In this document: positions 1-64,000 of the stretch, piece after piece | Position numbering within the stretch: position 1 is the stretch's first letter | How the letters are laid out: every line of letters begins with the position of its first letter | DNA from: Streptococcaceae bacterium ESL0687 | GTDB taxonomy: Bacteria > Bacillota > Bacilli > Lactobacillales > Streptococcaceae | Assembly (NCBI GenBank): GCA_029392475.1 | Contig: CP113940.1 | Coordinates: forward strand, 682,001-746,000 | DNA: 64,000 bases | Direction of reading: 5' to 3' | The notes under the pieces: generated by a model | The model's database searches: none | The model's input: the letters and a program-made list of their open reading frames with translations, nothing else | What the model was told of the DNA's origin: nothing | Translations under genes and position numbers: made by a program

Positions 1-333
1 CTTCAGAGCTTTGATAATACAAATGATTCCTAAAAAAATTAAAATAGCAATGAAAAAGATACGCATACCACTTAATCCTTCGGCAAATGACGAATAGACA
101 TTCCCTGCTTGTTGATAATAGCTTTCAGCTATACTGTCCCCGCTCACAGATCTGATTTTACTCATAGTGTCACTTGCATCATGCATGCTATTAGTACTAC
201 CAACAATTACAGCGTGGACCCTCCATGCGGTATAGAAAAGCCATAAGCTAGTAGCTGAGTAAAGTATAATAATAATCTTCTTTGCTATAAATTCCTCTTG
301 TTTATTACTACCATTAGTAACATTTTTCTCCAT
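1..333 (-). CDS. Small two-TM membrane protein, C-terminus cut by window edge
   Basis: I do not recognise this protein. Reading from the ATG at 333 gives 111 codons open to the window edge, with an AGGAGG ribosome-binding site 8 nt upstream. The N-terminus is polar and Asn/Gln/Lys-rich. A hydrophobic segment follows at about residues 19-45, then a Ser/Asp-rich loop of about 40 residues that is probably extracytoplasmic, then a second hydrophobic segment at about 89-110 where the window ends. No motif points to an enzyme. It could be a small membrane or bacteriocin-immunity type protein, but that is a guess from topology. Confidence 0.6.
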   Translation of the reverse strand, partial: MEKNVTNGSNKQEEFIAKKIIIILYSATSLWLFYTAWRVHAVIVGSTNSMHDASDTMSKIRSVSGDSIAESYYQQAGNVYSSFAEGLSGMRIFFIAILIFLGIICIIKALK

Positions 334-381
334 AAAACAAGCCTCCTATGATATAATAATTTTGTAAATACAGTACATCCT

Positions 382-410
382 AGTCCTTGATTGCCGTCAG
401 GGACTTTTTT
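382..410 (+). terminator. Hairpin with T-run, orphan terminator on + strand
   Basis: Arms AGTCCTTGA and TCAGGGACT pair over 9 bp with one G-U around the loop TTGCCG. Six T residues follow on the + strand. No + strand gene lies upstream in the window. On the - strand the same hairpin falls in the leader of the membrane-protein gene that starts at 333. Confidence 0.5.
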
Positions 411-422
411 GCATTTAGTTTA

Positions 423-453
423 ATTATATCAATAAGAAATTAGGATATGTCAT
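423..453 (-). promoter_or_regulatory. Promoter of the left-edge membrane protein
   Basis: On the - strand ATGACA at 453-448 and TATAAT at 428-423 are separated by 19 bp. The predicted transcript carries the 382-410 hairpin in its 5' leader. Confidence 0.4.
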
Positions 454-1176
454 TTTGATCTAAATTAGTACACAAATAGTACCTTCTAGCCATTTTTTTT
501 TAAATTTTTTGATTTTGTTAAAAAATGCAGAGGGAAATAATGGAAGTTTTATTTTTGGGCCCAAATGATCGATTTTTGTTATTTGGCTCATTTTTTAAGA
601 AAATATTTTTTTGCCTTCGACATTTACAAAAATTATAAAATATTTTAATAAATAATTAATATAATTATTATATTTAATTAAATAAAATATATTTATAAAA
701 ATAATAAAAAATTAACTAATTTAAATATATTAAAAAATATATTTAATAATTAACATCTACTTCCGCAAATAAGCATTAGCGGAAGTAGGAAATAAATGCA
801 AAATTAAGATATTTACTATATATTTATTTGAATAAACAACTATTTAAAGATACAAAAATAAAATATAAATAAAAGATTTAAATTAAGTAAATAAAATAAT
901 AAACACTTACATTAAAATATAAACTTCCATCTTTTTTCTACTTTTCTTAAATAAAGTTAATAAAACAAAAAAATCAATCTGTAAAATGCAGAAAGGAAAG
1001 TATTTAGGCAAATCATGACGAAGAAACTCTTAGATTAGGCCCCATGTTTCAAATCGAATGGACTAGCCGGTGTAATTTATGTGGTATCCTTTTCTTATAA
1101 GTTTAAGTATCATTTAAGTAGATCATAGAAATGAATAGTAGGCTAAAAGAAGTGCAGCATAAGTGCAATATCTAGC
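454..1176. other. Gene-free, extremely AT-rich intergenic stretch
   Basis: No supported gene lies here. From about 600 to 960 the sequence is almost pure A/T, with runs of AATAA/TTAAT words. The only GC-containing structure inside is the perfect inverted repeat at 757-788. From about 1010 to 1160 the composition becomes more normal and could be a decayed coding remnant. Only an 18-codon ORF from 1051 is visible there, and it has no convincing ribosome-binding site. Confidence 0.6.
757..788. repeat. Isolated perfect 10-bp inverted repeat
   Basis: CTACTTCCGC at 757-766 and its exact complement GCGGAAGTAG at 779-788 flank a 12-nt loop. It sits in otherwise almost pure A/T DNA and has no T-run, so it does not look like a normal terminator. 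A protein-binding site or a structured RNA element would fit. Confidence 0.6.
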
Positions 1177-1205
1177 TTTACTTGGTTAAGTATTTCTGAT
1201 ATTAT
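1177..1205 (+). promoter_or_regulatory. Promoter for the 72-aa membrane protein
   Basis: TTTACT at 1177-1182 and TATTAT at 1200-1205 are separated by exactly 17 bp. Confidence 0.45.
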
Positions 1206-1263
1206 ATGCCTGTTCTAAGGGAAATTTAGATGAACGAGCTATATGAAAGCAGGAGTTTTAACT

Positions 1264-1482
1264 ATGAATGAAAGCAAATTAGATTCTAAAATAACTAAGA
1301 AAACACTAAACTTCACACATGCAATTTTATTTTTACTTGTAATTATTTCTTGGATTCTTTTCTATAAGATAAATCATGCATGGGGAGTAGTCTTTCTGAC
1401 ATCACTTCTTGTTCTAGCTATGTCGATGTTGTTTCAAATAATTTTTGGGATAGTGGCAACAATAACTTGCAAAAGTGAATAA
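1264..1482 (+). CDS. Small two-TM membrane protein (72 aa)
   Basis: I do not recognise this protein. The start is set at ATG 1264 because AGGAG at 1251-1255 lies 8 nt upstream. The earlier in-frame ATG at 1243 has no such site. A basic N-terminus of about 18 residues is followed by two hydrophobic helices, roughly residues 21-38 and 43-65, and a short charged tail. It has its own promoter and terminator, so it is probably a single-gene unit. It resembles the left-edge protein only in size and topology. Confidence 0.6.
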   Translation: MNESKLDSKITKKTLNFTHAILFLLVIISWILFYKINHAWGVVFLTSLLVLAMSMLFQIIFGIVATITCKSE

Positions 1483-1508
1483 AAAGCAATCAACTTGATT
1501 GCTTTTTT
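1481..1508 (+). terminator. Rho-independent terminator of the 72-aa gene
   Basis: Arms AAGCAATCAA (1484-1493) and TTGATTGCTT (1495-1504) form a 10-bp stem that runs into a T tract. It begins at the stop codon. Confidence 0.85.
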
Positions 1509-1594
1509 TGTGTCTTCTTAAGGTGCTTAGAGGCTCTATTCAGCTTCTTTGTAAACTGTTTTGTAAATCCTCGGTAGAGGGACAACAAATGTAA

Positions 1595-1626
1595 TAAAAA
1601 ACCTCCCCGCACAAGGAGGGGAGGTT
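1595..1626 (-). terminator. Rho-independent terminator of ldh
   Basis: Arms AACCTCCCC (1600-1608) and GGGGAGGTT (1618-1626) form a strong 9-bp stem. On the - strand it is followed by a T-run (the A-run at 1595-1599 on +). It lies 17 nt beyond the ldh stop. Confidence 0.9.
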
Positions 1627-1642
1627 AGTCATCAAATGACGA

Positions 1643-2650
<1,008 letters not shown>

Positions 2651-2658
2651 TTAATTTG

Positions 2659-2719
2659 GATGGTTCTTGAAAAAACCATCAGACAGGTCAATTATACCAC
2701 TTACTTTATGCTTTGTCAT
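2659..2719 (-). promoter_or_regulatory. ldh promoter with hairpin near the 5' end of the leader
   Basis: On the - strand ATGACA (2719-2714) and a perfect TATAAT (2696-2691) are 17 bp apart. The predicted start is near 2684, immediately upstream of a 7-bp hairpin (GATGGTT/AACCATC, 2659-2680). The mRNA would therefore begin with a stem-loop. No convincing CcpA cre box was seen. Confidence 0.65.
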
Positions 2720-2766
2720 TCGATTAACAAAGATTTTCAACAGATTTTAGATACAGTTTCAAAAAG

Positions 2767-2787
2767 TTGTTATAAACAATTCACTTT
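2767..2787 (-). terminator. Weak possible terminator of the rqcH operon
   Basis: On the - strand TTGTT and AACAA form a 5-bp stem with a 3-nt loop, followed by CTTTTTG. It lies about 35 nt beyond the rqcH stop. Confidence 0.3.
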
Positions 2788-2821
2788 ATATTGCAACACA
2801 ATATATAACAGGAAGATAAAA

Positions 2822-4471
2822 TTAGTTCTCTTCCTTCATTTCTTTGATTCGCTCAAAATCTGGTGTGACCCGGAGGGTTTTTTGACCAGTATAGGTTACA
2901 AAACCTGGAGCAGATCCTGCAGGTTTGTTTAATTTTTTGATTTCAATCATATCAACTTGGACCAGGTTTGACATTCTTGCCTTAGAGAAATAGGCAGCAA
3001 GCATAGCAGCTTCTGTAACAACCTCATCACTTGGATGGGGATTATCTCTAAGAACAACATGACTTCCTGCAAGGTCCTTAGCATGGAACCAAAGATCATT
3101 TTTCCGGGCGATTTTATGGGTCAACTGTTCATTTTGCAGGTTGTTTTTCCCAACTAAGATTAGACTTCCGTCACTTGCGATATATCGTTCAGGATCCTTA
3201 AGTTTTTGACGTTTATTGTCCCTTTTTCTTAGTTTAATATAGCCTGTTTGGATTAATTCTTCCTTGATTTCAGCGATTTCAGATAAGTCAGCCTGGGCTA
3301 GGGAATTTTCAACACTTTCCAGGTATAAAATAGCCTGTTTGGTTTGTTCAATTTGACTATTAAGATATTTAACTGCCTGTTTTAGTTTTTGGTACTTGTG
3401 GAAGTATTTTTGGGCATTTTGATTGGGTGTTAGAGCCTTGTTTAAGGCGATTTCAATCTTTTGACCATCGTAGTAGTTATCAAGAATAACTGAATCCTTA
3501 TTATTTGGTACCTGGTGCAAGAAGGTCGTAAGAAGTTCACCCTTTTGCCTAAAGGTTTCAGCCTTGTCAGTTGCCTTAAGTTCTTTTTCCTGCTTCTTAA
3601 GTTTTTGGCGGTTCTTTTTAAGCTCATTATCAACCTTACGGATAACCTCACTGGCCACCTGGCGGACGCGGTCCCGCTCAGCCTTATCCGAATAGTAGAC
3701 ATCTAGAAGTTCCGATAAACTATCATAGGCCAAATAATCGTCAGCCAGTTTAAGAGCAGAGAAGTTGTCGCTTGAGGGATAAAGGGAAGGACAAAGGTCA
3801 TTAATGAAATTATGGAAGGATTTTATTTTCTCGTTGGGAAGAATATTTTGTTCCAGAGCAGCAGCTGTATCTCGTCCTAGACCTTGGAATACTCTTTGTA
3901 AATTATCCTCAGTATTTAAGATATCAAATAATTTATCATCACTTACGGTAAAGGGATTTATCTTACCGTCACTAGGTGGGGCCAAATAGGTGCTTCCTGG
4001 AAGAATGGTCCGGTAGGCATTTTGCGAAAAGCCCACATGTTTAATCGACTCAAGGATTTTATTTGATTTTCGATCGACCAAAAGAATGTTTGAGTGTTTA
4101 CCCATGATTTCACAGATTAGGGCAATCTCCATGGCATCCCCGATTTCATTCTTGCTAGAAATTTCAAAGACAATCTGCCTGTCGTTTTCAACCTGTTTGA
4201 TACTGTTGATTAGGGCACCGCTCAAGTATTTCCTTAAAATCATTACAAAGGTTGTAGGAGTTTTTGGGTTCTCAAAAACCGTCTTAGTTAATTGGACCCT
4301 GCCAAAACTTGGGTGGGCAGATAAGAGAAGTTTATGATTTTTACCGTTTCCCCTAATTGTAAGGACCAGCTCCTTATCAAAGGGCTGGTTTATTTTTTGA
4401 ATTCGTCCACCAGTAAGACTTTCCTCTAATTCAGAGGTCATATAGTGGAGAAATATACCATCAAAAGCCAT
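2822..4471 (-). CDS. rqcH: Rqc2/RqcH family ribosome quality control factor (NFACT; FbpA/PavA type)
   Basis: Binds obstructed 50S subunits carrying peptidyl-tRNA and recruits tRNA-Ala to add C-terminal alanine tails that mark the chain for degradation. The protein is 549 aa. NFACT-N spans about residues 1-240, with D97-R98 at the positions known to be needed for tRNA selection in B. subtilis RqcH. A long charged coiled-coil runs from about 255 to 410. The NFACT-R domain follows from about 425, with NDLWFHAKDLAGSHVVLR near its centre. Streptococcal homologues were first named as fibronectin-binding proteins (PavA/FbpA). It lies 2 nt downstream of the small HesB-like gene and is probably cotranscribed with it. 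Confidence 0.93.
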   Translation of the reverse strand: MAFDGIFLHYMTSELEESLTGGRIQKINQPFDKELVLTIRGNGKNHKLLLSAHPSFGRVQLTKTVFENPKTPTTFVMILRKYLSGALINSIKQVENDRQIVFEISSKNEIGDAMEIALICEIMGKHSNILLVDRKSNKILESIKHVGFSQNAYRTILPGSTYLAPPSDGKINPFTVSDDKLFDILNTEDNLQRVFQGLGRDTAAALEQNILPNEKIKSFHNFINDLCPSLYPSSDNFSALKLADDYLAYDSLSELLDVYYSDKAERDRVRQVASEVIRKVDNELKKNRQKLKKQEKELKATDKAETFRQKGELLTTFLHQVPNNKDSVILDNYYDGQKIEIALNKALTPNQNAQKYFHKYQKLKQAVKYLNSQIEQTKQAILYLESVENSLAQADLSEIAEIKEELIQTGYIKLRKRDNKRQKLKDPERYIASDGSLILVGKNNLQNEQLTHKIARKNDLWFHAKDLAGSHVVLRDNPHPSDEVVTEAAMLAAYFSKARMSNLVQVDMIEIKKLNKPAGSAPGFVTYTGQKTLRVTPDFERIKEMKEEN

Positions 4472-4473
4472 TT

Positions 4474-4824
4474 TTATTTATTCCTAAAATCTATTATTTC
4501 GAAATTGCGGTCAAGACTTTCATAATCACAAGTTAGGAAAAGTCTGAAGTTTTCGAGTGATAGTTTCATTTTATCAGATAGGTAATTCTTTGAATAGCCT
4601 TTATAGGGCATAGGACCTAAATCACTATCCATTTGATTATCATAAACAGGATCAGTGAAATCTGGATCGACTAAGAGGATTCTAAAATGGTTGAAAAGTG
4701 AACATGATCCCTTGCGTGAAAGCAATCCATTTCCGTCATCCATGTCAAAGATTAATTTGGCTGGTTTATCACCTATCATTTTTTTGATTTTTTCTTGTGC
4801 TTCATCAGTAATTTTTAAGTACAT
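4474..4824 (-). CDS. HesB/IscA-like iron-sulfur biosynthesis-family protein (116 aa)
   Basis: A short cytoplasmic protein resembling the FeS-biosynthesis family proteins of Firmicutes. The N-terminal signature is MYLKITDEAQEKIKKMI, and a strand GNGLLSRKGSC follows at residues 31-41. Only two cysteines occur, C41 and C99. The three conserved Cys of true A-type carriers (one mid-protein and a C-terminal CxC or CxnC) are not all present, so cluster carrying is doubtful. The role of this subfamily is not established. A good RBS (GGAGG on -) precedes the ATG. It is the first gene of a two-gene unit with rqcH. Confidence 0.6.
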   Translation of the reverse strand: MYLKITDEAQEKIKKMIGDKPAKLIFDMDDGNGLLSRKGSCSLFNHFRILLVDPDFTDPVYDNQMDSDLGPMPYKGYSKNYLSDKMKLSLENFRLFLTCDYESLDRNFEIIDFRNK

Positions 4825-4872
4825 ATATGTATCCTCCTCACCCCTATTCTATCACTTTGCCCAGGAATTTGC

Positions 4873-4901
4873 TTGCGGTGCATCTCGCTTTTAGGTATAA
4901 T
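4873..4901 (+). promoter_or_regulatory. Promoter of the ABC importer operon
   Basis: TTGCGG at 4873-4878 and a perfect TATAAT at 4896-4901 are 17 bp apart. The leader of about 45 nt is too short for a T-box, and none was seen. Confidence 0.7.
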
Positions 4902-4952
4902 TAAGAAATCAATAATTTTCTATATTTTTACTTTTAGAAAGGAGGGGGAGAT

Positions 4953-5438
4953 TTGAGAACTGATGCCAGAAAACTTTCAAGAGATCTTAAACTTTGTTTA
5001 GGAATTTTAGTACTTATTTTTCTATTATTAATTCCAACTTTTAGAAAAAATATCCGGGCAGAGCAGCTTGATGCGGTTTTAAATGTTGCTACAAATGATA
5101 AAATTGCAGATACATCAACTCAGGATATTAGCAAGGTTTTACAAGGTAATTTAGCTACAACTGTTATTTTCATAGATCCTAAGAATGAGGATTTAAATCA
5201 AAAGTTTTACGATTATGTTGATCAAAGTAAGGGAGATACCAAGTTAAATCGTAAAATCTATATTTATGAAGAAGTTTACCCTAATAAGTTGGTGCAGGAT
5301 TTAAAAATTGATATGAAGGATAGGATAGCTGTTGTTTTCTTTGAGGGAGACAAAAAAACAAAGGTTATCTACTTTGATAGTTCAAGCAATTTTAATAAGG
5401 ATTTTGCAGACAAACTTAACAAATTGTCAGTACAATAG
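4953..5438 (+). CDS. Membrane-anchored protein of unknown function, first gene of ABC importer operon
   Basis: The gene starts with TTG at 4953, chosen because the very strong AGGAGGGGG lies just upstream and no ATG fits. The product is 161 aa. A basic N-terminus is followed by one transmembrane segment at about residues 13-30, then an outside domain of about 130 residues with alternating strands and helices. That domain includes a strand-rich KIYIYEEVYPNK and IAVVFFEGDKK. The pattern loosely recalls a thioredoxin-like fold but has no CxxC. It is 20 nt upstream of the substrate-binding protein and probably works with that transporter. I do not recognise the family. Confidence 0.7.
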   Translation: MRTDARKLSRDLKLCLGILVLIFLLLIPTFRKNIRAEQLDAVLNVATNDKIADTSTQDISKVLQGNLATTVIFIDPKNEDLNQKFYDYVDQSKGDTKLNRKIYIYEEVYPNKLVQDLKIDMKDRIAVVFFEGDKKTKVIYFDSSSNFNKDFADKLNKLSVQ

Positions 5439-5458
5439 GAAGAATTTAGGAGAAAATT

Positions 5459-6442
5459 ATGAAAAATAAAAAACTAATGTTTACCCTGCTTGGTCTTGTA
5501 GTCCTTGCCCTAGCTGCAATTGTCCTACCTCAGCTTGATAAGAAAAAGGACAGCAAAAGTGATAGCCTTCAAATCGGTGTCTTACAGTTTGTAACTCACC
5601 CAGCCCTTGATGAAATCTACAAGGGAGTTAAGGAAGGTTTATCTGAAGAAGGTTATAAGGATATAAAGATTAACTTCCTAAATGGTGAAGGTGATCAAAG
5701 TAAGCTTCAAACCATGAGTAAGGAGCTTGTAGCCCAGAAGAATGATGTTCTCGTTGGGATTGCAACACCTGCTGCTCAGAGCCTTGCCAATGCAACAACA
5801 AGTATTCCAATTATCATGGGAGCTGTAAGTGATCCTGTGGGTGCTAAACTTATCAGCAATCTTGAAAAACCTGATAAGAATATTACAGGTGTATCTGATA
5901 AGTTTCCTGTTGACAAACAACTTGACTTAATGAAAGAAGTTTTACCAGACCTTAAAACTGTCGGTGTCCTTTATTCAAGTAGTGAGGACAATTCTAAGTC
6001 ACAGGTGGCTGAGTTTAAAAAAGCAGCAGAAGCTTCTGGAATTGAAGTAATTGAGTATGCAGTACCTTCAACAAATGAAATTTCAGCAACCATGGAAGTT
6101 GCGACTTCTAAGGTAGATGCCTTTTATACACCAATGGATAATACAGTAGCAAGTGCCTTTCCAACAGTAATTAATATTGCAAACAAGGCTAAAAAACCTG
6201 TTTTCCCAAGTGTTGATACCATGGTCGAACAAGGTGGTCTTGCGGCTGTAGCCATTAACCAATATGATCTTGGTAAGGCTACTGGGAAAATGGCTGCCAA
6301 GATACTTAAGGGAGAAAAAGTTTCAAATCTTCCTGTTGAAGAGTTTAGCGAGGTTAAACCAGTCGTCAACGAAGAAGCAGCAAAAAAACTTGGAATTACT
6401 TTACCAGAAAAATTACTGGCTGAAGCAGACAAGGTAAAATAA
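5459..6442 (+). CDS. ABC transporter substrate-binding protein, TrpX-like (COG2984)
   Basis: Extracytoplasmic binding component of an amino-acid-type ABC importer. Streptococcal homologues (TrpX) are assigned to tryptophan uptake, which is known family annotation and is not shown here. The protein is 327 aa. A hydrophobic N-terminal segment spans residues 6-25 without any Cys, so there is no lipobox and it must be held by an uncleaved anchor. Two type I periplasmic-binding lobes follow: QIGVLQFVTHPALDEI (38-53) starts lobe 1, and GVSDKFPVDKQLDLMKEVLP leads into lobe 2. RBS AGGAG precedes the ATG. The permease and ATPase follow, separated from it by an attenuator-like hairpin. Confidence 0.88.
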   Translation: MKNKKLMFTLLGLVVLALAAIVLPQLDKKKDSKSDSLQIGVLQFVTHPALDEIYKGVKEGLSEEGYKDIKINFLNGEGDQSKLQTMSKELVAQKNDVLVGIATPAAQSLANATTSIPIIMGAVSDPVGAKLISNLEKPDKNITGVSDKFPVDKQLDLMKEVLPDLKTVGVLYSSSEDNSKSQVAEFKKAAEASGIEVIEYAVPSTNEISATMEVATSKVDAFYTPMDNTVASAFPTVINIANKAKKPVFPSVDTMVEQGGLAAVAINQYDLGKATGKMAAKILKGEKVSNLPVEEFSEVKPVVNEEAAKKLGITLPEKLLAEADKVK

Positions 6443-6447
6443 CAAGT

Positions 6448-6476
6448 AAAACTCGTGACCTTAATCGCGAGTTTTT
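6448..6476 (+). terminator. Intra-operon attenuator hairpin between binding protein and permease
   Basis: AAACTCG (6449-6455) and CGAGTTT (6468-6474) form a 7-bp stem with a 12-nt loop, followed by TTTTTC. The gap between the genes is 62 nt and has no obvious promoter. Partial read-through would make more binding protein than permease. Confidence 0.65.
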
Positions 6477-6504
6477 CATAACACATCAAATAAGAGGATA
6501 ATTT

Positions 6505-7383
6505 ATGATTTTATCAACCATCAATCAAGGTTTATTATGGGCCATCTTAGGGCTTGGGATTTACCTAACCTTCAGGATTTTAAACTTTCCTGATATGACC
6601 GCAGAGGGTTCATTTCCATTAGGTGGTGCTGTGGCTGTAACCATGATTAGTCATGGCTTTAACCCTGTTGTATCAACCCTTGCAGCCTTTCTGGCAGGAG
6701 CTCTAGCAGGCTTTACAACTGGTATTTTATATACCAAAGGACGTGTTCCAACCCTTCTAGCTGGTATTTTGGTCATGACCAGCTGTAACTCAATCATGCT
6801 TATGATTATGGGCCGGGCCAACCTAGGACTTTTGGACAACAAGCGCCTGCAGGACTACCTACCCTTTGAAAATCAAGATCTTTCAATCTTAGTTCTTGGC
6901 CTTCTAGCAGCCTGCCTAGTAATATCACTTATGATCTTCTTTTTAAATACCAATTTAGGTCAGGCCTTTGTAGCTACTGGAGACAATTCTGATATGGCCC
7001 AATCTCTTGGGATTAATACTGATAAGATGGAGCTTTTGGGACTTGTTTTGTCAAATGGTATAATCGGCCTTGCAGGAGGGCTTATAAGTCAAAGTGATGG
7101 TTACGCTGATATCAACAAGGGGATTGGAGTTATTGTAATCGGTCTTGCAAGTATTATCATCGGAGAGGTTTTCTTTGCAAATGTAAGTCTTCTTGAGCGT
7201 TTAATTGCTATTGTGATTGGAAGTATTTTCTACCAAATCATTATCATGCTAATAATCCGCCTAGGTTTCAATACCAACTACTTAAAATTATTCAGTGCGA
7301 TTATCCTTGCAATCTGTCTAATTATCCCAACATTAAAGGACAAATTCTTCAAGGGGGTCAAGATAAATGCAGGCAATAATTGA
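6505..7383 (+). CDS. ABC transporter permease, TrpY-like (COG4120)
   Basis: Membrane channel subunit of the importer encoded around it. The protein is 292 aa with about eight to nine hydrophobic segments. It belongs to the branched-chain/ribose-type permease superfamily (BPD_transp_2): it begins with a helix LLWAILGLGIYLTFRIL, and GLAGGLISQSDGYADINKG (residues 190-208) is a typical cytoplasmic coupling region. The ATG follows AGAGGATAATTT. It overlaps the ATPase gene by 17 nt, which implies coupled translation. Substrate assignment to tryptophan rests on family resemblance. Confidence 0.87.
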   Translation: MILSTINQGLLWAILGLGIYLTFRILNFPDMTAEGSFPLGGAVAVTMISHGFNPVVSTLAAFLAGALAGFTTGILYTKGRVPTLLAGILVMTSCNSIMLMIMGRANLGLLDNKRLQDYLPFENQDLSILVLGLLAACLVISLMIFFLNTNLGQAFVATGDNSDMAQSLGINTDKMELLGLVLSNGIIGLAGGLISQSDGYADINKGIGVIVIGLASIIIGEVFFANVSLLERLIAIVIGSIFYQIIIMLIIRLGFNTNYLKLFSAIILAICLIIPTLKDKFFKGVKINAGNN

Positions 7384-8125
7384 GTTAAAAAACGCAACCA
7401 AGGTAGTTGATAATGGTAGTGATGAACAAAAAGTTATCCTGGATCAAGTAAACTTGACCATTAACCAGGGAGATTTCATTACAGTTCTTGGGGGAAATGG
7501 AGCAGGTAAATCTACCCTTTTTAATACCATTGCTGGAAATCTTTCCCTTACAAGTGGTCAGGTCTTTATAATGGGTGAGGATATGACTAAAAAATCTCCT
7601 GAAGTCCGGGCCAAGTATATTTCAAGAGTCTTCCAGGATCCTAAGATGGGAACGGCTCCCCGAATGACCCTAGCTGAAAATCTAGCTGTAGCCAGGCTTC
7701 GAGGTGAAAAAAGACGACTGGTTCCTAGACGGCTTGCAAGCTATAAAAAAGAGTTTACTGAACTGGCCTCAAAAATCGGCAACGGTCTTGAAAAGCATCT
7801 GGATACACCAGCAGGAAACCTTTCAGGAGGTCAAAGGCAGGCTCTAAGTCTTCTTATGGCAACCATTAAAAAACCAGACCTTCTCCTGTTAGATGAGCAT
7901 ACGGCAGCCCTTGACCCCAAAACAAGCAAGTCCCTAATGGAACTTACTGATGAGTTGGTTAAAAAAGATCAATTAACCTCACTCATGATTACCCACCATA
8001 TGGAAGATGCCCTGAAATACGGTAACCGCCTCTTAGTTATGCAGGACGGAAAAATAGCTCAGGACTTAAATAGTCAGGAAAAAGCTAAACTAAGCATCCA
8101 AGATTTTTATCAGATATTTGAGTAA
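7367..8125 (+). CDS. ABC transporter ATP-binding protein, TrpZ-like (COG1101)
   Basis: Cytoplasmic ATPase that drives the importer. The protein is 252 aa. Walker A GGNGAGKST is at residues 42-50, the Q-loop region at VFQDPKMG (88-95), signature LSGGQRQ at 152-158, Walker B LLLLDE at 172-177, and the switch His at H210. All catalytic elements are intact. The start at 7367 is supported by AAGGGGG about 12 nt upstream, inside the permease gene. It is the last gene of the operon and is followed by the paired hairpins at 8140-8194. Confidence 0.92.
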   Translation: MQAIIELKNATKVVDNGSDEQKVILDQVNLTINQGDFITVLGGNGAGKSTLFNTIAGNLSLTSGQVFIMGEDMTKKSPEVRAKYISRVFQDPKMGTAPRMTLAENLAVARLRGEKRRLVPRRLASYKKEFTELASKIGNGLEKHLDTPAGNLSGGQRQALSLLMATIKKPDLLLLDEHTAALDPKTSKSLMELTDELVKKDQLTSLMITHHMEDALKYGNRLLVMQDGKIAQDLNSQEKAKLSIQDFYQIFE

Positions 8126-8139
8126 AGAATATCAGTTAA

Positions 8140-8194
8140 TGTCGGAAGAAACTCCGACAGGTAAGAAAAACGTTCGTAAATACGAACGTTTTTT
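8140..8194 (+). terminator. Tandem hairpins ending the ABC importer operon
   Basis: First hairpin: TGTCGGA/TCCGACA at 8140-8159. Second hairpin: about 12 bp, AAAACGTTCGTA/TACGAACGTTTT at 8167-8193, with a 2-nt loop and a T-run, the actual terminator. Its arms resemble the PurBox core found upstream of the pur operons. Confidence 0.85.
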
Positions 8195-8293
8195 GATTGT
8201 ATTAAGAATAACATCCCTGTATAATTTGCTTTTGATTTAGCTATCTGCTAGGATGATTATGTGAATAAAATAATAAGGGATTGGTGTTAAAAA

Positions 8294-9001
8294 TTGGTTG
8301 AAGATATAAGTGAACTTAGAAGCAGGAAAAATTTGATTTTTGACTGGGATAATACCCTATTTGACTATCATGGTTATTGGCTAGCAGCCCATAAAATTTT
8401 TTATGAGAACTCCCCAAGGTTGAAAAAACTAGATTCCTTTGATAATTTAATGGAAACTTATTTGTCATATGATAAAAAACTATGGCCAGATGTTTCAGCA
8501 GGCAAAATCTCCCTTGATGAACTCAGGTATAAAAGGAATCAGCTAACGGCTCAAAAATACGGGATTGATTTGACCAAAGCTGAAAGCCAGGATATTTTTT
8601 CAAAAATTTTTGACATTCTAATTGAACAAATCGTACCCCAAGACGCGCTTCTTGAAAGACTTAAAAAATTAAGGAATAAAAATATCTACATCCTTACTAA
8701 TGGAAGTGAAGTAGAGCAGACAGCAAAGCTTAAAAAGGCTAATTTTTACCAGGAATTTCCTACCTATATCTCTGAAATAATTGGATATGAAAAACCATCA
8801 CTACTGGCATTTAAGCATGTTTTCGATGCAAATAACATAAATCCCCTTGATAGCGTAATGATTGGTGACTCTAAGGATAACGATATACTTCCAGCAAATA
8901 ATCTAGGCTTACTAACAGTTCATATAGGTCCTCGTCCATGTAAGGAGGCAAGATTTAATTTTTCTACTATTGATGAACTTTTAGATGTCCTTGAAAATTA
9001 G
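8294..9001 (+). CDS. HAD family hydrolase (YjjG-like 5'-nucleotidase/phosphatase)
   Basis: Likely a cytoplasmic phosphatase acting on nucleoside monophosphates or a similar small phosphate; the substrate is inferred from family only. The protein is 235 aa. Motif I is FDWDNTLFD with nucleophile D17 and acid D19. A helical cap spans about residues 25-110. Motif II is TNGS (135-138), motif III K167 in GYEKPS, and motif IV GDSKDND (191-197). The start is a TTG at 8294; AAGGGA is 13 nt upstream, a long spacing, and a stop codon two codons upstream excludes anything longer. The exact start is therefore less certain than the gene. Confidence 0.85.
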   Translation: MVEDISELRSRKNLIFDWDNTLFDYHGYWLAAHKIFYENSPRLKKLDSFDNLMETYLSYDKKLWPDVSAGKISLDELRYKRNQLTAQKYGIDLTKAESQDIFSKIFDILIEQIVPQDALLERLKKLRNKNIYILTNGSEVEQTAKLKKANFYQEFPTYISEIIGYEKPSLLAFKHVFDANNINPLDSVMIGDSKDNDILPANNLGLLTVHIGPRPCKEARFNFSTIDELLDVLEN

Positions 9002-9013
9002 AATAAAATCATG

Positions 9014-9042
9014 AAAAACTCCTTTAAAAAGGGAGTTTTTTT
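9014..9042 (+). terminator. Terminator after the HAD gene
   Basis: AAAAACTCC and GGAGTTTTT form a 9-bp stem with a T-run, starting 12 nt after the stop. Confidence 0.85.
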
Positions 9043-9064
9043 AATTTTATATACCCACAATCTC

Positions 9065-9093
9065 CTGAAAAGCTGCTTAAAATTTGGTATAAT
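9065..9093 (+). promoter_or_regulatory. Promoter of rbgA-rnhB
   Basis: CTGAAA at 9065-9070 and a perfect TATAAT at 9088-9093 are 17 bp apart, about 55 nt before the rbgA start. Confidence 0.65.
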
Positions 9094-9154
9094 AAGGGGG
9101 ATTTGGTATCACGCAAATAAATAAGAATTTATTAAGAAACAAGGAGTTATAAAT

Positions 9155-10027
9155 ATGGCAACAATCCAATGGTTCCCAGGGCACATGTCCAAGGCTCGCC
9201 GTCAGGTACAGGAAAATTTAAAATATGTAGACATTGTCTTTGAACTTGTTGATGCAAGGCTTCCTATGTCATCAAGAAATCCCATGTTGGGAAAAATTAT
9301 TGGTGATAAACCTCGCCTGTTAATTTTAAATAAGAAGGACTTGGCCGATGAAAAACTATCAATCGAATGGCAAAACTATTTTAGAAAAGAAGGACTAAAT
9401 AGCCTATTAATTGACTCTAAAGAGCAGGCAACAGTCAAAAAGGTAACAGCTGCTGCCAAGAATGTTCTTGCTGAAAAAATCGCTCGAGATAAGGCTCGTG
9501 GAATCCAGGAGCGTGCCATTAGAGTTATGGTTATAGGTATTCCAAACGTTGGTAAATCAACAATCCTTAACCGCCTAGCCGGGAAAAAAGCAGCCCAGGT
9601 TGGAAATCGTCCGGGAGTTACTAAAGGTCAACAGTGGATCCGCAGCAATAAAGACCTTGAAATCTTAGACACACCAGGGATTTTATGGCCAAAATTTGAA
9701 GATCAACTAGTAGGACTTAAGCTTGCTCTTACGGGGGCAATCAAAGATGACCTGATTCCAAAGGATGAGATTACAATCTTTGGGATGGAGTACTTCCTTG
9801 AAAATTACCAGGATGATTTGGTTAAAAGATATAAATTAAGTACCCAAGATTTAGAGCTAAGTCCAGTTGATTTAATTATCTACCTGACTAAAAAGCTTGG
9901 CTTTAAAGAAGATTATGACCGCTTTTATGACCTTTTTATCAAGGATATAAGGGACGGAAAATTAGGAAAATTTACACTTGACCGGGTTGAAGATTTCACC
10001 TTAGAATTAGAAGACGAAGAAGACTAG
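9155..10027 (+). CDS. rbgA: Ribosome biogenesis GTPase RbgA (YlqF)
   Basis: Circularly permuted GTPase that assists late assembly of the 50S subunit. The protein is 290 aa. The motif order is permuted: G4 NKKD (59-62) comes first, then the P-loop GIPNVGKST (128-136), G2 around T156 in PGVTKGQQ, and G3 DTPG (172-175). The N-terminus [13 protein letters not shown] is the family signature. The C-terminal helical domain ends in an acidic tail. AAGGAG precedes the ATG. rnhB begins 2 nt after the stop, so the two genes form an operon as in other Firmicutes. Confidence 0.96.
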
Positions 10028-10029
10028 AA

Positions 10030-10803
10030 GTGACCAAGAAAAAGACAATTAAAGATATCAAGGAAGAACTGGCTCTGGTTACTCGTCTAGATGACCTGGC
10101 TTTTGAAAAATACGAAGAGGACCCACGGGCTGGCGTTCAAAGTGCCTTGAAAAAAAGAAGACGAGAACTTGAGGTCGCAGCCCAGGAGGAAGCTCGCCTG
10201 GAAGGCCTACTGGAGTTTGAAAAAGCCTTAAACAATCAGGGAATTGAGCTAATCGCTGGGATTGATGAGGTTGGGCGTGGTCCCCTAGCAGGGCCAGTCG
10301 TGGCTGCAGCTGTAATCTTGCCCAAGGGGGCTAAAATTCCAGCCTTAAATGACAGCAAGCAAATTCCCAAGGCAAAACACGAGGAAGTTTACCAGGGGGT
10401 GCTTGATACAGCCTTGGATATTGGTGTTGGGATTATTGATAGTCAGACCATAGATCAGGTTAATATTTACGAGGCAACTAAGCTTGCCATGCTTGAAGCC
10501 CTAAAAAGCTTGGAGTTAGTCCCTGAACATCTTTTAATTGATGCCATGAAGCTCGATCTTCCGGTCTCTCAAACAAGTATTATCAAGGGTGATTCAAGAA
10601 GCATGTCCATTGCTGCAGCGAGTATTGTAGCCAAGGTAACCAGGGATAAAATGATGGCTGATTATGATGAAATCTACCAGGGATATGACTTTATTCATAA
10701 TGCAGGTTACGGGACTAAAAATCACCTGGAAGGTCTGAAAAAACTAGGGATCACTCCCATCCACCGTAAATCCTTTGAGCCCATTAAAAGTATGATTAAA
10801 TAA
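10030..10803 (+). CDS. rnhB: Ribonuclease HII
   Basis: Cleaves the RNA strand of RNA-DNA hybrids and single ribonucleotides in DNA. The protein is 257 aa and starts with GTG 2 nt after rbgA. The active-site acids are D79 and E80 in [10 protein letters not shown]171 in IDAMKL and D188 in [20 protein letters not shown] follows, and the C-terminal [10 protein letters not shown] motif is present. The N-terminal helical extension of about 70 residues is typical of Firmicute RNase HII. No strong RBS is seen, so translation is probably coupled to rbgA. Confidence 0.95.
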
Positions 10804-10828
10804 AAAAGCACCCTTGGTGCTTTTTTGT
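10802..10828 (+). terminator. Terminator of rbgA-rnhB
   Basis: AAAAAGCACC and GGTGCTTTTT form a 10-bp stem around a 3-nt loop, starting at the rnhB stop. Confidence 0.9.
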
Positions 10829-10881
10829 TTGGTATCTTTCTCTAAAAACTTCGTATTTTATAGAAAGGAGGCTACCAGGCT

Positions 10882-11721
10882 ATGAGATTAACAAATGGTT
10901 TTGACATCTATAAATTAAAACGGGCAGGAATGACCAATCTTGGTATTTTAAAACTGACCTCAATTGATTACAATATTTCCCTGAGGCAGGCAGCTAAAAT
11001 AGCAGGAGTTAAACATCCTGAAATTTTCTTAGATAGGTATAAATCATTGGATATAAAGGAAGAAAGGGAAAAGTATTTGGAATATCCTTCCCTTTCTATT
11101 TTTGATGACAAGTATCCTGCAAGGCTTAGGGAAATCTATAATCCGCCTGCCTTAATCTTTTATTCAGGTGATGTAGACCTTCTTGAAAGGCCTATTTTAT
11201 CCTTTGTTGGAAGTAGGCAGGCAAGTGAATTAGGACTTAAGGCGACCTACAAGTTAATTCGAGAACTTGGCAATAAATTTGTTATCGCATCAGGCCTTGC
11301 CCGAGGGATTGACACAGCAAGTCATATGTCAATCCTTAAAAACGGGGGTCAAACAATAGCAGTTATAGGTACAGGTCTCAGCAAGTACTACCCTAAGGAA
11401 AACAAAAAACTCCAAGATTTTATTGCAGGGAATCATCTTCTAATCTCAGAATACCTTCCAGATGAGGAGGCAAAGAAGTTTCACTTTCCAGAACGCAATA
11501 GGATTCTAGCTGGTCTTTGTTTGGGTCTCGTAGTAGTTGAAGCAAAAGTTAGAAGTGGCAGTCTTATAAGTTCTATGCGAGCCACAGAAGAAGGACGAGA
11601 CGTTTTTGCTGTCCCCGGATCCATTATAGAGGGTAATTTTAGTGGCTGTAATAAGTTAATTCAGGACGGAGCTAAGCTTGTAACATGTGGCCAGGATATT
11701 CTAGAAGAGTATCTTATTTAA
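10882..11721 (+). CDS. dprA: DNA processing protein DprA
   Basis: Loads RecA on incoming single-stranded DNA during natural transformation. The protein is 279 aa. The Rossmann-like core has FVGSRQAS (about 108-115), ASGLARGID (136-144), FPERNRILAGL, VVVEA, SGSLISS and VFAVPGS. The short length means that no C-terminal winged-helix domain is present, as usual in streptococci and lactococci. AAAGGAGG lies 10 nt before the ATG. No exact competence (ComX) box TACGAATA was found upstream on the + strand; only a reversed partial match occurs at about 10850. Confidence 0.95.
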   Translation: MRLTNGFDIYKLKRAGMTNLGILKLTSIDYNISLRQAAKIAGVKHPEIFLDRYKSLDIKEEREKYLEYPSLSIFDDKYPARLREIYNPPALIFYSGDVDLLERPILSFVGSRQASELGLKATYKLIRELGNKFVIASGLARGIDTASHMSILKNGGQTIAVIGTGLSKYYPKENKKLQDFIAGNHLLISEYLPDEEAKKFHFPERNRILAGLCLGLVVVEAKVRSGSLISSMRATEEGRDVFAVPGSIIEGNFSGCNKLIQDGAKLVTCGQDILEEYLI

Positions 11722-11830
11722 TTTTTTCATTTGACTTAGAAAATCTCCTTAATCCCTTATATATAAATGATTTTCAAGGTTTTTTCTGAAAAATAAAATT
11801 CACTTTCTCCTATAAGAAAAACAATATTTG

Positions 11831-11859
11831 TTGACAAGTAGTAAAAAAGCTATTATCAT
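11831..11859 (+). promoter_or_regulatory. topA promoter
   Basis: A perfect TTGACA at 11831-11836 and TATCAT at 11854-11859 are 17 bp apart. Confidence 0.75.
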
Positions 11860-11906
11860 TAGTTGAAATCTTTTAGAAAATATTTTTTACTAAAGAAAGA
11901 AGAATA

Positions 11907-14024
11907 ATGGTAACTAAAACTACAAGTAAAACACCTAAGAAAAAGGTGGCTAAAAAAAGAGGAAAAATTAAGAAAAACCTCGTTATTGTCGAATCACCAG
12001 CAAAGGCCAAGACCATTGAAAAGTATCTTGGACGTAACTACAAGGTAGTGGCAAGTGTTGGTCATGTGCGAGACCTTAAAAAGTCAGCCATGTCAGTCGA
12101 TATTGAAAATAATTATGAACCTGAATATATAAATATAAGGGGGAAAGGTCCCCTTATTAAAGAACTGAAAAAAGAAGCGAAGAATGCTAAAAAAGTCTAT
12201 CTGGCAAGTGACCCGGATAGGGAAGGAGAGGCTATTGCCTGGCATTTAGCCCATATTCTAGGACTTGATCTTGAAGATGACAATAGGGTTGTTTTCAATG
12301 AAATTACAAAAGATGCGGTCAAAGAGGCCTTTAACCATCCTAGAAAGATTGATATTGATCTAGTTGATGCCCAGCAGGCTCGGAGGATTCTTGACCGCCT
12401 GGTCGGTTATTCAATTAGCCCCATTCTTTGGAAGAAGGTCAAGAAGGGACTTTCTGCTGGACGTGTCCAGTCGATTGCCTTAAAGCTTATTATTGACCGC
12501 GAGCAGGAAATCAATGCTTTTATTCCTGAAGAGTACTGGACAATTGACGGTAACTTTAAAAAAGGTGCCAAGAAATTTCCAGCTGCCTTTTACGGGGTAG
12601 ACGGGAAAAAGAAAAAACTTCATAATAATGAAGATGTTTTGGAAGTTATGGACCGCTTGGACGGAAAAGATTTCACGGTTGATAAGGTTGAAAAAAGAGA
12701 ACGTAAGCGTAATGCACCGCTTCCTTATACAACTAGTAGCCTCCAGCAGGATGCTGCTAATAAAATCAATTTCAGAACCCGTAAGACCATGATGGTGGCC
12801 CAACAGCTCTATGAAGGGATTACTCTAGGAACTCAAGGTCAGCAAGGTCTTATTACCTACATGCGTACTGACTCAACCAGGATAAGTCCGGTAGCCCAAA
12901 ATGCAGCTGCAGCCTATATTACTGATAATTTTGGGCCTGAATACAGTAAACATGATAGCCAGGTCAAAAATTCAACAGGGGCTCAAGATGCCCATGAGGC
13001 CGTTCGTCCTTCTAATGTTCAAAATACTCCGGAGGCTATTGCCAAGTATCTGGATAAGGATCAGCTTAAGCTTTATACCTTGATTTGGAACCGGTTTGTA
13101 GCCAGCCAGATGACACCTGCGGTTTTTGATACCATGAAGGTTAACCTGTCACAAAACGGAGTTATGTTTGTGGCTAATGGGAGCCAGGTCAAATTCAATG
13201 GATACATGGCCGTCTATAATGATGCTGACAAGAATAAGATGCTTCCTGACATGGTTGAAGGCGATACTGTGGTCAAAGACAGCCTTAAACCTGAGCAGCA
13301 CTTCACACAACCTCCAGCCCGCTACAGTGAGGCAACTCTAATCAAAACCATGGAAGAAAATGGTATTGGACGTCCCTCAACCTATGCACCAACCCTTGAG
13401 ACCATTCAAAGGCGTTATTATGTAAAACTCAATGCCAAACGTTTCGAACCGACTGAGCTCGGTGAGATTGTTAACACCCTAATCGTTGATTTCTTCCCTA
13501 ATATTGTAAATGCTAAATTTACAGCTGAGATGGAAGATAATCTTGATAAGATTGAAGAGGGTCAAAGGAAATGGGTTGAAGTAGTAGATCAATTTTATAA
13601 ACCTTTTTCAACAGAACTTGAAACAGCTGAAGACCAAATGGAAAAAATCCAAATCAAGGATGAACCGGCTGGATTTGACTGTGATGTTTGTGGTCATCCC
13701 ATGGTTATTAAACTTGGTAAATATGGTAAATTTTACGCTTGTAGCAATTTCCCTGACTGCCATAATACCAAGGCTATCGTCAAGGAAATTGGTGTGACCT
13801 GTCCCCTATGTAAGGAAGGTCAAGTTATTGAACGTAAGACTAAGAAAAATCGTCTTTTCTACGGATGTAATAGGTATCCTGACTGCGAATTTACCAGCTG
13901 GGATAAGCCAATTGGACGCGATTGTCCTAAATGTGGCCACTATCTAGTAGAGAAAAAAGTTCGTGGTGGGGGCAAACAAGTTGTTTGTAGCCAGGGCGAC
14001 TATGAAGAAAATGTGGTAAAATAG
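11907..14024 (+). CDS. topA: DNA topoisomerase I
   Basis: Type IA topoisomerase that relaxes negative supercoils. The protein is 705 aa. A Lys-rich extension of about 23 residues precedes the Toprim domain, which starts at [17 protein letters not shown] and holds DPDRE at 102-106. The catalytic tyrosine is Y318 in TYMRTDS. The C-terminus carries Cys zinc ribbons: CDVCG...CSNFPDC and CPLC...CNRYPDC are complete. The third, CPKC...[10 protein letters not shown], lacks its fourth Cys. The dprA-topA-trmFO order is the usual Firmicute one. Confidence 0.97.
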
Positions 14025-14035
14025 AAATTACGGGT

Positions 14036-14063
14036 GAAAAAGCATGATCATTCATGTTTTTTC
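14036..14063 (+). terminator. Terminator after topA
   Basis: AAAAAGCATGA pairs with TCATGTTTTTT (one G-U), starting 11 nt after the topA stop. Confidence 0.75.
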
Positions 14064-14094
14064 TATTCCAGAATAAAAAAGTATAGGATTTAAA

Positions 14095-15423
14095 ATGAAA
14101 GATTATATTAATGTTATAGGAGCTGGTCTTGCTGGTTCTGAAGCAGCCTATCAGATTGCTAAACGTGGCATTCCGGTAAAACTATATGAAATGCGTGGAG
14201 TTAAGGCAACTCCTCAACATAAAACAGATAATTTCGCTGAGCTTGTTTGTTCAAATTCCCTTCGTGGTGATTCGATTACCAATGCTGTGGGTCTTTTGAA
14301 GGAAGAGATGCGTCAGATGGATAGTCTTATTATTAATTCAGCCGATGAAACTCGTGTTCCTGCTGGTGGGGCTCTTGCTGTTGACCGTGAGGGATTTTCA
14401 CAACTTGTAACAGATAAGATCTACAATAACCCATTAATCGAGGTTATTCGTGATGAGATTACAGAACTTCCAACAGATGCAATTACAATTGTTGCAACAG
14501 GTCCTCTAACAAGTGATGCACTTGCTGAAAAGATTCACGCCCTTAATGATGGTGATGGTTTTTATTTCTACGATGCAGCAGCTCCAATTGTCGATATTTC
14601 AACAGTTGACATGGACAAAGTTTATTTGAAGAGCCGCTACGATAAGGGTGAAGCAGCCTACTTGAACTGTCCAATGACCAAGGAAGAGTTTGTTGCCTTC
14701 CAGGAAGCCCTAATCAATGCTGAGGTTGCCAAACTTTCTGAGTTTGAAAAGGAAAAATACTTTGAAGGATGTATGCCCATTGAGGTTATGGCAGCTCGTG
14801 GCTTTAAAACCATGCTCTACGGACCAATGAAACCTGTTGGTCTTGAGTATCCAGATGATTATACAGGAAAACGTGACGGCGACTTCAAAACTCCTTATGC
14901 AGTTGTTCAACTCCGTCAGGATGATGCAGCAGCCAGTCTTTATAACATCGTAGGATTCCAAACCCACCTAAAATGGGGTGAGCAAAAACGTGTCTTCCAA
15001 ATGATTCCAGGTCTTGAAAATGCTGAATTCGTCCGTTACGGGGTAATGCACCGTAATTCATATATGGATTCACCAAATCTTCTTACTCAAAGCTTCCGTT
15101 CGAAAAAACAAGACAACCTTTACTTTGCTGGTCAAATGACTGGGGTTGAAGGTTATGTTGAGTCAGCAGCAAGTGGGCTTGTAGCAGGGATTAATGCAGC
15201 TCGTCTCTTTAAGGGAGAAGAAGAGGTCATCCTACCGCAAACTACAGCACTTGGAGCCCTTCCTTACTATATTACACATGCCAATAGCAAAAACTTCCAA
15301 CCAATGAATGTAAACTTTGGAATTATTGAAGAATGGCCTGAACGCATTCGTGATAAGAAAGAGCGCTATACAAATATTGCTAATAGGGCTCTAGAAGCTC
15401 TACAAGACTACACAGATTTATAA
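14095..15423 (+). CDS. trmFO: Folate-dependent tRNA U54 methyltransferase TrmFO
   Basis: Makes ribothymidine at position 54 of tRNAs, using methylenetetrahydrofolate and FADH2. The protein is 442 aa. The FAD-binding motif is [16 protein letters not shown] (7-22). Next are the characteristic [17 protein letters not shown] and the Cys-containing ECM-like segment at [13 protein letters not shown]. The second FAD region is [20 protein letters not shown]. Length and motifs are complete. It has a separate terminator and lies between topA and the accessory insert. Confidence 0.96.
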
Positions 15424-15426
15424 GAA

Positions 15427-15451
15427 AAAGAAGCTGCGGCTTCTTTTTTTG
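15427..15451 (+). terminator. trmFO terminator
   Basis: AAAGAAGC and GCTTCTTT pair around a 4-nt loop and are followed by a T-run. Confidence 0.85.
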
Positions 15452-15487
15452 TCAAAAATTTTTATGGTACCAGGTCTTATAAAATTT

Positions 15488-15516
15488 TTGACAATGGGCC
15501 TAACTCCCTATAAAAT
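15488..15516 (+). promoter_or_regulatory. Promoter of the ribbon-helix-helix-like gene
   Basis: A perfect TTGACA (15488-15493) and TAAAAT (15511-15516) are 17 bp apart. Confidence 0.7.
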
Positions 15517-15556
15517 AAGGCATATAGATTAACGATTAATGAAAGAGGTAGTAAAA

Positions 15557-16063
15557 ATGGCGGAATTTCAAGCGCGAGTCTCAGGTGAAGTATTGTTTTA
15601 TTTCGAAGAGCTGAAGAAACTATATGGGAAAGAGGCTGAAGAAAGAGATATTACAAAAAGCCAAATTTTGACTCGCGCATTCAGGGAAACGCGGGGCATT
15701 TCTAATTGGATTCCAATTATTGAGGATACTACCTCCATTCCTTTAAATAAAATGAAGTATGAGAAATCAACCAGCATCAAAGCTGAATTAAGTGAGCACA
15801 CAGATAAGGGAATAAGGGATCTGAAATACATATTGCCCTCATTTACTGATACCAGGAGTGTAACAATTGGGGTAACCTTAAAGTTCCTCCTTAAGGGAGC
15901 TTTAATCCTGAATAAAACGGGACAGGTTGCTTCTATGGATGAATTAGAAACGATAGATTATGAATTTGAAAGTTTGGAAAACAATCTGAAAAATCTAGTC
16001 GCTCCTATTAATCACGAAATTTTAAGCAATATGCTCTCTGATTTTAAAAATAAGCTGAAATAG
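15557..16063 (+). CDS. Unknown protein with two ribbon-helix-helix-like segments (168 aa)
   Basis: I do not recognise a named family. The start is set at ATG 15557, which AGAGGTAG precedes; an in-frame ATG at 15539 has no RBS. Residues 1-45 read as a strand (EFQARVSGE) followed by two helices, with ITKSQILTRAFRET as the second, like an RHH DNA-binding unit. Residues 78-120 repeat the pattern: STSIKAELSEHTDKGIRDL, then RSVTIGVTLKFLLKGALIL. A helical tail follows. A DNA-binding autoregulator or plasmid-type protein would fit; this is inference. It is the first gene of an insert between trmFO and xerS and has its own promoter. Confidence 0.65.
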   Translation: MAEFQARVSGEVLFYFEELKKLYGKEAEERDITKSQILTRAFRETRGISNWIPIIEDTTSIPLNKMKYEKSTSIKAELSEHTDKGIRDLKYILPSFTDTRSVTIGVTLKFLLKGALILNKTGQVASMDELETIDYEFESLENNLKNLVAPINHEILSNMLSDFKNKLK

Positions 16064-16096
16064 ATGATGGTATTGGAGGCAAATCTTGTCTTCTTT

Positions 16097-16122
16097 TTTT
16101 CGTATTTATATAAATACGAAAA
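16097..16122 (+). terminator. Palindromic hairpin after the RHH-like gene (terminator or operator)
   Basis: A perfect 26-bp palindrome (TTTTCGTATTTA and its complement around TA). It has T-rich sequence on both sides and lies 33 nt after the stop. It is also 26 nt upstream of the next promoter's -35, so an operator role is possible. Confidence 0.6.
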
Positions 16123-16147
16123 TTTTAAGGTTTATGTACCTTATTAT

Positions 16148-16176
16148 TTGAAAAAAATTTCGATTTCCTTTATAAT
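16148..16176 (+). promoter_or_regulatory. Promoter of the HAD/orphan gene pair
   Basis: TTGAAA (16148-16153) and a perfect TATAAT (16171-16176) are 17 bp apart. A strong AAGGAG precedes the ATG of the next gene. Confidence 0.75.
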
Positions 16177-16231
16177 TCATTTTGTAAAATAAATTCGCTA
16201 CAATGTAGAATAAAAAATTTAAGGAGATTTT

Positions 16232-16705
16232 ATGAAAACTACTTATCTTTTGCTGGACGTTGACGACACACTAGCCCCTCTAAATTATAGAGGTTCTGAT
16301 GCCGTAGAGATAGAGACCTGGGGGCGAGGGGATCTAGCAATTCCACGATACATCGTGGATTGGTTAAAGGCGTTTTCTAAGAAGGAGAATTGCGAAATAG
16401 TCTGGTGTACAGATCGTGAAAGCGAAACAGCTCAAATTGAGAAACAGCTTGGATTTAAGGCTTCTGATAAATTGATTTTTGATAATGCTTCGAAAGGAAC
16501 TTGGAAAAAAACATCAGAAATTCTAAGATTTGCAAGCAGCCATCCAACAAGTACTGTAATTTGCGCAGATAATGATGCATGGCGAATTCCTTCTGATTTG
16601 ACTTTACCTTCAAATCTTCATCTAATTATACCGAATGACTCAAAAGGATGTTTATCAACAGAAGATTTAAACACCATTGATAAGATGGTTAACCATAAAC
16701 AATAA
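16232..16705 (+). CDS. HAD-like phosphatase, HAD_SAK-type (157 aa)
   Basis: A compact HAD-superfamily protein without a large cap. Motif I LLLDVDDTLAPL gives nucleophile D9 and acid D11. Motif II is WCTDR (about 58-62). A basic KKTSEI segment (92-97) can supply the motif III lysine, and motif IV is CADND (about 111-115). The pattern (LDVDDTLAP, then WCTDR or WATDW-like) matches the HAD_SAK group, seen as single proteins and fused to RNA-repair modules. Its substrate is unknown. It is 16 nt upstream of the orphan gene at 16722, so the pair is probably one operon. Confidence 0.75.
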   Translation: MKTTYLLLDVDDTLAPLNYRGSDAVEIETWGRGDLAIPRYIVDWLKAFSKKENCEIVWCTDRESETAQIEKQLGFKASDKLIFDNASKGTWKKTSEILRFASSHPTSTVICADNDAWRIPSDLTLPSNLHLIIPNDSKGCLSTEDLNTIDKMVNHKQ

Positions 16706-16721
16706 GAGAAAGGGAAATACC

Positions 16722-17348
16722 ATGAAAATTGAGAACTACTTAATTCCCAAGCGCCCTCCTAAAGAGGAATCATCGGTTCACTACAATCAGCATTCAAGAC
16801 TGAACAAAGCAAGGGAGGAGGCCAAACGTGCGCCTTTTCCTGTAGAAGAAGTAGTTCGGATAGGTAATGAATTTCTCGGAAAAATGGGGGTAAAGACATT
16901 TAAAAAAAATATCTATGAAATACCTTCTCATGATTCCGAGAAATATCTTGCTGAATTATATGATCAACTTAAGGATACTTGTGATTTAGCTGATAGACGG
17001 GATATCTTGTGGATAAAATTCGCAAGGGATGGCTATGTTGGCGTTGTAGCAAAGTCGAATGACATAAACTTTAAAATCCCTAAGGATCGGACCGTCTGGG
17101 ATGAAACTAATAATGGAAAGCCTAAAACTTCATCTAATAGTTGGAAGTGGAATACCTCTGGCATCATAATTGAATCCCTGGGTAAACAATGGAATGAGTC
17201 CTTTGTTGTAATTTTCCCTATACCTCTGGCAAAAACTCTTTCAGCAAAAATGAGGAAATTAGAAATGGGAAAATTGGAGCACGGTCTAGGAGGAGCCCTA
17301 ATATTGGCTGACTGCCCCATTCTTGATTACTATTCGCATACGTATTGA
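16722..17348 (+). CDS. Orphan protein of unknown function, operon partner of the HAD phosphatase (208 aa)
   Basis: I do not recognise this protein. The start is ATG 16722, with AGAAAGGGAAAT just upstream; the longer frame from 16677 has no RBS. The N-terminus (1-45) is polar and basic, KRPPKEESSVHYNQHSRLNK, and probably disordered. Residues 45-100 are helical with acidic patches. A strand-rich region includes DILWIKFARDGYVGVVAKS and WKWNTSGIIIESLGKQW, and the C-terminal part has FVVIFPIPLAKTL and a GLGGALILAD segment. There are no TM helices or signal peptide. Coupling to a HAD_SAK-like protein suggests a nucleic-acid or nucleotide role, which is unproven. Confidence 0.7.
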   Translation: MKIENYLIPKRPPKEESSVHYNQHSRLNKAREEAKRAPFPVEEVVRIGNEFLGKMGVKTFKKNIYEIPSHDSEKYLAELYDQLKDTCDLADRRDILWIKFARDGYVGVVAKSNDINFKIPKDRTVWDETNNGKPKTSSNSWKWNTSGIIIESLGKQWNESFVVIFPIPLAKTLSAKMRKLEMGKLEHGLGGALILADCPILDYYSHTY

Positions 17349-17390
17349 TAAAAAATACCCCGGGCAATCTGCTTAGGGGTATTTTTTATC
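17347..17390. terminator. Bidirectional terminator between the insert and xerS
   Basis: GATAAAAAATACCCC (17347-17361) pairs perfectly over 15 bp with its complement at 17376-17390, around a 14-nt loop. T-runs serve both the + insert operon and the - xerS gene. Confidence 0.9.
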
Positions 17391-18461
17391 TTACAATTTA
17401 TCCAGAGCATTTTTCTGCTCCTCATCAATTATATGGGTGTAGAGGTCAGTCACCTGGGTGCTGGAGTGGCCTAGTTGGTGGCTAACAAGTACCTGGGAGT
17501 TAGTTTCAGCATAAAGTCTAGTTGCTAGCGTATGTCGCAGTTTGTGGGGCGTAATTCGAACCTTAAAGGCTTGAGAGTATTTGGCAACCATTTTTTCAAT
17601 AGAAGAAGCATCCATTCTGTTAGCAACCCCCTTATAAGTCGTTAGGAAAAAAGCCGTATTATTTTTTTCAGGCTTATACCTCTGATCCCTAATCTTTATA
17701 TATTCTTCCAAATAAGGTCCTGCAAAGGGGGCAATAGCTACAGCATCACGTTTTCCTCCTTTTCTAGTTATTTCAGCAGTCATAATATTTAAATTGATAT
17801 CTCTAGTATCCATGTTAACAGCTTCAGACAGCCTAATTCCAGAAGCCAGCATGAGAGCAATAATGGCCAAATCTCGCTCAAGATTCTTTTTAAAGGATGA
17901 CAAGGCCCTAGGACTCAGGCTCTCCTCATAGCTGTTAGCTATAAAATCCAAAAAATCCTGACTTTCATCACCCAAAAAGAGTTTATTTTTAATGTTTGCA
18001 GCCCTTGCAGCTAAAGTCTCCCTTTTTTTCTTGGTAGCAACCTTTTTCATGACATTGCGGTGGAAGTAGGGCTCACCGTGTTCATCCTCAACCTCCTCAG
18101 TCAGGTAATTAAAAAGAGAGGACAAAGATGTCAAGGTACGATTAATGGTCGTCTGAGAGACCCCGTACTGGGTTGAATGGGTATTAAGTTTAGGACGCTC
18201 CCTTAAATAGTTAATATAGGCCTCTAAGTCCTTTTTAGCCAGATGTTCCAGCTCATAAAGGGGAATATCTGAGATTTTAGGAGCCTTGGAGACACCAGAT
18301 TCAATCATCCAGGTAAAAAATCGATTATATTCCTTGAGATATTCATATAAGGTGGTCAAACTATAAGGAACTGTTAATTTTGATTGGTAGTATTCGAGGA
18401 CATAGGTTGGCATGATCTTTTTCAAATCTTCAATATTTTCAAGCAGACGTTCACGTTTCAT
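17391..18461 (-). CDS. xerS: Tyrosine recombinase XerS
   Basis: The single site-specific recombinase that resolves chromosome dimers at dif in streptococci and lactococci, working with FtsK. The protein is 356 aa, the family length. A SAM-like core-binding domain spans about residues 15-125. The catalytic set is complete: R210 in [10 protein letters not shown]234, H306 and R309 in [10 protein letters not shown]332 in LGHSS, and the nucleophile Y341 in DLYTHI. Y341 is the position known for XerS. The dif site lies 72 nt upstream of its start, the standard linkage. The three-gene insert separates it from trmFO. Confidence 0.96.
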
Positions 18462-18532
18462 AAATTTATTTCTTTCTAATTTAATTAAAATTTTTGAGTA
18501 AATAATTCTAATAGTAGTCTATCACAGGCTTC

Positions 18533-18572
18533 AACATCTTTCAAGAAAATTATAGTTTTTCGGAAAGATGTT
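18533..18572. other. dif site (difSL type), chromosome dimer resolution site
   Basis: On the - strand the core reads TTTCCGAAAAACTATAATTT followed by TCTTGAAA, which matches the lactococcal/streptococcal difSL as I remember it. Outer arms AACATCTTTC (18533-18542) and GAAAGATGTT (18563-18572) form a perfect 10-bp inverted repeat beyond the usual core. Its position directly upstream of xerS is the known arrangement. It marks the replication terminus region. Confidence 0.9.
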
Positions 18573-18740
18573 ATTGGATGTTAACTGAAACCCTTTATTT
18601 ACGCCATTTATTCAAATCTTCAACTTCCATGTTTTTTTAATAATTTTAATTTATTTTTTGAACTTTTCCCTAGTCTTCCCTTCTTGGTTTTAAATTCTAA
18701 AAAATTTTCTTTAAAAGTATCTAATAATAAATCAAATATA
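18573..18740. other. Non-coding AT-rich gap next to dif
   Basis: No gene is seen here. The segment TTAACTGAAACCCTTTATTT (about 18580-18599) is echoed with small gaps at about 18844-18866, over the end of the metal ATPase gene. Otherwise nothing recognisable. Confidence 0.5.
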
Positions 18741-18779
18741 AAAAGATACCAAGGAATATTTAATTTCTTGGTATCTTTT
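18741..18779 (-). terminator. Terminator of the metal ATPase gene
   Basis: AAAAGATACCAAG and CTTGGTATCTTTT pair perfectly over 13 bp, with a T-run on the - strand. It lies about 85 nt beyond the ATPase stop. Confidence 0.8.
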
Positions 18780-18861
18780 GGTTTCTAATATATTTCTGGG
18801 ATTTTTCGGTTAAAAATTCTTTAATTTAATATTTTTTTATAATATTAACTGAAATACCCTC

Positions 18862-20667
18862 TTATTTCCTGTCTTTTAAGGCTGTTAAGGCATGTAAGAT
18901 GGTTATTGTATCAACAATTTCTTGAAGGCAGGCCCCAACAATGGCTGGAATTAAGCCTGTACTTGCGACAAGCATCAGGATTATACAGATTGAAATTCCA
19001 ATCCAAACACTTTGCCTGGCAATTTTCATGGTATCTCGGCTAATCTTGATTGATTTGACCAGGCTACTTAGATCATTTTTAAGGATGACAAGGTCAGCAC
19101 TTTCACTAGCTATGGTTGAATCACCCTTGCTACCAATAGCCACCCCAACATCAGCAAATGCAAGAGAGGGGGCATCATTTATTCCGTCCCCAACCATCAT
19201 GACTGGTTTTTCATCAGCTGGCGTTTTTTTGATGATATCAAGTTTTTCTTCAGGCATAAGTTCCCCGTAGAATTTAGGAATACCAAGCTCCCCAGCAACT
19301 TTAGCTGCCACAGTCTTGTCATCTCCTGTAAGCATGATGACATTTTTAATTCCAAGTTGGCCTGTCATATCGCTGACTACCTCTTTAGCATCTGGTCTTA
19401 TCTCGTCAGTAAAGGTAATTTTTCCGATATAATTGCCATTTTCTGATAGGTAAACGCTTGTTGATGCGTCAGGAGCTGCTTTAAGACCAATAAAGCTATC
19501 TCGACCGATCTTATAAAGTTTGCCATTAATCTGACCAGTCAGCCCTTCTCCTGCAATTTCCTTTAAATCATCAGCTTGAGGAAGAGTTAGCTGTTCATCT
19601 CTAGCTCCTTTAATAATAGACTGGGAAAGAATATGGTTGCTGGCTTGCTCAAGGCTTGCAGCAAGTCTTAAAATGTCAGTTTGACTGTAGTCTTTACTTG
19701 CAGGGATAACCTGATCAATGGCCATATCCCCCTTGGTAAGGGTTCCTGTTTTATCAAAATAGGCTGTTTTTATGGCTGCTAATTTTTCAATGACTGTACC
19801 GCTTTTAACAAGAACATTATTCCTTGAAAGGCGGCTCATTCCGGCAATAAAGGCTATGGGAGCTGCCAAAATTAAGGGACAAGGACTTGCTACAACTAAA
19901 ACTTCGACAAAACGGTGAACATCTCTAGTAAAAATCCAAGCCAGTCCAGCAATTGTATAAGAGATAATTGTAAAAGGGACTGCATATTGATCAGCCATTC
20001 TTACAAAGTGGGCAGGTTTTTCCTTGATTTCTTTAACCAGAGAAACAATCTGTTGATATTTTGAATCCTTAGCAAGTTTGGTTGCTTGAATTAGGATTTT
20101 ACTGTCTCCGTTAATTGATCCTGAAAGTATTTCTTGATCTTTTGCTAGCTTAACAGGCTTACTTTCACCAGTAAGAGACGATTGGTCAACTTCTGCTTCA
20201 GTTGATAGGAGTTTTCCATCAACGGGTACAAGTTCAAGGGGTTTAACAAGGAGGACATCACCAACCTTAATTTCTGTGACATCAATATCTGTCACTTGAC
20301 CATTTTCAGCCTGCAAGTGGGCTCTGACTGGACTTTTAGAGATTAGTAAATCAAGTTCCCGGCTAGCCCGGTGAGCCGCATAGTCTTCTAAAGAATCTCC
20401 TCCAACAAGCATTACAATGATGATAAGACTTGCCCAATACTCTCCAATGGCCAAGGTTGATAATATTGCTGTAATAGCTAAGATATCAACCCCGTAAGAT
20501 CCTGATTTAATCGTTTTTATCATTCCGATAAACATTGATCCGGCCAGTAAAAGACCAACGACTGTAACTATAGTCTCAGCCAGGTAATTATTGTGGAGGA
20601 CAAATCTACTAAAGAGGGCAATAATTGCTACTACAAATACTAGAATAAGTTTCTGCCAATTTTTCAT
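18862..20667 (-). CDS. P1B-type heavy-metal transporting ATPase
   Basis: Membrane pump exporting a transition metal. The protein is 601 aa and has no N-terminal metal-binding domain; it starts directly with membrane helices. The TGES actuator loop is at 166-169, the membrane metal motif SPC at 261-263, the phosphorylation site DKTGT with D305, then MLTGDDK and GDGINDAPSLA. SPC, rather than CPC, places it near the P1B-4 (Fe/Co) or related groups. The last helix has CLQEIVDTITILHALTALK instead of the HEGGT usual in P1B-4, so the metal cannot be named. A palindrome in its promoter suggests metal-responsive repression. Confidence 0.92.
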   Translation of the reverse strand: MKNWQKLILVFVVAIIALFSRFVLHNNYLAETIVTVVGLLLAGSMFIGMIKTIKSGSYGVDILAITAILSTLAIGEYWASLIIIVMLVGGDSLEDYAAHRASRELDLLISKSPVRAHLQAENGQVTDIDVTEIKVGDVLLVKPLELVPVDGKLLSTEAEVDQSSLTGESKPVKLAKDQEILSGSINGDSKILIQATKLAKDSKYQQIVSLVKEIKEKPAHFVRMADQYAVPFTIISYTIAGLAWIFTRDVHRFVEVLVVASPCPLILAAPIAFIAGMSRLSRNNVLVKSGTVIEKLAAIKTAYFDKTGTLTKGDMAIDQVIPASKDYSQTDILRLAASLEQASNHILSQSIIKGARDEQLTLPQADDLKEIAGEGLTGQINGKLYKIGRDSFIGLKAAPDASTSVYLSENGNYIGKITFTDEIRPDAKEVVSDMTGQLGIKNVIMLTGDDKTVAAKVAGELGIPKFYGELMPEEKLDIIKKTPADEKPVMMVGDGINDAPSLAFADVGVAIGSKGDSTIASESADLVILKNDLSSLVKSIKISRDTMKIARQSVWIGISICIILMLVASTGLIPAIVGACLQEIVDTITILHALTALKDRK

Positions 20668-20714
20668 TTTTTCTTCCTTTCATATGAATTTTATAACATA
20701 TATTCTATTTATCT

Positions 20715-20744
20715 ATAGTAATTTAAATGCCCATTTAAAGTCAA
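20715..20744 (-). promoter_or_regulatory. Metal ATPase promoter with palindromic operator in the spacer
   Basis: On the - strand TTGACT (20744-20739) and TACTAT (20720-20715) are 18 bp apart. Between them lies TTTAAATG-CC-CATTTAAA (20722-20739), a perfect 8-bp inverted repeat. A repressor bound there would block polymerase. Confidence 0.65.
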
Positions 20745-20850
20745 GAATGAGATAGGGCCCATGTCTAGAGTCTTTTACAGCTTTGTCAAGTAGTTTTTAC
20801 AAAAAACACAAAAAGAACACAATTTATTTTTTAAAGGATTTGGAGCACAA

Positions 20851-20879
20851 AAAAAGAAGAACACGAGGTTCTTCTTTTT
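20851..20879 (-). terminator. rplJ-rplL terminator
   Basis: AAAAAGAAGAAC and GTTCTTCTTTTT pair over 12 bp with a 5-nt loop, 17 nt beyond the rplL stop. Confidence 0.85.
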
Positions 20880-20896
20880 CTAAATCTAAGAAAAGA

Positions 20897-21259
20897 TTAT
20901 TTAAGGTCAACTGCTCCACCAGCAGCTTCGATTTTTTCTTTGATTTCTTCAGCTTCGTCTTTAGATGCACCTTCTTTAAGCATTGCAGGAGCTCCATCAA
21001 CAAGTTCTTTAGCTTCTTTAAGTCCAAGACCAGTGATTTCACGTACAGCTTTGATAACTGCAACTTTTTTATCTCCAGCAGAGATAAGTTCAACGTTGAA
21101 GTCAGTTTTTTCTTCAGCAGCAGCAGCAGGTCCAGCAGCAGCTACAGGCGCAGCAGCTGATACACCAAATTCTTCTTCGATTGCTTTTACAAGATCGTTA
21201 AGTTCTAAGATTGTTGCTTCTTTAATTTCAGCAATAATGTTTTCAATGTTTAATGCCAT
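20897..21259 (-). CDS. rplL: 50S ribosomal protein L7/L12
   Basis: Stalk protein that recruits translation GTPases to the ribosome. The protein is 120 aa. The N-terminal dimerisation helices [20 protein letters not shown] are followed by an Ala/Pro-rich hinge (34-48) and the C-terminal domain with [25 protein letters not shown] site precedes the ATG. It is downstream of rplJ under the L10 leader. Confidence 0.98.
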
Positions 21260-21321
21260 TGTTATTCTCCTATTTTTTAAATTTTAATATGCGTAGTAAT
21301 TTTTAAACCGAAAGTCTAAAA

Positions 21322-21822
21322 TTATGCCACGTCTTCTTTTGATTCTGCCACGGCGTTGATAGCGTATGCCACGTTGCGGACAGGAGCTTGAAGTACTGAA
21401 AGTAGCATAGATAGTAATCCTTCGCGTCCTGGTAGAGATGCGATAGCTGCAATTTCTTCTTTTGAAGAGAATTGTCCGTCGATTACACCAGCTTTAATTT
21501 CTAGTGCGTCAGCAGTTTTTGCGAATTCGCTAAGGATTTTAGCAGGTGCGATTGCATCTTCATTTGAGAATGCTACTGCACTTGGTCCTACGAAAGATTC
21601 AGCAAGTTCGTTAAGTCCAGCTTTTTCAGCTGCACGACGTAGAATTGAGTTTTTAACTACTTTGAATTCAACACCAGCTTCACGTAATTCTTTACGTAAT
21701 ACAGTATCTTGCTCAACAGTAAGTCCACGTGAATCTGCAACTACAACACTTGTAGCGTCAGCAAATTTTTGTGCATAAACTTCAACTAGTTCTGCTTTTT
21801 TAGCAATTGTTGCTTCACTCAT
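21322..21822 (-). CDS. rplJ: 50S ribosomal protein L10
   Basis: Base of the L7/L12 stalk. The protein is 166 aa when started at ATG 21822 ([20 protein letters not shown]), which is preceded by GGAGG. The open frame continues upstream to 21900 only because it crosses the leader RNA. Family motifs [20 protein letters not shown] and [13 protein letters not shown] are present. The L10-L7/L12 complex represses its own mRNA by binding the leader annotated upstream. Confidence 0.98.
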
Positions 21823-21844
21823 TTTTTTACCTCCATTATTATTT

Positions 21845-21890
21845 CTGTGGGCAAAATAAAACCCTCTTGCCCAAAACACAGAGAGTACAA
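21845..21890 (-). promoter_or_regulatory. Hairpin in the rplJL leader just before the RBS
   Basis: On the - strand CTGTG and GGGCAA pair with TTGCCCACAG to form an interrupted stem around a U-rich loop. It sits between the L10-binding leader and the rplJ RBS. It may be an attenuator stem, but there is no terminal T-run. Confidence 0.45.
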
Positions 21891-21904
21891 AAAATATCAT
21901 TTAT

Positions 21905-21975
21905 TTCATCGATAATCTTCGTCCTCGGTAGGATTTACGGATTACTCCACCTACTGTCTTTGGTACGGTTGTTAT
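21905..21975 (-). ncRNA. L10 leader (ribosomal protein autoregulatory element)
   Basis: The - strand sequence carries the conserved AGTAGGTG ... AATCCTACCGAGGACGAAGA pattern, in which AGTAGG pairs with CCTACC. This is the kink-turn-like site where L10(L12)4 binds to repress rplJL. It begins about 6 nt after the predicted transcription start. Confidence 0.8.
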
Positions 21976-21987
21976 TAAACCTTTATT

Positions 21988-22016
21988 AGAATAACATGAG
22001 ATTAAATATTTGGCAA
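21988..22016 (-). promoter_or_regulatory. rplJL promoter
   Basis: On the - strand TTGCCA (22016-22011) and TATTCT (21993-21988) are 17 bp apart, directly upstream of the L10 leader. Confidence 0.7.
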
Positions 22017-22040
22017 GCTTTTTTTGCAAAAAAATAAAAA

Positions 22041-22065
22041 AAAATTAACCATTAAGGTCAATTTT
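22041..22065 (-). terminator. Terminator of the ser operon
   Basis: AAAATTAACC and GGTCAATTTT pair over 10 bp (one G-U) with a 5-nt loop and a long T-run on the - strand. Confidence 0.75.
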
Positions 22066-22079
22066 TTCTTTAAAACTAC

Positions 22080-23306
22080 TTACCTAGTCTCTAAATCATG
22101 TAAAAAGAGGCCGGATAAAAGCTTGGGTTCAAACCAGGTTGACTTAGGTGGCATAATGAGTCCCGCGTCAGCTACCTCTAATAAGTCCTTCATCTGAGTT
22201 GGATACATGGCAAAGGCCAAATCCCAGTCACCAGAATCGACTAATTTAACAAGTTCTTCGCTTCCTCTAATTCCTCCAACAAAGTCAATCCTCTTATCAC
22301 TTCTGATATCCTCAATTTCAAAGATATCACGAAAGACCTTGGTCTGTAAGTAGGAAACGTCTAGTCCTTCAACTGGATCATCTGCCAGGAGTTCTTTTTT
22401 AATGGTCAATTGATACCACTTATTATTCAAATACATGTTTATGACTCCAGCCTCTTGAGGTTTAGTTGACTCAGTTTCCTTTATATCAAAGGATTGAGCC
22501 ACTTGTTCCATAAAATCAACCGGCAAATCAACTTTTAAAATACGATTGTATTCGAGGATTTCAAGCTCCTGGTCTGGGAAAAGAATTGAAAGAAAATAAT
22601 CACTTTCAGGACTTGATTGATTTGTTTTTCTTTTTTCAAGTCCAACCTTTACTGCTGATTCTGTCCTGTGGTGACCGTCAGCTATATAAAGGCTATCGAC
22701 CTGATTGAAGGCTTCTTCTAAGTCCTCAATAATTTTTGGATCATCTAAAAGCCAAACCTTGTGGTTGACATCATAGTAGCTGGTAAAGTCATAGATTGGA
22801 GCATGAGCCTTCTTCCAGTCATTAATGATTGTACTTATGTCAGAAAGTCCTCGATAAGTCAAAAAGATGGGACTTGTGTTGGCATCAGTAGCCTTAATGT
22901 GATTGATTCTATCGATTTCTTTTTCATGACGGGTATATTCGTGCTTCTTGATTTTTCCTTCTATATAATCGTCAATTGAGGTTGTGGCAACTAGTCCTGT
23001 CTGAGCCCTTCCGTTCATAGTCAGCTGGTAGATATAGTATTTGTTACTCTCATCTTGAACGAACCAACCTTTGTCCTTGAAGGCGATAAGGTTATCGTCA
23101 GCCTGCTTGTAAACCTTGTCATCATAGGGCGATAAATCTTCTGGGAGATCAATCTCTGCCTTATCTATATGAAAGAAAGAATAGGGATTACCTTCAGCTA
23201 GCTCCTTAGCCTCCAAAGAAGATACAACGTCATAGGGAAGGCTTGCTAGCTGGTCTGCAAGCTCCTTATTGGGTCTAATTGCTTTGAATGGTTTTACTTT
23301 GACCAC
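22080..23306 (-). CDS. DUF1015 family protein
   Basis: Large cytoplasmic protein of a conserved but functionally undefined family. The protein is 408 aa. Family features are KPFKAIRPNKELADQLASLPYDVVSS at the N-terminus, NPYSFFHIDKAEIDLP, a central SLYIADGHHRTES (about 202-214) with a GHHR motif that could bind a phosphate or metal, and PKSTWFEPKLLSGLF at the C-terminus. Its ATG lies 2 nt after the serA stop. DUF1015 genes often sit beside serA and serC in Firmicutes, so a role in serine or phosphohydroxypyruvate metabolism is likely but unproven. Confidence 0.88.
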   Translation of the reverse strand: MVKVKPFKAIRPNKELADQLASLPYDVVSSLEAKELAEGNPYSFFHIDKAEIDLPEDLSPYDDKVYKQADDNLIAFKDKGWFVQDESNKYYIYQLTMNGRAQTGLVATTSIDDYIEGKIKKHEYTRHEKEIDRINHIKATDANTSPIFLTYRGLSDISTIINDWKKAHAPIYDFTSYYDVNHKVWLLDDPKIIEDLEEAFNQVDSLYIADGHHRTESAVKVGLEKRKTNQSSPESDYFLSILFPDQELEILEYNRILKVDLPVDFMEQVAQSFDIKETESTKPQEAGVINMYLNNKWYQLTIKKELLADDPVEGLDVSYLQTKVFRDIFEIEDIRSDKRIDFVGGIRGSEELVKLVDSGDWDLAFAMYPTQMKDLLEVADAGLIMPPKSTWFEPKLLSGLFLHDLETR

Positions 23307-23308
23307 GA

Positions 23309-24487
23309 TTAAACCTCCTTGTTTTTGATGGCACGAACTCTGATAATATTTTGATCTTGACTTAATTTTTCAATTATTGTTTCAATCTTATCATCAGAGC
23401 TATTAGCTATATCAACAAGGGTATAGGCATATTCCCCCTTACCCCTATTAACCATGTTGTCGATATTAATTTCTTCTTGGGCAATTAAAGAAGAAATAAC
23501 CCCAAGCATGTTGGGAATGTTTTTATTAATAATGGTTAAACGATATGGTGACTGGAAGTCCATCTCTACATTAGGGAAGTTGACAGAATTCTTTATATTT
23601 CCACTTTCTAGGAAATTCCTAAGGGTTGAGGCAGCCATTTTAGCACAGTTGACCTCAGCTTCTTCAGTTGATGCACCTAAATGAGGAAGGACTAAAGCCT
23701 TATCTGCCTGGATTAGTCTAGGATCAGCAAAGTCTGAAACATATTCTGAAATCATTCCGGCTTCTAAGGCTTCAATGACTCCTTCAACATTTACAATCTC
23801 ACCCCGTGAAAAATTCAAGAGACTGGCTGATTCTTTCATTAAAGAAAGCTCTTTTAGGCCAATTAAATCCCTGGTTGAATCTAAAAGGGGGACATGAATA
23901 GTAACGAAATCACTATTTCTTAATACCTCTTCCATATTTTTAGCCCTTTTAACCCGCCTTGAGATAGACCAGGCAACATCTACTGATACATGAGGATCAT
24001 ATCCTGTTACGTCCATACCAAGCCTGTAGGCATCATTTGCGACCATGGCTCCGATTGATCCAAGGCCTATAACCCCTAGCTTTTTCCCTAAAAGTTCATG
24101 CCCTGCAAATTGCTTCTTGTTATCCTCAACCTGCTTTTCGGTATCCTCTCCCTTAAGTGTTTTAACCCAGTTGGCTCCCTGAAGGATTGGGCGAACACTT
24201 AAAAGAAGACTTGCAAGGACCAGCTCCTTAACGGCATTGGCATTGGCTCCTGGCGTATTAAAGACAACAATCCCCTTATCGCTACAAAGGTCAACTGGAA
24301 TGTTATTAGTTCCAGCACCTGCCCTTGCTACAGCAAGAGTAGACTCAGGAAAGTCGTAGTCCTTTAGATTTTGACTTCTAAGGATAATTCCATCTGGCTG
24401 GTCACTTTCATTAATCTGGTAGCGCCTTTTATCAAATTTATCCAGTCCCTCTTGGGCAATGGCATTAAAGGTTTTTAAATTGTACAT
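23309..24487 (-). CDS. serA: D-3-phosphoglycerate dehydrogenase (ACT-domain type)
   Basis: First step of serine synthesis: oxidises 3-phosphoglycerate to phosphohydroxypyruvate with NAD. The protein is 392 aa. The NAD motif GLGSIG is at 141-146. The catalytic residues are R229 in FSRGE, the acid in DFADP (252-256) and H269 in PHLGAST. A C-terminal ACT domain (about 316-390) suggests feedback control by serine. The ATG directly abuts the serC stop (TAA-ATG), so translation is coupled. No serB is nearby. Confidence 0.93.
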   Translation of the reverse strand: MYNLKTFNAIAQEGLDKFDKRRYQINESDQPDGIILRSQNLKDYDFPESTLAVARAGAGTNNIPVDLCSDKGIVVFNTPGANANAVKELVLASLLLSVRPILQGANWVKTLKGEDTEKQVEDNKKQFAGHELLGKKLGVIGLGSIGAMVANDAYRLGMDVTGYDPHVSVDVAWSISRRVKRAKNMEEVLRNSDFVTIHVPLLDSTRDLIGLKELSLMKESASLLNFSRGEIVNVEGVIEALEAGMISEYVSDFADPRLIQADKALVLPHLGASTEEAEVNCAKMAASTLRNFLESGNIKNSVNFPNVEMDFQSPYRLTIINKNIPNMLGVISSLIAQEEINIDNMVNRGKGEYAYTLVDIANSSDDKIETIIEKLSQDQNIIRVRAIKNKEV

Positions 24488-25573
24488 TTACTTCTCCCTA
24501 TTTTCTTTTTCAAACTCTTTCATAAAATCAACTAAAGCCACAACTCCCTGACGGGGAAAGGCATTATAAAGGCTGGCCCTCATCCCACCGACAGATCTGT
24601 GACCCTTCAAATTCTCAAAGCCTCTTTTTTTAGCTTCTTCATTGAATTTTTTATCGAGCTCAGAATCTCCCGTGATAAAGGGAATGTTTGTTATTGAGCG
24701 AAAACGTACATCAACGGGACTTTGGTAAAAGTCACTTGAATCAATGTAATCGTACAAAATTTTAGCTTTTTCCTCATCTTCTTTGAGGATATTTTCAAGG
24801 CCGCCCAATTGGTCAAGCCACTCAAAAACAAGACCTGCCACATAGATAGAATATGTTGGAGGTGTATTGTACATAGAGTCGTTTTTGGCTAACACGCTGT
24901 AGCTAAGCATTGGGGGCAGATTTAAATCGTCTTTTATTAGGTCTTCTCTGATGATGACAAGGGTTAGACCTGCAGGCCCAATATTTTTTTGGGCCCCAGC
25001 ATAAATTAGGCCAAAGTCTTCCACCTTATAGTCGTTGGCCAAAATATTCGATGACATGTCGGCTACTAGAGGCACCCTGCCAGTATCTGGAATTTCCTTG
25101 TAGGTAATTCCCCCAATGGTTTCGTTGGTTGTGATATGAAGGTAGCTTGCATCCTGGTCAATCTTCTGGGGATCAATCTGCGGAACATAAGTAAAATTCT
25201 TGTCTGCACTTGATGCAATGACCTCCACCTGGACATTATCCAATTCCTCGGCTGCTGCGATAGCTTTTTTTGCCCAAGCTCCAGTGTTAACATAAAGGGC
25301 TTTTCCGTTTTGAGCTAGATTGAGTGGAATCATTGTGAACTGAAGGCTTGCTCCTCCCTGGAGGAAAAGAACCTTATAGTTATCTGGAATGTTCATTAAT
25401 TTTCTGAGTAAATCTTCCGCACCCTTGATAATGTCTTCAAAGAGTTTGGAGCGGTGACTTAATTCCATCACGGACATTTGGCTAGCTTTATAGTTAAGAA
25501 GCTCCTCTTGAGCTTTTTTTAAAACATCTTTTGGTAAAACTGCTGGACCGGCTGAAAAATTATAAGTCGTCAT
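24488..25573 (-). CDS. serC: Phosphoserine aminotransferase
   Basis: PLP enzyme that transaminates phosphohydroxypyruvate to phosphoserine. The protein is 361 aa from ATG 25573 ([18 protein letters not shown]), chosen because AGAGGAAATT precedes it; an upstream in-frame ATG at 25615 lacks an RBS. The PLP lysine lies in [13 protein letters not shown]. The C-terminus [14 protein letters not shown] is the usual family ending. It is the first gene of serC-serA-DUF1015. The promoter was not resolved with confidence. Confidence 0.95.
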
Positions 25574-25686
25574 AGTAATTTCCTCTTCTTGTTTATTAAT
25601 GAACTTAATATTCATTAGAAGTATAATATCACGGAATGTAATTTTTGCAAAGAATTATATTATTCAAAATTTATAGAAAATTAAAA

Positions 25687-25709
25687 AAAAAGAGGAAAAT
25701 CCTCTTTTT
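25687..25709 (-). terminator. Terminator of the 5'-nucleotidase gene
   Basis: AAAAAGAGGA and TCCTCTTTTT form a 10-bp stem with a T-run, just after the stop at 25719. Confidence 0.85.
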
Positions 25710-25718
25710 CATCTTTTT

Positions 25719-27272
25719 TTATTTGATAATTTTAAAGTTATCGTTGACTGTAGCCTCAATTACAGGGTTTGCTCTTAGGTAGTCAGCGATAAGTTCCATC
25801 ATATCAATTTGAACTTCTTTAATGATTTTATCGGCTGAGAACATACTATAATCTCCTCCACCAACAGCCCTATATTGGTTGACTGCGACCCGTAACTCAT
25901 CATCATCTTGAATATCACGGCCGTCTAGGCTAAGACTTACAATCTTCTCACCTTCAGCTTTTGTCATATCAATTGTGTAGTCCACTCCCTCATACATATC
26001 ATAGTTGTAGTATTGAGGTTTTGGATTGATATAGCGAGGATTAAAGACAATCTGGCCGTCTTCATCTAAAACTAGGAAGTTAGCTGTACGCTCAAGGGCC
26101 AAGCGAAGGTCACGTCCTGTCACTCCTAACACAGCCAGGGTATTTGGGTAAATGTAGTTGGTAATAATGTCACGCATGGTGATAACTGGCTCAAATCCCT
26201 TACCATCATTGTTGAAAAGGGAAGTTCCAGAGATTTTAGCTCCAGTTGCATCCATCTGAACCCTATTGATAAATTCAATATATGGATGTTCCTTAAGGCG
26301 GGCTGCCATTGGATTTATGATTGTCATATCACCTTTGACCTCACCCATGGGCTGATCAAGCCATTCTTCAACCTTGATATTAAGGTCATCAATTAGGGCC
26401 ACGATTTCAGCATCTGGCAGGGCATCTGCTACTGATTCAAGGGTTGCTTCTGAAGCTATAACCTCATAGCCATTTTCCCCAAGTTCGATATCAAGGACAA
26501 TGCGTCCGATATTTGCGCCGCGGTAACCTGGTTGGACCACTGGAACTCCGTTGATTTCAGCTGCAATCTCACGGTGCTGGTGTCCTGATAAGAAAGCGTC
26601 GATTCCTGCAACCTCTTGAAGGATTTGGTAACCTTCATTTTCTCCAGTTAGGTTCTCAGTCGGCTCTCCTGTCACAAGGTCACGTTCAAAACCTCCGTGG
26701 TAGGAAACAACAACAATATCAGCTTCCTCACGAATGATTGGTACATATTTTTTGGCTGTTTCAAGACATGAGGCAAAGTGCATACCTGTAATATGAGAAG
26801 GACGTTCCCAATGAGGAATATACTGGGTAGTAAGACCAAGTACTCCAATTTTAAGGCCGTCTTTTTCAATGATATCATAGGCCTTACCGTAGTAAAGGTT
26901 GCCCTCGTCGTCTAGGATGTTTGCTGCAAGAATTGGATAATTATAAGATTCAATGGCAGCCTTTAGATAGTCAGGACCGTAGTTAAATTCATGATTTCCT
27001 AAAATTCCGTAGTCATAACCCATGGCATTTGTAATCTCAGCCAGGCGGGCTACTCCTTCAGGTTGTTTAGAAATATAGTAGCTAAGGGGTGAACCTTGGA
27101 TGTAGTCACCATTTTCAACTTGAAGGACAGGACCTCCTGCCTGCTCCTTGAGCTCCTTCATTTTTTGTGCAACCTTAGCTGTTCCGAAAGGTACATTCAT
27201 ATCCTTTTCGGTAAAATTTGTTGGCATAATGTAGCCGTGCATGTCACTAGTTTCTAAAATCGTTAAACGCAT
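25719..27272 (-). CDS. Bifunctional metallophosphatase/5'-nucleotidase, cytoplasmic
   Basis: Hydrolyses nucleoside monophosphates or 2',3'-cyclic nucleotides; the exact substrate is not shown. The protein is 517 aa from ATG 27272, which AAGGAGAG precedes; the open frame extends upstream without an RBS. The N-terminal metallophosphatase domain has LETSDMHGY (D9, H11), GNHEFNYG, VVSYHGGF and SGHQHRE as metal ligands. The 5_nucleotid_C domain follows from about 330. No signal peptide or cell-wall anchor is present, unlike the secreted family members. It lies next to the end of the pur operon, so purine salvage is a reasonable inference. Confidence 0.9.
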   Translation of the reverse strand: MRLTILETSDMHGYIMPTNFTEKDMNVPFGTAKVAQKMKELKEQAGGPVLQVENGDYIQGSPLSYYISKQPEGVARLAEITNAMGYDYGILGNHEFNYGPDYLKAAIESYNYPILAANILDDEGNLYYGKAYDIIEKDGLKIGVLGLTTQYIPHWERPSHITGMHFASCLETAKKYVPIIREEADIVVVSYHGGFERDLVTGEPTENLTGENEGYQILQEVAGIDAFLSGHQHREIAAEINGVPVVQPGYRGANIGRIVLDIELGENGYEVIASEATLESVADALPDAEIVALIDDLNIKVEEWLDQPMGEVKGDMTIINPMAARLKEHPYIEFINRVQMDATGAKISGTSLFNNDGKGFEPVITMRDIITNYIYPNTLAVLGVTGRDLRLALERTANFLVLDEDGQIVFNPRYINPKPQYYNYDMYEGVDYTIDMTKAEGEKIVSLSLDGRDIQDDDELRVAVNQYRAVGGGDYSMFSADKIIKEVQIDMMELIADYLRANPVIEATVNDNFKIIK

Positions 27273-27365
27273 TTTTCTCTCCTTATAAATAATTCCATCT
27301 GCTAATATTATAACACTATGAGTGGGCAAGGAACATGGAAATTTAAAATTAAAGCTTTAATCAAA

Positions 27366-27404
27366 AAAATATCCATAAGGACTTAAGGTCCTATGGATAT
27401 TTTT
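27366..27404. terminator. Terminator at the end of the pur operon
   Basis: ATATCCATAAGGAC and GTCCTATGGATAT pair over a long stem around TTAAG, with T-runs on both strands. It is 3 nt from the purD stop. Confidence 0.9.
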
Positions 27405-27406
27405 GT

Positions 27407-28663
27407 TTAACGATTTAGGGCCTTGTTACCGATATCTTTACGGTAGAACATGTGGTCCATTGGAGTTTCTTCTAAAAGGTCATAAATTTTTGTCTGAGCT
27501 TCTTCAAGACTTGTTCCTGAAGCTTGGACAAGAAGGATTCGTCCACCATTTGCAGTAAGTTTTCCCTCCTGTTCATCAACACCTGCGTAATAAACATTAA
27601 CCAAATCAGACTTAAAGTCAGGAAGAATCATTCCTTTTTTATAAGTTCCAGGATATCCCTCTGCAGCAACTACTACACCAAGGGTTACTTGATCATTCCA
27701 GCTTAAAAGAGGTTCCTCGTCGGCCAAAAGATTAGTAATAATATCAACCAGGCTACTTTCAAGTCTTGGAAGGACTACTTGAGTCTCAGGGTCACCAAAG
27801 CGGGCATTAAATTCAATAACCTTAGGCCCATCCTGGGTTGCAATAAGACCTGCATACAAAATACCAGTAAAAGGAGTACCGTCAGCTACCATACCAGAGG
27901 CAGCAGGAAGAAGGACTTCTTTAATGGCAAGATCAACCATTTCCTGGGAAATTTGTGGCACCGGTGAGTATGCACCCATACCACCAGTATTAGGTCCTAG
28001 GTCACCATCATAGGCTCTTTTATGATCCTGAGAGATAACCATTGGGTAAACCTTCTCATTTCTGACAAAGGCTAGAAGGGAGAATTCTTCTCCTTCAAGG
28101 AAGTCCTCAACGACAACCTTAGATCCTGATTGCCCAAATTTATTACCTTCAAGCATGTCCTCAAGAGCTGACAGGGCCATATCCATATCTTCAGCAACAA
28201 CAACACCCTTACCAGCTGCAAGCCCATCTGCCTTAATTACAATTGGAGCACCCTTTTCTTGAACATATTTCTTAGCCTGATCAAGGTCTGTAAAGGTCGC
28301 ATAGGCTGCCGTTGGAATACTGTAGTTGTCCATTAACTTTTTAGCAAAGTCCTTAGACCCTTCAATCTGAGCTGCCGCCTTATCTGGTCCAAAAATTTTA
28401 AGTCCCGCCTGCTGAAAGTCATCAACAATTCCATTTTCAAGCGGAAGTTCTGGCCCTACAAAGGTCCATGCTATATCATTTTCCTTGGCAAAGGCTATTA
28501 AGCTTGAGTGGTCATCTTCTGGAATATCAACAAGAGTAATTCCGTCTTTTTTCATACCAGGGTTACCCTTGGCACAAAAAACCTGATTGACCTTTTCATC
28601 TTCTAAAAATTTTTTAGCAATGGCATGTTCACGACCACCGCTTCCAATTACTAGTAACTTCAA
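27407..28663 (-). CDS. purD: Phosphoribosylamine-glycine ligase
   Basis: Second step of purine synthesis (GAR synthetase). The protein is 418 aa. The N-terminal GSGGREHAIAKKF motif (7-19) is followed by an ATP-grasp core with IVIKADGLAAGKGVVVAED and FNARFGDPETQVVLPRL near the Mg/ATP site. It is the last gene of the nine-gene pur operon, 13 nt after purH. Confidence 0.97.
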   Translation of the reverse strand: MKLLVIGSGGREHAIAKKFLEDEKVNQVFCAKGNPGMKKDGITLVDIPEDDHSSLIAFAKENDIAWTFVGPELPLENGIVDDFQQAGLKIFGPDKAAAQIEGSKDFAKKLMDNYSIPTAAYATFTDLDQAKKYVQEKGAPIVIKADGLAAGKGVVVAEDMDMALSALEDMLEGNKFGQSGSKVVVEDFLEGEEFSLLAFVRNEKVYPMVISQDHKRAYDGDLGPNTGGMGAYSPVPQISQEMVDLAIKEVLLPAASGMVADGTPFTGILYAGLIATQDGPKVIEFNARFGDPETQVVLPRLESSLVDIITNLLADEEPLLSWNDQVTLGVVVAAEGYPGTYKKGMILPDFKSDLVNVYYAGVDEQEGKLTANGGRILLVQASGTSLEEAQTKIYDLLEETPMDHMFYRKDIGNKALNR

Positions 28664-28676
28664 ACCTAACTCCTTC

Positions 28677-30221
28677 TTAATGTCTGAAATGACGAACGTC
28701 AGTAAAGATCATGGCAATGCCGTATTTATTGGCCATATCAATTGAATCTTGGTCCTTAATTGATCCTCCAGGTTGAATAATAGCTTTAATTCCATTTTCA
28801 CCGGCAAATTCAACTGAGTCATCCATTGGGAAGAAGGCGTCACTTGCAAGAACTGCTCCTTCAAGTTTACCGCTTTCTTGGGCTTGTTCAACAGCGATTT
28901 TAACTGAACCAACACGGTTCATTTGACCTGCACCAATACCAACAGTTTGCTCCTTATTAGCAAGAAGGATGGCATTTGATTTAACATGCTTAACAGCATT
29001 CCAAGCAAACTCAAGGGCTTCAAGCTCTTCATTGGTTGGTTTGCGGTCAGTAACTACATGCCAGTCTTCAATAAGGTCATTTTCTGGTAGATCTTGATCT
29101 TGAATTAAAAGACCACCTAAGACAGAAACAGTTTCCCTATCGCATGCCTCAGTGCTTGAAAAATCAAGGGTTAATAGGCGAATGTTTTTCTTACGGGTTA
29201 AAATTTCAAGGGCTGCTTCAGTAAAGCTTGGAGCAATGATAATCTCAAGGAAGATTTTGCTCATTTTTTCAGCTGTTTCACTGTCAACCTCACGGTTTAA
29301 AACAATGATTCCTCCGAAGATTGAAACTGGGTCTGCATCATAGGCAAGATCAAAGGCAGTGTCAATATCAGAAGCTGTACCAATTCCACAAGGGTTCATG
29401 TGTTTTAAGGCTACAACAGTAGGTTTTGTATATTCACGAGAAATCTTGATGGCAGCATCTGCATCCTTAATATTATTATATGAAAGTTTTTTCCCGTGAA
29501 GCTGTTTAGCTTGGGCAATTGAGTAGGCTACAGGAAGAGGATTTTCATAGAAAGCAGCCTTCTGGTGGTTGTTTTCCCCGTATCTTAATGATTCTTTTAA
29601 GTCATAAGTTAGGGTTAATTTTTCAGGCGTTTCAAGACCAACTTCTTTGGTTAAGTAGCCAGCAATCAAGGCGTCATAAGCTGCAGTATGTCTAAATGCT
29701 TTAGCAGCTAGCTTTTTCCTAGTTGAAGGGCTTGTTACACCTTCTTCTGTAAGTTCTTCTAAAACTTTTTCATAATCAACAGGATCAACTAAAACAGTCA
29801 CGTCTTGGCTGTTTTTAGCAGCTGAGCGAATCATGCTTGGTCCACCAATGTCAATATTTTCAATGGCTTCTGCTTCTGTAACTCCCTCTTTAAGAATGGT
29901 TTCCTTGAAAGGATAAAGATTAACTACAACCAAGTCGATGGCATGGATGTCATTTTCTTCCATGGCTTTAAGGTGGTTTTCATCATCTCTTCTTGCAAGA
30001 AGACCCCCGTGGATTTTAGGATGAAGGGTTTTTACGCGACCATCCATCATCTCTGGAAATTCTGTCACCGTATCGATTGCAATTGTTGCTATACCAGCCT
30101 CATCGAGTGCTTTTTTTGTTCCACCGGTTGAGATAATTTCAAAATTAAGATTTGAAAGTTTTTGGGCAAATTCTACAATACCAGCTTTATCAGATACGCT
30201 AATTAGTGCTCTTTTAGACAA
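28677..30221 (-). CDS. purH: Bifunctional AICAR formyltransferase/IMP cyclohydrolase
   Basis: Catalyses the last two steps to IMP. The protein is 514 aa, the usual length. The N-terminal cyclohydrolase (MGS-like) domain starts at [19 protein letters not shown] and includes [20 protein letters not shown]. The C-terminal formyltransferase domain has [26 protein letters not shown] and [12 protein letters not shown] with the conserved KH pair. It is preceded by AAGGAG and lies 10 nt after purN. Confidence 0.97.
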
Positions 30222-30231
30222 AATATTCTCC

Positions 30232-30801
30232 TTATTTATTGTTATTGATTAATTTTTCTAGAGTTTGGGGATATAAAATATGTTCGGTCTTATGAATGCG
30301 TTCTTCCAAACTTTCTAGACTATCATCTTCTTTAATTTCTACAACAGCCTGGTTAATAATTGATCCTGTGTCAATTCCAGCATCAATGTAATGAACTGTG
30401 ACACCAGTATATTTAACCCCGTAGTCATAGGCATCACGGATGCCATGAAGGCCAGGAAAGGCTGGTAGAAGAGAGGGATGGATGTTGATTATTTTATTAG
30501 GGAAGGCCTCTAAAATATCCTTTCCAATTAGACGCATGTAACCTGCTAAAATTAATAAATCGATTTCCTTGTTTTTTAAAAGGGCTAAAAGTTCTGCTTC
30601 GTAATCGGCTTTTGAGGCAAAGTCCTTAGGCGAGAAGCTAAGGGATTCAATCCCAAACTTTTTGGCTCTTTCATGGACATAGGCATCTTTTTTATCTGAG
30701 AAGACAAGGGCAAGATTACAGTCAAGTTTTCCTGCCTCTACAGCCTGGGCAATAGCTTCAAAATTACTTCCACTTCCAGAAGCTAATACGGCCACTCTCA
30801 T
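30232..30801 (-). CDS. purN: Phosphoribosylglycinamide formyltransferase (folate type)
   Basis: Formylates GAR with 10-formyl-tetrahydrofolate. The protein is 189 aa. Key elements: [11 protein letters not shown] (7-17) binds phosphate, LAGYMRLI is the folate region, and [12 protein letters not shown] holds the catalytic Asn and His. The third catalytic residue is the Asp in [10 protein letters not shown]. The start overlaps the purM stop by 4 nt (ATGA). Confidence 0.97.
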
Positions 30802-31844
30802 GCTTGTTCCCCTAGGAAAACAACTGCTTGGTCAACTTTTTCAGTAACTGATCCAATTTGATAGAAAGGTGCATTAATCATAGTTAGTTGTTCCTTAACT
30901 GCTTCAAGTTTTGACGGATCAACTGCAAGAACCATTCCAAGTCCCATATTAAAGATTTCATACATTTCCATTGATGGAATTTGACCATATTTTTCAAGAG
31001 CTTTGAAAATATTAAGGACTGGCCATGAACCAAGTTCAATTTGAGCAGCCAGGTTGTCAGGTAGCATACGCGGAATGTTTTCAACGAAACCACCACCTGT
31101 GATGTGAGAGATTCCATCAACCAGATTATTTTTTACAAGAGGTAGTAGCTCTTCAACGTAGATTTTTGTTGGTTCAAGTAGGGCATCAGCCAGCTTTTGA
31201 CCATCAAGTTCAGGCAGAAGGCTGTCGCCTGAAAAATCGTTAGACTGGAAGAAAACCTTACGAACTAGGGAATAACCATTTGAATGGATTCCGCTTGAAG
31301 GAAGACCAAGAAGGACATGCCCCTCCTTGATTTTTTCACCAGTTACTAGTTGACTTTTTTCAGCAATCCCAACAGCAAAACCTGCTAAATCATAATCGTC
31401 TGCATCATACATGCCAGGCATTTCAGCTGTTTCCCCGCCGATTAAGGCAGCACCAGCTTGAAGACAACCTTGACTTACTCCGGCAACAACCTGTTCAAGG
31501 CGTTCTGGAACATTTTTTCCAGTAGCAATATAGTCGAGGAAGTAAAGTGGTTCTGCCCCTTGGGCTACAATGTCATTAACACACATGGCAACACAGTCAA
31601 TCCCAATTGTGTCATGTCTATCTTCTTTAATGGCAAGCATTAATTTGGTACCAACTCCGTCTGTACCTGAAACAAGAACAGGTTCCTTCAAGTCGTATTG
31701 ACTTAGGTCAAAGCAGCCACCAAAACCACCTAGAGCACCCATAACACCCTTACGTTCTGTACGTTTTGCGTGTTTTTTAATACGTTCAACTACCTCATAA
31801 CCAGCTTCTACATCGACGCCAGCTTTTGCATATTCATTTGCCAT
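30798..31844 (-). CDS. purM: Phosphoribosylformylglycinamidine cyclo-ligase
   Basis: AIR synthetase, step five of the pathway. The protein is 348 aa. Signature elements are [26 protein letters not shown] and [17 protein letters not shown]. It is 9 nt downstream of purF with a good GGAGG site, and overlaps purN by 4 nt. Confidence 0.97.
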
Positions 31845-31853
31845 GATTTCCTC

Positions 31854-33293
31854 CTAGAAAAATTTCGTTGTTTCTTCAAGTGACTTTTCATATTCTTCTT
31901 CGTAATCATACAAAGGAGTTGGGAAATCACCATTGAAGTAAGCCATACATAATCCTCCGTAAGGAGCATCATAATCAAGTCCTACTGATTCGACTACACC
32001 GTCAACACTTAAAAAGCTAAGTGAATCTGCCCCAATATACTCACGAATTTCTTCAATCGTATGATTGGCTGCAATTAATTCATGACGAGACTGGATATCG
32101 ATTCCGTAGAAACATGGGTATTTAAGAGGGGGAGAAGCAATTCTCACGTGAACCTCTTTGGCTCCAGCTTCCTTCAGAAGTTTTACAATCCTACCTGATG
32201 TAGTTCCACGGACAATTGAGTCATCAACCATAATGACCCTCTTACCTTCAACGACTCCACGAACTGCAGAAAGTTTCATACGAACACCCTGCTCACGTAA
32301 CTCCTGAGTCGGTTGAATAAAGGTTCTGGCTACATATTGATTCTTAACAAGACCAAGCTCGTAAGAAATTCCAGATTCCTCGGCATATCCACTAGCAGCA
32401 GAAAGAGAAGAGTTTGGAACACCAATAACCATGTCTGCATCAACATAAGCCTCACGAGCCAAGGCACGTCCCATATTTTTACGGGCAGTGTGGACATTGA
32501 CCCCTGCGATATTTGAATCAGGTCTTGCAAAGTAAATGTATTCCATTGAACAAATTGATGGTGTTACCTCATCTGTGTAAGTATCAATGGTAATTCCTTG
32601 GTCATTAATGATAATAACCTCACCTGGATTAACGTGCCTTACAAAATCAGCACCAACTGAATCAAGGGCGCAAGTTTCAGAGGCCACTACATAGGCACCA
32701 CTCTTCATTTGACCAATTGATAGGGGTCTGAAACCATTTGGATCTAGGGCTGCATAAAGGGCATCATCTGTAAGAAGGACATAGGCAAACCCTCCCTTAA
32801 CTGTATTTAATGATTCCTTAAGCTTATCTAGGAAGCTTTCTGCTTGAGACAATCTGATTAAATGCATCAAAATCTCTGTATCAGAGTTTGAGTGAAAGAT
32901 TGCTCCTACTTCTTCAAGTTTACGGCGAAGACTTTTAGCATTCGTTAGGTTTCCGTTGTGGGCAAGGGCTACTTGTCCATCATAGAAATTGAAGAGGAAG
33001 GGTTGAATGTTATCGACACTTCCGTTACCAGCTGTCGCATAGCGAACATGACCAATAGCGCTTTTACCACTTAGTTGGTCGATTGTACTGTCATCAGAAA
33101 AAACTTCTGACAGTAGGCCAAGATTTCTATAACCAAGTAATTTCCCTTGGTCATTTGAGACAATTCCTGCCCCTTCTTGTCCCCTATGTTGAAGGCTATG
33201 AAGCCCGAAGTAGGTGATGCGACTTGCGTCATCATGCCCCCATACTCCGAAGACTCCACATTCTTCATTTAAACTTTTTACTTCATAAGACAT
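31854..33293 (-). CDS. purF: Amidophosphoribosyltransferase
   Basis: Committing step of purine synthesis: converts PRPP and glutamine to phosphoribosylamine. The protein is 479 aa from ATG 33293, which GGGAGG precedes at correct spacing; a slightly longer frame from 33311 is less likely. C12 in [11 protein letters not shown] becomes the N-terminal nucleophile after removal of an 11-residue propeptide. The glutamine amidotransferase domain is followed by a PRTase domain with [12 protein letters not shown]. The start overlaps the end of purL by 16 nt. Confidence 0.97.
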
Positions 33294-35500
33294 GGAATTG
33301 CTTCCTCCCATAGGTTTTTAGCAGTCTTACTTGCAAGTGTTATTGTATCGTCACAAGCTTTGATGTTAATTTGTCCGCTATCTGATACGCGACCAAGGTA
33401 GCTAGCAGCATCTCCTGCTAAAGCTTCAAACTTAGCCTTGTTTTCTTCTTTAATTGAAAGAACAAAGCGAGATTGGCTTTCAGAGAAGAGATCACTTGCT
33501 GGCATGTTAACTTCAACATCTAAACCAAGACCATTTTTAAAGGCTGATTCAACAAGACCAACAGCAAGTCCACCTTCTGATAGGTCGTGAGCACTTGCAA
33601 CAAGACCTTCTTTGATTGCAGCAAGAACTAAATCTTGAATTTCTTTTTCATGAGCCAGGTCAAAGTCCATTAATTTACCTTCAATGCGGCCTAACTGCAT
33701 TTTTTGGATTTCAGATCCATTGAAGTCAGCTTTTGTTTGACCAAGTAGGTAGATTAAGTCACCTGATTCTTTAAAGTCCTGAGTTGTGATGTGTTCTACA
33801 TCTTCGATTAGTCCAACCATTCCAATTACAGGAGTTGGGTAAATGGCACGACCATTTGTTTCGTTATACATAGAAACATTTCCTGAAATTACTGGTGTGT
33901 TAAGAACCTTACATGCTTCAGAGATTCCATCTGCAGATGTCCAAAGTTCCCAGAACCCTTCTGGTTTGTCAGGAGAACCATAGTTCAAGCAGTCCGTAAT
34001 GGCAAGTGGTTGTCCACCTGAGGCTACGATATTTCTAGCTGCTTCAGCTACTGCCATTTGTCCACCAACTTCTGGATTTAGGTAAAGGTAGCGAGCGTTA
34101 CAGTCAGTTGTCACGGCAAGGGCCTTGCGGGTACCACGAACACGAATAACTGCAGCATCACTTCCAGGTCTAACAACTGTGTTGGTTAAAACTTGTGAGT
34201 CATATGTCTCATAAATTGATTTTTTAGAGGCAATGGTTGGTTGTTGAAGGAGTTCGATTAGAGTTGCTGTAGCATCCTCAACTTTAGGAACAAAGTTTTC
34301 AAGTTCAGCAAATTCCTTAATACGGGCTGGCTCAACCTTGTCTTTCATGTATTCTGGTGCATCTTCTGCCAGAGCATCAACCGGAAGGTTTGCAACTTCA
34401 ACTCCTTGGTGGAAGAGGCGGTATTGACCGTCATCTGTTACATGACCAATGGTTACAGCATCTAAATCATATAATTTGAACAAGTCAACGACTTCTGCTT
34501 CATGTCCTTTTTTAACACAGATAAGCATTCTTTCTTGTGATTCTGAAAGCATCATCTCGTAAGGAGTCATGTTTGTTTCACGTTGGGGAACATCATCCAG
34601 GTAGAGTTCAAGACCGCTTCCAGCTTTTGAGGCCATCTCAGAACTTGATGATACAAGACCAGCTGCCCCCATATCCTGAATACCAACTAGGATATCTGAA
34701 TGGTTTAAAATAAGTTCAAGACAGGCTTCAAGAAGAAGTTTTTCCATAAATGGATCTCCAACCTGAACAGCAGATCTTTGTTGCTCTTCGCCTTCTACAA
34801 ATTCTTCAGAGGCAAATGTTGCCCCGTGGATTCCATCACGTCCAGTTTTTGCTCCAACGTACATGATTGAATTTCCAACACCCTTGGCTTGACCTTTTTG
34901 GATGTCCTTGTGGTCGATTAATCCCACACACATAGCATTAACTAGAGGATTGCCTTCATAACATTCATCAAAGGCTACTTCTCCACCAACTGTTGGAATT
35001 CCGATACAGTTTCCGTATCCTGAAATCCCTGCAACTACTTCTTCAAGTAGATACTTGGTACGAGGGTTGTTAAGTTCGCCAAATCTTAGGGAATCAAGGA
35101 TGGCTAAAGGACGAGCACCCATTGAGAAGATGTCACGGATAATTCCACCAACACCTGTTGCTGCTCCCTCATAAGGTTCAACAGCTGATGGGTGGTTGTG
35201 GCTTTCAGCCTTGAAAACGACAGCTTGTCCATCACCAATATCAACAATCCCAGCTCCCTCACCAGGACCTTGAAGTACTTGAGGGCCTGAGGTTGGGAAT
35301 TTTCTTAGGACTGGCTTAGAATTTTTATAAGAGCAGTGCTCACTCCACATAACAGAGAATAGACCTGTTTCTGTGTAATTTGGCAGACGTTTTAGGATAT
35401 CCTCAGAAATCATTCGATATTCTTCATCAGTCAGACCCCATTCAGCATAAATTTTCTTGTCTCTAATTTCTTCTGCTGTTGGTTCGATCATTTTTACCAT
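33278..35500 (-). CDS. purL: FGAM synthase subunit PurL (small form)
   Basis: Synthetase subunit converting FGAR to FGAM, working with PurQ and PurS. The protein is 740 aa from ATG 35500, the small Bacillus-type form, not the roughly 1,240-aa streptococcal form. Motifs: [17 protein letters not shown] (the catalytic His), the [19 protein letters not shown] phosphate loop, and [17 protein letters not shown] at 35521 would extend it by 7 residues into purQ. The ATG is preferred because AAGGTG precedes it and it does not overlap. Confidence 0.96.
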
Positions 35501-35504
35501 TAGT

Positions 35505-36179
35505 TTATTGCACCTTTCCAAAGTTCTTCAAAATTGATTTGAAAAAATTCTTACCATCTTCTGATCCAAGTAATTCTTCCATTGCGCGTTCTGGGTGAGG
35601 CATCATCCCTAGGACATTTCCGGCCTTATTTGTAATTCCCGCAATATTTTCACGGCTTCCGTTAACATTTTCTCCTTCGTAGGTAAAAATGATTTGATTA
35701 TTTTGCTTGAGTTCTTCAAGTGTTTCATCATCACAGTAGTAGTTTCCTTCACCGTGGGCAACTGGGATGTTGATAATCTCATTTTCCTCATATTCACTTG
35801 TAAATTTGCTTTTGTTGTTCTCAACTCTTAGAGGAACTGACTTACAAATGAAGTGAAGGGATTCGTTTCTTAAAAGTACTCCCGGTAGAAGTCCTGCTTC
35901 TGTAAGAACTTGGAAACCATTACAAGTACCAAAGACAGGTTTTCCTTCTTCAGCAAAGCGGATAACCTCATCCATGATTGATGAAAAGCGAGCAATGGCC
36001 CCGCAACGAAGGTAGTCACCATAAGAGAAACCACCTGGCAGTAAGACACCGTCAAAACCTTCAAGACTTGTTGCATCATGACGAACATACTCAGCTTCAG
36101 CTCCCATGATGTCTTTTACAGCCCATAAAAGATCCATATCACAGTTTGAACCTGGAAAAACAATAACAGCGAATTTCAT
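35505..36179 (-). CDS. purQ: FGAM synthase glutaminase subunit PurQ
   Basis: Supplies ammonia from glutamine to PurL. The protein is 224 aa. The class I amidotransferase triad is present: the Cys in [12 protein letters not shown], and the His and Glu in [21 protein letters not shown] is the PurQ N-terminal signature. It is 2 nt downstream of purS. Confidence 0.96.
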
Positions 36180-36181
36180 TC

Positions 36182-36436
36182 CTAGGCTTCCTCCACTAGT
36201 TCAACTTCATAACGGTAAGTTTCCATGTTGACATTGGCAAGAAGCTTGTCACAGATTTCTTCAATTACAGGCTCGATTTCGCGGTCTGATTTAGCGACCT
36301 TAAGTTCGAAATATTTACCAATCCTAACTTCTTCAATTTCGTCATAACCTAAACGGTGGATGGCTCCTTTAACAGCCTCTCCTTGAGGGTCTAAAACTGA
36401 TTCCTTATAGGTTACATAAACTTTTACAAAATACAT
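36182..36436 (-). CDS. purS: FGAM synthase accessory subunit PurS
   Basis: Small dimeric subunit that couples PurQ to PurL. The protein is 84 aa. [20 protein letters not shown] is typical, and the strand-helix arrangement of the family is visible. Its presence confirms a three-part FGAM synthase. AAGGAG precedes the ATG. Confidence 0.96.
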
Positions 36437-36465
36437 TTCTTTTTTCTCCTTTTATTAATAAACTT

Positions 36466-37179
36466 TTAGTTTAACTGCTCTAAACGATCTAGTACTTCTT
36501 GGTAAACTGGAATTAAATCCCCTAAATCACGGCGGTAGATATCCTTATCTAGGTGGTCATTTGTATCCATGTCCCACAGGCGACAAGTGTCAGGTGAAAT
36601 TTCATCAGCTAGAAGGATTTCTCCGTTTACATCACGTCCTACTTCAATTTTAAAATCAATTAATTTAATATTGATGCCTGCAAAAAGTTTTTTAAGTTCT
36701 TCATTAACTTTTAAGGCAAGTTCCTTAATCTCAGCAATCTCGCCAGCATTTGCGATATCTAAGATTTTAACGTGCTCATCATTGATGAAAGGATCATCAA
36801 GGGCATCATCCTTATAGTAAAATTCAACAATTGGAAAGGCTAATTCAGTACCTTCTTCAACATTTAATCTTCGTGAAAAACTTCCAGCAGCAAAGTTTCT
36901 AACAACAACTTCTAAAGGAATTATTTGAACTTCTTTAATTAATTGTTCGGTTTTTGAAATTTTTTCAATAAAATGACTTTCGATACCTCTATCAGCAAGA
37001 ACATCAAATATTAGACTTGTTATTTGATTGTTCATCTGTCCCTTACCAATAATTTGGTCTTTTTTCACACCATTAAGGGCAGTTGCTTGGTCTAGATACT
37101 CTACCCACAAAGTGTTCTCTTGGTCTGTAGAATAAAGTTCTTTAGCTTTTCCTTGATAGAGTAATTTACCTTTTTCCAT
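36466..37179 (-). CDS. purC: SAICAR synthetase
   Basis: Joins CAIR and aspartate. The protein is 237 aa. [13 protein letters not shown] (6-18) is the ATP site. The central [22 protein letters not shown] and [14 protein letters not shown] are classic PurC signatures. It is the first gene of purCSQLFMNHD and is read from a PurBox-controlled promoter. Confidence 0.97.
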
Positions 37180-37242
37180 TTTTTCTCCATAATCTTAATT
37201 TTAAATAAAGTATTGCAGATAACATTCGTTTTCTATGGGTAA

Positions 37243-37319
37243 AGTATAACACCAGAAAAATATTTCCGTCAATAAAATATTGAATATTGTCTAACTTTTT
37301 TATCTTAACGTTCGTAATT
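37243..37319 (-). promoter_or_regulatory. purC promoter with upstream PurBox
   Basis: On the - strand TTGACG (37272-37267) and TATACT (37248-37243) are 18 bp apart. A PurBox-like AATTACGAACGTTA at 37319-37306 has its CGAA core about 76 bp upstream of the predicted start. That is the spacing at which Lactococcus PurR acts as an activator. A weaker copy, AAAACGAATGTT, lies at about 37221-37232. Confidence 0.75.
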
Positions 37320-37327
37320 ATCTGGCT

Positions 37328-37368
37328 AAAAAAATAAAAGGACAATTTATTAACAAAATCGTCCTTTT
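37328..37368 (-). terminator. purEK terminator
   Basis: AAAAGGACAATTT and AAATCGTCCTTTT pair (one G-U) around a 7-nt loop, with a T-run on the - strand. Confidence 0.85.
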
Positions 37369-37393
37369 ATACTTATTTTTTATACTAGTTTTA

Positions 37394-38518
37394 TTACCAA
37401 ACGTTGGTCTTGTCTATTTCTTTCATGGAAGTTTCAAGATTATCAGTTAATAGAGTAATATGCCCCATTTTTCTGCCGATTTTAGCTTCTTCCTTACCAT
37501 AATAGTGGAAGTGCCAATCAGCTTTTTCCTTCATAAGCTCATAAGAGGCTGCTAGCTTCTCACCTAAAACATTAATCATGATTGCCTTAGATAAAAGCTT
37601 AATGTCTGAAAGAGGTAGCCCTAAAACACCCTTTAGGTGGGCATCAAACTGACTAAAATCGCAGGCCTCAATTGTATAATGACCTGAATTATGCGGTCTT
37701 GGGGCAAGTTCGTTAACATAGAGCTCTCCCTCATGGCCAACAAACATCTCAATTGCTAGAACTCCCCTTAATTTAAGCTTGTCTGCAATAATTAGGGCCA
37801 TTCTTTTAGCTTCTTCTTCTAGATGACTACTTATTCTTGCAGGAACTAGGCTTTCATGAAGGATGTTGTTAACATGGATGTTTTCAGCGACAGGAAAAGT
37901 TTTATAATCATAGCCATTTCCTGCGACGATGACTGAAATTTCTCTTTCAAAGGGAATCCAAGCCTCAAGGACACAAGTTCCAAGCTTAAGTAGGCTCTTG
38001 GCAGCTTCAAAGTCTTCTTCCTCCCTTAAAACAACCTGTCCTTTCCCGTCATAACCGCCACGACTGGTCTTTAGAACAGAGGGATAACCCAAATCATTTA
38101 AAGCTTCTTTTAAATCAGCTTCTTTTTCAATCTTTCTATAAGGGGCAATTTTAATCTGGCAGCTTTCTAAAAAGTTCTTTTCAGCCAGTCTATCCTGTGT
38201 CTTGGCTAGAAGATCTGTTCCCTGAGGTAAATTAATGGCTTGGCCTAAATTTTCCAAGGCTTCAACGGAAACATTTTCAAATTCATAGGTTAAAACATCT
38301 GATTTTTGGGCTAGATCCTCAAGGGCTGCAAAGTCATCATAGGCAGCAACAATCTGTTCATCTGCAACTTGACCAGCCGGACAAGTTCTATCCGGATCCA
38401 AGACGATTGTTTTATAGCCCATTTCCTTGGCTGAAAAAATCATCATTTGACCTAATTGGCCACCGCCTACAATCCCAATTTTTGCTCCTGGCAGTATCAT
38501 CTTAGTCAAGTTGGTCAC
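37394..38518 (-). CDS. purK: N5-carboxyaminoimidazole ribonucleotide synthase
   Basis: ATP-dependent carboxylation of AIR to N5-CAIR. The protein is 374 aa. The N-terminus [20 protein letters not shown] is followed by an ATP-grasp core with [17 protein letters not shown] and [15 protein letters not shown]. The start overlaps purE by 17 nt. Together they replace the class II PurE route. Confidence 0.97.
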
Positions 38519-39002
38519 TACTTTCTAAAACAAGTTCTCTTAAACCGTCACGTCTTTGGTCAAGCTTTTGAGCTAGGTCAAGGTCACCTATTGAAAGAAT
38601 TTGAGCGGCAAGAAGTCCTGCATTGGTCGCTCCTGCCTGACCAATGGCTGTTGTTGCTACCGGAACTCCTCCAGGCATTTGTACGATTGATAAGAGAGAG
38701 TCCAATCCGTTTAATGTTCGGCTTTTAACAGGAACTCCAATTACTGGTAGGGTTGTCTTGGCAGCAACCATTCCTGGTAAGTGGGCAGCTCCTCCAGCAC
38801 CAGCAATAATTACCTTAAGACCACGCCCGCGAGCTTCTTCAGCAAATTCAAACATGTAATCTGGTGTCCTATGGGCTGAAACAACCTTCTTCTCATAAGG
38901 TATTTCTAGCTCATCAAGAATATTACAAGCAAGCTTCATGGTCTCCCAATCTGATGTACTTCCCATAATTACAGCAACAAGTGGATTCTTAGTCAAAATC
39001 AA
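38502..39002 (-). CDS. purE: N5-CAIR mutase
   Basis: Class I PurE, converting N5-CAIR to CAIR. The protein is 166 aa. [15 protein letters not shown], the catalytic His in VVSAHRTPD, and [11 protein letters not shown] are present. GGAGG precedes the ATG. It is the first gene of a two-gene unit with its own PurBox promoter, separate from the main pur operon. Confidence 0.97.
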
Positions 39003-39022
39003 ACCTCCTAATATTTTCCCTT

Positions 39023-39099
39023 ATTTTAACAAGGAAAAAAATCAATGTCAAAAGGATTTACGAATCATATATAACATTATACATATAACGTTCGTAAAT
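39023..39099 (-). promoter_or_regulatory. purE promoter with two opposed PurBoxes
   Basis: On the - strand TTGACA (39051-39046) and TAAAAT (39028-39023) are 17 bp apart. A PurBox ATTTACGAACGTTA at 39099-39086 is centred about 76 bp upstream of the predicted start. A second, opposed copy, ATTTACGAATCAT on +, lies at 39056-39068. Paired PurBoxes are the known PurR binding arrangement. Confidence 0.8.
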
Positions 39100-39144
39100 A
39101 AAAGAGCTAGTTAGTAAACTAGCCCTCTTATTTTTCAAATTCCC

Positions 39145-40389
39145 TTAATCATTTAAATAATAGTACCTACCCTCATCAACGATGATTTCCAGGTCCTGGT
39201 CCTGAAGATCCTTTGGTTGATCCAAACTTAAAATCTGATAGTTAAGTTGCCTTCTTATCTGATCAATAGTCTGATCCTTAACTTCCTTATACTTCCATTT
39301 ATCCTTGATTGCTCCCTGGGTCATGCCTATAAGGTCTTGCTTTTTCCTCCTAGCTTGGTTCAAATCAAGTTCAAAGTATTCTAGTCTTGCTTCCTGCCAA
39401 GCTGTCAAAACCTCTAAAAGATTAGTAGACTGATCCTTATACTTTTCATAAAGGTCAAAACTTATCTTATCAGATATTTGTCCGCCTCCCAAAAGGTGAG
39501 TTAATTTACTAATTTCTCCAAGGATTGCTAGTAGCACTTCCTGGTAGTCCAGCATGAGAGAAAGTTCTTGCGTTTTCTTTTCATAAGTCTTAAAGCTTTC
39601 AGCTTCTTCCTTACTTGTTAAATCAGAGATAGTTAAATTTACCTGCTGAAGGAGCTGAGCTGCCTCACCCTCCAAGGCCTCTAAATTTAAAATCTTATTT
39701 TGCCTTAGACTTTCATTACTGATGATTTCAGAGCTAAAATGATTTATCTTCCCAATCCGTAAAAGCAGGGTCATTATGCGACTTTTAAACTCCCTTTCCT
39801 GGAAGTCATTAATCCTTGAAACTGCCGCATTTATAGAGGTTAATTTCTTATTTATCTCATCCATGTAGTATTGACCAACTAGAAGAGATGACAGGGACAT
39901 AAGGGAACCCAGGCTAATAAGAGACGGCTTAAGATCCTTGGCATCAACCTTTTGAAAGAGGGCCTGGCTGTCACTTCCATCAAGTCCCTTATAAACACCT
40001 TTGACATATTGACCATTTGCGGTCTTTCCAACCTGGTTCAAATTACTAGGAAGAGTTAGCTTATAAAAGTCCGTCCCTCCCTGGATTTTTCCATTAATTA
40101 ATGCATCCCCAAAAAAACTTGTCATTAAATCCGTGATGGTCATGACTACATTCTGGTCTTTAATTTCTGTCAGCTCTAGTCCATCAAAGTCATCTTTTCT
40201 AAGTTCTTCAACCAGTAAATTAGGCTGAAATTCTTCTAAATCAGGAATTTCTGCAAGTTTTGCTTCTTCTTCCTTTTTGGCCCGCCCAAGGGACTCGATA
40301 TTCTTAAATTTATTGAGAGTAAACATGGTTGTAGCCATTATTAACAGGAAAATAATTATGCCAATCAGGCTAAATTCTACTTCATTCAT
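39145..40389 (-). CDS. Membrane-anchored protein of unknown function (414 aa)
   Basis: I do not recognise the family. An N-terminal TM helix spans about residues 7-27 and is followed by a long cytoplasmic part. An acidic/Leu-rich segment (40-90) precedes a mixed region with a Gly-rich GKTANGQYVKGVYKGLDGSD and a hydrophobic patch SLISLGSLMSLSSLLVGQYY (about 153-172). Long helices and probable coiled coil run to about 370. The C-terminus is short and acidic. Organisation recalls EzrA-like anchored coiled-coil proteins, but no EzrA motif is evident. It lies alone and divergent from the flavin oxidoreductase gene. Confidence 0.75.
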   Translation of the reverse strand: MNEVEFSLIGIIIFLLIMATTMFTLNKFKNIESLGRAKKEEEAKLAEIPDLEEFQPNLLVEELRKDDFDGLELTEIKDQNVVMTITDLMTSFFGDALINGKIQGGTDFYKLTLPSNLNQVGKTANGQYVKGVYKGLDGSDSQALFQKVDAKDLKPSLISLGSLMSLSSLLVGQYYMDEINKKLTSINAAVSRINDFQEREFKSRIMTLLLRIGKINHFSSEIISNESLRQNKILNLEALEGEAAQLLQQVNLTISDLTSKEEAESFKTYEKKTQELSLMLDYQEVLLAILGEISKLTHLLGGGQISDKISFDLYEKYKDQSTNLLEVLTAWQEARLEYFELDLNQARRKKQDLIGMTQGAIKDKWKYKEVKDQTIDQIRRQLNYQILSLDQPKDLQDQDLEIIVDEGRYYYLND

Positions 40390-40543
40390 TGATAATCCTC
40401 TATCTATCCATTAGTCTAACAAAATCCTAATTAAATTATAACATATAAAAGCTTCCCTCAAAAATTAGGTGATCAGTAAGGGCTTCTGGTATTTGCCTCC
40501 TCTTTATGAGAAAATAAGCTATGTTAAACTTGAAAGGAGATCT

Positions 40544-41668
40544 ATGAAAAAAATAGCTATAATTGGTGGTGGAATTATTGGTATGACAGCTGCTGCCTAT
40601 CTGGATCCTGAAAAATTTCAGGTAACCATTTTTGATGAGGGCGTGGGACAAGCAACCGGTGCAAGTGCTGGAATTATTTCGCCCTGGTTGTCCAAAAGAC
40701 GTAACAAAAAGTGGTATCAACTGGCCAAGGACGGGGCTCGTTTTTATGAAAAATTAGTGGCTGATTTTGATTTGGACCAGTCCATCTACCAGCAATCAGG
40801 AACTTTAATTATCCGTCCAGAGGATAGCCTTAAAAAGCTTGAAGAATTTGCCCAAGAAAAGAAACTTGAGGCAAATGAGATTGGAGAAATCAGTCTTCTC
40901 AGTCCTGAGGAAACTAAAAGAGAGGTTCCTCTTTTAAGGGAGCAGGCCTCCCTTAAGATATCTGGCGGTGGCCGCTTAGACGGTCTTAATTACCTAAAGA
41001 AAATGGAAGAGGTAGCCAAGGAAAAAGGAAGCCAGATAATTAAAGAAAGGGCAAATCTTGCAGAAGATGACGGGAAACTTGTGGTCACAAGTGAGACTAA
41101 AAGGGAAGTCTTTGACTATCTTATCCTAACCCCAGGACCTCATCTGAAGGATTTACTGGCTCCTTTAAACTATCAGGTGGATATCAGGCCGCAAAAGGGG
41201 CAACTTCTGGTCTATCAAACGGCTCTTGGAGATAGCGACAAATGGCCCGTGGTAGTTCTTGACGGAGAAGCAGATTTAATTCCCTTTCCCCAAGGGAAAA
41301 TAATCCTAGGGGCTACTCATGAAAATGACGGTGGCTGGGACCTACAAGCAACAGAGGAAGCTTATCTCCAGCTAACAAGCTATGCCAAGCAATTTCTTGA
41401 TCAAAAACTAGCCCCCCAATTATTGGACTCTCCTCATAAATCGAGGGTGGGAACACGCGCCTATACCAGTGATTTCGCTCCCTTCTTCTCTCCATTATCC
41501 GACAACCCTAAAATTATTGCAGCAAGTGGCCTTGGGTCGTCTGGCCTAACAACCGGTCCATTCATGGGCTATAAGATAGCTTGTTATTGTAATAGTGGTC
41601 AGTGGGATGAGACAAATAATTCCTATCAAAAGGAAATAACAAATTACATAAAAAGAGATATTGATTAA
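40544..41668 (+). CDS. FAD-dependent oxidoreductase, DAO/DadA family
   Basis: Probable flavoprotein oxidising a D-amino acid, glycine or related amine; the substrate cannot be told. The protein is 374 aa from ATG 40544, which AAAGGAG precedes; the longer open frame upstream has no RBS. IAIIGGGIIGMTAAAYLD (4-21) is the FAD Rossmann motif. Later segments include GASAGIISPW, VDIRPQKGQLLVYQT and the C-terminal GLGSSGLTTGPFMGYKIA. It is convergent with the dehydrogenase gene at 41706. Confidence 0.88.
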   Translation: MKKIAIIGGGIIGMTAAAYLDPEKFQVTIFDEGVGQATGASAGIISPWLSKRRNKKWYQLAKDGARFYEKLVADFDLDQSIYQQSGTLIIRPEDSLKKLEEFAQEKKLEANEIGEISLLSPEETKREVPLLREQASLKISGGGRLDGLNYLKKMEEVAKEKGSQIIKERANLAEDDGKLVVTSETKREVFDYLILTPGPHLKDLLAPLNYQVDIRPQKGQLLVYQTALGDSDKWPVVVLDGEADLIPFPQGKIILGATHENDGGWDLQATEEAYLQLTSYAKQFLDQKLAPQLLDSPHKSRVGTRAYTSDFAPFFSPLSDNPKIIAASGLGSSGLTTGPFMGYKIACYCNSGQWDETNNSYQKEITNYIKRDID

Positions 41669-41705
41669 TATCTCTTTTTCTTTTTACTGGTTCTACTTAC
41701 TACTT

Positions 41706-42569
41706 CTACTTATTCCACCACAGCTTGATTAAAGCTTGGGTTCCGTCATCTTCAAACCCCTTATCAGCAAGATTATCATATAGCTTTTTAGCAAGGCTTG
41801 TAGCTGGTAATTCAATATCCATTTTATCCGCCTCATCTAGGGCAATTCCCAGATCTTTAATAAAGTGCTTTACAAAAAAGCCTGGACTAAAATCTTCTTT
41901 AAGGATTCTTGGAGAATAATTAGTTAAAGACCAGTTACCAGCGGCACCGCCACCTACTGTTTCAATAACTTTTTCAAGATCAAGTCCTGCTCTTTGTGCA
42001 TAAACAAGAAGTTCAGTCATACCAGTCATTGTCCCTGCAATCATAATTTGATTGGCCATCTTGGTATGTTGCCCCTTACCAGCAGCTCCTTGATAGCTAA
42101 ATGTTTTACCAATTAGTTCAAATAAGGGTAAGGCCCTTTGGAAGGCTTTTTCGTCTCCTCCTACCATAATTGAAAGACTGGCATTTCTTGCTCCCAAGTC
42201 TCCTCCAGAAACTGGAGCATCCAGTGCTTCTGCTCCCCTATCTTTTGCAGTTTGATAAATTCTTTCAGCAAGACTTGGAGTGCTTGTTGTAAGGTCAATT
42301 AAAAGTTTTCCCTTAACTTCTCCTTTAAAGATTCCCTCTGCTCCGTAGTAAATTTCTTCTACATCTTGAGGATAGCCCACCATGGTAAAAATAACATCTG
42401 ATTCATTTGTTAATTGGCACGGGTTAGTCGCCCACTTAGCTCCTTCTTCAAATAGGTCAAGGGCCTTAGCTTTTGTTCTAGTATAGATAGTGACCTCATG
42501 ACCTGCTGCCATAAAATGTCTTACAATGGCATGGCCCATAACTCCCATTCCAATAAATCCAATCTTCAT
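41706..42569 (-). CDS. NAD(P)-dependent beta-hydroxyacid dehydrogenase (HIBADH/GarR family)
   Basis: Reversible oxidation of a 3-hydroxyacid or reduction of a short aldehyde-acid; the substrate is not assignable. The protein is 287 aa. GFIGMGVMG (4-12) binds the dinucleotide, and R31 after IYTR may suggest NADP preference. DAPVSGG (117-123) is the substrate loop, and K170 in GKGQHTKMANQ is the catalytic lysine. Complete length. It is monocistronic, between the flavoprotein gene and coaA. Confidence 0.9.
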   Translation of the reverse strand: MKIGFIGMGVMGHAIVRHFMAAGHEVTIYTRTKAKALDLFEEGAKWATNPCQLTNESDVIFTMVGYPQDVEEIYYGAEGIFKGEVKGKLLIDLTTSTPSLAERIYQTAKDRGAEALDAPVSGGDLGARNASLSIMVGGDEKAFQRALPLFELIGKTFSYQGAAGKGQHTKMANQIMIAGTMTGMTELLVYAQRAGLDLEKVIETVGGGAAGNWSLTNYSPRILKEDFSPGFFVKHFIKDLGIALDEADKMDIELPATSLAKKLYDNLADKGFEDDGTQALIKLWWNK

Positions 42570-42699
42570 TACTGATTTCTCCTTTACAATTAATAATTAG
42601 TAATTAAACCTTCCCCCTACTATAATACCTTTATGACTTTTAGTAAAGGTTAAATCTTTAAGTGCTTTAATGCTAGATTTTATAATAGCTTCAAACATA

Positions 42700-42729
42700 T
42701 TGACAAGCCTAATATCAAAAGCCTATAAA
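42700..42729 (+). promoter_or_regulatory. Likely coaA promoter
   Basis: A perfect TTGACA (42700-42705) and TATAAA (42724-42729) are 18 bp apart, giving a leader of about 80 nt. A second possible promoter, CTGACA/TATTAT at about 42775-42805, would give an almost leaderless mRNA. Confidence 0.55.
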
Positions 42730-42814
42730 AGGAAAATCCCTAGTAAGTGATGGTCATTCAATCTTATTATATAGCTGACACAAGAAAGGGTTTTTATGGT
42801 ATTATTAGGGGGCT

Positions 42815-43738
42815 ATGAGAGAATTTATTAATTTTGACCGGATTAGCCGTAAGGACTGGCAGGACTTATATAAAAAAAGTCTGCCTCAACTTACCGAAGG
42901 GGAGCTTGAAAATATCCGATCCCTTAACGACCGCATTAACATGCAAGATGTTGTCGATGTTTACCATCCCCTGGTTCATCTGATACGTATCTATAGGAAA
43001 AATCTTGAGGACATGACCTTCTCCAAGGGGCTCTTCCTTCAAAAAATAAATAAAACTCCACCTCTTATAATTGGGATATCAGGTAGCGTTGCTGTTGGTA
43101 AAAGTACAACAGCAAGACTCATGCAAACTCTTTTAAGTAGGGTTTTTAAGCATACAAAGGTTGATCTGGTTACAACTGATGGTTTCCTCTATCCAAATGA
43201 CTATCTGCGAGAAAATAATTTAATGCACCGCAAGGGATTTCCTGAGTCTTATGATATGGAAGCCATTATTAATTTTTTATATGCTGTAAAAAGTGGTAAA
43301 AAATCAGTTGATGTTCCCCTTTATTCTCATGAAATTTACGATGTTATCCCCCATGAAAAACTGACGATTGAAAGTCCTGATATTTTAATCGTCGAAGGAA
43401 TAAATGTCTTTCAGAACCAGCAAAATGATTTGCTTTATATGGCTGACTTCTTTGATTTTTCCATCTATGTTGACGCCTGTGAGGCTGATATAGAACGCTG
43501 GTACATGGAACGCTTTAACAGCTTATTAGAGCTTTCGAAAAATAATCCCAATAATTACTACTACCAGTTTAGCAAGTGGCCCCGTAAACAGGCCTTGGAA
43601 CTTGCTGAAAGGACCTGGAAGGATGTCAATCTGGTCAATCTTAAAGACTACATTAAGCCTACAAGAAATAGGGCTGATGTTATCTTACACAAGTCATCTG
43701 ACCATTTTATCGATACCATCTACCTTAAAAAATACTAA
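42815..43738 (+). CDS. coaA: Pantothenate kinase, type I
   Basis: Phosphorylates pantothenate, the first step of coenzyme A synthesis. The protein is 307 aa. The P-loop GSVAVGKST is at 90-98. LVTTDGFLYPN, RKGFPESYD and YVDACEADIERWYMERF are CoaA signatures. AGGGGG is only 2 nt from the ATG, unusually close. The gene ends at a shared terminator with the ArsR gene. Confidence 0.95.
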   Translation: MREFINFDRISRKDWQDLYKKSLPQLTEGELENIRSLNDRINMQDVVDVYHPLVHLIRIYRKNLEDMTFSKGLFLQKINKTPPLIIGISGSVAVGKSTTARLMQTLLSRVFKHTKVDLVTTDGFLYPNDYLRENNLMHRKGFPESYDMEAIINFLYAVKSGKKSVDVPLYSHEIYDVIPHEKLTIESPDILIVEGINVFQNQQNDLLYMADFFDFSIYVDACEADIERWYMERFNSLLELSKNNPNNYYYQFSKWPRKQALELAERTWKDVNLVNLKDYIKPTRNRADVILHKSSDHFIDTIYLKKY

Positions 43739-43740
43739 TA

Positions 43741-43771
43741 AAAAAGCCCTACTATCAAGGTAAGGCTTTTT
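43741..43771. terminator. Shared terminator of coaA and the ArsR gene
   Basis: AAAAAGCC and GGCTTTTT pair, with an inner TAC/GTA extension past one mismatch. T-runs occur on both strands. Confidence 0.8.
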
Positions 43772-44078
43772 ATTTGAACATATGCTCTACGTGTTCAATG
43801 GTATCATTAATCACATGGGCCACATGTTTATCATCTAGTTGATAGTACATGGACTTGCCCTCTCTTTTAGCACTAACCAGTCTTTCTTCCTTGAGAAGGG
43901 ACAATTGATGGGATACCGCCGATTGTTCCAAGTCTAGTAGGCTTGCAATTTTACCAACATTTAATTCCCCTTGGGACAAAAGGTGAAGAATCTGCAAACG
44001 GATGGGATTTCCCATAAGTTTAAAAATCTTATTAGCCTCTTCAAGGGATTTTTGATTAATTAGTTTTATATCTGACAT
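43770..44078 (-). CDS. ArsR family regulator with a CzrA-type zinc site
   Basis: Winged-helix repressor that should release DNA on binding Zn or Co. The protein is 102 aa. The recognition helix is in LEQSAVSHQLSLLKEERLV (50-68). In the last helix D83, H85, H96 and H99 match the D84-H86-H97-H100 alpha5 site of S. aureus CzrA in spacing (DxH, ten residues, HxxH). That makes metal sensing a strong inference. It has no metal exporter next to it. The gene upstream on the same strand is a drug-type MFS exporter. Confidence 0.9.
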   Translation of the reverse strand: MSDIKLINQKSLEEANKIFKLMGNPIRLQILHLLSQGELNVGKIASLLDLEQSAVSHQLSLLKEERLVSAKREGKSMYYQLDDKHVAHVINDTIEHVEHMFK

Positions 44079-44166
44079 ATAATCACCACTCTTAATACTT
44101 CCTGAACTTTATTAGTTATTATACACCAAATCAAGCCAATGTGGGATTTAAATTAAATTTTGTCAA

Positions 44167-44190
44167 AAAAAGAAGCCGGAGGGCTTCCTT
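44167..44190 (-). terminator. Terminator of the MFS exporter gene
   Basis: On the - strand GAAGCC and GGCTTC pair around CTCC and are followed by seven T residues. Confidence 0.8.
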
Positions 44191-44206
44191 TTATTTTTCC
44201 TATAAG

Positions 44207-45670
44207 CTATTTGTCATCTTTTTTAATGGTTTGGGCAATTACTAAAGATAGGACAACAAGGATGATTCCTGTTGTAAATACCCCGTGGATTCCTTGGAAG
44301 AGAATGCCCTTAAGAGGTTTAAGTAAATCAGCTGGAATGTTTTGTGCTGTATGGGGATTTACCAATTGGTTTAATACACTACGGTCAACATCTAATTTTT
44401 CACTAGCAAGGGCACTATTCATTCTTGAGTTGCTTATAATCCCGTAAACAGAAATCATAATGGTCTGACCGATTACCCTTGATAGGGTATTAAATGAGGT
44501 AGCTACTCCTAGTTGATCTTGTGGGACTGTATTTTGGGCCACAATTGTTGTTGCAACGATAGTAACTCCAAGACTAACCCCTAAAATAGCAGATATAATA
44601 ACAAAGACTAAATAAGGGCTGTCTGCTGGCATAATAACAAGTGGGAGAGAACCAATTAAAGTAATTCCAAGGCTCATAAGCATAACCCATTTTACAGAAT
44701 GTTTATCAAGCCATTTACCTGCAAGGTTTGACCCAAAGATCCAAAGAATAGACATGGGTGCAAGAACAAGCCCCCCGATTCCTGCCTTGTAGCCTAGAAC
44801 TCCCTGCATCCACATGGGAATGTAGACATCAAAGCACATAAGAAATCCGCTAACAAGGGCTGCAATTAAGTTTACAGCTACAAAGATTCTACTTGCAAAA
44901 AGATCAAGGGAGATAACTGGGTCTTCTGCCTTCTTCTCCACCCTGATAAAGAAGAATAAAAAGAGGATACTAGCCAGAAAGAGGATAATAACAAGGGGAT
45001 TTAGACCCTCATCCCCTAAAATTTGAAAGGCTGCTAGAAGGGACATAAGGACAAGCATAAGATTTAAACTTCCGCCAATATCCATTTTTTTAGCTTCAAC
45101 TTCAGGTTTTTCCTCATTGAAGAAGTAACAAATCATGGCAATCAGCAAGATACCGATTGGAACATTAACAAAGAAAACCCAGTGCCAACCGATGGTATCA
45201 ACAATAATCCCACCAGCCAGTGGTCCTGCGACACTTGCAATCCCCCAGGCTGTACTTGTCAGACCAATTACCCTGGCCCTTTTTTCCGGAGAATACAGGT
45301 CTGCGATGATGGTTAAAGATACTGGTGTCATGGAAGCAGCCCCAAGCCCCTGAATGGCACGCGCCACAATTAGGGTCATCATAGAGTTTGATAGACCACA
45401 AAGGGCTGACCCTATAACAAAGAGGATAATTCCAAAAATAAAGACAGGTTTTCTTCCAATTTTATCAGCTAATTTACCATATATTGGTGTAAGCATGGCA
45501 CTTGTTAGAAGATATATTGAAAATACCCAGTTCATAATCTCAATACCCTGCAGGCTACCAACGATTGTTGGCATGGCTGTAGTAACAATTGTTCCTTCAA
45601 TTGCTGTCATAAAGGTCGCCACAAAAACTGCTATGGTGACCATTAGGACATTTGTTTTCCTTTTTTGCAT
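44207..45670 (-). CDS. MFS multidrug exporter, DHA2 (EmrB/QacA) family
   Basis: Proton-driven drug or toxic-compound exporter. The protein is 487 aa with about 14 TM helices. TAIEGTIVTTAMPTI in TM1 is motif D1 of the family, GKLADKIGRKPVF is motif A, and ARAIQGLGAASMTP is motif B. GIASVAGPLAGG is the antiporter motif C. AAGGAG precedes the ATG. The neighbouring ArsR regulator is downstream beyond a terminator, so the two genes are not obviously one operon. Confidence 0.93.
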   Translation of the reverse strand: MQKRKTNVLMVTIAVFVATFMTAIEGTIVTTAMPTIVGSLQGIEIMNWVFSIYLLTSAMLTPIYGKLADKIGRKPVFIFGIILFVIGSALCGLSNSMMTLIVARAIQGLGAASMTPVSLTIIADLYSPEKRARVIGLTSTAWGIASVAGPLAGGIIVDTIGWHWVFFVNVPIGILLIAMICYFFNEEKPEVEAKKMDIGGSLNLMLVLMSLLAAFQILGDEGLNPLVIILFLASILFLFFFIRVEKKAEDPVISLDLFASRIFVAVNLIAALVSGFLMCFDVYIPMWMQGVLGYKAGIGGLVLAPMSILWIFGSNLAGKWLDKHSVKWVMLMSLGITLIGSLPLVIMPADSPYLVFVIISAILGVSLGVTIVATTIVAQNTVPQDQLGVATSFNTLSRVIGQTIMISVYGIISNSRMNSALASEKLDVDRSVLNQLVNPHTAQNIPADLLKPLKGILFQGIHGVFTTGIILVVLSLVIAQTIKKDDK

Positions 45671-45923
45671 CTTTTCTCCTTATAAATTATTTATTTCACC
45701 ATAAAAACAACCCCCATCGTTAATAAATTAACAATAGGAATCGTTTATGTATGTGTTTTATTAAATTTTTTGATGTTTAAAATGGTTAAATGGCCCTTGG
45801 TAAGGTTTTCATGGGGCCAAGATGGTATTATATCACACTTTTTTGGCAAAATATATAGCTTGAAATGAAGATTTTTTAAAAGAATATTATAAATTTGTGA
45901 CACTAAAATGATAAATTTATTTC
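45671..45923. other. Divergent intergenic region between the MFS gene and thiN
   Basis: About 300 bp without a gene. It contains an inverted repeat GTTAAT-AA-ATTAAC at 45719-45732, 49 nt before the MFS start, a possible operator. A further GGCCC...GGGCC stem (about 45791-45816) is present. No TPP riboswitch signature was seen in front of thiN. Confidence 0.5.
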
Positions 45924-45932
45924 TGCTATAAT
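45924..45932 (+). promoter_or_regulatory. Extended -10 promoter of thiN
   Basis: TGCTATAAT is a perfect extended -10 element (TGnTATAAT). The -35 region is weak. Confidence 0.6.
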
Positions 45933-45970
45933 AAATCTAGATTATAGAAAATGGGGAGTTTTATTGGTTT

Positions 45971-46585
45971 ATGAAAAAAGAAAAAGTATTGATTGTCTGT
46001 AGTCATACGGACATTGATTTAGCGCGTGATTATAAGGGCTATTATACAATCGGTGTTGAAAGAGGCTGTCTAGATTTAATTGGAGCAAATCTTCCTATTG
46101 ACCACGCCTTGGGTGATTTTGATTCAGTAAATCAGGAGGAATTTACTCTGATTAAGTCTTATGCTAAAGACCTTGTCAAACTTCCTGCCGAAAAAGACCT
46201 CCTTGACGGTGAGGAGGCCATTATCTATGCCCAGTCTCTTAATCCAGAGGAACTAGTCTTTATAAGTGACGGACCTAGACTTGACATGACCCTTGCTAGC
46301 CTCGGATTTGTAAGAGACTATGGTCTTATCCTAAGAAATAGTCATAACTACTGCTTTATGCTTAGGGAGGGATTAAATACCTTGGAAGCCATGGATGAAT
46401 TTAAGTACCTATCATTTATTGGCCTTAAAAAAAGTGTCTTAGACATTGAAAACCTAGCCTATGAAGCTCGGGAAATCAGTCTAGACACTATTTCAGCAAA
46501 TGCTATTAGTAACGAGTTTATCCAAGGAGAAAAGGGACTTGTCAGACTAATAGAAGGACAGGTCATGGCCATTTACAGCAAGTAG
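45971..46585 (+). CDS. thiN: Thiamine pyrophosphokinase (ThiN type), divergent
   Basis: Would convert thiamine to thiamine diphosphate, the cofactor of AlsS and other enzymes. The protein is 204 aa. GDFDS (48-52) is intact. The acidic motif usually DKDxTDxExA reads EKDLLDGEEA (74-83). The substrate motif usually GGRLDHTLAN reads DGPRLDMTLAS (100-110), with Met in place of His. The fold is clear, but several active-site positions differ from the consensus. GGGGAG lies 12 nt before the ATG. It stands alone, convergent with ppk. Confidence 0.75.
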   Translation: MKKEKVLIVCSHTDIDLARDYKGYYTIGVERGCLDLIGANLPIDHALGDFDSVNQEEFTLIKSYAKDLVKLPAEKDLLDGEEAIIYAQSLNPEELVFISDGPRLDMTLASLGFVRDYGLILRNSHNYCFMLREGLNTLEAMDEFKYLSFIGLKKSVLDIENLAYEAREISLDTISANAISNEFIQGEKGLVRLIEGQVMAIYSK

Positions 46586-46615
46586 ACCTTAGGATTTTAT
46601 AAAATTACTGGCAAA

Positions 46616-48838
46616 TCAAGTTACAATTAAAAATATGATTATTAAAATAAGGATAATCATAATGACATTGTAAAAACGGTTGAACCTAAAGTTTGTATCA
46701 CTAGATCTTCTTAAAAAGCTTTTACCCCTGTTCTTTGTTGAAAGTTCGGGGCCTTTTAATTTCTTAATATTTACTGACTCTAATTTCTTTCCTTCCTCGG
46801 CTAATTGGATGAAAGTCTCCTGGGCACTTGCCCCACCTGGAAGAGCCAACTTATTGTAGTTCCCTTCCCGGTCTAAATAAGAAGCGTCCTTAAAGTCACT
46901 CTCGTAGATTCTAATTATCTTTGCAAGTTTTTCCTTCAATTTGAAATCAATGATCGGTGCTGCTACCTCAATCCTGTCATCCATATTTCTGGTCATTAAA
47001 TCAGCAGATGAAATCCACATGTCAGCTTCAGCAATATTACTATCCTCTCCCCAGTAAAAGGCATATATCCTACTGTGTTCTAGGAAGCGGCCAACAATAC
47101 TTGAAATTACAATATTTTCCCTGGGACCACATAGGCCAAGCTTCATACAGCTTGCTCCTCTGACTACCATCCTGATCGGAAGTCCAGTTTTTGCGGCACT
47201 ATAAAGGGCGTCAATAATTTCCCAATCAGTTAGGGCATTTGTTTTAAAGAAAATTTTACCCTGACCCGTTCTCAAGTAATGGAGTTTCATGGCCTTTATC
47301 TTTTCAAGGAGTTGCTCTTTTAGTAAGTTAGGCGAGGTTGAGATTAGATTATATTGGGGCGGATTAATATCATTTACAATATAGTTGAAAAAATTTTCAA
47401 CATCCTCTACATACTTAGGATTTGAAGTGATTAATGATAAGTCTACATAAGCCTTTGAGGTATCCTCATTGTAGTTACCACTGGCTATATGAACATAGGA
47501 TTTAGTGGTATTTTTTGTCTTTTTGACAATTAAAAGAAGCTTACCATGGGTTTTATAACCCTCTTTTCCAAAGCTTACATAACAACCCGCATCGACTAAA
47601 CGGTCAACTAAGGCCAAGTTCATTTTCTCATTAAACCTAGCCTTCAGCTCAATAACAACTGTCACCTGAATCCCGTTTTTTGCTGCTCGAATTAACTCTT
47701 CAATAATCTTTGAATTTTCTGCCACCCGGTAAATGGTCTGCTTGATTGCAACCGTATCCTTATCACTTGCAGCCTGGCTCAAAAGTTTGACCACATAGTC
47801 AAAGGATTCAAAAGGGTGCTCTAAAAGGAGGGGTGTCTGATCAATCTTCTTAAAGATATCCTCATCTGGTGCTGGGATGATGGGAGAAAATTCCTTGTAA
47901 ACAAGGTCTTTATGGGTGGCACCGTAAAAGGCAACCAGCTTAAACAAGAAGGTTAAATCAAGTGGTCCTGGGATATGATAACTTGACTTTTTATCCAGAT
48001 TTAAGGTTTCTGATAAAAGGTTTATATCACTTGAATCCTTATTAACATCTCGTCCAGCATATTCAAGCCTTGATGGTTTCCCTTTTTCCCGCTCTTCAAG
48101 GTATTTTTCAACAGATTCCAAAATACTGGTATCAATTTCAGAGTCAATTTCAATATCCTTGTCCCTGGTCACCCTGAAGACAAATTTACTTGATATTTCA
48201 TGGTCACTTAAGATGACGGAAAGATTATTTAAAATTAAATCTTCAAGAAAAATATAGTGATTAGGAACCGATAGGGGAATCAAGCGATCTAACTTGTCTG
48301 ATAAAGGAATAATGGTAATTATTTCACTGTTCTCATAGCTAGATCTGACATATATATTAAGTTCCCCATCAACATAGCGAGATTTGGCATGATAATGATC
48401 AAACTGGGTCGTTGTCAGGCAGGGGAAGATATTACTTTTGAAGTATTCATCCATCCGCTCCTTTTCCCTTTGATCAAGACCCTTGTAGGAATCGATGGCA
48501 AAAATCTCTTTTTTTCTGGCCTTGGCAGTTAGATACTTATAGTTTCCGTACTGAAGCTTAATATTTTTACGATTGCGCTCACAAATTTTATTACGCACAT
48601 CCTTTTGAAGAAGTCCTGTCTTCTTATCTCTTGCGTGGGGATCAAGGGACAAGACTTCCTGGATTCCTGGTACACGAACACTGTAAAATTCGTCCAAGTT
48701 ATTAGAGGCAATGGCTAAAAATTTTAGGCGTTCTAGTAGGGGAACTGAAGAATTATGTGATTGTTTAATAACCCGGCGATTAAAAAGCAGCCAGCTCAAA
48801 TCGCGGTTATAATATCTTGAAAAAATTCTATCACTCAT
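46616..48838 (-). CDS. ppk: Polyphosphate kinase (PPK1) with extra C-terminal membrane anchor
   Basis: Reversibly polymerises the gamma phosphate of ATP into polyphosphate. The protein is 740 aa, longer than most PPK1. The N domain has DLSWLLFNRRV and ASNNLDEFYSVR. The catalytic His is H431 in YKTHGKLLL, and the second His is H588 in FLEHSRIYAF. The PLD-like domains are complete. After about residue 660 comes a basic linker, then a hydrophobic helix at 724-740 at the very C-terminus, which should tie the enzyme to the membrane. Its ATG overlaps the DUF2252 stop by 4 nt. Confidence 0.94.
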   Translation of the reverse strand: MSDRIFSRYYNRDLSWLLFNRRVIKQSHNSSVPLLERLKFLAIASNNLDEFYSVRVPGIQEVLSLDPHARDKKTGLLQKDVRNKICERNRKNIKLQYGNYKYLTAKARKKEIFAIDSYKGLDQREKERMDEYFKSNIFPCLTTTQFDHYHAKSRYVDGELNIYVRSSYENSEIITIIPLSDKLDRLIPLSVPNHYIFLEDLILNNLSVILSDHEISSKFVFRVTRDKDIEIDSEIDTSILESVEKYLEEREKGKPSRLEYAGRDVNKDSSDINLLSETLNLDKKSSYHIPGPLDLTFLFKLVAFYGATHKDLVYKEFSPIIPAPDEDIFKKIDQTPLLLEHPFESFDYVVKLLSQAASDKDTVAIKQTIYRVAENSKIIEELIRAAKNGIQVTVVIELKARFNEKMNLALVDRLVDAGCYVSFGKEGYKTHGKLLLIVKKTKNTTKSYVHIASGNYNEDTSKAYVDLSLITSNPKYVEDVENFFNYIVNDINPPQYNLISTSPNLLKEQLLEKIKAMKLHYLRTGQGKIFFKTNALTDWEIIDALYSAAKTGLPIRMVVRGASCMKLGLCGPRENIVISSIVGRFLEHSRIYAFYWGEDSNIAEADMWISSADLMTRNMDDRIEVAAPIIDFKLKEKLAKIIRIYESDFKDASYLDREGNYNKLALPGGASAQETFIQLAEEGKKLESVNIKKLKGPELSTKNRGKSFLRRSSDTNFRFNRFYNVIMIILILIIIFLIVT

Positions 48839-50211
48839 TTGTTCAACCTACTTAAAAAGTCCTTATAATCATTAAGCACTTGCTTTCTATAATTTTTTGC
48901 ATAGGCCACAAGGGCCTTAATCATCCAATCTTGACTTTCTAGATAGCCTATAATCATTGGAAAAGATGGGGATTTGCTATGGGCGCGTGCTAGCAAAATG
49001 ATACAGATATCTACATATCCCCTAAAGGAATCCCAGTCCAATTTATCCAGTTTAATTGACCCTTTCATATCCCTAAATTGGCGGACATAAAAGGACTTGT
49101 TTTCAATTTTAAAATAACCTAAAAAGGGATCAGATGCTGTTTGAAGAATCCTCTGACTATTAACAATATTTAGCCCTTGCTCATCCTTATTGGCATAAAC
49201 CTCATGACCATCAGTAATGGGCAGGGCCTCTTTGACCTGAAGAATAAGATAGCTACCATCATTGTTTTGAAGAAGGATTAGGTAGCATAAGGTTCCAACA
49301 CTTCCAACGCCAACGCTATGACGGACAATGTCAACAATCTTACATTGGGATAAATAAAGCTTTATATTGCTCCTCATGGTCTCCTTGTAGAGTTCAAAAC
49401 CGGTTGCAAGCTTCTTGTAGTCATCTGGATCAATATGCTTGGTTACAGGCGGATTTTCAATGAAAAGTCGTTTGTTCTTATCGTCCACCTGGGTAAATTT
49501 TAAGAGGGCTGAATTAGAGTCCCTTTGAACGGCTTTTTTGACAGCCTTTCTTATTACTTTTTGTGTACTTTCATCACTGACTCTGGTAAAAGGACCTAAA
49601 ATATTTTCAACTGTATTAGGGAAAATAACCCTTTCAATTGACGGGATACTAGCCATATTTTTCAGACTGTCCCTATAAACTTGCAGGGATTTTTCCAGAA
49701 ATTTTTCAGTCTTGTCCGCTGGCAAATTTTGACTGTCACTTACTAAAAGGGCACTGACTAGAAATCTTTTTATATCATATTCCCAAATGCTAACCCTTGA
49801 CTCGTCAAAGTCATTAACATCAAAGAGCAATTGTCTTTCAGGTGATGAGTAAAAACCAAAATTAGCCAAGTGAGCATCGCCGCAGATTATGGCCTCGATA
49901 CTCGATGAATAGCCATTAATTAAATCATAATTCATTAAATCAGCCGTTCCCCTAAAAAAAGAAAAGGGATTGACCGACATTCTTTGATATTTTAAAGGAA
50001 GCAGTTCTTTAACCAAAAGTTTTTCCCTTAAATCTAAAATTTCAAAGATATTTCTTTTTTGAAGGATGAACCCACTGACTTCTTCATAGCTTGTTGAGTC
50101 ACCTAATTTTTTACCTTCTTTAATTAAAAAATCGTGACTTTCATAAAAATCTGTTGATTCAAAATCATAGGGTGAGATTTTCTTTAATTTATTTTCCAAA
50201 AAGACCTCCAA
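48835..50211 (-). CDS. DUF2252 family protein (kinase-like fold), operon with ppk
   Basis: Conserved protein of unknown function whose family is related to aminoglycoside-phosphotransferase-like kinases. The protein is 458 aa. Recognisable motifs are FFRGTADLMNYD (85-96), CGDAHLANFGFY (110-121, like the catalytic HxDxxxxN loop with GDxHxxN order) and LLFDVNDFDES (128-138, like the metal-binding DFD). Its 4-nt overlap with ppk shows tight coupling. A protein that uses or senses ATP or polyphosphate next to a polyphosphate synthase is an attractive idea, but it is inference only. Confidence 0.88.
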   Translation of the reverse strand: MEVFLENKLKKISPYDFESTDFYESHDFLIKEGKKLGDSTSYEEVSGFILQKRNIFEILDLREKLLVKELLPLKYQRMSVNPFSFFRGTADLMNYDLINGYSSSIEAIICGDAHLANFGFYSSPERQLLFDVNDFDESRVSIWEYDIKRFLVSALLVSDSQNLPADKTEKFLEKSLQVYRDSLKNMASIPSIERVIFPNTVENILGPFTRVSDESTQKVIRKAVKKAVQRDSNSALLKFTQVDDKNKRLFIENPPVTKHIDPDDYKKLATGFELYKETMRSNIKLYLSQCKIVDIVRHSVGVGSVGTLCYLILLQNNDGSYLILQVKEALPITDGHEVYANKDEQGLNIVNSQRILQTASDPFLGYFKIENKSFYVRQFRDMKGSIKLDKLDWDSFRGYVDICIILLARAHSKSPSFPMIIGYLESQDWMIKALVAYAKNYRKQVLNDYKDFLSRLNK

Positions 50212-50238
50212 AAGTTATCAAGATATAAACTTAGTTTC

Positions 50239-50267
50239 ATTATAAATAAAATGGCCATCTATTTCAA
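50239..50267 (-). promoter_or_regulatory. Promoter of the DUF2252-ppk operon
   Basis: On the - strand TTGAAA (50267-50262) and a perfect TATAAT (50244-50239) are 17 bp apart, with GGAGG just before the ATG. No PhoB-type repeat was seen. Confidence 0.7.
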
Positions 50268-50289
50268 ATATCTTACGTTATCTGTCTTG

Positions 50290-50298
50290 TGCTATAAT
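50290..50298 (+). promoter_or_regulatory. Extended -10 promoter of the CmpB-like gene
   Basis: TGCTATAAT, a perfect extended -10, about 28 nt before the start. It is divergent from the DUF2252-ppk promoter. Confidence 0.6.
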
Positions 50299-50325
50299 AT
50301 ATAAAAAGATTGGTCAGGGGATTTT

Positions 50326-51081
50326 ATGCATTCAATATTAGTAAATTTTTATCAACTTTTTATGACCTTCATGGTCTATTCTATTATCGGCTGGGTCTGG
50401 GAAAGCATCTACTGCTCCTTAAAGGCGGGACATTTTGTCTACCGGGGTTACCTGCTTGGGCCCTACTGTCCGGTTTATGGCTTTGGGATTACTGCAAGTC
50501 TCCTTCTCATTCCAAAGAATTTTAGAAGCCCCTTTGAGTTATATGTTTATTCGGCAATTATTGTTACTATTATTGAATACCTGGCAAGCTATTTGCTGGA
50601 AAAAGTAGCCCATTTAAGATTGTGGGACTATTCCAAACTTCCCTTTAATATCAAGGGGCGGGTAGCCCTTCCCATTTCCCTATTCTGGGGTCTTGGCTGC
50701 CTTCTTTTAATTGATTATATTGAACCCTTTATTGGCAAATATATTACTAAATTTATTTACCAAACACATTTTATAGGACCTTTTCTCCTGCTTATAATAA
50801 TCCTTGCAGATGCTATATCTACCTACTCTTTTACCCATTCATTTGAATACCAATTGGCCGATAGGGAAGAAGACAAAGATGACAAGGAAAATGCAGGTAT
50901 TAAGGAATGGCGTTTAAAAAATATTTTCTACAAGCACCAAGAAAATATCAAACACCGAAAATTGGTTCTTTATCTAAAGGGTCTAAAAGGTTTTAAAAAT
51001 AAGAGCCTCTACAGGCTGGCTAAAAATTATCCCAGCATCAAGTTTATAAGTAAAAAAGTCAAAGAAAAAAAAGAATCCTAG
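50326..51081 (+). CDS. Putative ABC transporter permease, CmpB family
   Basis: Integral membrane protein of the ABC_trans_CmpB family, whose transport role is by annotation only. The protein is 251 aa with about five TM helices before residue 170. YSIIGWVWESIYCSLKAGHFVYRGYLLGPYCPVYGFG carries the family hallmark (WE, then FvnRGfLxGP.cPiYG); positions are about 18-54. EYLASYLLEKV and the RLWDYS motif follow. The C-terminal 75 residues are charged and basic. No ATPase gene adjoins it. Divergent from the ppk operon. Confidence 0.85.
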   Translation: MHSILVNFYQLFMTFMVYSIIGWVWESIYCSLKAGHFVYRGYLLGPYCPVYGFGITASLLLIPKNFRSPFELYVYSAIIVTIIEYLASYLLEKVAHLRLWDYSKLPFNIKGRVALPISLFWGLGCLLLIDYIEPFIGKYITKFIYQTHFIGPFLLLIIILADAISTYSFTHSFEYQLADREEDKDDKENAGIKEWRLKNIFYKHQENIKHRKLVLYLKGLKGFKNKSLYRLAKNYPSIKFISKKVKEKKES

Positions 51082-51090
51082 GATTCTTTT
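51069..51090. terminator. Palindromic bidirectional terminator
   Basis: A perfect 22-bp palindrome (AAAAGAATCCT and its complement) that contains the stop codon of the CmpB-like gene. It ends 12 nt from the stop of the YitT-like gene. Confidence 0.8.
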
Positions 51091-51101
51091 ATATTATTTA
51101 T

Positions 51102-51944
51102 TTATTCTATATGGCTGTAGGTAAAACCGCGACCAAGAACTTCAGATACATTGTTTACAATTACAAAGGCTTTAGGATCAACTTCTGCAATGATTTTCTT
51201 AACGGTATTAAACTCTTGGTTGTCAACAACAATCATAATAATTTCCTTGTTTTCTTCCCTGTAGCCACCACGCGCATCAAGGAAGGTCGATCCCCTATCA
51301 ATTTCATTTTTAAGGCGATTTTGAATCTCCTTAAGATGATGTTCACTCATAATCCACAAGGTCTTCTTACGATTAATCCCTGTTTCAATGTAAGACATAA
51401 CAAGAGATGTTATGACAATTGATAGAATAGCATACAAGAACTCTTCAAAACCAAAGACAACCAGGTTTAGAGATACGACAAAGGCATCTGTTAAAAGAAG
51501 ACCAACTGAGGTATCTACACCGAAGTATTTTTGCAAGATTAGCGGGGGAATAGTCGTTCCGCCAGCAGAAGAATTATTATTATATAAGATAGTAACCCCT
51601 AGGGCAAAAATAGCACTCCCAAAGATAACTGACAGTAGACGATCAGAAGTTAGGGCAACTTCTGGTAGGACTGCAAGGGTTACTGGAAAGGCCAAACTTC
51701 CAAAGAGAACCTTCATGAATGAGTCTTTACCGAGAAAAATAAGGGCAAGAATTAACATTAGAATATTCATGACAAGGACCACAAGAGCCTTATTAACACC
51801 AAGAGCGTACTCCATAATAACACCAAGTCCGCTGACTCCTCCTGCTGCCACATGATGCGGGGCCAAAAACATGTTTATTGAAAACGACAAGAGCATTAAG
51901 CCCCCAATAATTTTTACATAAGACATAAGTTTACTATTTTTCAC
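51102..51944 (-). CDS. YitT family membrane protein (DUF161/DUF2179)
   Basis: Conserved Firmicute membrane protein of unknown transport role. The protein is 280 aa from GTG 51944. GGAAGAGG lies 7 nt upstream; a GTG at 51965 would be 7 codons longer but has no RBS. Five hydrophobic segments occupy residues 5-185, with GGVSGLGVIMEYALG and NNSSAGGTTIPPLIL typical of the family. The cytoplasmic DUF2179 domain follows, including GSTFLDARGGYREENKEIIMIVV. An ACGAAT element upstream resembles the PurBoxes of this genome. Confidence 0.9.
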   Translation of the reverse strand: MKNSKLMSYVKIIGGLMLLSFSINMFLAPHHVAAGGVSGLGVIMEYALGVNKALVVLVMNILMLILALIFLGKDSFMKVLFGSLAFPVTLAVLPEVALTSDRLLSVIFGSAIFALGVTILYNNNSSAGGTTIPPLILQKYFGVDTSVGLLLTDAFVVSLNLVVFGFEEFLYAILSIVITSLVMSYIETGINRKKTLWIMSEHHLKEIQNRLKNEIDRGSTFLDARGGYREENKEIIMIVVDNQEFNTVKKIIAEVDPKAFVIVNNVSEVLGRGFTYSHIE

Positions 51945-51982
51945 ATATCCACCTCTTCCTTTCACATATTTATAATGATAGC

Positions 51983-51995
51983 ATCATTCGTAAAT
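51983..51995 (-). promoter_or_regulatory. PurBox-like element upstream of the YitT gene
   Basis: ATTTACGAATGAT on the - strand is 12/13 identical to the second purE PurBox. It lies about 40 nt before the start codon, overlapping the expected promoter and not at -76. It is also 7/8 identical to a competence box. Confidence 0.35.
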
Positions 51996-52122
51996 AAAGC
52001 GCAACCAATATCCATAAAGTTCCTACTTAAGTCTGATTTTTAGGCAAAAATTACTTTTTATTTTCTGGTAAAAAGTGATATTATTATCATGTATTTGCTT
52101 GAAAGTTTATTTAAGGAGAGTT

Positions 52123-52305
52123 ATGAACAAGAAATTATTATTTATTTTTATGGGCATCTTGCTTCTGACCCTTGGTTTGGAGTATTATTTCCCAAAATTT
52201 GCTAGCTTTATATCTGGACTAGAATTTTGCACTGTCATCCTTTATTTTTCTTATCAGATGCTGAGATACCTTTTTTACTATCTAAATCATAAACAAAGGA
52301 GCTGA
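52123..52305 (+). CDS. Small two-TM membrane protein (60 aa)
   Basis: I do not recognise this protein. The start is ATG 52123, with AAGGAGA 6 nt upstream; an in-frame ATG at 52075 has no RBS. Helix 1 spans about residues 4-20 (LLFIFMGILLLTLGLEYYF) and helix 2 about 28-50, followed by a basic tail NHKQRS. A single-gene unit, convergent with the ABC permease gene. Confidence 0.65.
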   Translation: MNKKLLFIFMGILLLTLGLEYYFPKFASFISGLEFCTVILYFSYQMLRYLFYYLNHKQRS

Positions 52306-52319
52306 CGAGTCAGCTCCTT
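52296..52319. terminator. Bidirectional terminator containing both stop codons
   Basis: AAGGAGCTGAC (52296-52306) and GTCAGCTCCTT (52309-52319) form an 11-bp stem with a 2-nt gap. The stops of the genes on both strands lie inside it. Confidence 0.85.
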
Positions 52320-53577
52320 ATTTTTTTAAAATTTTACCGTATTTAAAATTTGGCCTAAAAATTAGAAAGGCAAAGATTATTAAAATACTAAAGGCAAATA
52401 GAATTACCACAAATCCTAATTCATACCAAAATTTATTGATATATAGGGGATAAAGAAGGTCAGCTACAACCAAAGCAAGAATTAAGAGGTAAAAGGGAAG
52501 CCTTAGAAAATCAAGTCTGACATATTCCCTATCCTGCTCCAAGGAATATTCCTTGTTCATCAAGTAGATTAGAGGAGAGAAGATTAAGGCAGCGATTAAG
52601 AAGGCAAGACCTAGGTTTAAAAAGCTAGTTTTTAAATCCACATTCAAGATATACCTGCTTAAAAATTGTCTTGAACCATCATAACTTTCAAAAATGATTA
52701 GAAGGGCCGGCAGACCAAGAATGGCTGTTAAAAACTTATAAATGGGACGACCCACTAGGGCATCGATGAAGAGGATATAAATACAAGCAATTAAAGTCAT
52801 GAAGATATATGAGCCAGATAATAACCATAAAGATTCAACAGGCAGGGTCACATATTCCTTTGGAATTAACAGGCCTCTTGTCAAATGAGTAAGGATTGAG
52901 ATTAGACCTATTAAAAGTAAGGGTAGGCCTACAAAGAAGACCAGTTGACCAAAAACAAGCTTGTTACGATTACGCCCCCTTTGAAGGAAGAAGAGGCCTA
53001 AATTTTTGGTTTGATCAAGACTTACAAGAATAAGAAGGGCAGGGGCCACTAATAGACTAAAGGGAATTAGAGCCAAATTATTTATATTATTATAACTATA
53101 ATATAAAGATTTAGCGTTTTTAGTAAGACTAAAGTCTGTATCCTTTAAGTAAAATTGGTTCAATTCCTTCTTGTAATCCTCATAACTTTCAGGCAGTAGG
53201 TTGATTACAGACTCAGCTTCATCTCCGTGTAAGAGTCCATTCCTAGTCCAAAGGGAAGCTAGAAATTGCAAATAATTGGGGGTTTCTTCCTCATATGTAC
53301 TTGTAGAAAATTCTCTTTCTGCAAGTCTTGGGATAGTATAAAAGCTATCACTTCCCTTGCCACTTTTAATTAATTCTTCAATTTCACCCCTAAATTCCTG
53401 GTAATCCTCCTTGGAATAGTGATTATCAACCATAAATTCCTCAAGAGCTTCCTTGCTATTTTTCCAGTTAGTTTGGTCCCTAATCAGACCAATAAAACCT
53501 AGAGCTAAAATTAGAAGGCTGATTCCTGTGATTAAATTTTTTCTTAGATTCCAGTATGCGATTATTGATTTTTTCAC
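52318..53577 (-). CDS. ABC transporter permease of the YtrA-type operon
   Basis: Membrane subunit working with the ATPase upstream. The protein is 419 aa. TM1 spans about residues 15-33, then a large outside loop (35-165), then about six to seven helices. FLQRGRNRNKLVFGQLVFFVG shows a cytoplasmic basic patch entering a helix. Organisation matches ABC-2/YtrC-like permeases of antibiotic-responsive ABC systems. The cargo is unknown. It lies 13 nt after the ATPase gene. Confidence 0.8.
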   Translation of the reverse strand: MKKSIIAYWNLRKNLITGISLLILALGFIGLIRDQTNWKNSKEALEEFMVDNHYSKEDYQEFRGEIEELIKSGKGSDSFYTIPRLAEREFSTSTYEEETPNYLQFLASLWTRNGLLHGDEAESVINLLPESYEDYKKELNQFYLKDTDFSLTKNAKSLYYSYNNINNLALIPFSLLVAPALLILVSLDQTKNLGLFFLQRGRNRNKLVFGQLVFFVGLPLLLIGLISILTHLTRGLLIPKEYVTLPVESLWLLSGSYIFMTLIACIYILFIDALVGRPIYKFLTAILGLPALLIIFESYDGSRQFLSRYILNVDLKTSFLNLGLAFLIAALIFSPLIYLMNKEYSLEQDREYVRLDFLRLPFYLLILALVVADLLYPLYINKFWYELGFVVILFAFSILIIFAFLIFRPNFKYGKILKK

Positions 53578-53590
53578 CTAATTCTCCTAT

Positions 53591-54415
53591 CTATCCTAAC
53601 TCGACCCTAAAGACATCCTCTGTTGTTAGTTGCAAGACCTCAACAAACTTATAATTACTTGTGTTTGAAAACATTTCATCAATCCTGTTTTCAGGAATAA
53701 TTATCAGCCAAACACTACCCCTCTTATCAATTACACGGGCCACTTCTAAAAGCTCCTCAGGAAGACTTGATCCCTCATAAACAAATTGAAGCTTAACATT
53801 TTCGAGTCTTTCTGGATCATAAATTTCAATATTCTTATCCTTAATTAAAAGAATACTGTCAGCTAGGCCGTCAAGTTCACTTAAATTATGAGTAGCAATT
53901 ATAAAGGTTGAATTTCCCTGATCAATACTATCAATTAAAAGCTCCTTCACCCGGTCCTTAATAAAAAGATCAAGGCCGTCAAGGGGTTCGTCTAATAGGA
54001 CATATTTAACCTTACTAGCAATCCCGCAGGCAATGTATAAGAGAGCTTCCTGACCCTTTGAAAAACTAGCCACCGTTTTTTTAAGGTCTAGATTAGATTC
54101 TTCTAGAAGTCTAAAGAAAAGCTGGCTGTCAAAATTAGGCAAATAAACCTTCATAATTTTTGCTATCTCCTGGGCGCAATAAGTTCTCATGAAATTTTGC
54201 CCTGGATTAACATAGAAGACATCATCAACAGGAACATCAATATGTCCAGTTGTTGGAGTCATCTCACTTGAGATTAACCGCATCAAAGTAGTCTTTCCAG
54301 ATCCATTTCGCCCGACCAGTCCAATAATTTTAGATTTTGGAATTTCAAGATTAATATCCTCTAAAATCATCCTTCCATCTATTTTTTTACTTATATTTTC
54401 AAGCCTTAAAGTCAT
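53591..54415 (-). CDS. ABC transporter ATP-binding protein, YtrB-like
   Basis: ATPase subunit paired with the downstream permease. The protein is 274 aa. Walker A GRNGSGKTT is at 35-43, Walker B VLLDEP near 160, and the switch His is in ATHNLSELD. The signature loop reads FSKGQEAL rather than LSGGQ, a common variant in this family. The C-terminal 60 residues are an accessory extension. It overlaps the GntR gene by 17 nt. Confidence 0.9.
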   Translation of the reverse strand: MTLRLENISKKIDGRMILEDINLEIPKSKIIGLVGRNGSGKTTLMRLISSEMTPTTGHIDVPVDDVFYVNPGQNFMRTYCAQEIAKIMKVYLPNFDSQLFFRLLEESNLDLKKTVASFSKGQEALLYIACGIASKVKYVLLDEPLDGLDLFIKDRVKELLIDSIDQGNSTFIIATHNLSELDGLADSILLIKDKNIEIYDPERLENVKLQFVYEGSSLPEELLEVARVIDKRGSVWLIIIPENRIDEMFSNTSNYKFVEVLQLTTEDVFRVELG

Positions 54416-54755
54416 TTTCTACCTTCCTTATCAACTCATGTAGTTCTTCCGCCTGAATCCCTAGTCTTAATGCCTCATCAAGAGATTCTGATAAAAGGCG
54501 AAGCTTGTCTTTTCTTTCAACCTCTTGGAGCTTTAAAACATCCTTATTTACAAAAGATCCCTTATTAGGTATGGAGACGATTACCCCTTCCCTTTCTAAA
54601 ACCTGATAACTTTTAGCAATCGTATTAGGATTAACATTCTCCCTAATGGCCATGGCCCTGACTGAAAGAAGCTTATCACCAGGTAAAAGAAGCCCCTTGG
54701 TTATCTCTGACTTGATATTTTCTGCAACCTGCTCATAAATGGGTAATTTATTCAT
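54399..54755 (-). CDS. GntR family regulator, YtrA subfamily
   Basis: Short repressor that controls its own ABC operon, in B. subtilis inducible by cell-wall antibiotics. The protein is 118 aa. The wHTH domain includes LLPGDKLLSVRAMAIRENVNPNTIAKSYQVLEREG (about 22-56); the C-terminal dimerisation part is only two helices, typical of YtrA. It is the first gene of the GntR-ATPase-permease unit and is preceded by GGGGGAGG. Confidence 0.92.
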   Translation of the reverse strand: MNKLPIYEQVAENIKSEITKGLLLPGDKLLSVRAMAIRENVNPNTIAKSYQVLEREGVIVSIPNKGSFVNKDVLKLQEVERKDKLRLLSESLDEALRLGIQAEELHELIRKVENDFKA

Positions 54756-54779
54756 TTCCTCCCCCTTACTTATGTTATG

Positions 54780-54814
54780 TGTACTATTATAGATAATACA
54801 GTTTTAACTGTCAA
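54780..54814 (-). promoter_or_regulatory. Promoter and operator of the YtrA-type operon
   Basis: On the - strand TTGACA (54814-54809) and TATAAT (54791-54786) are 17 bp apart. TGTA-N13-TACA (54780-54800) is a near-perfect dyad covering the -10, consistent with autorepression by the GntR protein. Confidence 0.75.
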
Positions 54815-54815
54815 G

Positions 54816-54847
54816 AAAAACCCACCAGCTATTCGGTGAGTTTTTTC
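54816..54847 (-). terminator. Terminator of the amino acid permease gene
   Basis: On the - strand AACTCACC pairs with GGTGGGTT (one G-T) and is followed by TTTC. It lies 10 nt beyond the stop. Confidence 0.75.
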
Positions 54848-54856
54848 TTGGTTATT

Positions 54857-56212
54857 TTATTTAATTTTCCGACTCAAGATAATCATCAGACTATACCAGA
54901 AAATAGCAAGCAGGGCTGCAAACCTAGTTTCACCCATGCTAAGCAGGATAATAAAAATTCCAGCTAGAAAGGCAAGGGTTAGGTAGTTAGTGTAAGGTGC
55001 ACCGGGCATCTTAAACTTCTGTGGACCATTTTTAAAATCATCTGACTTGCGGTATTTAAGGTGGGCATAGACCAGGGTCATGTAAATCCCAATAAATCCA
55101 GCTGATGCAATTGAGGTAATAACCTCAAAGGCTCCTTCAGGTAGAATAACATTTATAATGGCAGCAGATCCTATTAAGAGGGTTGAAAATAAAATAGCAT
55201 TCAAGGGTAAATTATTTCTGCTTAGTTTTGCAAAGGGACTTTTTGGATTATTATGGGTAAGGGAATACAGCATACGTCCTGTAGCAAAGATTCCACTATT
55301 TAGAGATGACGCTGCAGCTGTTAGAACAACAAAGTTAATAACCCCAGCTGCTACGGTAATTCCAATACCTGCAAAAACCTGAACGAATGGTGATTCATTG
55401 GCATTGTAGTTAATCCAAGGTTGAATGGACATGATTGCCAGTAGAGCTCCCACGTAGAAAATCAGGATTCGAATAATAATCGAATTAATGGCCTTAGGAA
55501 TTACCTGATCAGGATTTTTTGCCTCGGCAGCTGTTGTACCGACAAATTCAATTCCTAAGAAGGCAAAGAAGACCATCTTGAAGGCTAAAAGAAGATTGTT
55601 GCCCCCATCTGCTACAAAGCCGTACTTCCAAAGATTAGATAGGCTTGCATAACCAGCAGAAGTCTTTGTATGGGCAAGAACCATGATAACTCCTGTCGCA
55701 ATCATAGCAATAATAGCTACAACCTTAATCATGGCAAACCAAAACTCAGTTTCACCAAAGGCTCCAACGGCAATAACATTGATTCCCAGAAGAACAATTA
55801 AGAAAATAATTTCCCAAATCCAAATAGGAACACTTGGAAACCAATATCTCATATAAATTCCAATGGCCGTAAGTTCTGCCATGGCAATAACAATCCAGCC
55901 AATCCAGTAGGTCCAACCAATGACAAATTGAGCTCTTTTACCCAAATATTTTTCAATAAAAGCTATGAAGGTTGGCTGATTAGTGTCCGTTAAAAGTAGC
56001 TCCCCAAGTGCCCTCATCATCCAGAACATAAAAAGTCCTGTAATCATATAAATTAAAACAATGGCAGGCCCTGCTGTTTGAATGGAACCACCTGCACCTA
56101 GGAATAAACCTGTTCCGATTGTCCCTCCAAGGGCTATCATTTCAACGTGGCGTCCGCTTAGCCCCCTTTCTAAACTAGCCTTCTGCTCCTTGTTATTAGT
56201 GTCTCCTAACAT
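54857..56212 (-). CDS. Amino acid permease, APC superfamily
   Basis: Secondary amino acid:proton symporter with 12 TM helices. The protein is 451 aa. GLSGRHVEMIALGGTIGTGLFLGAG at the N-terminus is the AAT family signature (positions about 18-42). GTTAAEAKNPDQVIPKAIN and FATGRMLYSLT are also typical. Substrate (for example proline, GABA or an aromatic amino acid) cannot be chosen from the sequence. It is a single gene with its own terminator. Confidence 0.92.
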   Translation of the reverse strand: MLGDTNNKEQKASLERGLSGRHVEMIALGGTIGTGLFLGAGGSIQTAGPAIVLIYMITGLFMFWMMRALGELLLTDTNQPTFIAFIEKYLGKRAQFVIGWTYWIGWIVIAMAELTAIGIYMRYWFPSVPIWIWEIIFLIVLLGINVIAVGAFGETEFWFAMIKVVAIIAMIATGVIMVLAHTKTSAGYASLSNLWKYGFVADGGNNLLLAFKMVFFAFLGIEFVGTTAAEAKNPDQVIPKAINSIIIRILIFYVGALLAIMSIQPWINYNANESPFVQVFAGIGITVAAGVINFVVLTAAASSLNSGIFATGRMLYSLTHNNPKSPFAKLSRNNLPLNAILFSTLLIGSAAIINVILPEGAFEVITSIASAGFIGIYMTLVYAHLKYRKSDDFKNGPQKFKMPGAPYTNYLTLAFLAGIFIILLSMGETRFAALLAIFWYSLMIILSRKIK

Positions 56213-56350
56213 TTGATCCTCACTTTCAAAACACTTTCTATAATCGTCAAATAAAATTGACTCTTAGTTTAGTATTATAGACGAAGATGACAAAAATTAC
56301 AAATTGCTTTCAAATTTTCACTTAATAACTTTCATTTGTTTTCATAAGAA

Positions 56351-56373
56351 TAAACCCTAGAAACTAGGGTTTA
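56351..56373 (-). terminator. alsS terminator
   Basis: TAAACCCTAG and CTAGGGTTTA form a 10-bp stem with a 3-nt loop. It lies 36 nt beyond the alsS stop. Confidence 0.8.
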
Positions 56374-56408
56374 TTAGGATAGTATTCTTATTTAAAATTG
56401 ATGGCTTT

Positions 56409-58067
56409 TTAATAGAATTCGTCGGGAAGAATGGTTTTTCCAAGGTTAATGTTATCAGAGTAGTCAATTGGAATATCAATAACGACAGGGCCTTTTGTTG
56501 AATCAATAGAGGCTAAAACCTGATCAAGTTCTGATTTGGAGTTAACCCTAATTCCTTGGGCACCGAAGGCCTCAGCATACTTAACAAAGTCAACTGGACC
56601 AAGGTCAACCCCACTAGACCTACCGTATTTCATAACCTCTTGAAACTCAACCATATTGTAGCGACCATCATTCCAGATTAAATGAACAATAGGAAGTTTC
56701 AGCCTAACGGCTGTTTCAAGCTCTTGGGCTGAAAATAAGAAGCCGCCATCTCCTGAAATAGAATACACCTTGTGACCGGGACGAACAAGACTTGCTGAAA
56801 TGGCCCAAGGTAGGGCAACACCCAAGGTCTGCATTCCATTTGAGAAGAGCAAATGACGCGGACTGTAAGAGCGGAACTTGCGGGCCATCCAAATGTAGTG
56901 GCTACCTACATCAACTGTAACAGTTTCCTGGTCACTTACATGCTTTTGCAGAACAGAAACCACATCTTGAGGATGGACAATTCCCTCTTTTTCAGTAATC
57001 GATAAGTCAGGGAAATTTAAAATCTCTCTGAGATCGGTCAGATAATCCTTAGACTCCTGAGGTAAATTATAACCGTAAATCTTTGGTGCCAATTGATCAA
57101 GGGTCCTTGCAATATCTCCTATGAGTTCCCTTTCTGGTTGGAAATAAGTATCAATTTCAGCCAAGGTTGAATCAATGGCGATTACCCGGCTATCAATTTC
57201 AGCATTCCAGTTGCGGGCCTCATATTCAATAGGGTCATAGCCCACTGCTATAACTAAATCAGACCTCTTAAGAAGCATGTCTCCTGGCTGATTTCTAAAG
57301 AGTCCAACACGACCAAAGAAATTTTCCTCTAACTCCCTTGAAATAATTCCTGCCCCTTGGAAGGTTTCGACTACAGGAAGGGCAACTTTCGAAAGAAGGG
57401 CCCTTACTGATCTTGTAACTTCCTCATTTGATGCACCACTTCCCAGTAAGAAAACAGGTAATTTAGCCCCTTTTATTTGCTCACTCAGGTAGTCCACAAA
57501 TTCTTCTGTAGCTGATCCCAAAAGTGGATCCTTCAAAGCCTTGACCGCATCAACTTGAACCTTGGCATCAACCACATCTTGCGGGATGGATACAAAACTT
57601 GCTCCTGCCTTACCAAACTTAGCCTGACGGTAGGCGTTAGCAATTGTTTCTGATAAATTTTCTGGGTCTTGAACCTCTGCCGAATATTTTGTAATCGGCT
57701 CAAACAGGGCCGCATTATCCATACTTTGGTGGGTTCTTTTTAAAAGATCTGATCTTTTAACCTGACCTCCAATGGCTAGAACAGGGTCTCCTTCTGCCGT
57801 TGCCGTAACAAGACCTGTTGCAAGGTTACTGGCTCCTGGGCCACTTGTGGCAATAACAACACCAGGCTCACCAGTAATACGCCCAATAGCCTGGGCCATA
57901 AAGGCTGCATTTTGCTCATGCCTAGCCACAATTAATTGGGGGCCCTTGTCTTCTAAGGTATCAAAAACCTTATCAATCTTAGCACCTGGGATACCAAAAA
58001 CATACTTCACATGATGATTAATTAGGCTATCAACGACTAAGTCAGCCCCAAATTTTTCTTCTACCAT
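56409..58067 (-). CDS. alsS: Acetolactate synthase, catabolic type
   Basis: Condenses two pyruvates to alpha-acetolactate, leading to acetoin and diacetyl. The protein is 552 aa. The ThDP activating Glu is E51 in [12 protein letters not shown], and the ThDP/Mg motif is [19 protein letters not shown]...WND. There is no small regulatory subunit and no ilvC/ilvD nearby, which supports the catabolic AlsS form. alsD is not adjacent either. GGAGG precedes the ATG. Its promoter carries a palindrome over the -10. Confidence 0.92.
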
Positions 58068-58093
58068 TCTTTCCTCCTGCTTCCTGACATTTT

Positions 58094-58110
58094 AGTGCCA
58101 GTATAGCACT
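58094..58110 (-). promoter_or_regulatory. alsS -10 region within an inverted repeat
   Basis: AGTGC-CAGTATA-GCACT is a 5-bp dyad whose centre holds the - strand -10 TATACT (58105-58100). A poor -35, TTAGTT, is 18 bp upstream. An operator role is plausible. Confidence 0.5.
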
Positions 58111-58168
58111 AATAAAAAAATAAAACTAACATTCTAACTTATCATGAAGAGAATATTCAATTTAAGAG

Positions 58169-59179
58169 TTAATTAACCTGCTCCTTAATAAAGGCTACCA
58201 TGCTCTCAAAGTTAGCTAAACCGCTTTGATCAAGGACAAATTGATTTTCGTGTTTTTGTAGTGGTCGATAGTCATGAGGATAAAATAACTCCTGAACCTC
58301 AACGCCTAATTCCTTTAATTTTTCCGAAAAAGGAAGAGATTGGGCCTTGGTTAGACCATCTCCATTTCCTCCACTGATGAAAGTTTTAGGGAAATCCTTA
58401 TTTACATATTGGCTGATTGAGGTTTCCTCATAAGAAGAATTACTAACATCCTTACTTCCAAAGTAGGCCCAGGTAGCTGTCTTAAAACCCCATGCGATAA
58501 TAGGTGAAGTACTTGCTTCTGCCTGAGCTAAATCCTTCATATTGTAGATTCCGCAGTAAAGAACAGTCGCTAGGAGATTTTCCTTGGCTAAATTAGGTTT
58601 AATTCCAACTTTACTAGCATAGTCCTCATTGGTAATAATGGTTGCCATTTGAGAAGAAAGCTGGGCACCAGCCGAATCCCCTGCCAAAATAATCTTACTA
58701 GTATCAAAATGATAAGTATCAGCTTTATTATTGATAAATCCATAGGCCTCATTTAATTCGTTAAGGGCAGTTGGATATTTCTTTTGCGGAGCCAGGTCAT
58801 AATTAAGGGCCACAACAGCAAAACCTCTGTCCGCAAGCATTTTAAAATAAGGACTGGTATCACTCTTATCGCCTGAAATCCAGGCACCACCGTGAGTCCA
58901 GATGATTACTGGAAGCTTATCTTGAGACTTATTAGGTAGGTAAATATCTAAATAGGTCTTAGAAGTAGGACTTGCAGGCTGGTAATTTATATTTTCCATG
59001 ACATCTACATCAAAAGACGGAAGCACTTTTTCCATCTCTTCTTTCTTTTTCTTGGCATCGAGATCAAAAACTTGCCTGATAAGAAAGGATCCAGGTTTTG
59101 GCGACAAACTAAACCAGGCAAAAAGTCCTATAATAGTCAAAGCAACGACAAACAAAATTTTAAGCAATATCTTTTTCAT
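58169..59179 (-). CDS. Membrane-anchored alpha/beta hydrolase (esterase, HSL/BD-FAE-like)
   Basis: Probable carboxylesterase facing the outside of the cell. The protein is 336 aa. An N-terminal TM or signal segment (5-24) has no lipobox. The oxyanion motif HGGAW is at 96-100 and the nucleophile S169 in GDSAG at 167-171. YDLAPQKKYPTALNELNEAY is the usual following segment, and a C-terminal His in FYPHDYRPLQKHENQF completes the triad. The substrate is unknown. It is monocistronic. Confidence 0.87.
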   Translation of the reverse strand: MKKILLKILFVVALTIIGLFAWFSLSPKPGSFLIRQVFDLDAKKKKEEMEKVLPSFDVDVMENINYQPASPTSKTYLDIYLPNKSQDKLPVIIWTHGGAWISGDKSDTSPYFKMLADRGFAVVALNYDLAPQKKYPTALNELNEAYGFINNKADTYHFDTSKIILAGDSAGAQLSSQMATIITNEDYASKVGIKPNLAKENLLATVLYCGIYNMKDLAQAEASTSPIIAWGFKTATWAYFGSKDVSNSSYEETSISQYVNKDFPKTFISGGNGDGLTKAQSLPFSEKLKELGVEVQELFYPHDYRPLQKHENQFVLDQSGLANFESMVAFIKEQVN

Positions 59180-59269
59180 CCAACCTCCATTTGAAATTCT
59201 TTATAATTTTATGATATCATTTTCACAACTTCTTTCCCATTTTAAGCTGATATATTATAAAAAAATTAA

Positions 59270-59296
59270 AAAAAGAAAAAGCCTCCTAAAGAGACT
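59270..59296 (-). terminator. Terminator of the AI-2E/TPR operon
   Basis: On the - strand AGTCTC pairs with GAGGCT (one G-T) around a 5-nt loop and is followed by a T-rich tract. Confidence 0.6.
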
Positions 59297-59308
59297 TTCA
59301 AAGACCTT

Positions 59309-60565
59309 TTAATACTGGTCTTGGTCAAAATCATACAAGACACTTTGCATTCTTTCATCATCTGGTACAAGTTTAAGATATTTTTCAAGCTGATTTTTAA
59401 AATCATTTCTCCGTCCCACTCTTTTTAAGACTTCCATATAATCAATTAAAAAGTCAGGATTGTTTGACAGGTACTTGCTTAAATCATCAAAGAGTTCTTC
59501 TGCCTGGTCTTCCTCATCAAGCTCTAAGTAAGCCTTGGCAAAGTTCCAAGAACTTAGGAGATGCTCCTCATCTAGTAAATCCTTGAGATTCAAAACAGCC
59601 TGATAGTCCTCTTGATCCAAGTAAAGGTTACTTAAAAGAAAGACTGTCTCATCATGCATGTCCGCAAAATCAAGGGCCTGAATCAGATACTTTTCAGCAT
59701 CATCAAATTCATGAAGCTGATATGAAAGTTTTGATAACAGATGCAGAAGGGGGACATCCTGATTGTTCTTTTTAAGGCCGTCAAGGGCAATACTTTTAGC
59801 TTCCTTGTAATCACCCTCCTTGTCCAAAACTTGAGCATAGAGGTAATTATAGCCATGAAAATCAGGGTTTAAAAGATCTAGCTGCTTAAAGTAGGCAATT
59901 GATCTTTTATTTTCTCCAAGTTCCATGTTGATATTTGCTAGCTCAAAAAGAACATTATCATCATGGAATAAATCAAGAGATTTTTCAAGATATTCTAGAG
60001 CCAATTCAAATTTACCAAGGCTTGCGTAAGCTGTTCCAATCCTCTGATAGATTGAAATTTTAGTTGCCTGGTAGATTTCTTCTACATCAAGTTTTACATA
60101 GTTGTTAATGGCTTCCTTGAAGGACCCTTGACTATAAAGAAGCTCAGCCAGGGCAAAATTTACAAGGGGTGTGTCAGAAAGCTCTTGGGCTACCTTAAGT
60201 TTTTCAAGGGCTGCCTCGTAAAAGCCCTCCATTTGGTAAAGATCGGCTGTTTCAACCAAGGCTGCTAGATAATTTTCATCATCTTCTGGGATTTCTGCCA
60301 AATACTCATAGGCCTTATCAAAATCGCCATCGTCAGCTGCCATACTAGCAAGATTTATGTAAATTCCTGTGTCGCCTGAACTGGCACTTATAAGCTGGTC
60401 ATAAACCCTGCGGCTTTCCTCTTGAAAGCCCATGTATTCAAGATATTCAGCCAGATCGACAAGAATTTCCTGGTCATCAAATTTCAAGGCCTTTTCTAAA
60501 AGTTCTCCGGCCTGATCGAGATCTTGGTTGTGTAAGGCTTCAACCATTTGTTCTGCATAAGACAT
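59309..60565 (-). CDS. Tetratricopeptide repeat protein
   Basis: All-helical scaffold made of about ten TPR units along 418 aa. Typical repeat pieces are ALEYLEKSLDLFHDDNVLFE, GENKRSIAYFKQLDLLNPD and FDDAEKYLIQALDFADMHDE. The protein is strongly acidic and has no TM segment. The start codon shares one base with the stop of the AI-2E gene (TAATG), so the two are translationally coupled. The partner and role are unknown. Confidence 0.92.
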   Translation of the reverse strand: MSYAEQMVEALHNQDLDQAGELLEKALKFDDQEILVDLAEYLEYMGFQEESRRVYDQLISASSGDTGIYINLASMAADDGDFDKAYEYLAEIPEDDENYLAALVETADLYQMEGFYEAALEKLKVAQELSDTPLVNFALAELLYSQGSFKEAINNYVKLDVEEIYQATKISIYQRIGTAYASLGKFELALEYLEKSLDLFHDDNVLFELANINMELGENKRSIAYFKQLDLLNPDFHGYNYLYAQVLDKEGDYKEAKSIALDGLKKNNQDVPLLHLLSKLSYQLHEFDDAEKYLIQALDFADMHDETVFLLSNLYLDQEDYQAVLNLKDLLDEEHLLSSWNFAKAYLELDEEDQAEELFDDLSKYLSNNPDFLIDYMEVLKRVGRRNDFKNQLEKYLKLVPDDERMQSVLYDFDQDQY

Positions 60566-61761
60566 TAAGACTTGTCCTCCTTAATTTTTATATCATTGCT
60601 ATCTACTTCAATCGTAAGCTCTAAGGGTTGGCTATAGAGTCCTGAGACCCTGCGGTACCACTTGTAAAAGTAGCTAATGATAACTTTAATTGACGCATAG
60701 ACAGGAATTCCTAGAAGAACCCCCCAGAGTCCTAGCAATTTTCCTGAAGTTAAGAGGACAATCAAAACAGTTACCGGATGAATCTTAAGTTTATTTCCTA
60801 AAACTAGTGGTGATATCAAATGTCCTTCGACAAATTGTTCTAGGGCAAAGCAGACCAGAACCTTTACAATCATAATTGGACCTGTCGCTGCTGCAACCAG
60901 AAGGGCTGTTAAAAGGGCGACAAATGATCCCAAATAAGGAATCAGATTTAAAAATCCTGCGACAATCCCTATGGTCATACCGTATTTCAGACCAATAATT
61001 GAGAATAAAACACTTAAGGTCACAGCAACAGAGAAGGCAACGATAACTTGTCCCCTTACGTAGTTTGAAAGAGTATTGTTAACATCAGTTAAGATTTCAG
61101 CTGTCTGATCTTTGATTTTATCAGGCAAAAACTTGGTAACATAGCCCTTTAAATTCTTACCATCACGTAAAAGATAGAAAAGGATGAAAGGTAAGATAGC
61201 AACAGATACAAAGACGCTAGTAGCTGTCGAAACAAAGCCTGTAACTCCTGTAACAGCTGTCCTTGAAATGTCCCTTGATGCTTCAATCAACTTGCTGGCA
61301 GTGTTGTTAATAAATTCTTCAATCTGCGGACGGTATTGCTCGAAAAGGGGCTGCTTAATAAGCTCGCTAATCCTCTTTTGGCTGCTGCTAATGTAATTAG
61401 GAATATTAACTAGAAAGCTCTGAACATGGTCAATAAGGCTTGGAATTAAGACCGCTAGGGAAAAGATTACCAGGCCAATCAGCAGTAGAAAAAGAAAGAT
61501 AATTGAGATACTTCTCTTAATTCCTTTTTTCTCCAACCAATCAACAATTGGATTTAGGATATAGTAGAAAATCGCTGCCAAAACGATGGGAAGCAGGACC
61601 ACTCCTAGAAATTCCAAGATGGGTTCAAAAATAAATCCAAGTTTGCTAATCATAAATAGATTTAGTAGCAGTAAAAGTGAGACTACAAGGGTTGTGGTGA
61701 CCCGGTTATTAATAAAAAGTTTGTAGAACCAGGAAGTTCTAAAAGACCTGTTTTGATTCAT
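60565..61761 (-). CDS. AI-2E family membrane transporter
   Basis: Member of the AI-2E/PerM family; some members export small molecules or act as Na/H antiporters, so AI-2 export should not be assumed. The protein is 398 aa with about seven to eight TM helices. LGVVLLPIVLAAIFYYILNPIVDWLEKKG at about 53-81 and the C-terminal GFLNLIPYLGSFVAL and GNKLKIHPVTVL motifs are family signatures. A C-terminal cytoplasmic tail follows. It is the first gene of the pair with the TPR protein. Confidence 0.9.
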   Translation of the reverse strand: MNQNRSFRTSWFYKLFINNRVTTTLVVSLLLLLNLFMISKLGFIFEPILEFLGVVLLPIVLAAIFYYILNPIVDWLEKKGIKRSISIIFLFLLLIGLVIFSLAVLIPSLIDHVQSFLVNIPNYISSSQKRISELIKQPLFEQYRPQIEEFINNTASKLIEASRDISRTAVTGVTGFVSTATSVFVSVAILPFILFYLLRDGKNLKGYVTKFLPDKIKDQTAEILTDVNNTLSNYVRGQVIVAFSVAVTLSVLFSIIGLKYGMTIGIVAGFLNLIPYLGSFVALLTALLVAAATGPIMIVKVLVCFALEQFVEGHLISPLVLGNKLKIHPVTVLIVLLTSGKLLGLWGVLLGIPVYASIKVIISYFYKWYRRVSGLYSQPLELTIEVDSNDIKIKEDKS

Positions 61762-61848
61762 TCATACACCTTCAATTCTTTTGATTTATCTTTAAATTAT
61801 AACACATTCTAGAGGTAAAGCTAAAATGTCAGAATGTTTTAAACAAAA

Positions 61849-61865
61849 AAAGACCTAAGGTCTTT
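61849..61865 (-). terminator. Terminator of the 105-aa membrane protein gene
   Basis: AAAGACC and GGTCTTT form a 7-bp stem with TAA as loop and a T-run on the - strand, one base after the stop codon. Confidence 0.75.
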
Positions 61866-61866
61866 A

Positions 61867-62184
61867 TTAGTTGATCTTTATTAATTTTTTTACAAAAAGA
61901 TCAAAGCGGGGATTAGGTGAAAAAAGGCTGGGTAAGAATAAAAGATTATAAAATAGGCCAAACTTAAAGTCTGTTAAATAGGCAAAAATAAATACTAATA
62001 GACAGGTAACCCAAAAGAATATCACCTTAAAAATATCTGCCTTAGCCCTTATTTTAGGCAGGTAAAAAATATTTGCCCACATGAAAAAAATAAAAATATA
62101 CCAGTAGGGAATAATGTCTGTATACTCCAAAAGACCAATAAAAATTATGAAATTTAACCACAGGTATTTACTTAAAAAACTCAT
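61867..62184 (-). CDS. Small membrane protein of unknown function (105 aa)
   Basis: I do not recognise this protein. It has three to four hydrophobic helices, about residues 7-21, 26-42, 53-69 and 73-87, rich in Phe, Ile and Tyr, and a short basic C-terminus. GGAGGAG precedes the ATG. A single-gene unit. Confidence 0.7.
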   Translation of the reverse strand: MSFLSKYLWLNFIIFIGLLEYTDIIPYWYIFIFFMWANIFYLPKIRAKADIFKVIFFWVTCLLVFIFAYLTDFKFGLFYNLLFLPSLFSPNPRFDLFVKKLIKIN

Positions 62185-62338
62185 CTACTCCTCCTTGAAA
62201 AAATAACCTACGCTTTCAGTCTACTACTTTTTAACAATTTTTCAATTATAAATCAATAAACGATGCTAGCTTTGAAATCATAAATTTCTCAAAAATATGC
62301 TATGATAAAGATAAATAAATCACAGAAGGGTTAATTTT

Positions 62339-63355
62339 ATGGAAGAAAAAATTTATTTTGGATGCTACACTCGCCGCGAGGCTAAAGGAATTTACAGGGC
62401 AGATCTTGATACTGAAAGTGGAATTTTAAGTAATTTAGAGACTTATATTGAAGAACCAAGTCCAACTTATTTGGCAATTGACCAAAAAAAACATCTTTAT
62501 AGTGTTGGAGCTGTTGAAAATGAAGGTGGGATTGCAGCCTTTGACAAGGATGCAAGACTTATAAATCACGTGGTAGAAGCTGGAGCTCCGCTTTGCTACC
62601 TGTCTGTCGATGAGGAAAGAGACCTAGTCTACGGGGCCAACTATCACAAGGGGCAACTTTTAGCCTACAAACGCTTAGAGGACGGGGCTTTAATCTTAAG
62701 AGATAGCGTTGAACATCTAGGTTCTGGTCCCCATGAAAATCAAGCAAGTCCTCACATCCACTTTGCTGATTTGACTCCTGATGGTTATTTAGTAACCTGT
62801 GATCTAGGAATTGATCAACTAGTTACTTATGATCCTAAGGATAAATTGACTGAAATCAACCGTTATGCCACAAAAGCTGGAGCAGGTCCTCGTCATTTAG
62901 TCTTCAAGAAAAATGATAATATTGCCTACCTGATTTGTGAACTTGATTCAACAATTGAGGTGCTTTCTTATGAGGGAATGGGTGCCTTTAACTTCATTCA
63001 AAAAATCAGCCTTCTGCCAGATGACCACCAAGGATTTAACGGGGCAGCAGCAATTAGAATCTCAGCTGATGACCGTTTTGTCTATGCAAGTAATCGTGGT
63101 CACGACAGTGTAGTTGCCTTTAAGACACTTGCTGATGGAAGCCTTGAGCACCTGCAAACAATCTCAACCTTTGGTAATACTCCAAGGGATATTAACCTTT
63201 CTTCTGACGGTAAAGTTTTGATTGCAGCCAATCAGGATAGCGACAATGTTACTACCTATGCTATCGATGAAAAAACTGGCCTTCTAACTGAAATTCAACA
63301 TGACTTCAAGGTTCCTGAAGCCGTATGTGTGTACATCGAAGGGCAAAAGGACTAG
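62339..63355 (+). CDS. Lactonase family protein (6-phosphogluconolactonase-like beta-propeller)
   Basis: Seven-bladed propeller of the YkgB/Pgl group, probably hydrolysing 6-phosphogluconolactone in the oxidative pentose phosphate pathway. The protein is 338 aa. IYFGCYTRREAKGIYRADLD begins blade 1. ASPHIHFADLTPDGYLVTCDLG (about 138-159) and GPRHLVF hold conserved family residues, and SNRGHDSVVAF marks a late blade. AGAAGGG precedes the ATG. It is 34 nt upstream of the MazG-like gene and may be cotranscribed with it. Confidence 0.9.
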   Translation: MEEKIYFGCYTRREAKGIYRADLDTESGILSNLETYIEEPSPTYLAIDQKKHLYSVGAVENEGGIAAFDKDARLINHVVEAGAPLCYLSVDEERDLVYGANYHKGQLLAYKRLEDGALILRDSVEHLGSGPHENQASPHIHFADLTPDGYLVTCDLGIDQLVTYDPKDKLTEINRYATKAGAGPRHLVFKKNDNIAYLICELDSTIEVLSYEGMGAFNFIQKISLLPDDHQGFNGAAAIRISADDRFVYASNRGHDSVVAFKTLADGSLEHLQTISTFGNTPRDINLSSDGKVLIAANQDSDNVTTYAIDEKTGLLTEIQHDFKVPEAVCVYIEGQKD

Positions 63356-63389
63356 AATATCCTTAAGCTATAAAAGAAAGAGGTTGACC

Positions 63390-63695
63390 ATGGATTTTGA
63401 AAAATACACAGACCAGACAATTGATTTTTACCGGGACAAGGGATGGTATGAATATGATCCCACGGTTAGGATTAACTTTCTTAGGCAAGAGGTCGATGAG
63501 CTTGTTGCATCAATAGAAAAGACGGAAAAACTTCTAGGAGAACCCCTCCAAGATGATAAAAAAATTGCCCAGGCCAAGGACCTACTTTCAAGTGATTTAG
63601 GAAGTATCTTAGATAATCTGATTATTTTGGCCGACAAGTACGATTTGACTCTTGAAGAAGTTATCAACGAGCAGTACAGTAAGAGAGAAAAATAA
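63390..63695 (+). CDS. MazG-like family protein (101 aa)
   Basis: Small all-helical protein resembling MazG-type NTP pyrophosphohydrolases. The start is ATG 63390, because AAAGAGGTT precedes it; the longer frame upstream overlaps the lactonase gene without an RBS. RINFLRQEVDELVASIEK (28-45) holds an ExxxE-like acidic helix, and DLGSILDNLIILADKYDL (69-86) the second helix with ExxD-type acids reduced to D/D. The full MazG metal site is not certain. A house-cleaning NTPase role is inferred. Confidence 0.75.
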   Translation: MDFEKYTDQTIDFYRDKGWYEYDPTVRINFLRQEVDELVASIEKTEKLLGEPLQDDKKIAQAKDLLSSDLGSILDNLIILADKYDLTLEEVINEQYSKREK

Positions 63696-63730
63696 GAAAA
63701 AGTCGACCAATTGGTCGACTTTTTCTTATT
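63691..63730. terminator. Perfect 40-bp palindrome containing two opposing stop codons
   Basis: The half-site at 63691-63710 (AATAAGAAAA then AGTCGACCAA) is followed immediately by its exact complement at 63711-63730. It contains the MazG-like stop (63693-63695) and the opposing stop (63726-63728), and works as a bidirectional terminator. Confidence 0.85.
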
Positions 63731-64000
63731 TTAGGGCATCAAACTTTTCCTGCATGGTAGGGTTATTGCGGGTTAATTTTTTAATGGTTAAACCATCAAG
63801 TTTGTTTTCAGCCGTACCCAGGTTGTTTCTGGCTTTTCTGAGTTCATCGCGAGCTGTAGTCAGACTTTTAATACTCTTTTCCAGTTCCTTATCAAGCTTT
63901 TCTAAGTTTCCATTGAAGTTTTTGGCGGTTATGCCAAAGCTTTTTTTAAATTCACCAAGTTCTTTTTCAAAGTTTGTTACATCCTCATTTTGCTTACGCA
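63726..64000 (-). CDS. C-terminus of a DUF2130-like coiled-coil protein, N-terminus beyond window
   Basis: Translation of the - strand from the window edge gives 91 complete codons ending at 63726. The sequence is helical and charged (NFEKELGEFKKSFGITAKNF, then TTARDELRKARNNLGTAENK) and ends LTIKKLTRNNPTMQEKFDALK-like. This ending matches my memory of DUF2130 proteins of streptococci; RmuC is a less likely alternative. Its function is unknown. Confidence 0.6.
   Translation of the reverse strand, partial: RKQNEDVTNFEKELGEFKKSFGITAKNFNGNLEKLDKELEKSIKSLTTARDELRKARNNLGTAENKLDGLTIKKLTRNNPTMQEKFDALK

Follow-up and report, generated by a model that had tools for sequence, protein, structure and literature searches.

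Proteins of the GIY-YIG superfamily, such as the N-terminal domain of UvrC (1yd6/1ycz), Slx1/UPF0213 (1ywl) and the N-domain of plant glutaredoxin (2lwf), have the succession of their strands and helices in common, along with a Glu on the C-terminal helix. HAD_SAK_2 (PF18143) is the HAD domain of Swiss Army Knife RNA repair proteins. The available part of PMC9503650 describes ADP-ribosylglycohydrolases coupled to calcineurin-like and HAD phosphatases. In this work, we analyzed a window of 64,000 nucleotides from Streptococcaceae bacterium ESL0687, in which a three-gene insert (P1, P2 and P3) shares its leader gene family (P1) with DNA methyltransferase and Exo_endo_phos loci of the same bacterial family, and differs from them in its cargo, a HAD gene (P2) plus an orphan gene (P3). 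The explanation that we favor, and to which we give about an even chance, is that the insert is a horizontally acquired mobile accessory cassette in which P1 would be the regulator, P2 a HAD phosphatase and P3 a GIY-YIG-fold protein, with a putative role in nucleic-acid conflict.

The insert fills the gap (15424–17390, no strand assigned) between trmFO (14095–15423, plus strand) and xerS (17391–18461, minus strand). Its three plus-strand genes encode P1 (15557–16063; 168 aa), a probable double ribbon-helix-helix (RHH)-like regulator; P2 (16232–16705; 157 aa), a HAD-superfamily phosphatase related to HAD_SAK_2; and P3 (16722–17348; 208 aa), an orphan with a helical N-terminal part and, at residues 70–208 (16929–17345, plus strand; alignment of 41 sequences), a C-terminal domain whose modeled fold is GIY-YIG-like. 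Intergenic distances are 133 nt (trmFO-P1), 168 nt (P1-P2), 16 nt (P2-P3) and 42 nt (P3-xerS), and a purine-rich stretch lies 5' of each of the three start codons; the coordinates, lengths and 16-nt spacing given in the earlier note were all exact. The comparison of the interval across relatives proposed there showed that only 38, 75 and 74 bp separate trmFO from xerS in G001–G003, the three congeners searched, all of which lack the insert, so that the three genes are accessory and not core genes of this locus. The topA-trmFO-xer order, previously taken as established, is borne out in part: among 20 loci with a full trmFO, a set in which some loci end early and our own stops short of xerS, trmFO is followed downstream by a full xerS relative in the three congeners and one other genus, but the Xer proteins at L021 and L023–L025 are just 24–30% identical.

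As had been claimed, the insert appears to have its own transcription signals. The two highest-scoring promoter-like sites in the stretch scanned directly precede P1 (TTGACA-17-TAAAAT, 15488–15516) and the P2-P3 operon (TTGAAA-17-TATAAT, 16148–16176), both on the plus strand, sigma-70-like and with 11 of 12 consensus matches, and terminator-like sites follow P1 (a hairpin then a T run, from a sequence scan; 16075–16093, plus strand) and P3. Total numbers were not above those in shuffled sequence (15 promoter-like sites vs 16.8, 4 terminator-like sites vs 4.3), and therefore the argument rests on the placement of the sites and not on their number. The site after P3, a 15-bp perfect inverted repeat with a 14-nt loop (17347–17390, no strand assigned; repeat search), can probably terminate both P3 and the convergent xerS. 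A hairpin was also seen by eye in the short trmFO-xerS gap of the congeners.

Compared by hhalign, the two halves of P1 resemble one another (E 7.9e-4, probability 25%), which agrees with the two RHH-like segments proposed for this protein as far as an internal repeat is concerned, but neither P1 nor any of 5 P1-family members matched a Pfam RHH family. One of these five had a weak NusB family match (4.4e-4), and matches of the P1 family to PDB sequences were at chance level. P1 relatives were found in 25 of 328 genomes of the host's family, own included, at 28 places, and the cargo within 1.5 kb of these places is exchanged between loci: it is of Exo_endo_phos type in 9 of the 25 genomes (in 6 of them the protein passes the Pfam cut-off or shares at least 67% identity with one of this type, in 3 it falls short of the cut-off), a DNA methyltransferase in 6 and a HAD protein in 2, own included, although several loci share near-identical cargo and independent events are therefore fewer than these counts. 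By eye, G961 has one more Exo_endo_phos-like place, which is without Pfam match, the place in G004 is a remnant, and conjugation-type genes lie near P1 relatives in six genomes. A leader of this kind, RHH-like and next to conjugation-type genes, could also be the DNA-binding antitoxin-type repressor of an addiction module resembling toxin-antitoxin systems, with P2 or P3 harmful unless repressed; we consider this unlikely, as P1 stands apart from P2-P3 with promoter-like and terminator-like sites of its own, none of the 47 P3 loci in named genomes has a P1 relative nearby, and only one of the HAD loci read (G003) has one.

Each pairing among the three genes recurs once outside the window: P1 with P2 in the congener G003, the HAD gene with P3 in a Lachnospiraceae MAG (L124), whose HAD_SAK_2-type HAD scores 59.9, and a P1-like with a P3-like gene in G939. 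Co-occurrence of the HAD and orphan genes elsewhere, which the earlier note had suggested looking for, is thus seen at L124, but at just one of 46 usable P3 loci; the HAD of L124 is also a seed of the HAD profile used, and the second row (L122) is at chance level (E 0.0099). A fixed P2-P3 pair was rejected on this count. Nor did any recurrent P3 partner emerge among 97 scanned proteins, mostly P3 neighbours (91 of 123 listed neighbours, 2 neighbours in L167 and 4 P3-family proteins), and P3 therefore usually stands without P2. This lack of a fixed partner is what would be expected if three unrelated mobile genes, without any shared function, had passively gathered at a permissive terminator. 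However, all three pairings recur elsewhere and P2 and P3, with 16 nt between them, have a single promoter-like site in front, and we regard such accretion as rather improbable. Relatives of P1, P2 and P3 are found on phage contigs, close to genes for recombinases or of conjugation type, and adjacent to genes for restriction or methylation.

P2 matches HAD_SAK_2 over nearly the whole profile (E 1.6e-5, 25.7 bits) with a score under the Pfam gathering cut-off of 27.5. It has the HAD motifs in common with this family, from which it differs in its score and in being a stand-alone protein. Residues D9, D11, T13, K93 and D113, which we take to be the catalytic HAD motif residues, are invariant in an alignment of 7 sequences. 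P2 is on these grounds a HAD phosphatase with intact motifs that is presumably catalytically active; of the proposed HAD_SAK-type assignment, the HAD part holds, but the curated cut-off for the HAD_SAK family is not reached. Apart from this HAD_SAK_2 match, searches of the three insert proteins against Pfam, NCBIfam, PHROGs and PADLOC gave weak rows at most, the best of them thioredoxin-like (0.0033, for P2), and PDB sequence searches with the P2 and P3 families stayed at chance level.

P3 had no family match in Pfam, NCBIfam, PHROGs or PADLOC. Its family was found in 9 of 335 genomes of the host's family, own included, in 1 of 398 genomes of the host's phylum, which is the own genome, and altogether at 47 loci in named genomes and on 5 viral contigs. 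In view of the missing family match and this rarity, a housekeeping role for the orphan was rejected. On three phage contigs the P3 relative lies between the terminase and portal genes, once in reverse orientation, and serine recombinases lie near some relatives. Neither tblastn of P3 and P2 against plasmids and phages, nor searches with a prophage P3 relative (phages and plasmids) and the group C relative of G939 (phages), nor viral scans that used the single sequences of P3, P2 and P1, nor a viral scan with P3 group B gave any match.

A Streptococcus infantis protein joins the P3 domain to an ADP-ribosylglycohydrolase (PF03747, E 4.4e-31), and metallophosphoesterases adjoin the HAD gene in G003 and the HAD-P3 pair in L124. 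These observations recall the hydrolase-centred systems with HAD or calcineurin-like phosphatase partners in the available part of PMC9503650, and would fit a P3 that senses or binds ADP-ribosylated molecules and a P2 that dephosphorylates the released ADP-ribose products. Yet the fusion is a single case among the P3 proteins seen, and Pfam found no ADP-ribosylglycohydrolase among the three insert proteins. The cassette differs from the systems in that part of PMC9503650 in having P1 and in being without the hydrolase, Nudix or WYL regulator, and the conserved positions of P3 include no Cys, whereas the ARPP domain described there has a conserved one. ADP-ribose chemistry is in our view quite improbable.

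The earlier note had asked for profile and structure analysis of the orphan; profiles gave no family, and the structure model (pLDDT 93) points to a GIY-YIG-like C-terminal domain. A structural second look at the P3 model placed the UvrC GIY-YIG domain first (Z 4.1) and a designed protein next (3.5), while Foldseek with the whole model gave nothing at E <= 0.001 in PDB and BFVD, although GIY-YIG endonucleases of phages were among the BFVD rows (E about 2). With the compact domain of a homologue, UvrC GIY-YIG domains took ranks 1, 2, 3, 5, 6, 8 and 9 in Foldseek, matches that were not significant (best E 0.27, none <= 0.001), and the 9 best of 12 structural rows were GIY-YIG domains (Z 2.6–5.2; the others at most 2.1). 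As Z is modest (5.2 at best) and no Foldseek E is lower than 0.27, membership in the superfamily is placed at the level of the fold, and we hold with moderate confidence that the P3 C-terminal domain is predicted to have the GIY-YIG nuclease core. Profile comparison by hhalign of the P3 family with UvrC or YhbQ-type alignments was not significant, and that of the distant group B with GIY-YIG alignments gave E 0.028 and a probability of 2%. A guess at GIY-YIG had been made from the sequence, ahead of any structure result.

P3 follows the superfamily in the succession of its strands and helices and, by our mapping, in a Glu of the C-terminal helix (E186); it differs in its additional helical N-terminal part and in being without Pfam match. 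The signature itself is altered. In an alignment of 41 sequences (P3 and 40 of its 46 relatives; L110, L117, L121, L123, L124 and L126 were excluded because they were cut, short or near-duplicates, and L133 did not enter either), the first signature Tyr position is W97 in 41/41 and the second Tyr corresponds to Val (V108 and V109, each V in 37/41), both mapped to UvrC by eye. The central Arg is missing: Arg occupies fewer than 40% of the rows in every column between residues 94 and 181, a frequent Arg (32/41) standing instead directly before E186 in the last helix. The Asn is replaced by D202 in 41/41 and retained in 7/7 group B rows. The roles of the mapped Tyr, Arg, Glu and Asn are presumably those of the signature residues. 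Since it lacks the catalytic Tyr and Arg, P3 is perhaps not a nuclease; if it is an enzyme, it would be one with a GIY-YIG fold and a rebuilt active site, in which Trp, Asp and His have become fixed. Such a site is testable at once, because W97, D114, W157, D202, S205 and H206 are invariant in 41/41 (E186 in 40/41). According to the accessible portion of PMC1564403, the same Asn to Asp change occurs in COG1833. That P3 is a selfish, free-standing homing-type endonuclease spreading between sites, with P1 and P2 as bystanders, would suit its fold, the terminase-portal slot on three phage contigs and the nearby serine recombinases, but is very unlikely given the lost signature residues, the absence of any Pfam DNA-binding domain in the P3 relatives scanned and the co-directional HAD gene at 16 nt.

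Absence from the congeners searched, mobile context, varying P1 cargo and the P3 fold all argue for the nucleic-acid- or nucleotide-directed accessory module with its own regulator that had first been suggested; against it stand the HAD_SAK score below cut-off and the lack of any match of P1, P2 or P3 to PADLOC 2.0.0 models. The PADLOC library also matched none of the Exo_endo_phos proteins tried; among 10 additional proteins, either cargo or relatives, 9 had no match and the tenth was a type II methyltransferase. It is conceivable, though we hold this only tentatively, that the P1 relatives of this bacterial family mark a previously undescribed kind of mobile conflict cassette, with a double-RHH-like regulator that is kept and an effector that is swapped (Exo_endo_phos, restriction-modification, HAD or calcineurin phosphatases, P3), and that P3 is GIY-YIG-derived and uses a novel set of catalytic residues (Trp97, Lys99, Asp114, Glu186, Asp202 and His206) for non-canonical reactions at the ends of nucleic acids or ADP-ribose. 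Should P1 relatives truly control interchangeable effectors, they could serve as bait for finding more small conflict genes among streptococci and related bacteria.

For the favored accessory cassette, we envisage a phage or plasmid conflict with action on nucleic-acid ends: once repression by P1 is lifted, P3 would recognise or cut a nucleic acid or nucleotide of the invading element, and P2 would strip phosphate from the resulting ends or products. P1, probably an RHH-like regulator and the leader of exchangeable cargo, would act as a repressor on two promoters, the one in front of its own gene and the one that serves the P2-P3 operon. Candidate operators (neither with a strand assigned) are a 14-bp perfect inverted repeat with an 18-nt spacer that overlaps the -35 of the P1 promoter (15449–15494), its arm length being reached in 0 of 2000 shuffles of the 133-nt trmFO-P1 gap, and a 26-bp perfect palindrome from a repeat search, 5' of the P2 promoter (16097–16122). 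A long inverted repeat as a family-wide P1 operator was rejected: an arm of 11 occurred in 1 of 24 upstream stretches, that of this genome, vs 10 of 135 controls. The hexamer GTACTA/TAGTAC, a motif picked after looking, occurs 5 times in 14 kb of G003, and 4 of these occurrences lie before P1 and before the HAD gene.

The three genes under study, P1 (a likely regulator, 168 aa), P2 (a HAD phosphatase, 157 aa) and P3 (an orphan, 208 aa), lie on the plus strand between trmFO (14095-15423, plus) and xerS (17391-18461, minus) of a genome that consists of a single 1.47-Mb contig, with 16 nt between P2 and P3. The distance from trmFO to xerS is only 38, 75 and 74 bp in the three congeners searched, with a hairpin in the short gap (by eye), so that the insert is accessory in its own genus, in line with the accessory module inferred in the earlier note, and not core. 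P3 was missing from all three congeners; P2 relatives occur in each of them at other sites, and a P1 relative at another site in one. Altogether, these and the following results indicate that the insert is real and accessory, and that it represents one version of a type of cassette, the components of which also recur apart from one another.

The best two promoter-like sites precede P1 and P2; the overall count of promoter- and terminator-like sites in the stretch is at chance level. A 14-bp inverted repeat overlaps the -35 box of P1, a 26-bp palindrome lies upstream of the P2 promoter, and a 15-bp inverted repeat (17347-17390) separates P3 from xerS. In the congener G003, 4 of 5 GTACTA/TAGTAC sites within 14 kb, a motif picked after inspection, precede P1 and the HAD gene. 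The repeat and the palindrome are no more than suggestive as candidate operators, since long repeats are not common to the P1 family (1/24 at arm 11 vs 10/135 in controls).

As for P1 itself, an alignment of one half against the other (E 7.9e-4, probability 25%) agrees with the double RHH-like protein described earlier but is not proof. No RHH family match was obtained; one of five P1-family members matched NusB (4.4e-4). Profile searches found P1 relatives in 25/328 genomes of the family, own included. Their cargo, judged within 1.5 kb, comprises Exo_endo_phos-type proteins in nine genomes (in six of these the protein passes the Pfam cut-off or shares at least 67% identity with one of this type, and in three it falls short of the cut-off), D12 or N6/N4 DNA methyltransferases in six, conjugation-type genes in six (by eye) and HAD in two (own and G003); a remnant and, by eye, a further Exo_endo_phos-like gene were also seen. 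Since several loci are near-identical copies, independent events are fewer than these counts. In another genome (G992; L206, L211), a P1 remnant and a D12 methyltransferase gene lie immediately 3' of topA (by eye), near the neighbourhood of the window insert.

P2 is a predicted HAD phosphatase with intact motifs. Its nearest family is HAD_SAK_2, yet it scores under that family's cut-off. Relatives were present in 12/98 genomes, own included, next to an HsdR-type gene in G019 and an integrase-like gene in G036 (by eye), and near an AAA-type kinase in the congeners G001 and G002 (the latter by eye). In these two (L058:6377-7594 and L059), the HAD relative adjoins a small kinase of AAA_18 type as well as a 69-aa gene, an arrangement that hints at a pairing of kinase and phosphatase.

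P3 matched nothing in any family library searched. A GIY-YIG guess was drawn, ahead of any structure result, from the motif of a distant group of relatives, group B (strand, turn, strand ending VGxS; LExxLGxYLI...PILN; hhalign E 6.9e-12 vs P3). Foldseek with the P3 model (pLDDT 93) gave no significant match, and a second-look structural aligner placed first the UvrC GIY-YIG domain 1yd6 (Z 4.1, rmsd 3.8; next row Z 3.5), aligning 88 residues of its 94-residue chain with residues 68-208. When the compact domain of a homologue was used instead (109 aa, modelled at pLDDT 87), UvrC GIY-YIG domains occupied Foldseek ranks 1, 2, 3, 5, 6, 8 and 9 (best E 0.27), and GIY-YIG structures filled 9/12 rows of the second aligner: 2lwf (Z 5.2), 1yd6 (5.1), 1yd4 and 1yd3 (4.8), 1ycz and 1yd2 (4.7), 1yd5 (4.5), 1zg2 (2.7) and 1ywl (2.6), the other three reaching Z 2.0-2.1. 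We take 2lwf to be the AtGRXS16 domain, and 1zg2 presumably belongs with 1ywl. A paper titled for GIY-YIG activity of the AtGRXS16 domain is among the references of PMC3816324, and 1ywl is a GIY-YIG structure according to PMC1564403. In an alignment of P3 and 40 relatives, W97, D114, W157, D202, S205 and H206 are present in 41/41 sequences, and K99 and E186 in 40/41. Mapped by eye, E186 corresponds to the catalytic Glu of GIY-YIG domains and D202 to their Asn, a position at which 7/7 group B rows have N; W97 stands for the first Tyr and V108 or V109 for the second; there is no Arg column within residues 94-181, and a frequent Arg (32/41) directly precedes E186 in the last helix. These structural matches and residue correspondences argue that P3, as modelled, has a GIY-YIG-like fold with a rebuilt, putative active site, its family being a predicted new member group on that fold.

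A single-sequence search retrieved two P3 relatives beyond itself in 98 genomes. Profiles found relatives in 16/395 genomes of the order (own included; the weakest matches being group B), in 9/335 of the family (own included) and, among 398 of the phylum, in its own genome only. In named genomes, 47 loci were detected. Going by their titles, most belong to Firmicutes (Enterococcus pseudoavium, Alkalibacterium thalassium, Lapidilactobacillus, Clostridium, gut MAGs), and the 47 include a Neisseriaceae and a Rhodospirillales MAG. Five viral contigs carry relatives; in three phage contigs (L164:7944-8546, L165:7914-8501, L166:1200-1865) these lie between large terminase subunit and portal genes, named by likeness, and in L166 antiparallel to them. 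In the neighbour family scan, the E. pseudoavium locus L113, the same phage as L165 and the only locus whose terminase and portal genes that scan covered, accounts for a single match to TerL_nuclease and a single one to Phage_portal. The commonest families near P3, helix-turn-helix and serine recombinase, each account for at most 3/97 proteins scanned. At L083:1-2343 (G140), a group B relative and the gene of an AlwI-type restriction endonuclease (PF09491, E 1.2e-50) lie next to each other in convergent orientation. Four other loci (L119, L121, L123, L131) share a 395-569-aa protein upstream of the P3 relative (L131 vs L121 89% identical, the rest by eye; no Pfam match in the two tested), with recombinase-type genes close by.

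Every pairing within the insert recurs once and none is fixed, each having been found at one further locus. P1 and P2 recur in G003, where P1, HAD, metallophosphoesterase and DUF6994 genes follow in succession (L055:6347-9198), flanked by maltose O-acetyltransferase-like and ybaB-like genes (by eye). A HAD_SAK_2-type HAD recurs with P3 in a MAG of the Lachnospiraceae, where two metallophosphoesterase genes precede them. P1 and P3 recur in an island of G939 near rpsI (by eye; L179:5797-8411), in which a distant P1 relative (E 3.4e-5, the sole newly found match above the inclusion threshold among 3719 ORFs) adjoins a P3-like gene on the same strand; a second, different P3-like gene is present, and a 131-aa orphan adjoining the P1-like gene has a homologue behind P1 in G408 (L190; 57% identity).

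Most likely, P1 would repress itself and P2-P3, P3 would act on or sense nucleic acid or a nucleotide as its presumed substrate, and P2 would strip phosphate from ends or products, in a phage or plasmid conflict with a presumed benefit. The restriction, phage and conjugation-type genes nearby and the cargo of P1 relatives speak for this reading. That P3 instead senses ADP-ribosylated molecules, P2 removing phosphate from released ADP-ribose products, seems to us improbable; in its favour, a 489-aa Streptococcus infantis protein (L115:2117-3586 = L073:1498-2967) joins an ADP-ribosylglycohydrolase domain (PF03747, E 4.4e-31) to a following P3 domain, and hydrolase-phosphatase systems are described in PMC9503650. 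Read as a predicted conflict module, the insert may be of interest to specialists in such systems.

Beyond the insert, the interval from xerS to the neighbouring gene, by eye one for a P-type ATPase, contains a 17-bp hairpin (18741-18779); close to xerS, a dif site would be expected.
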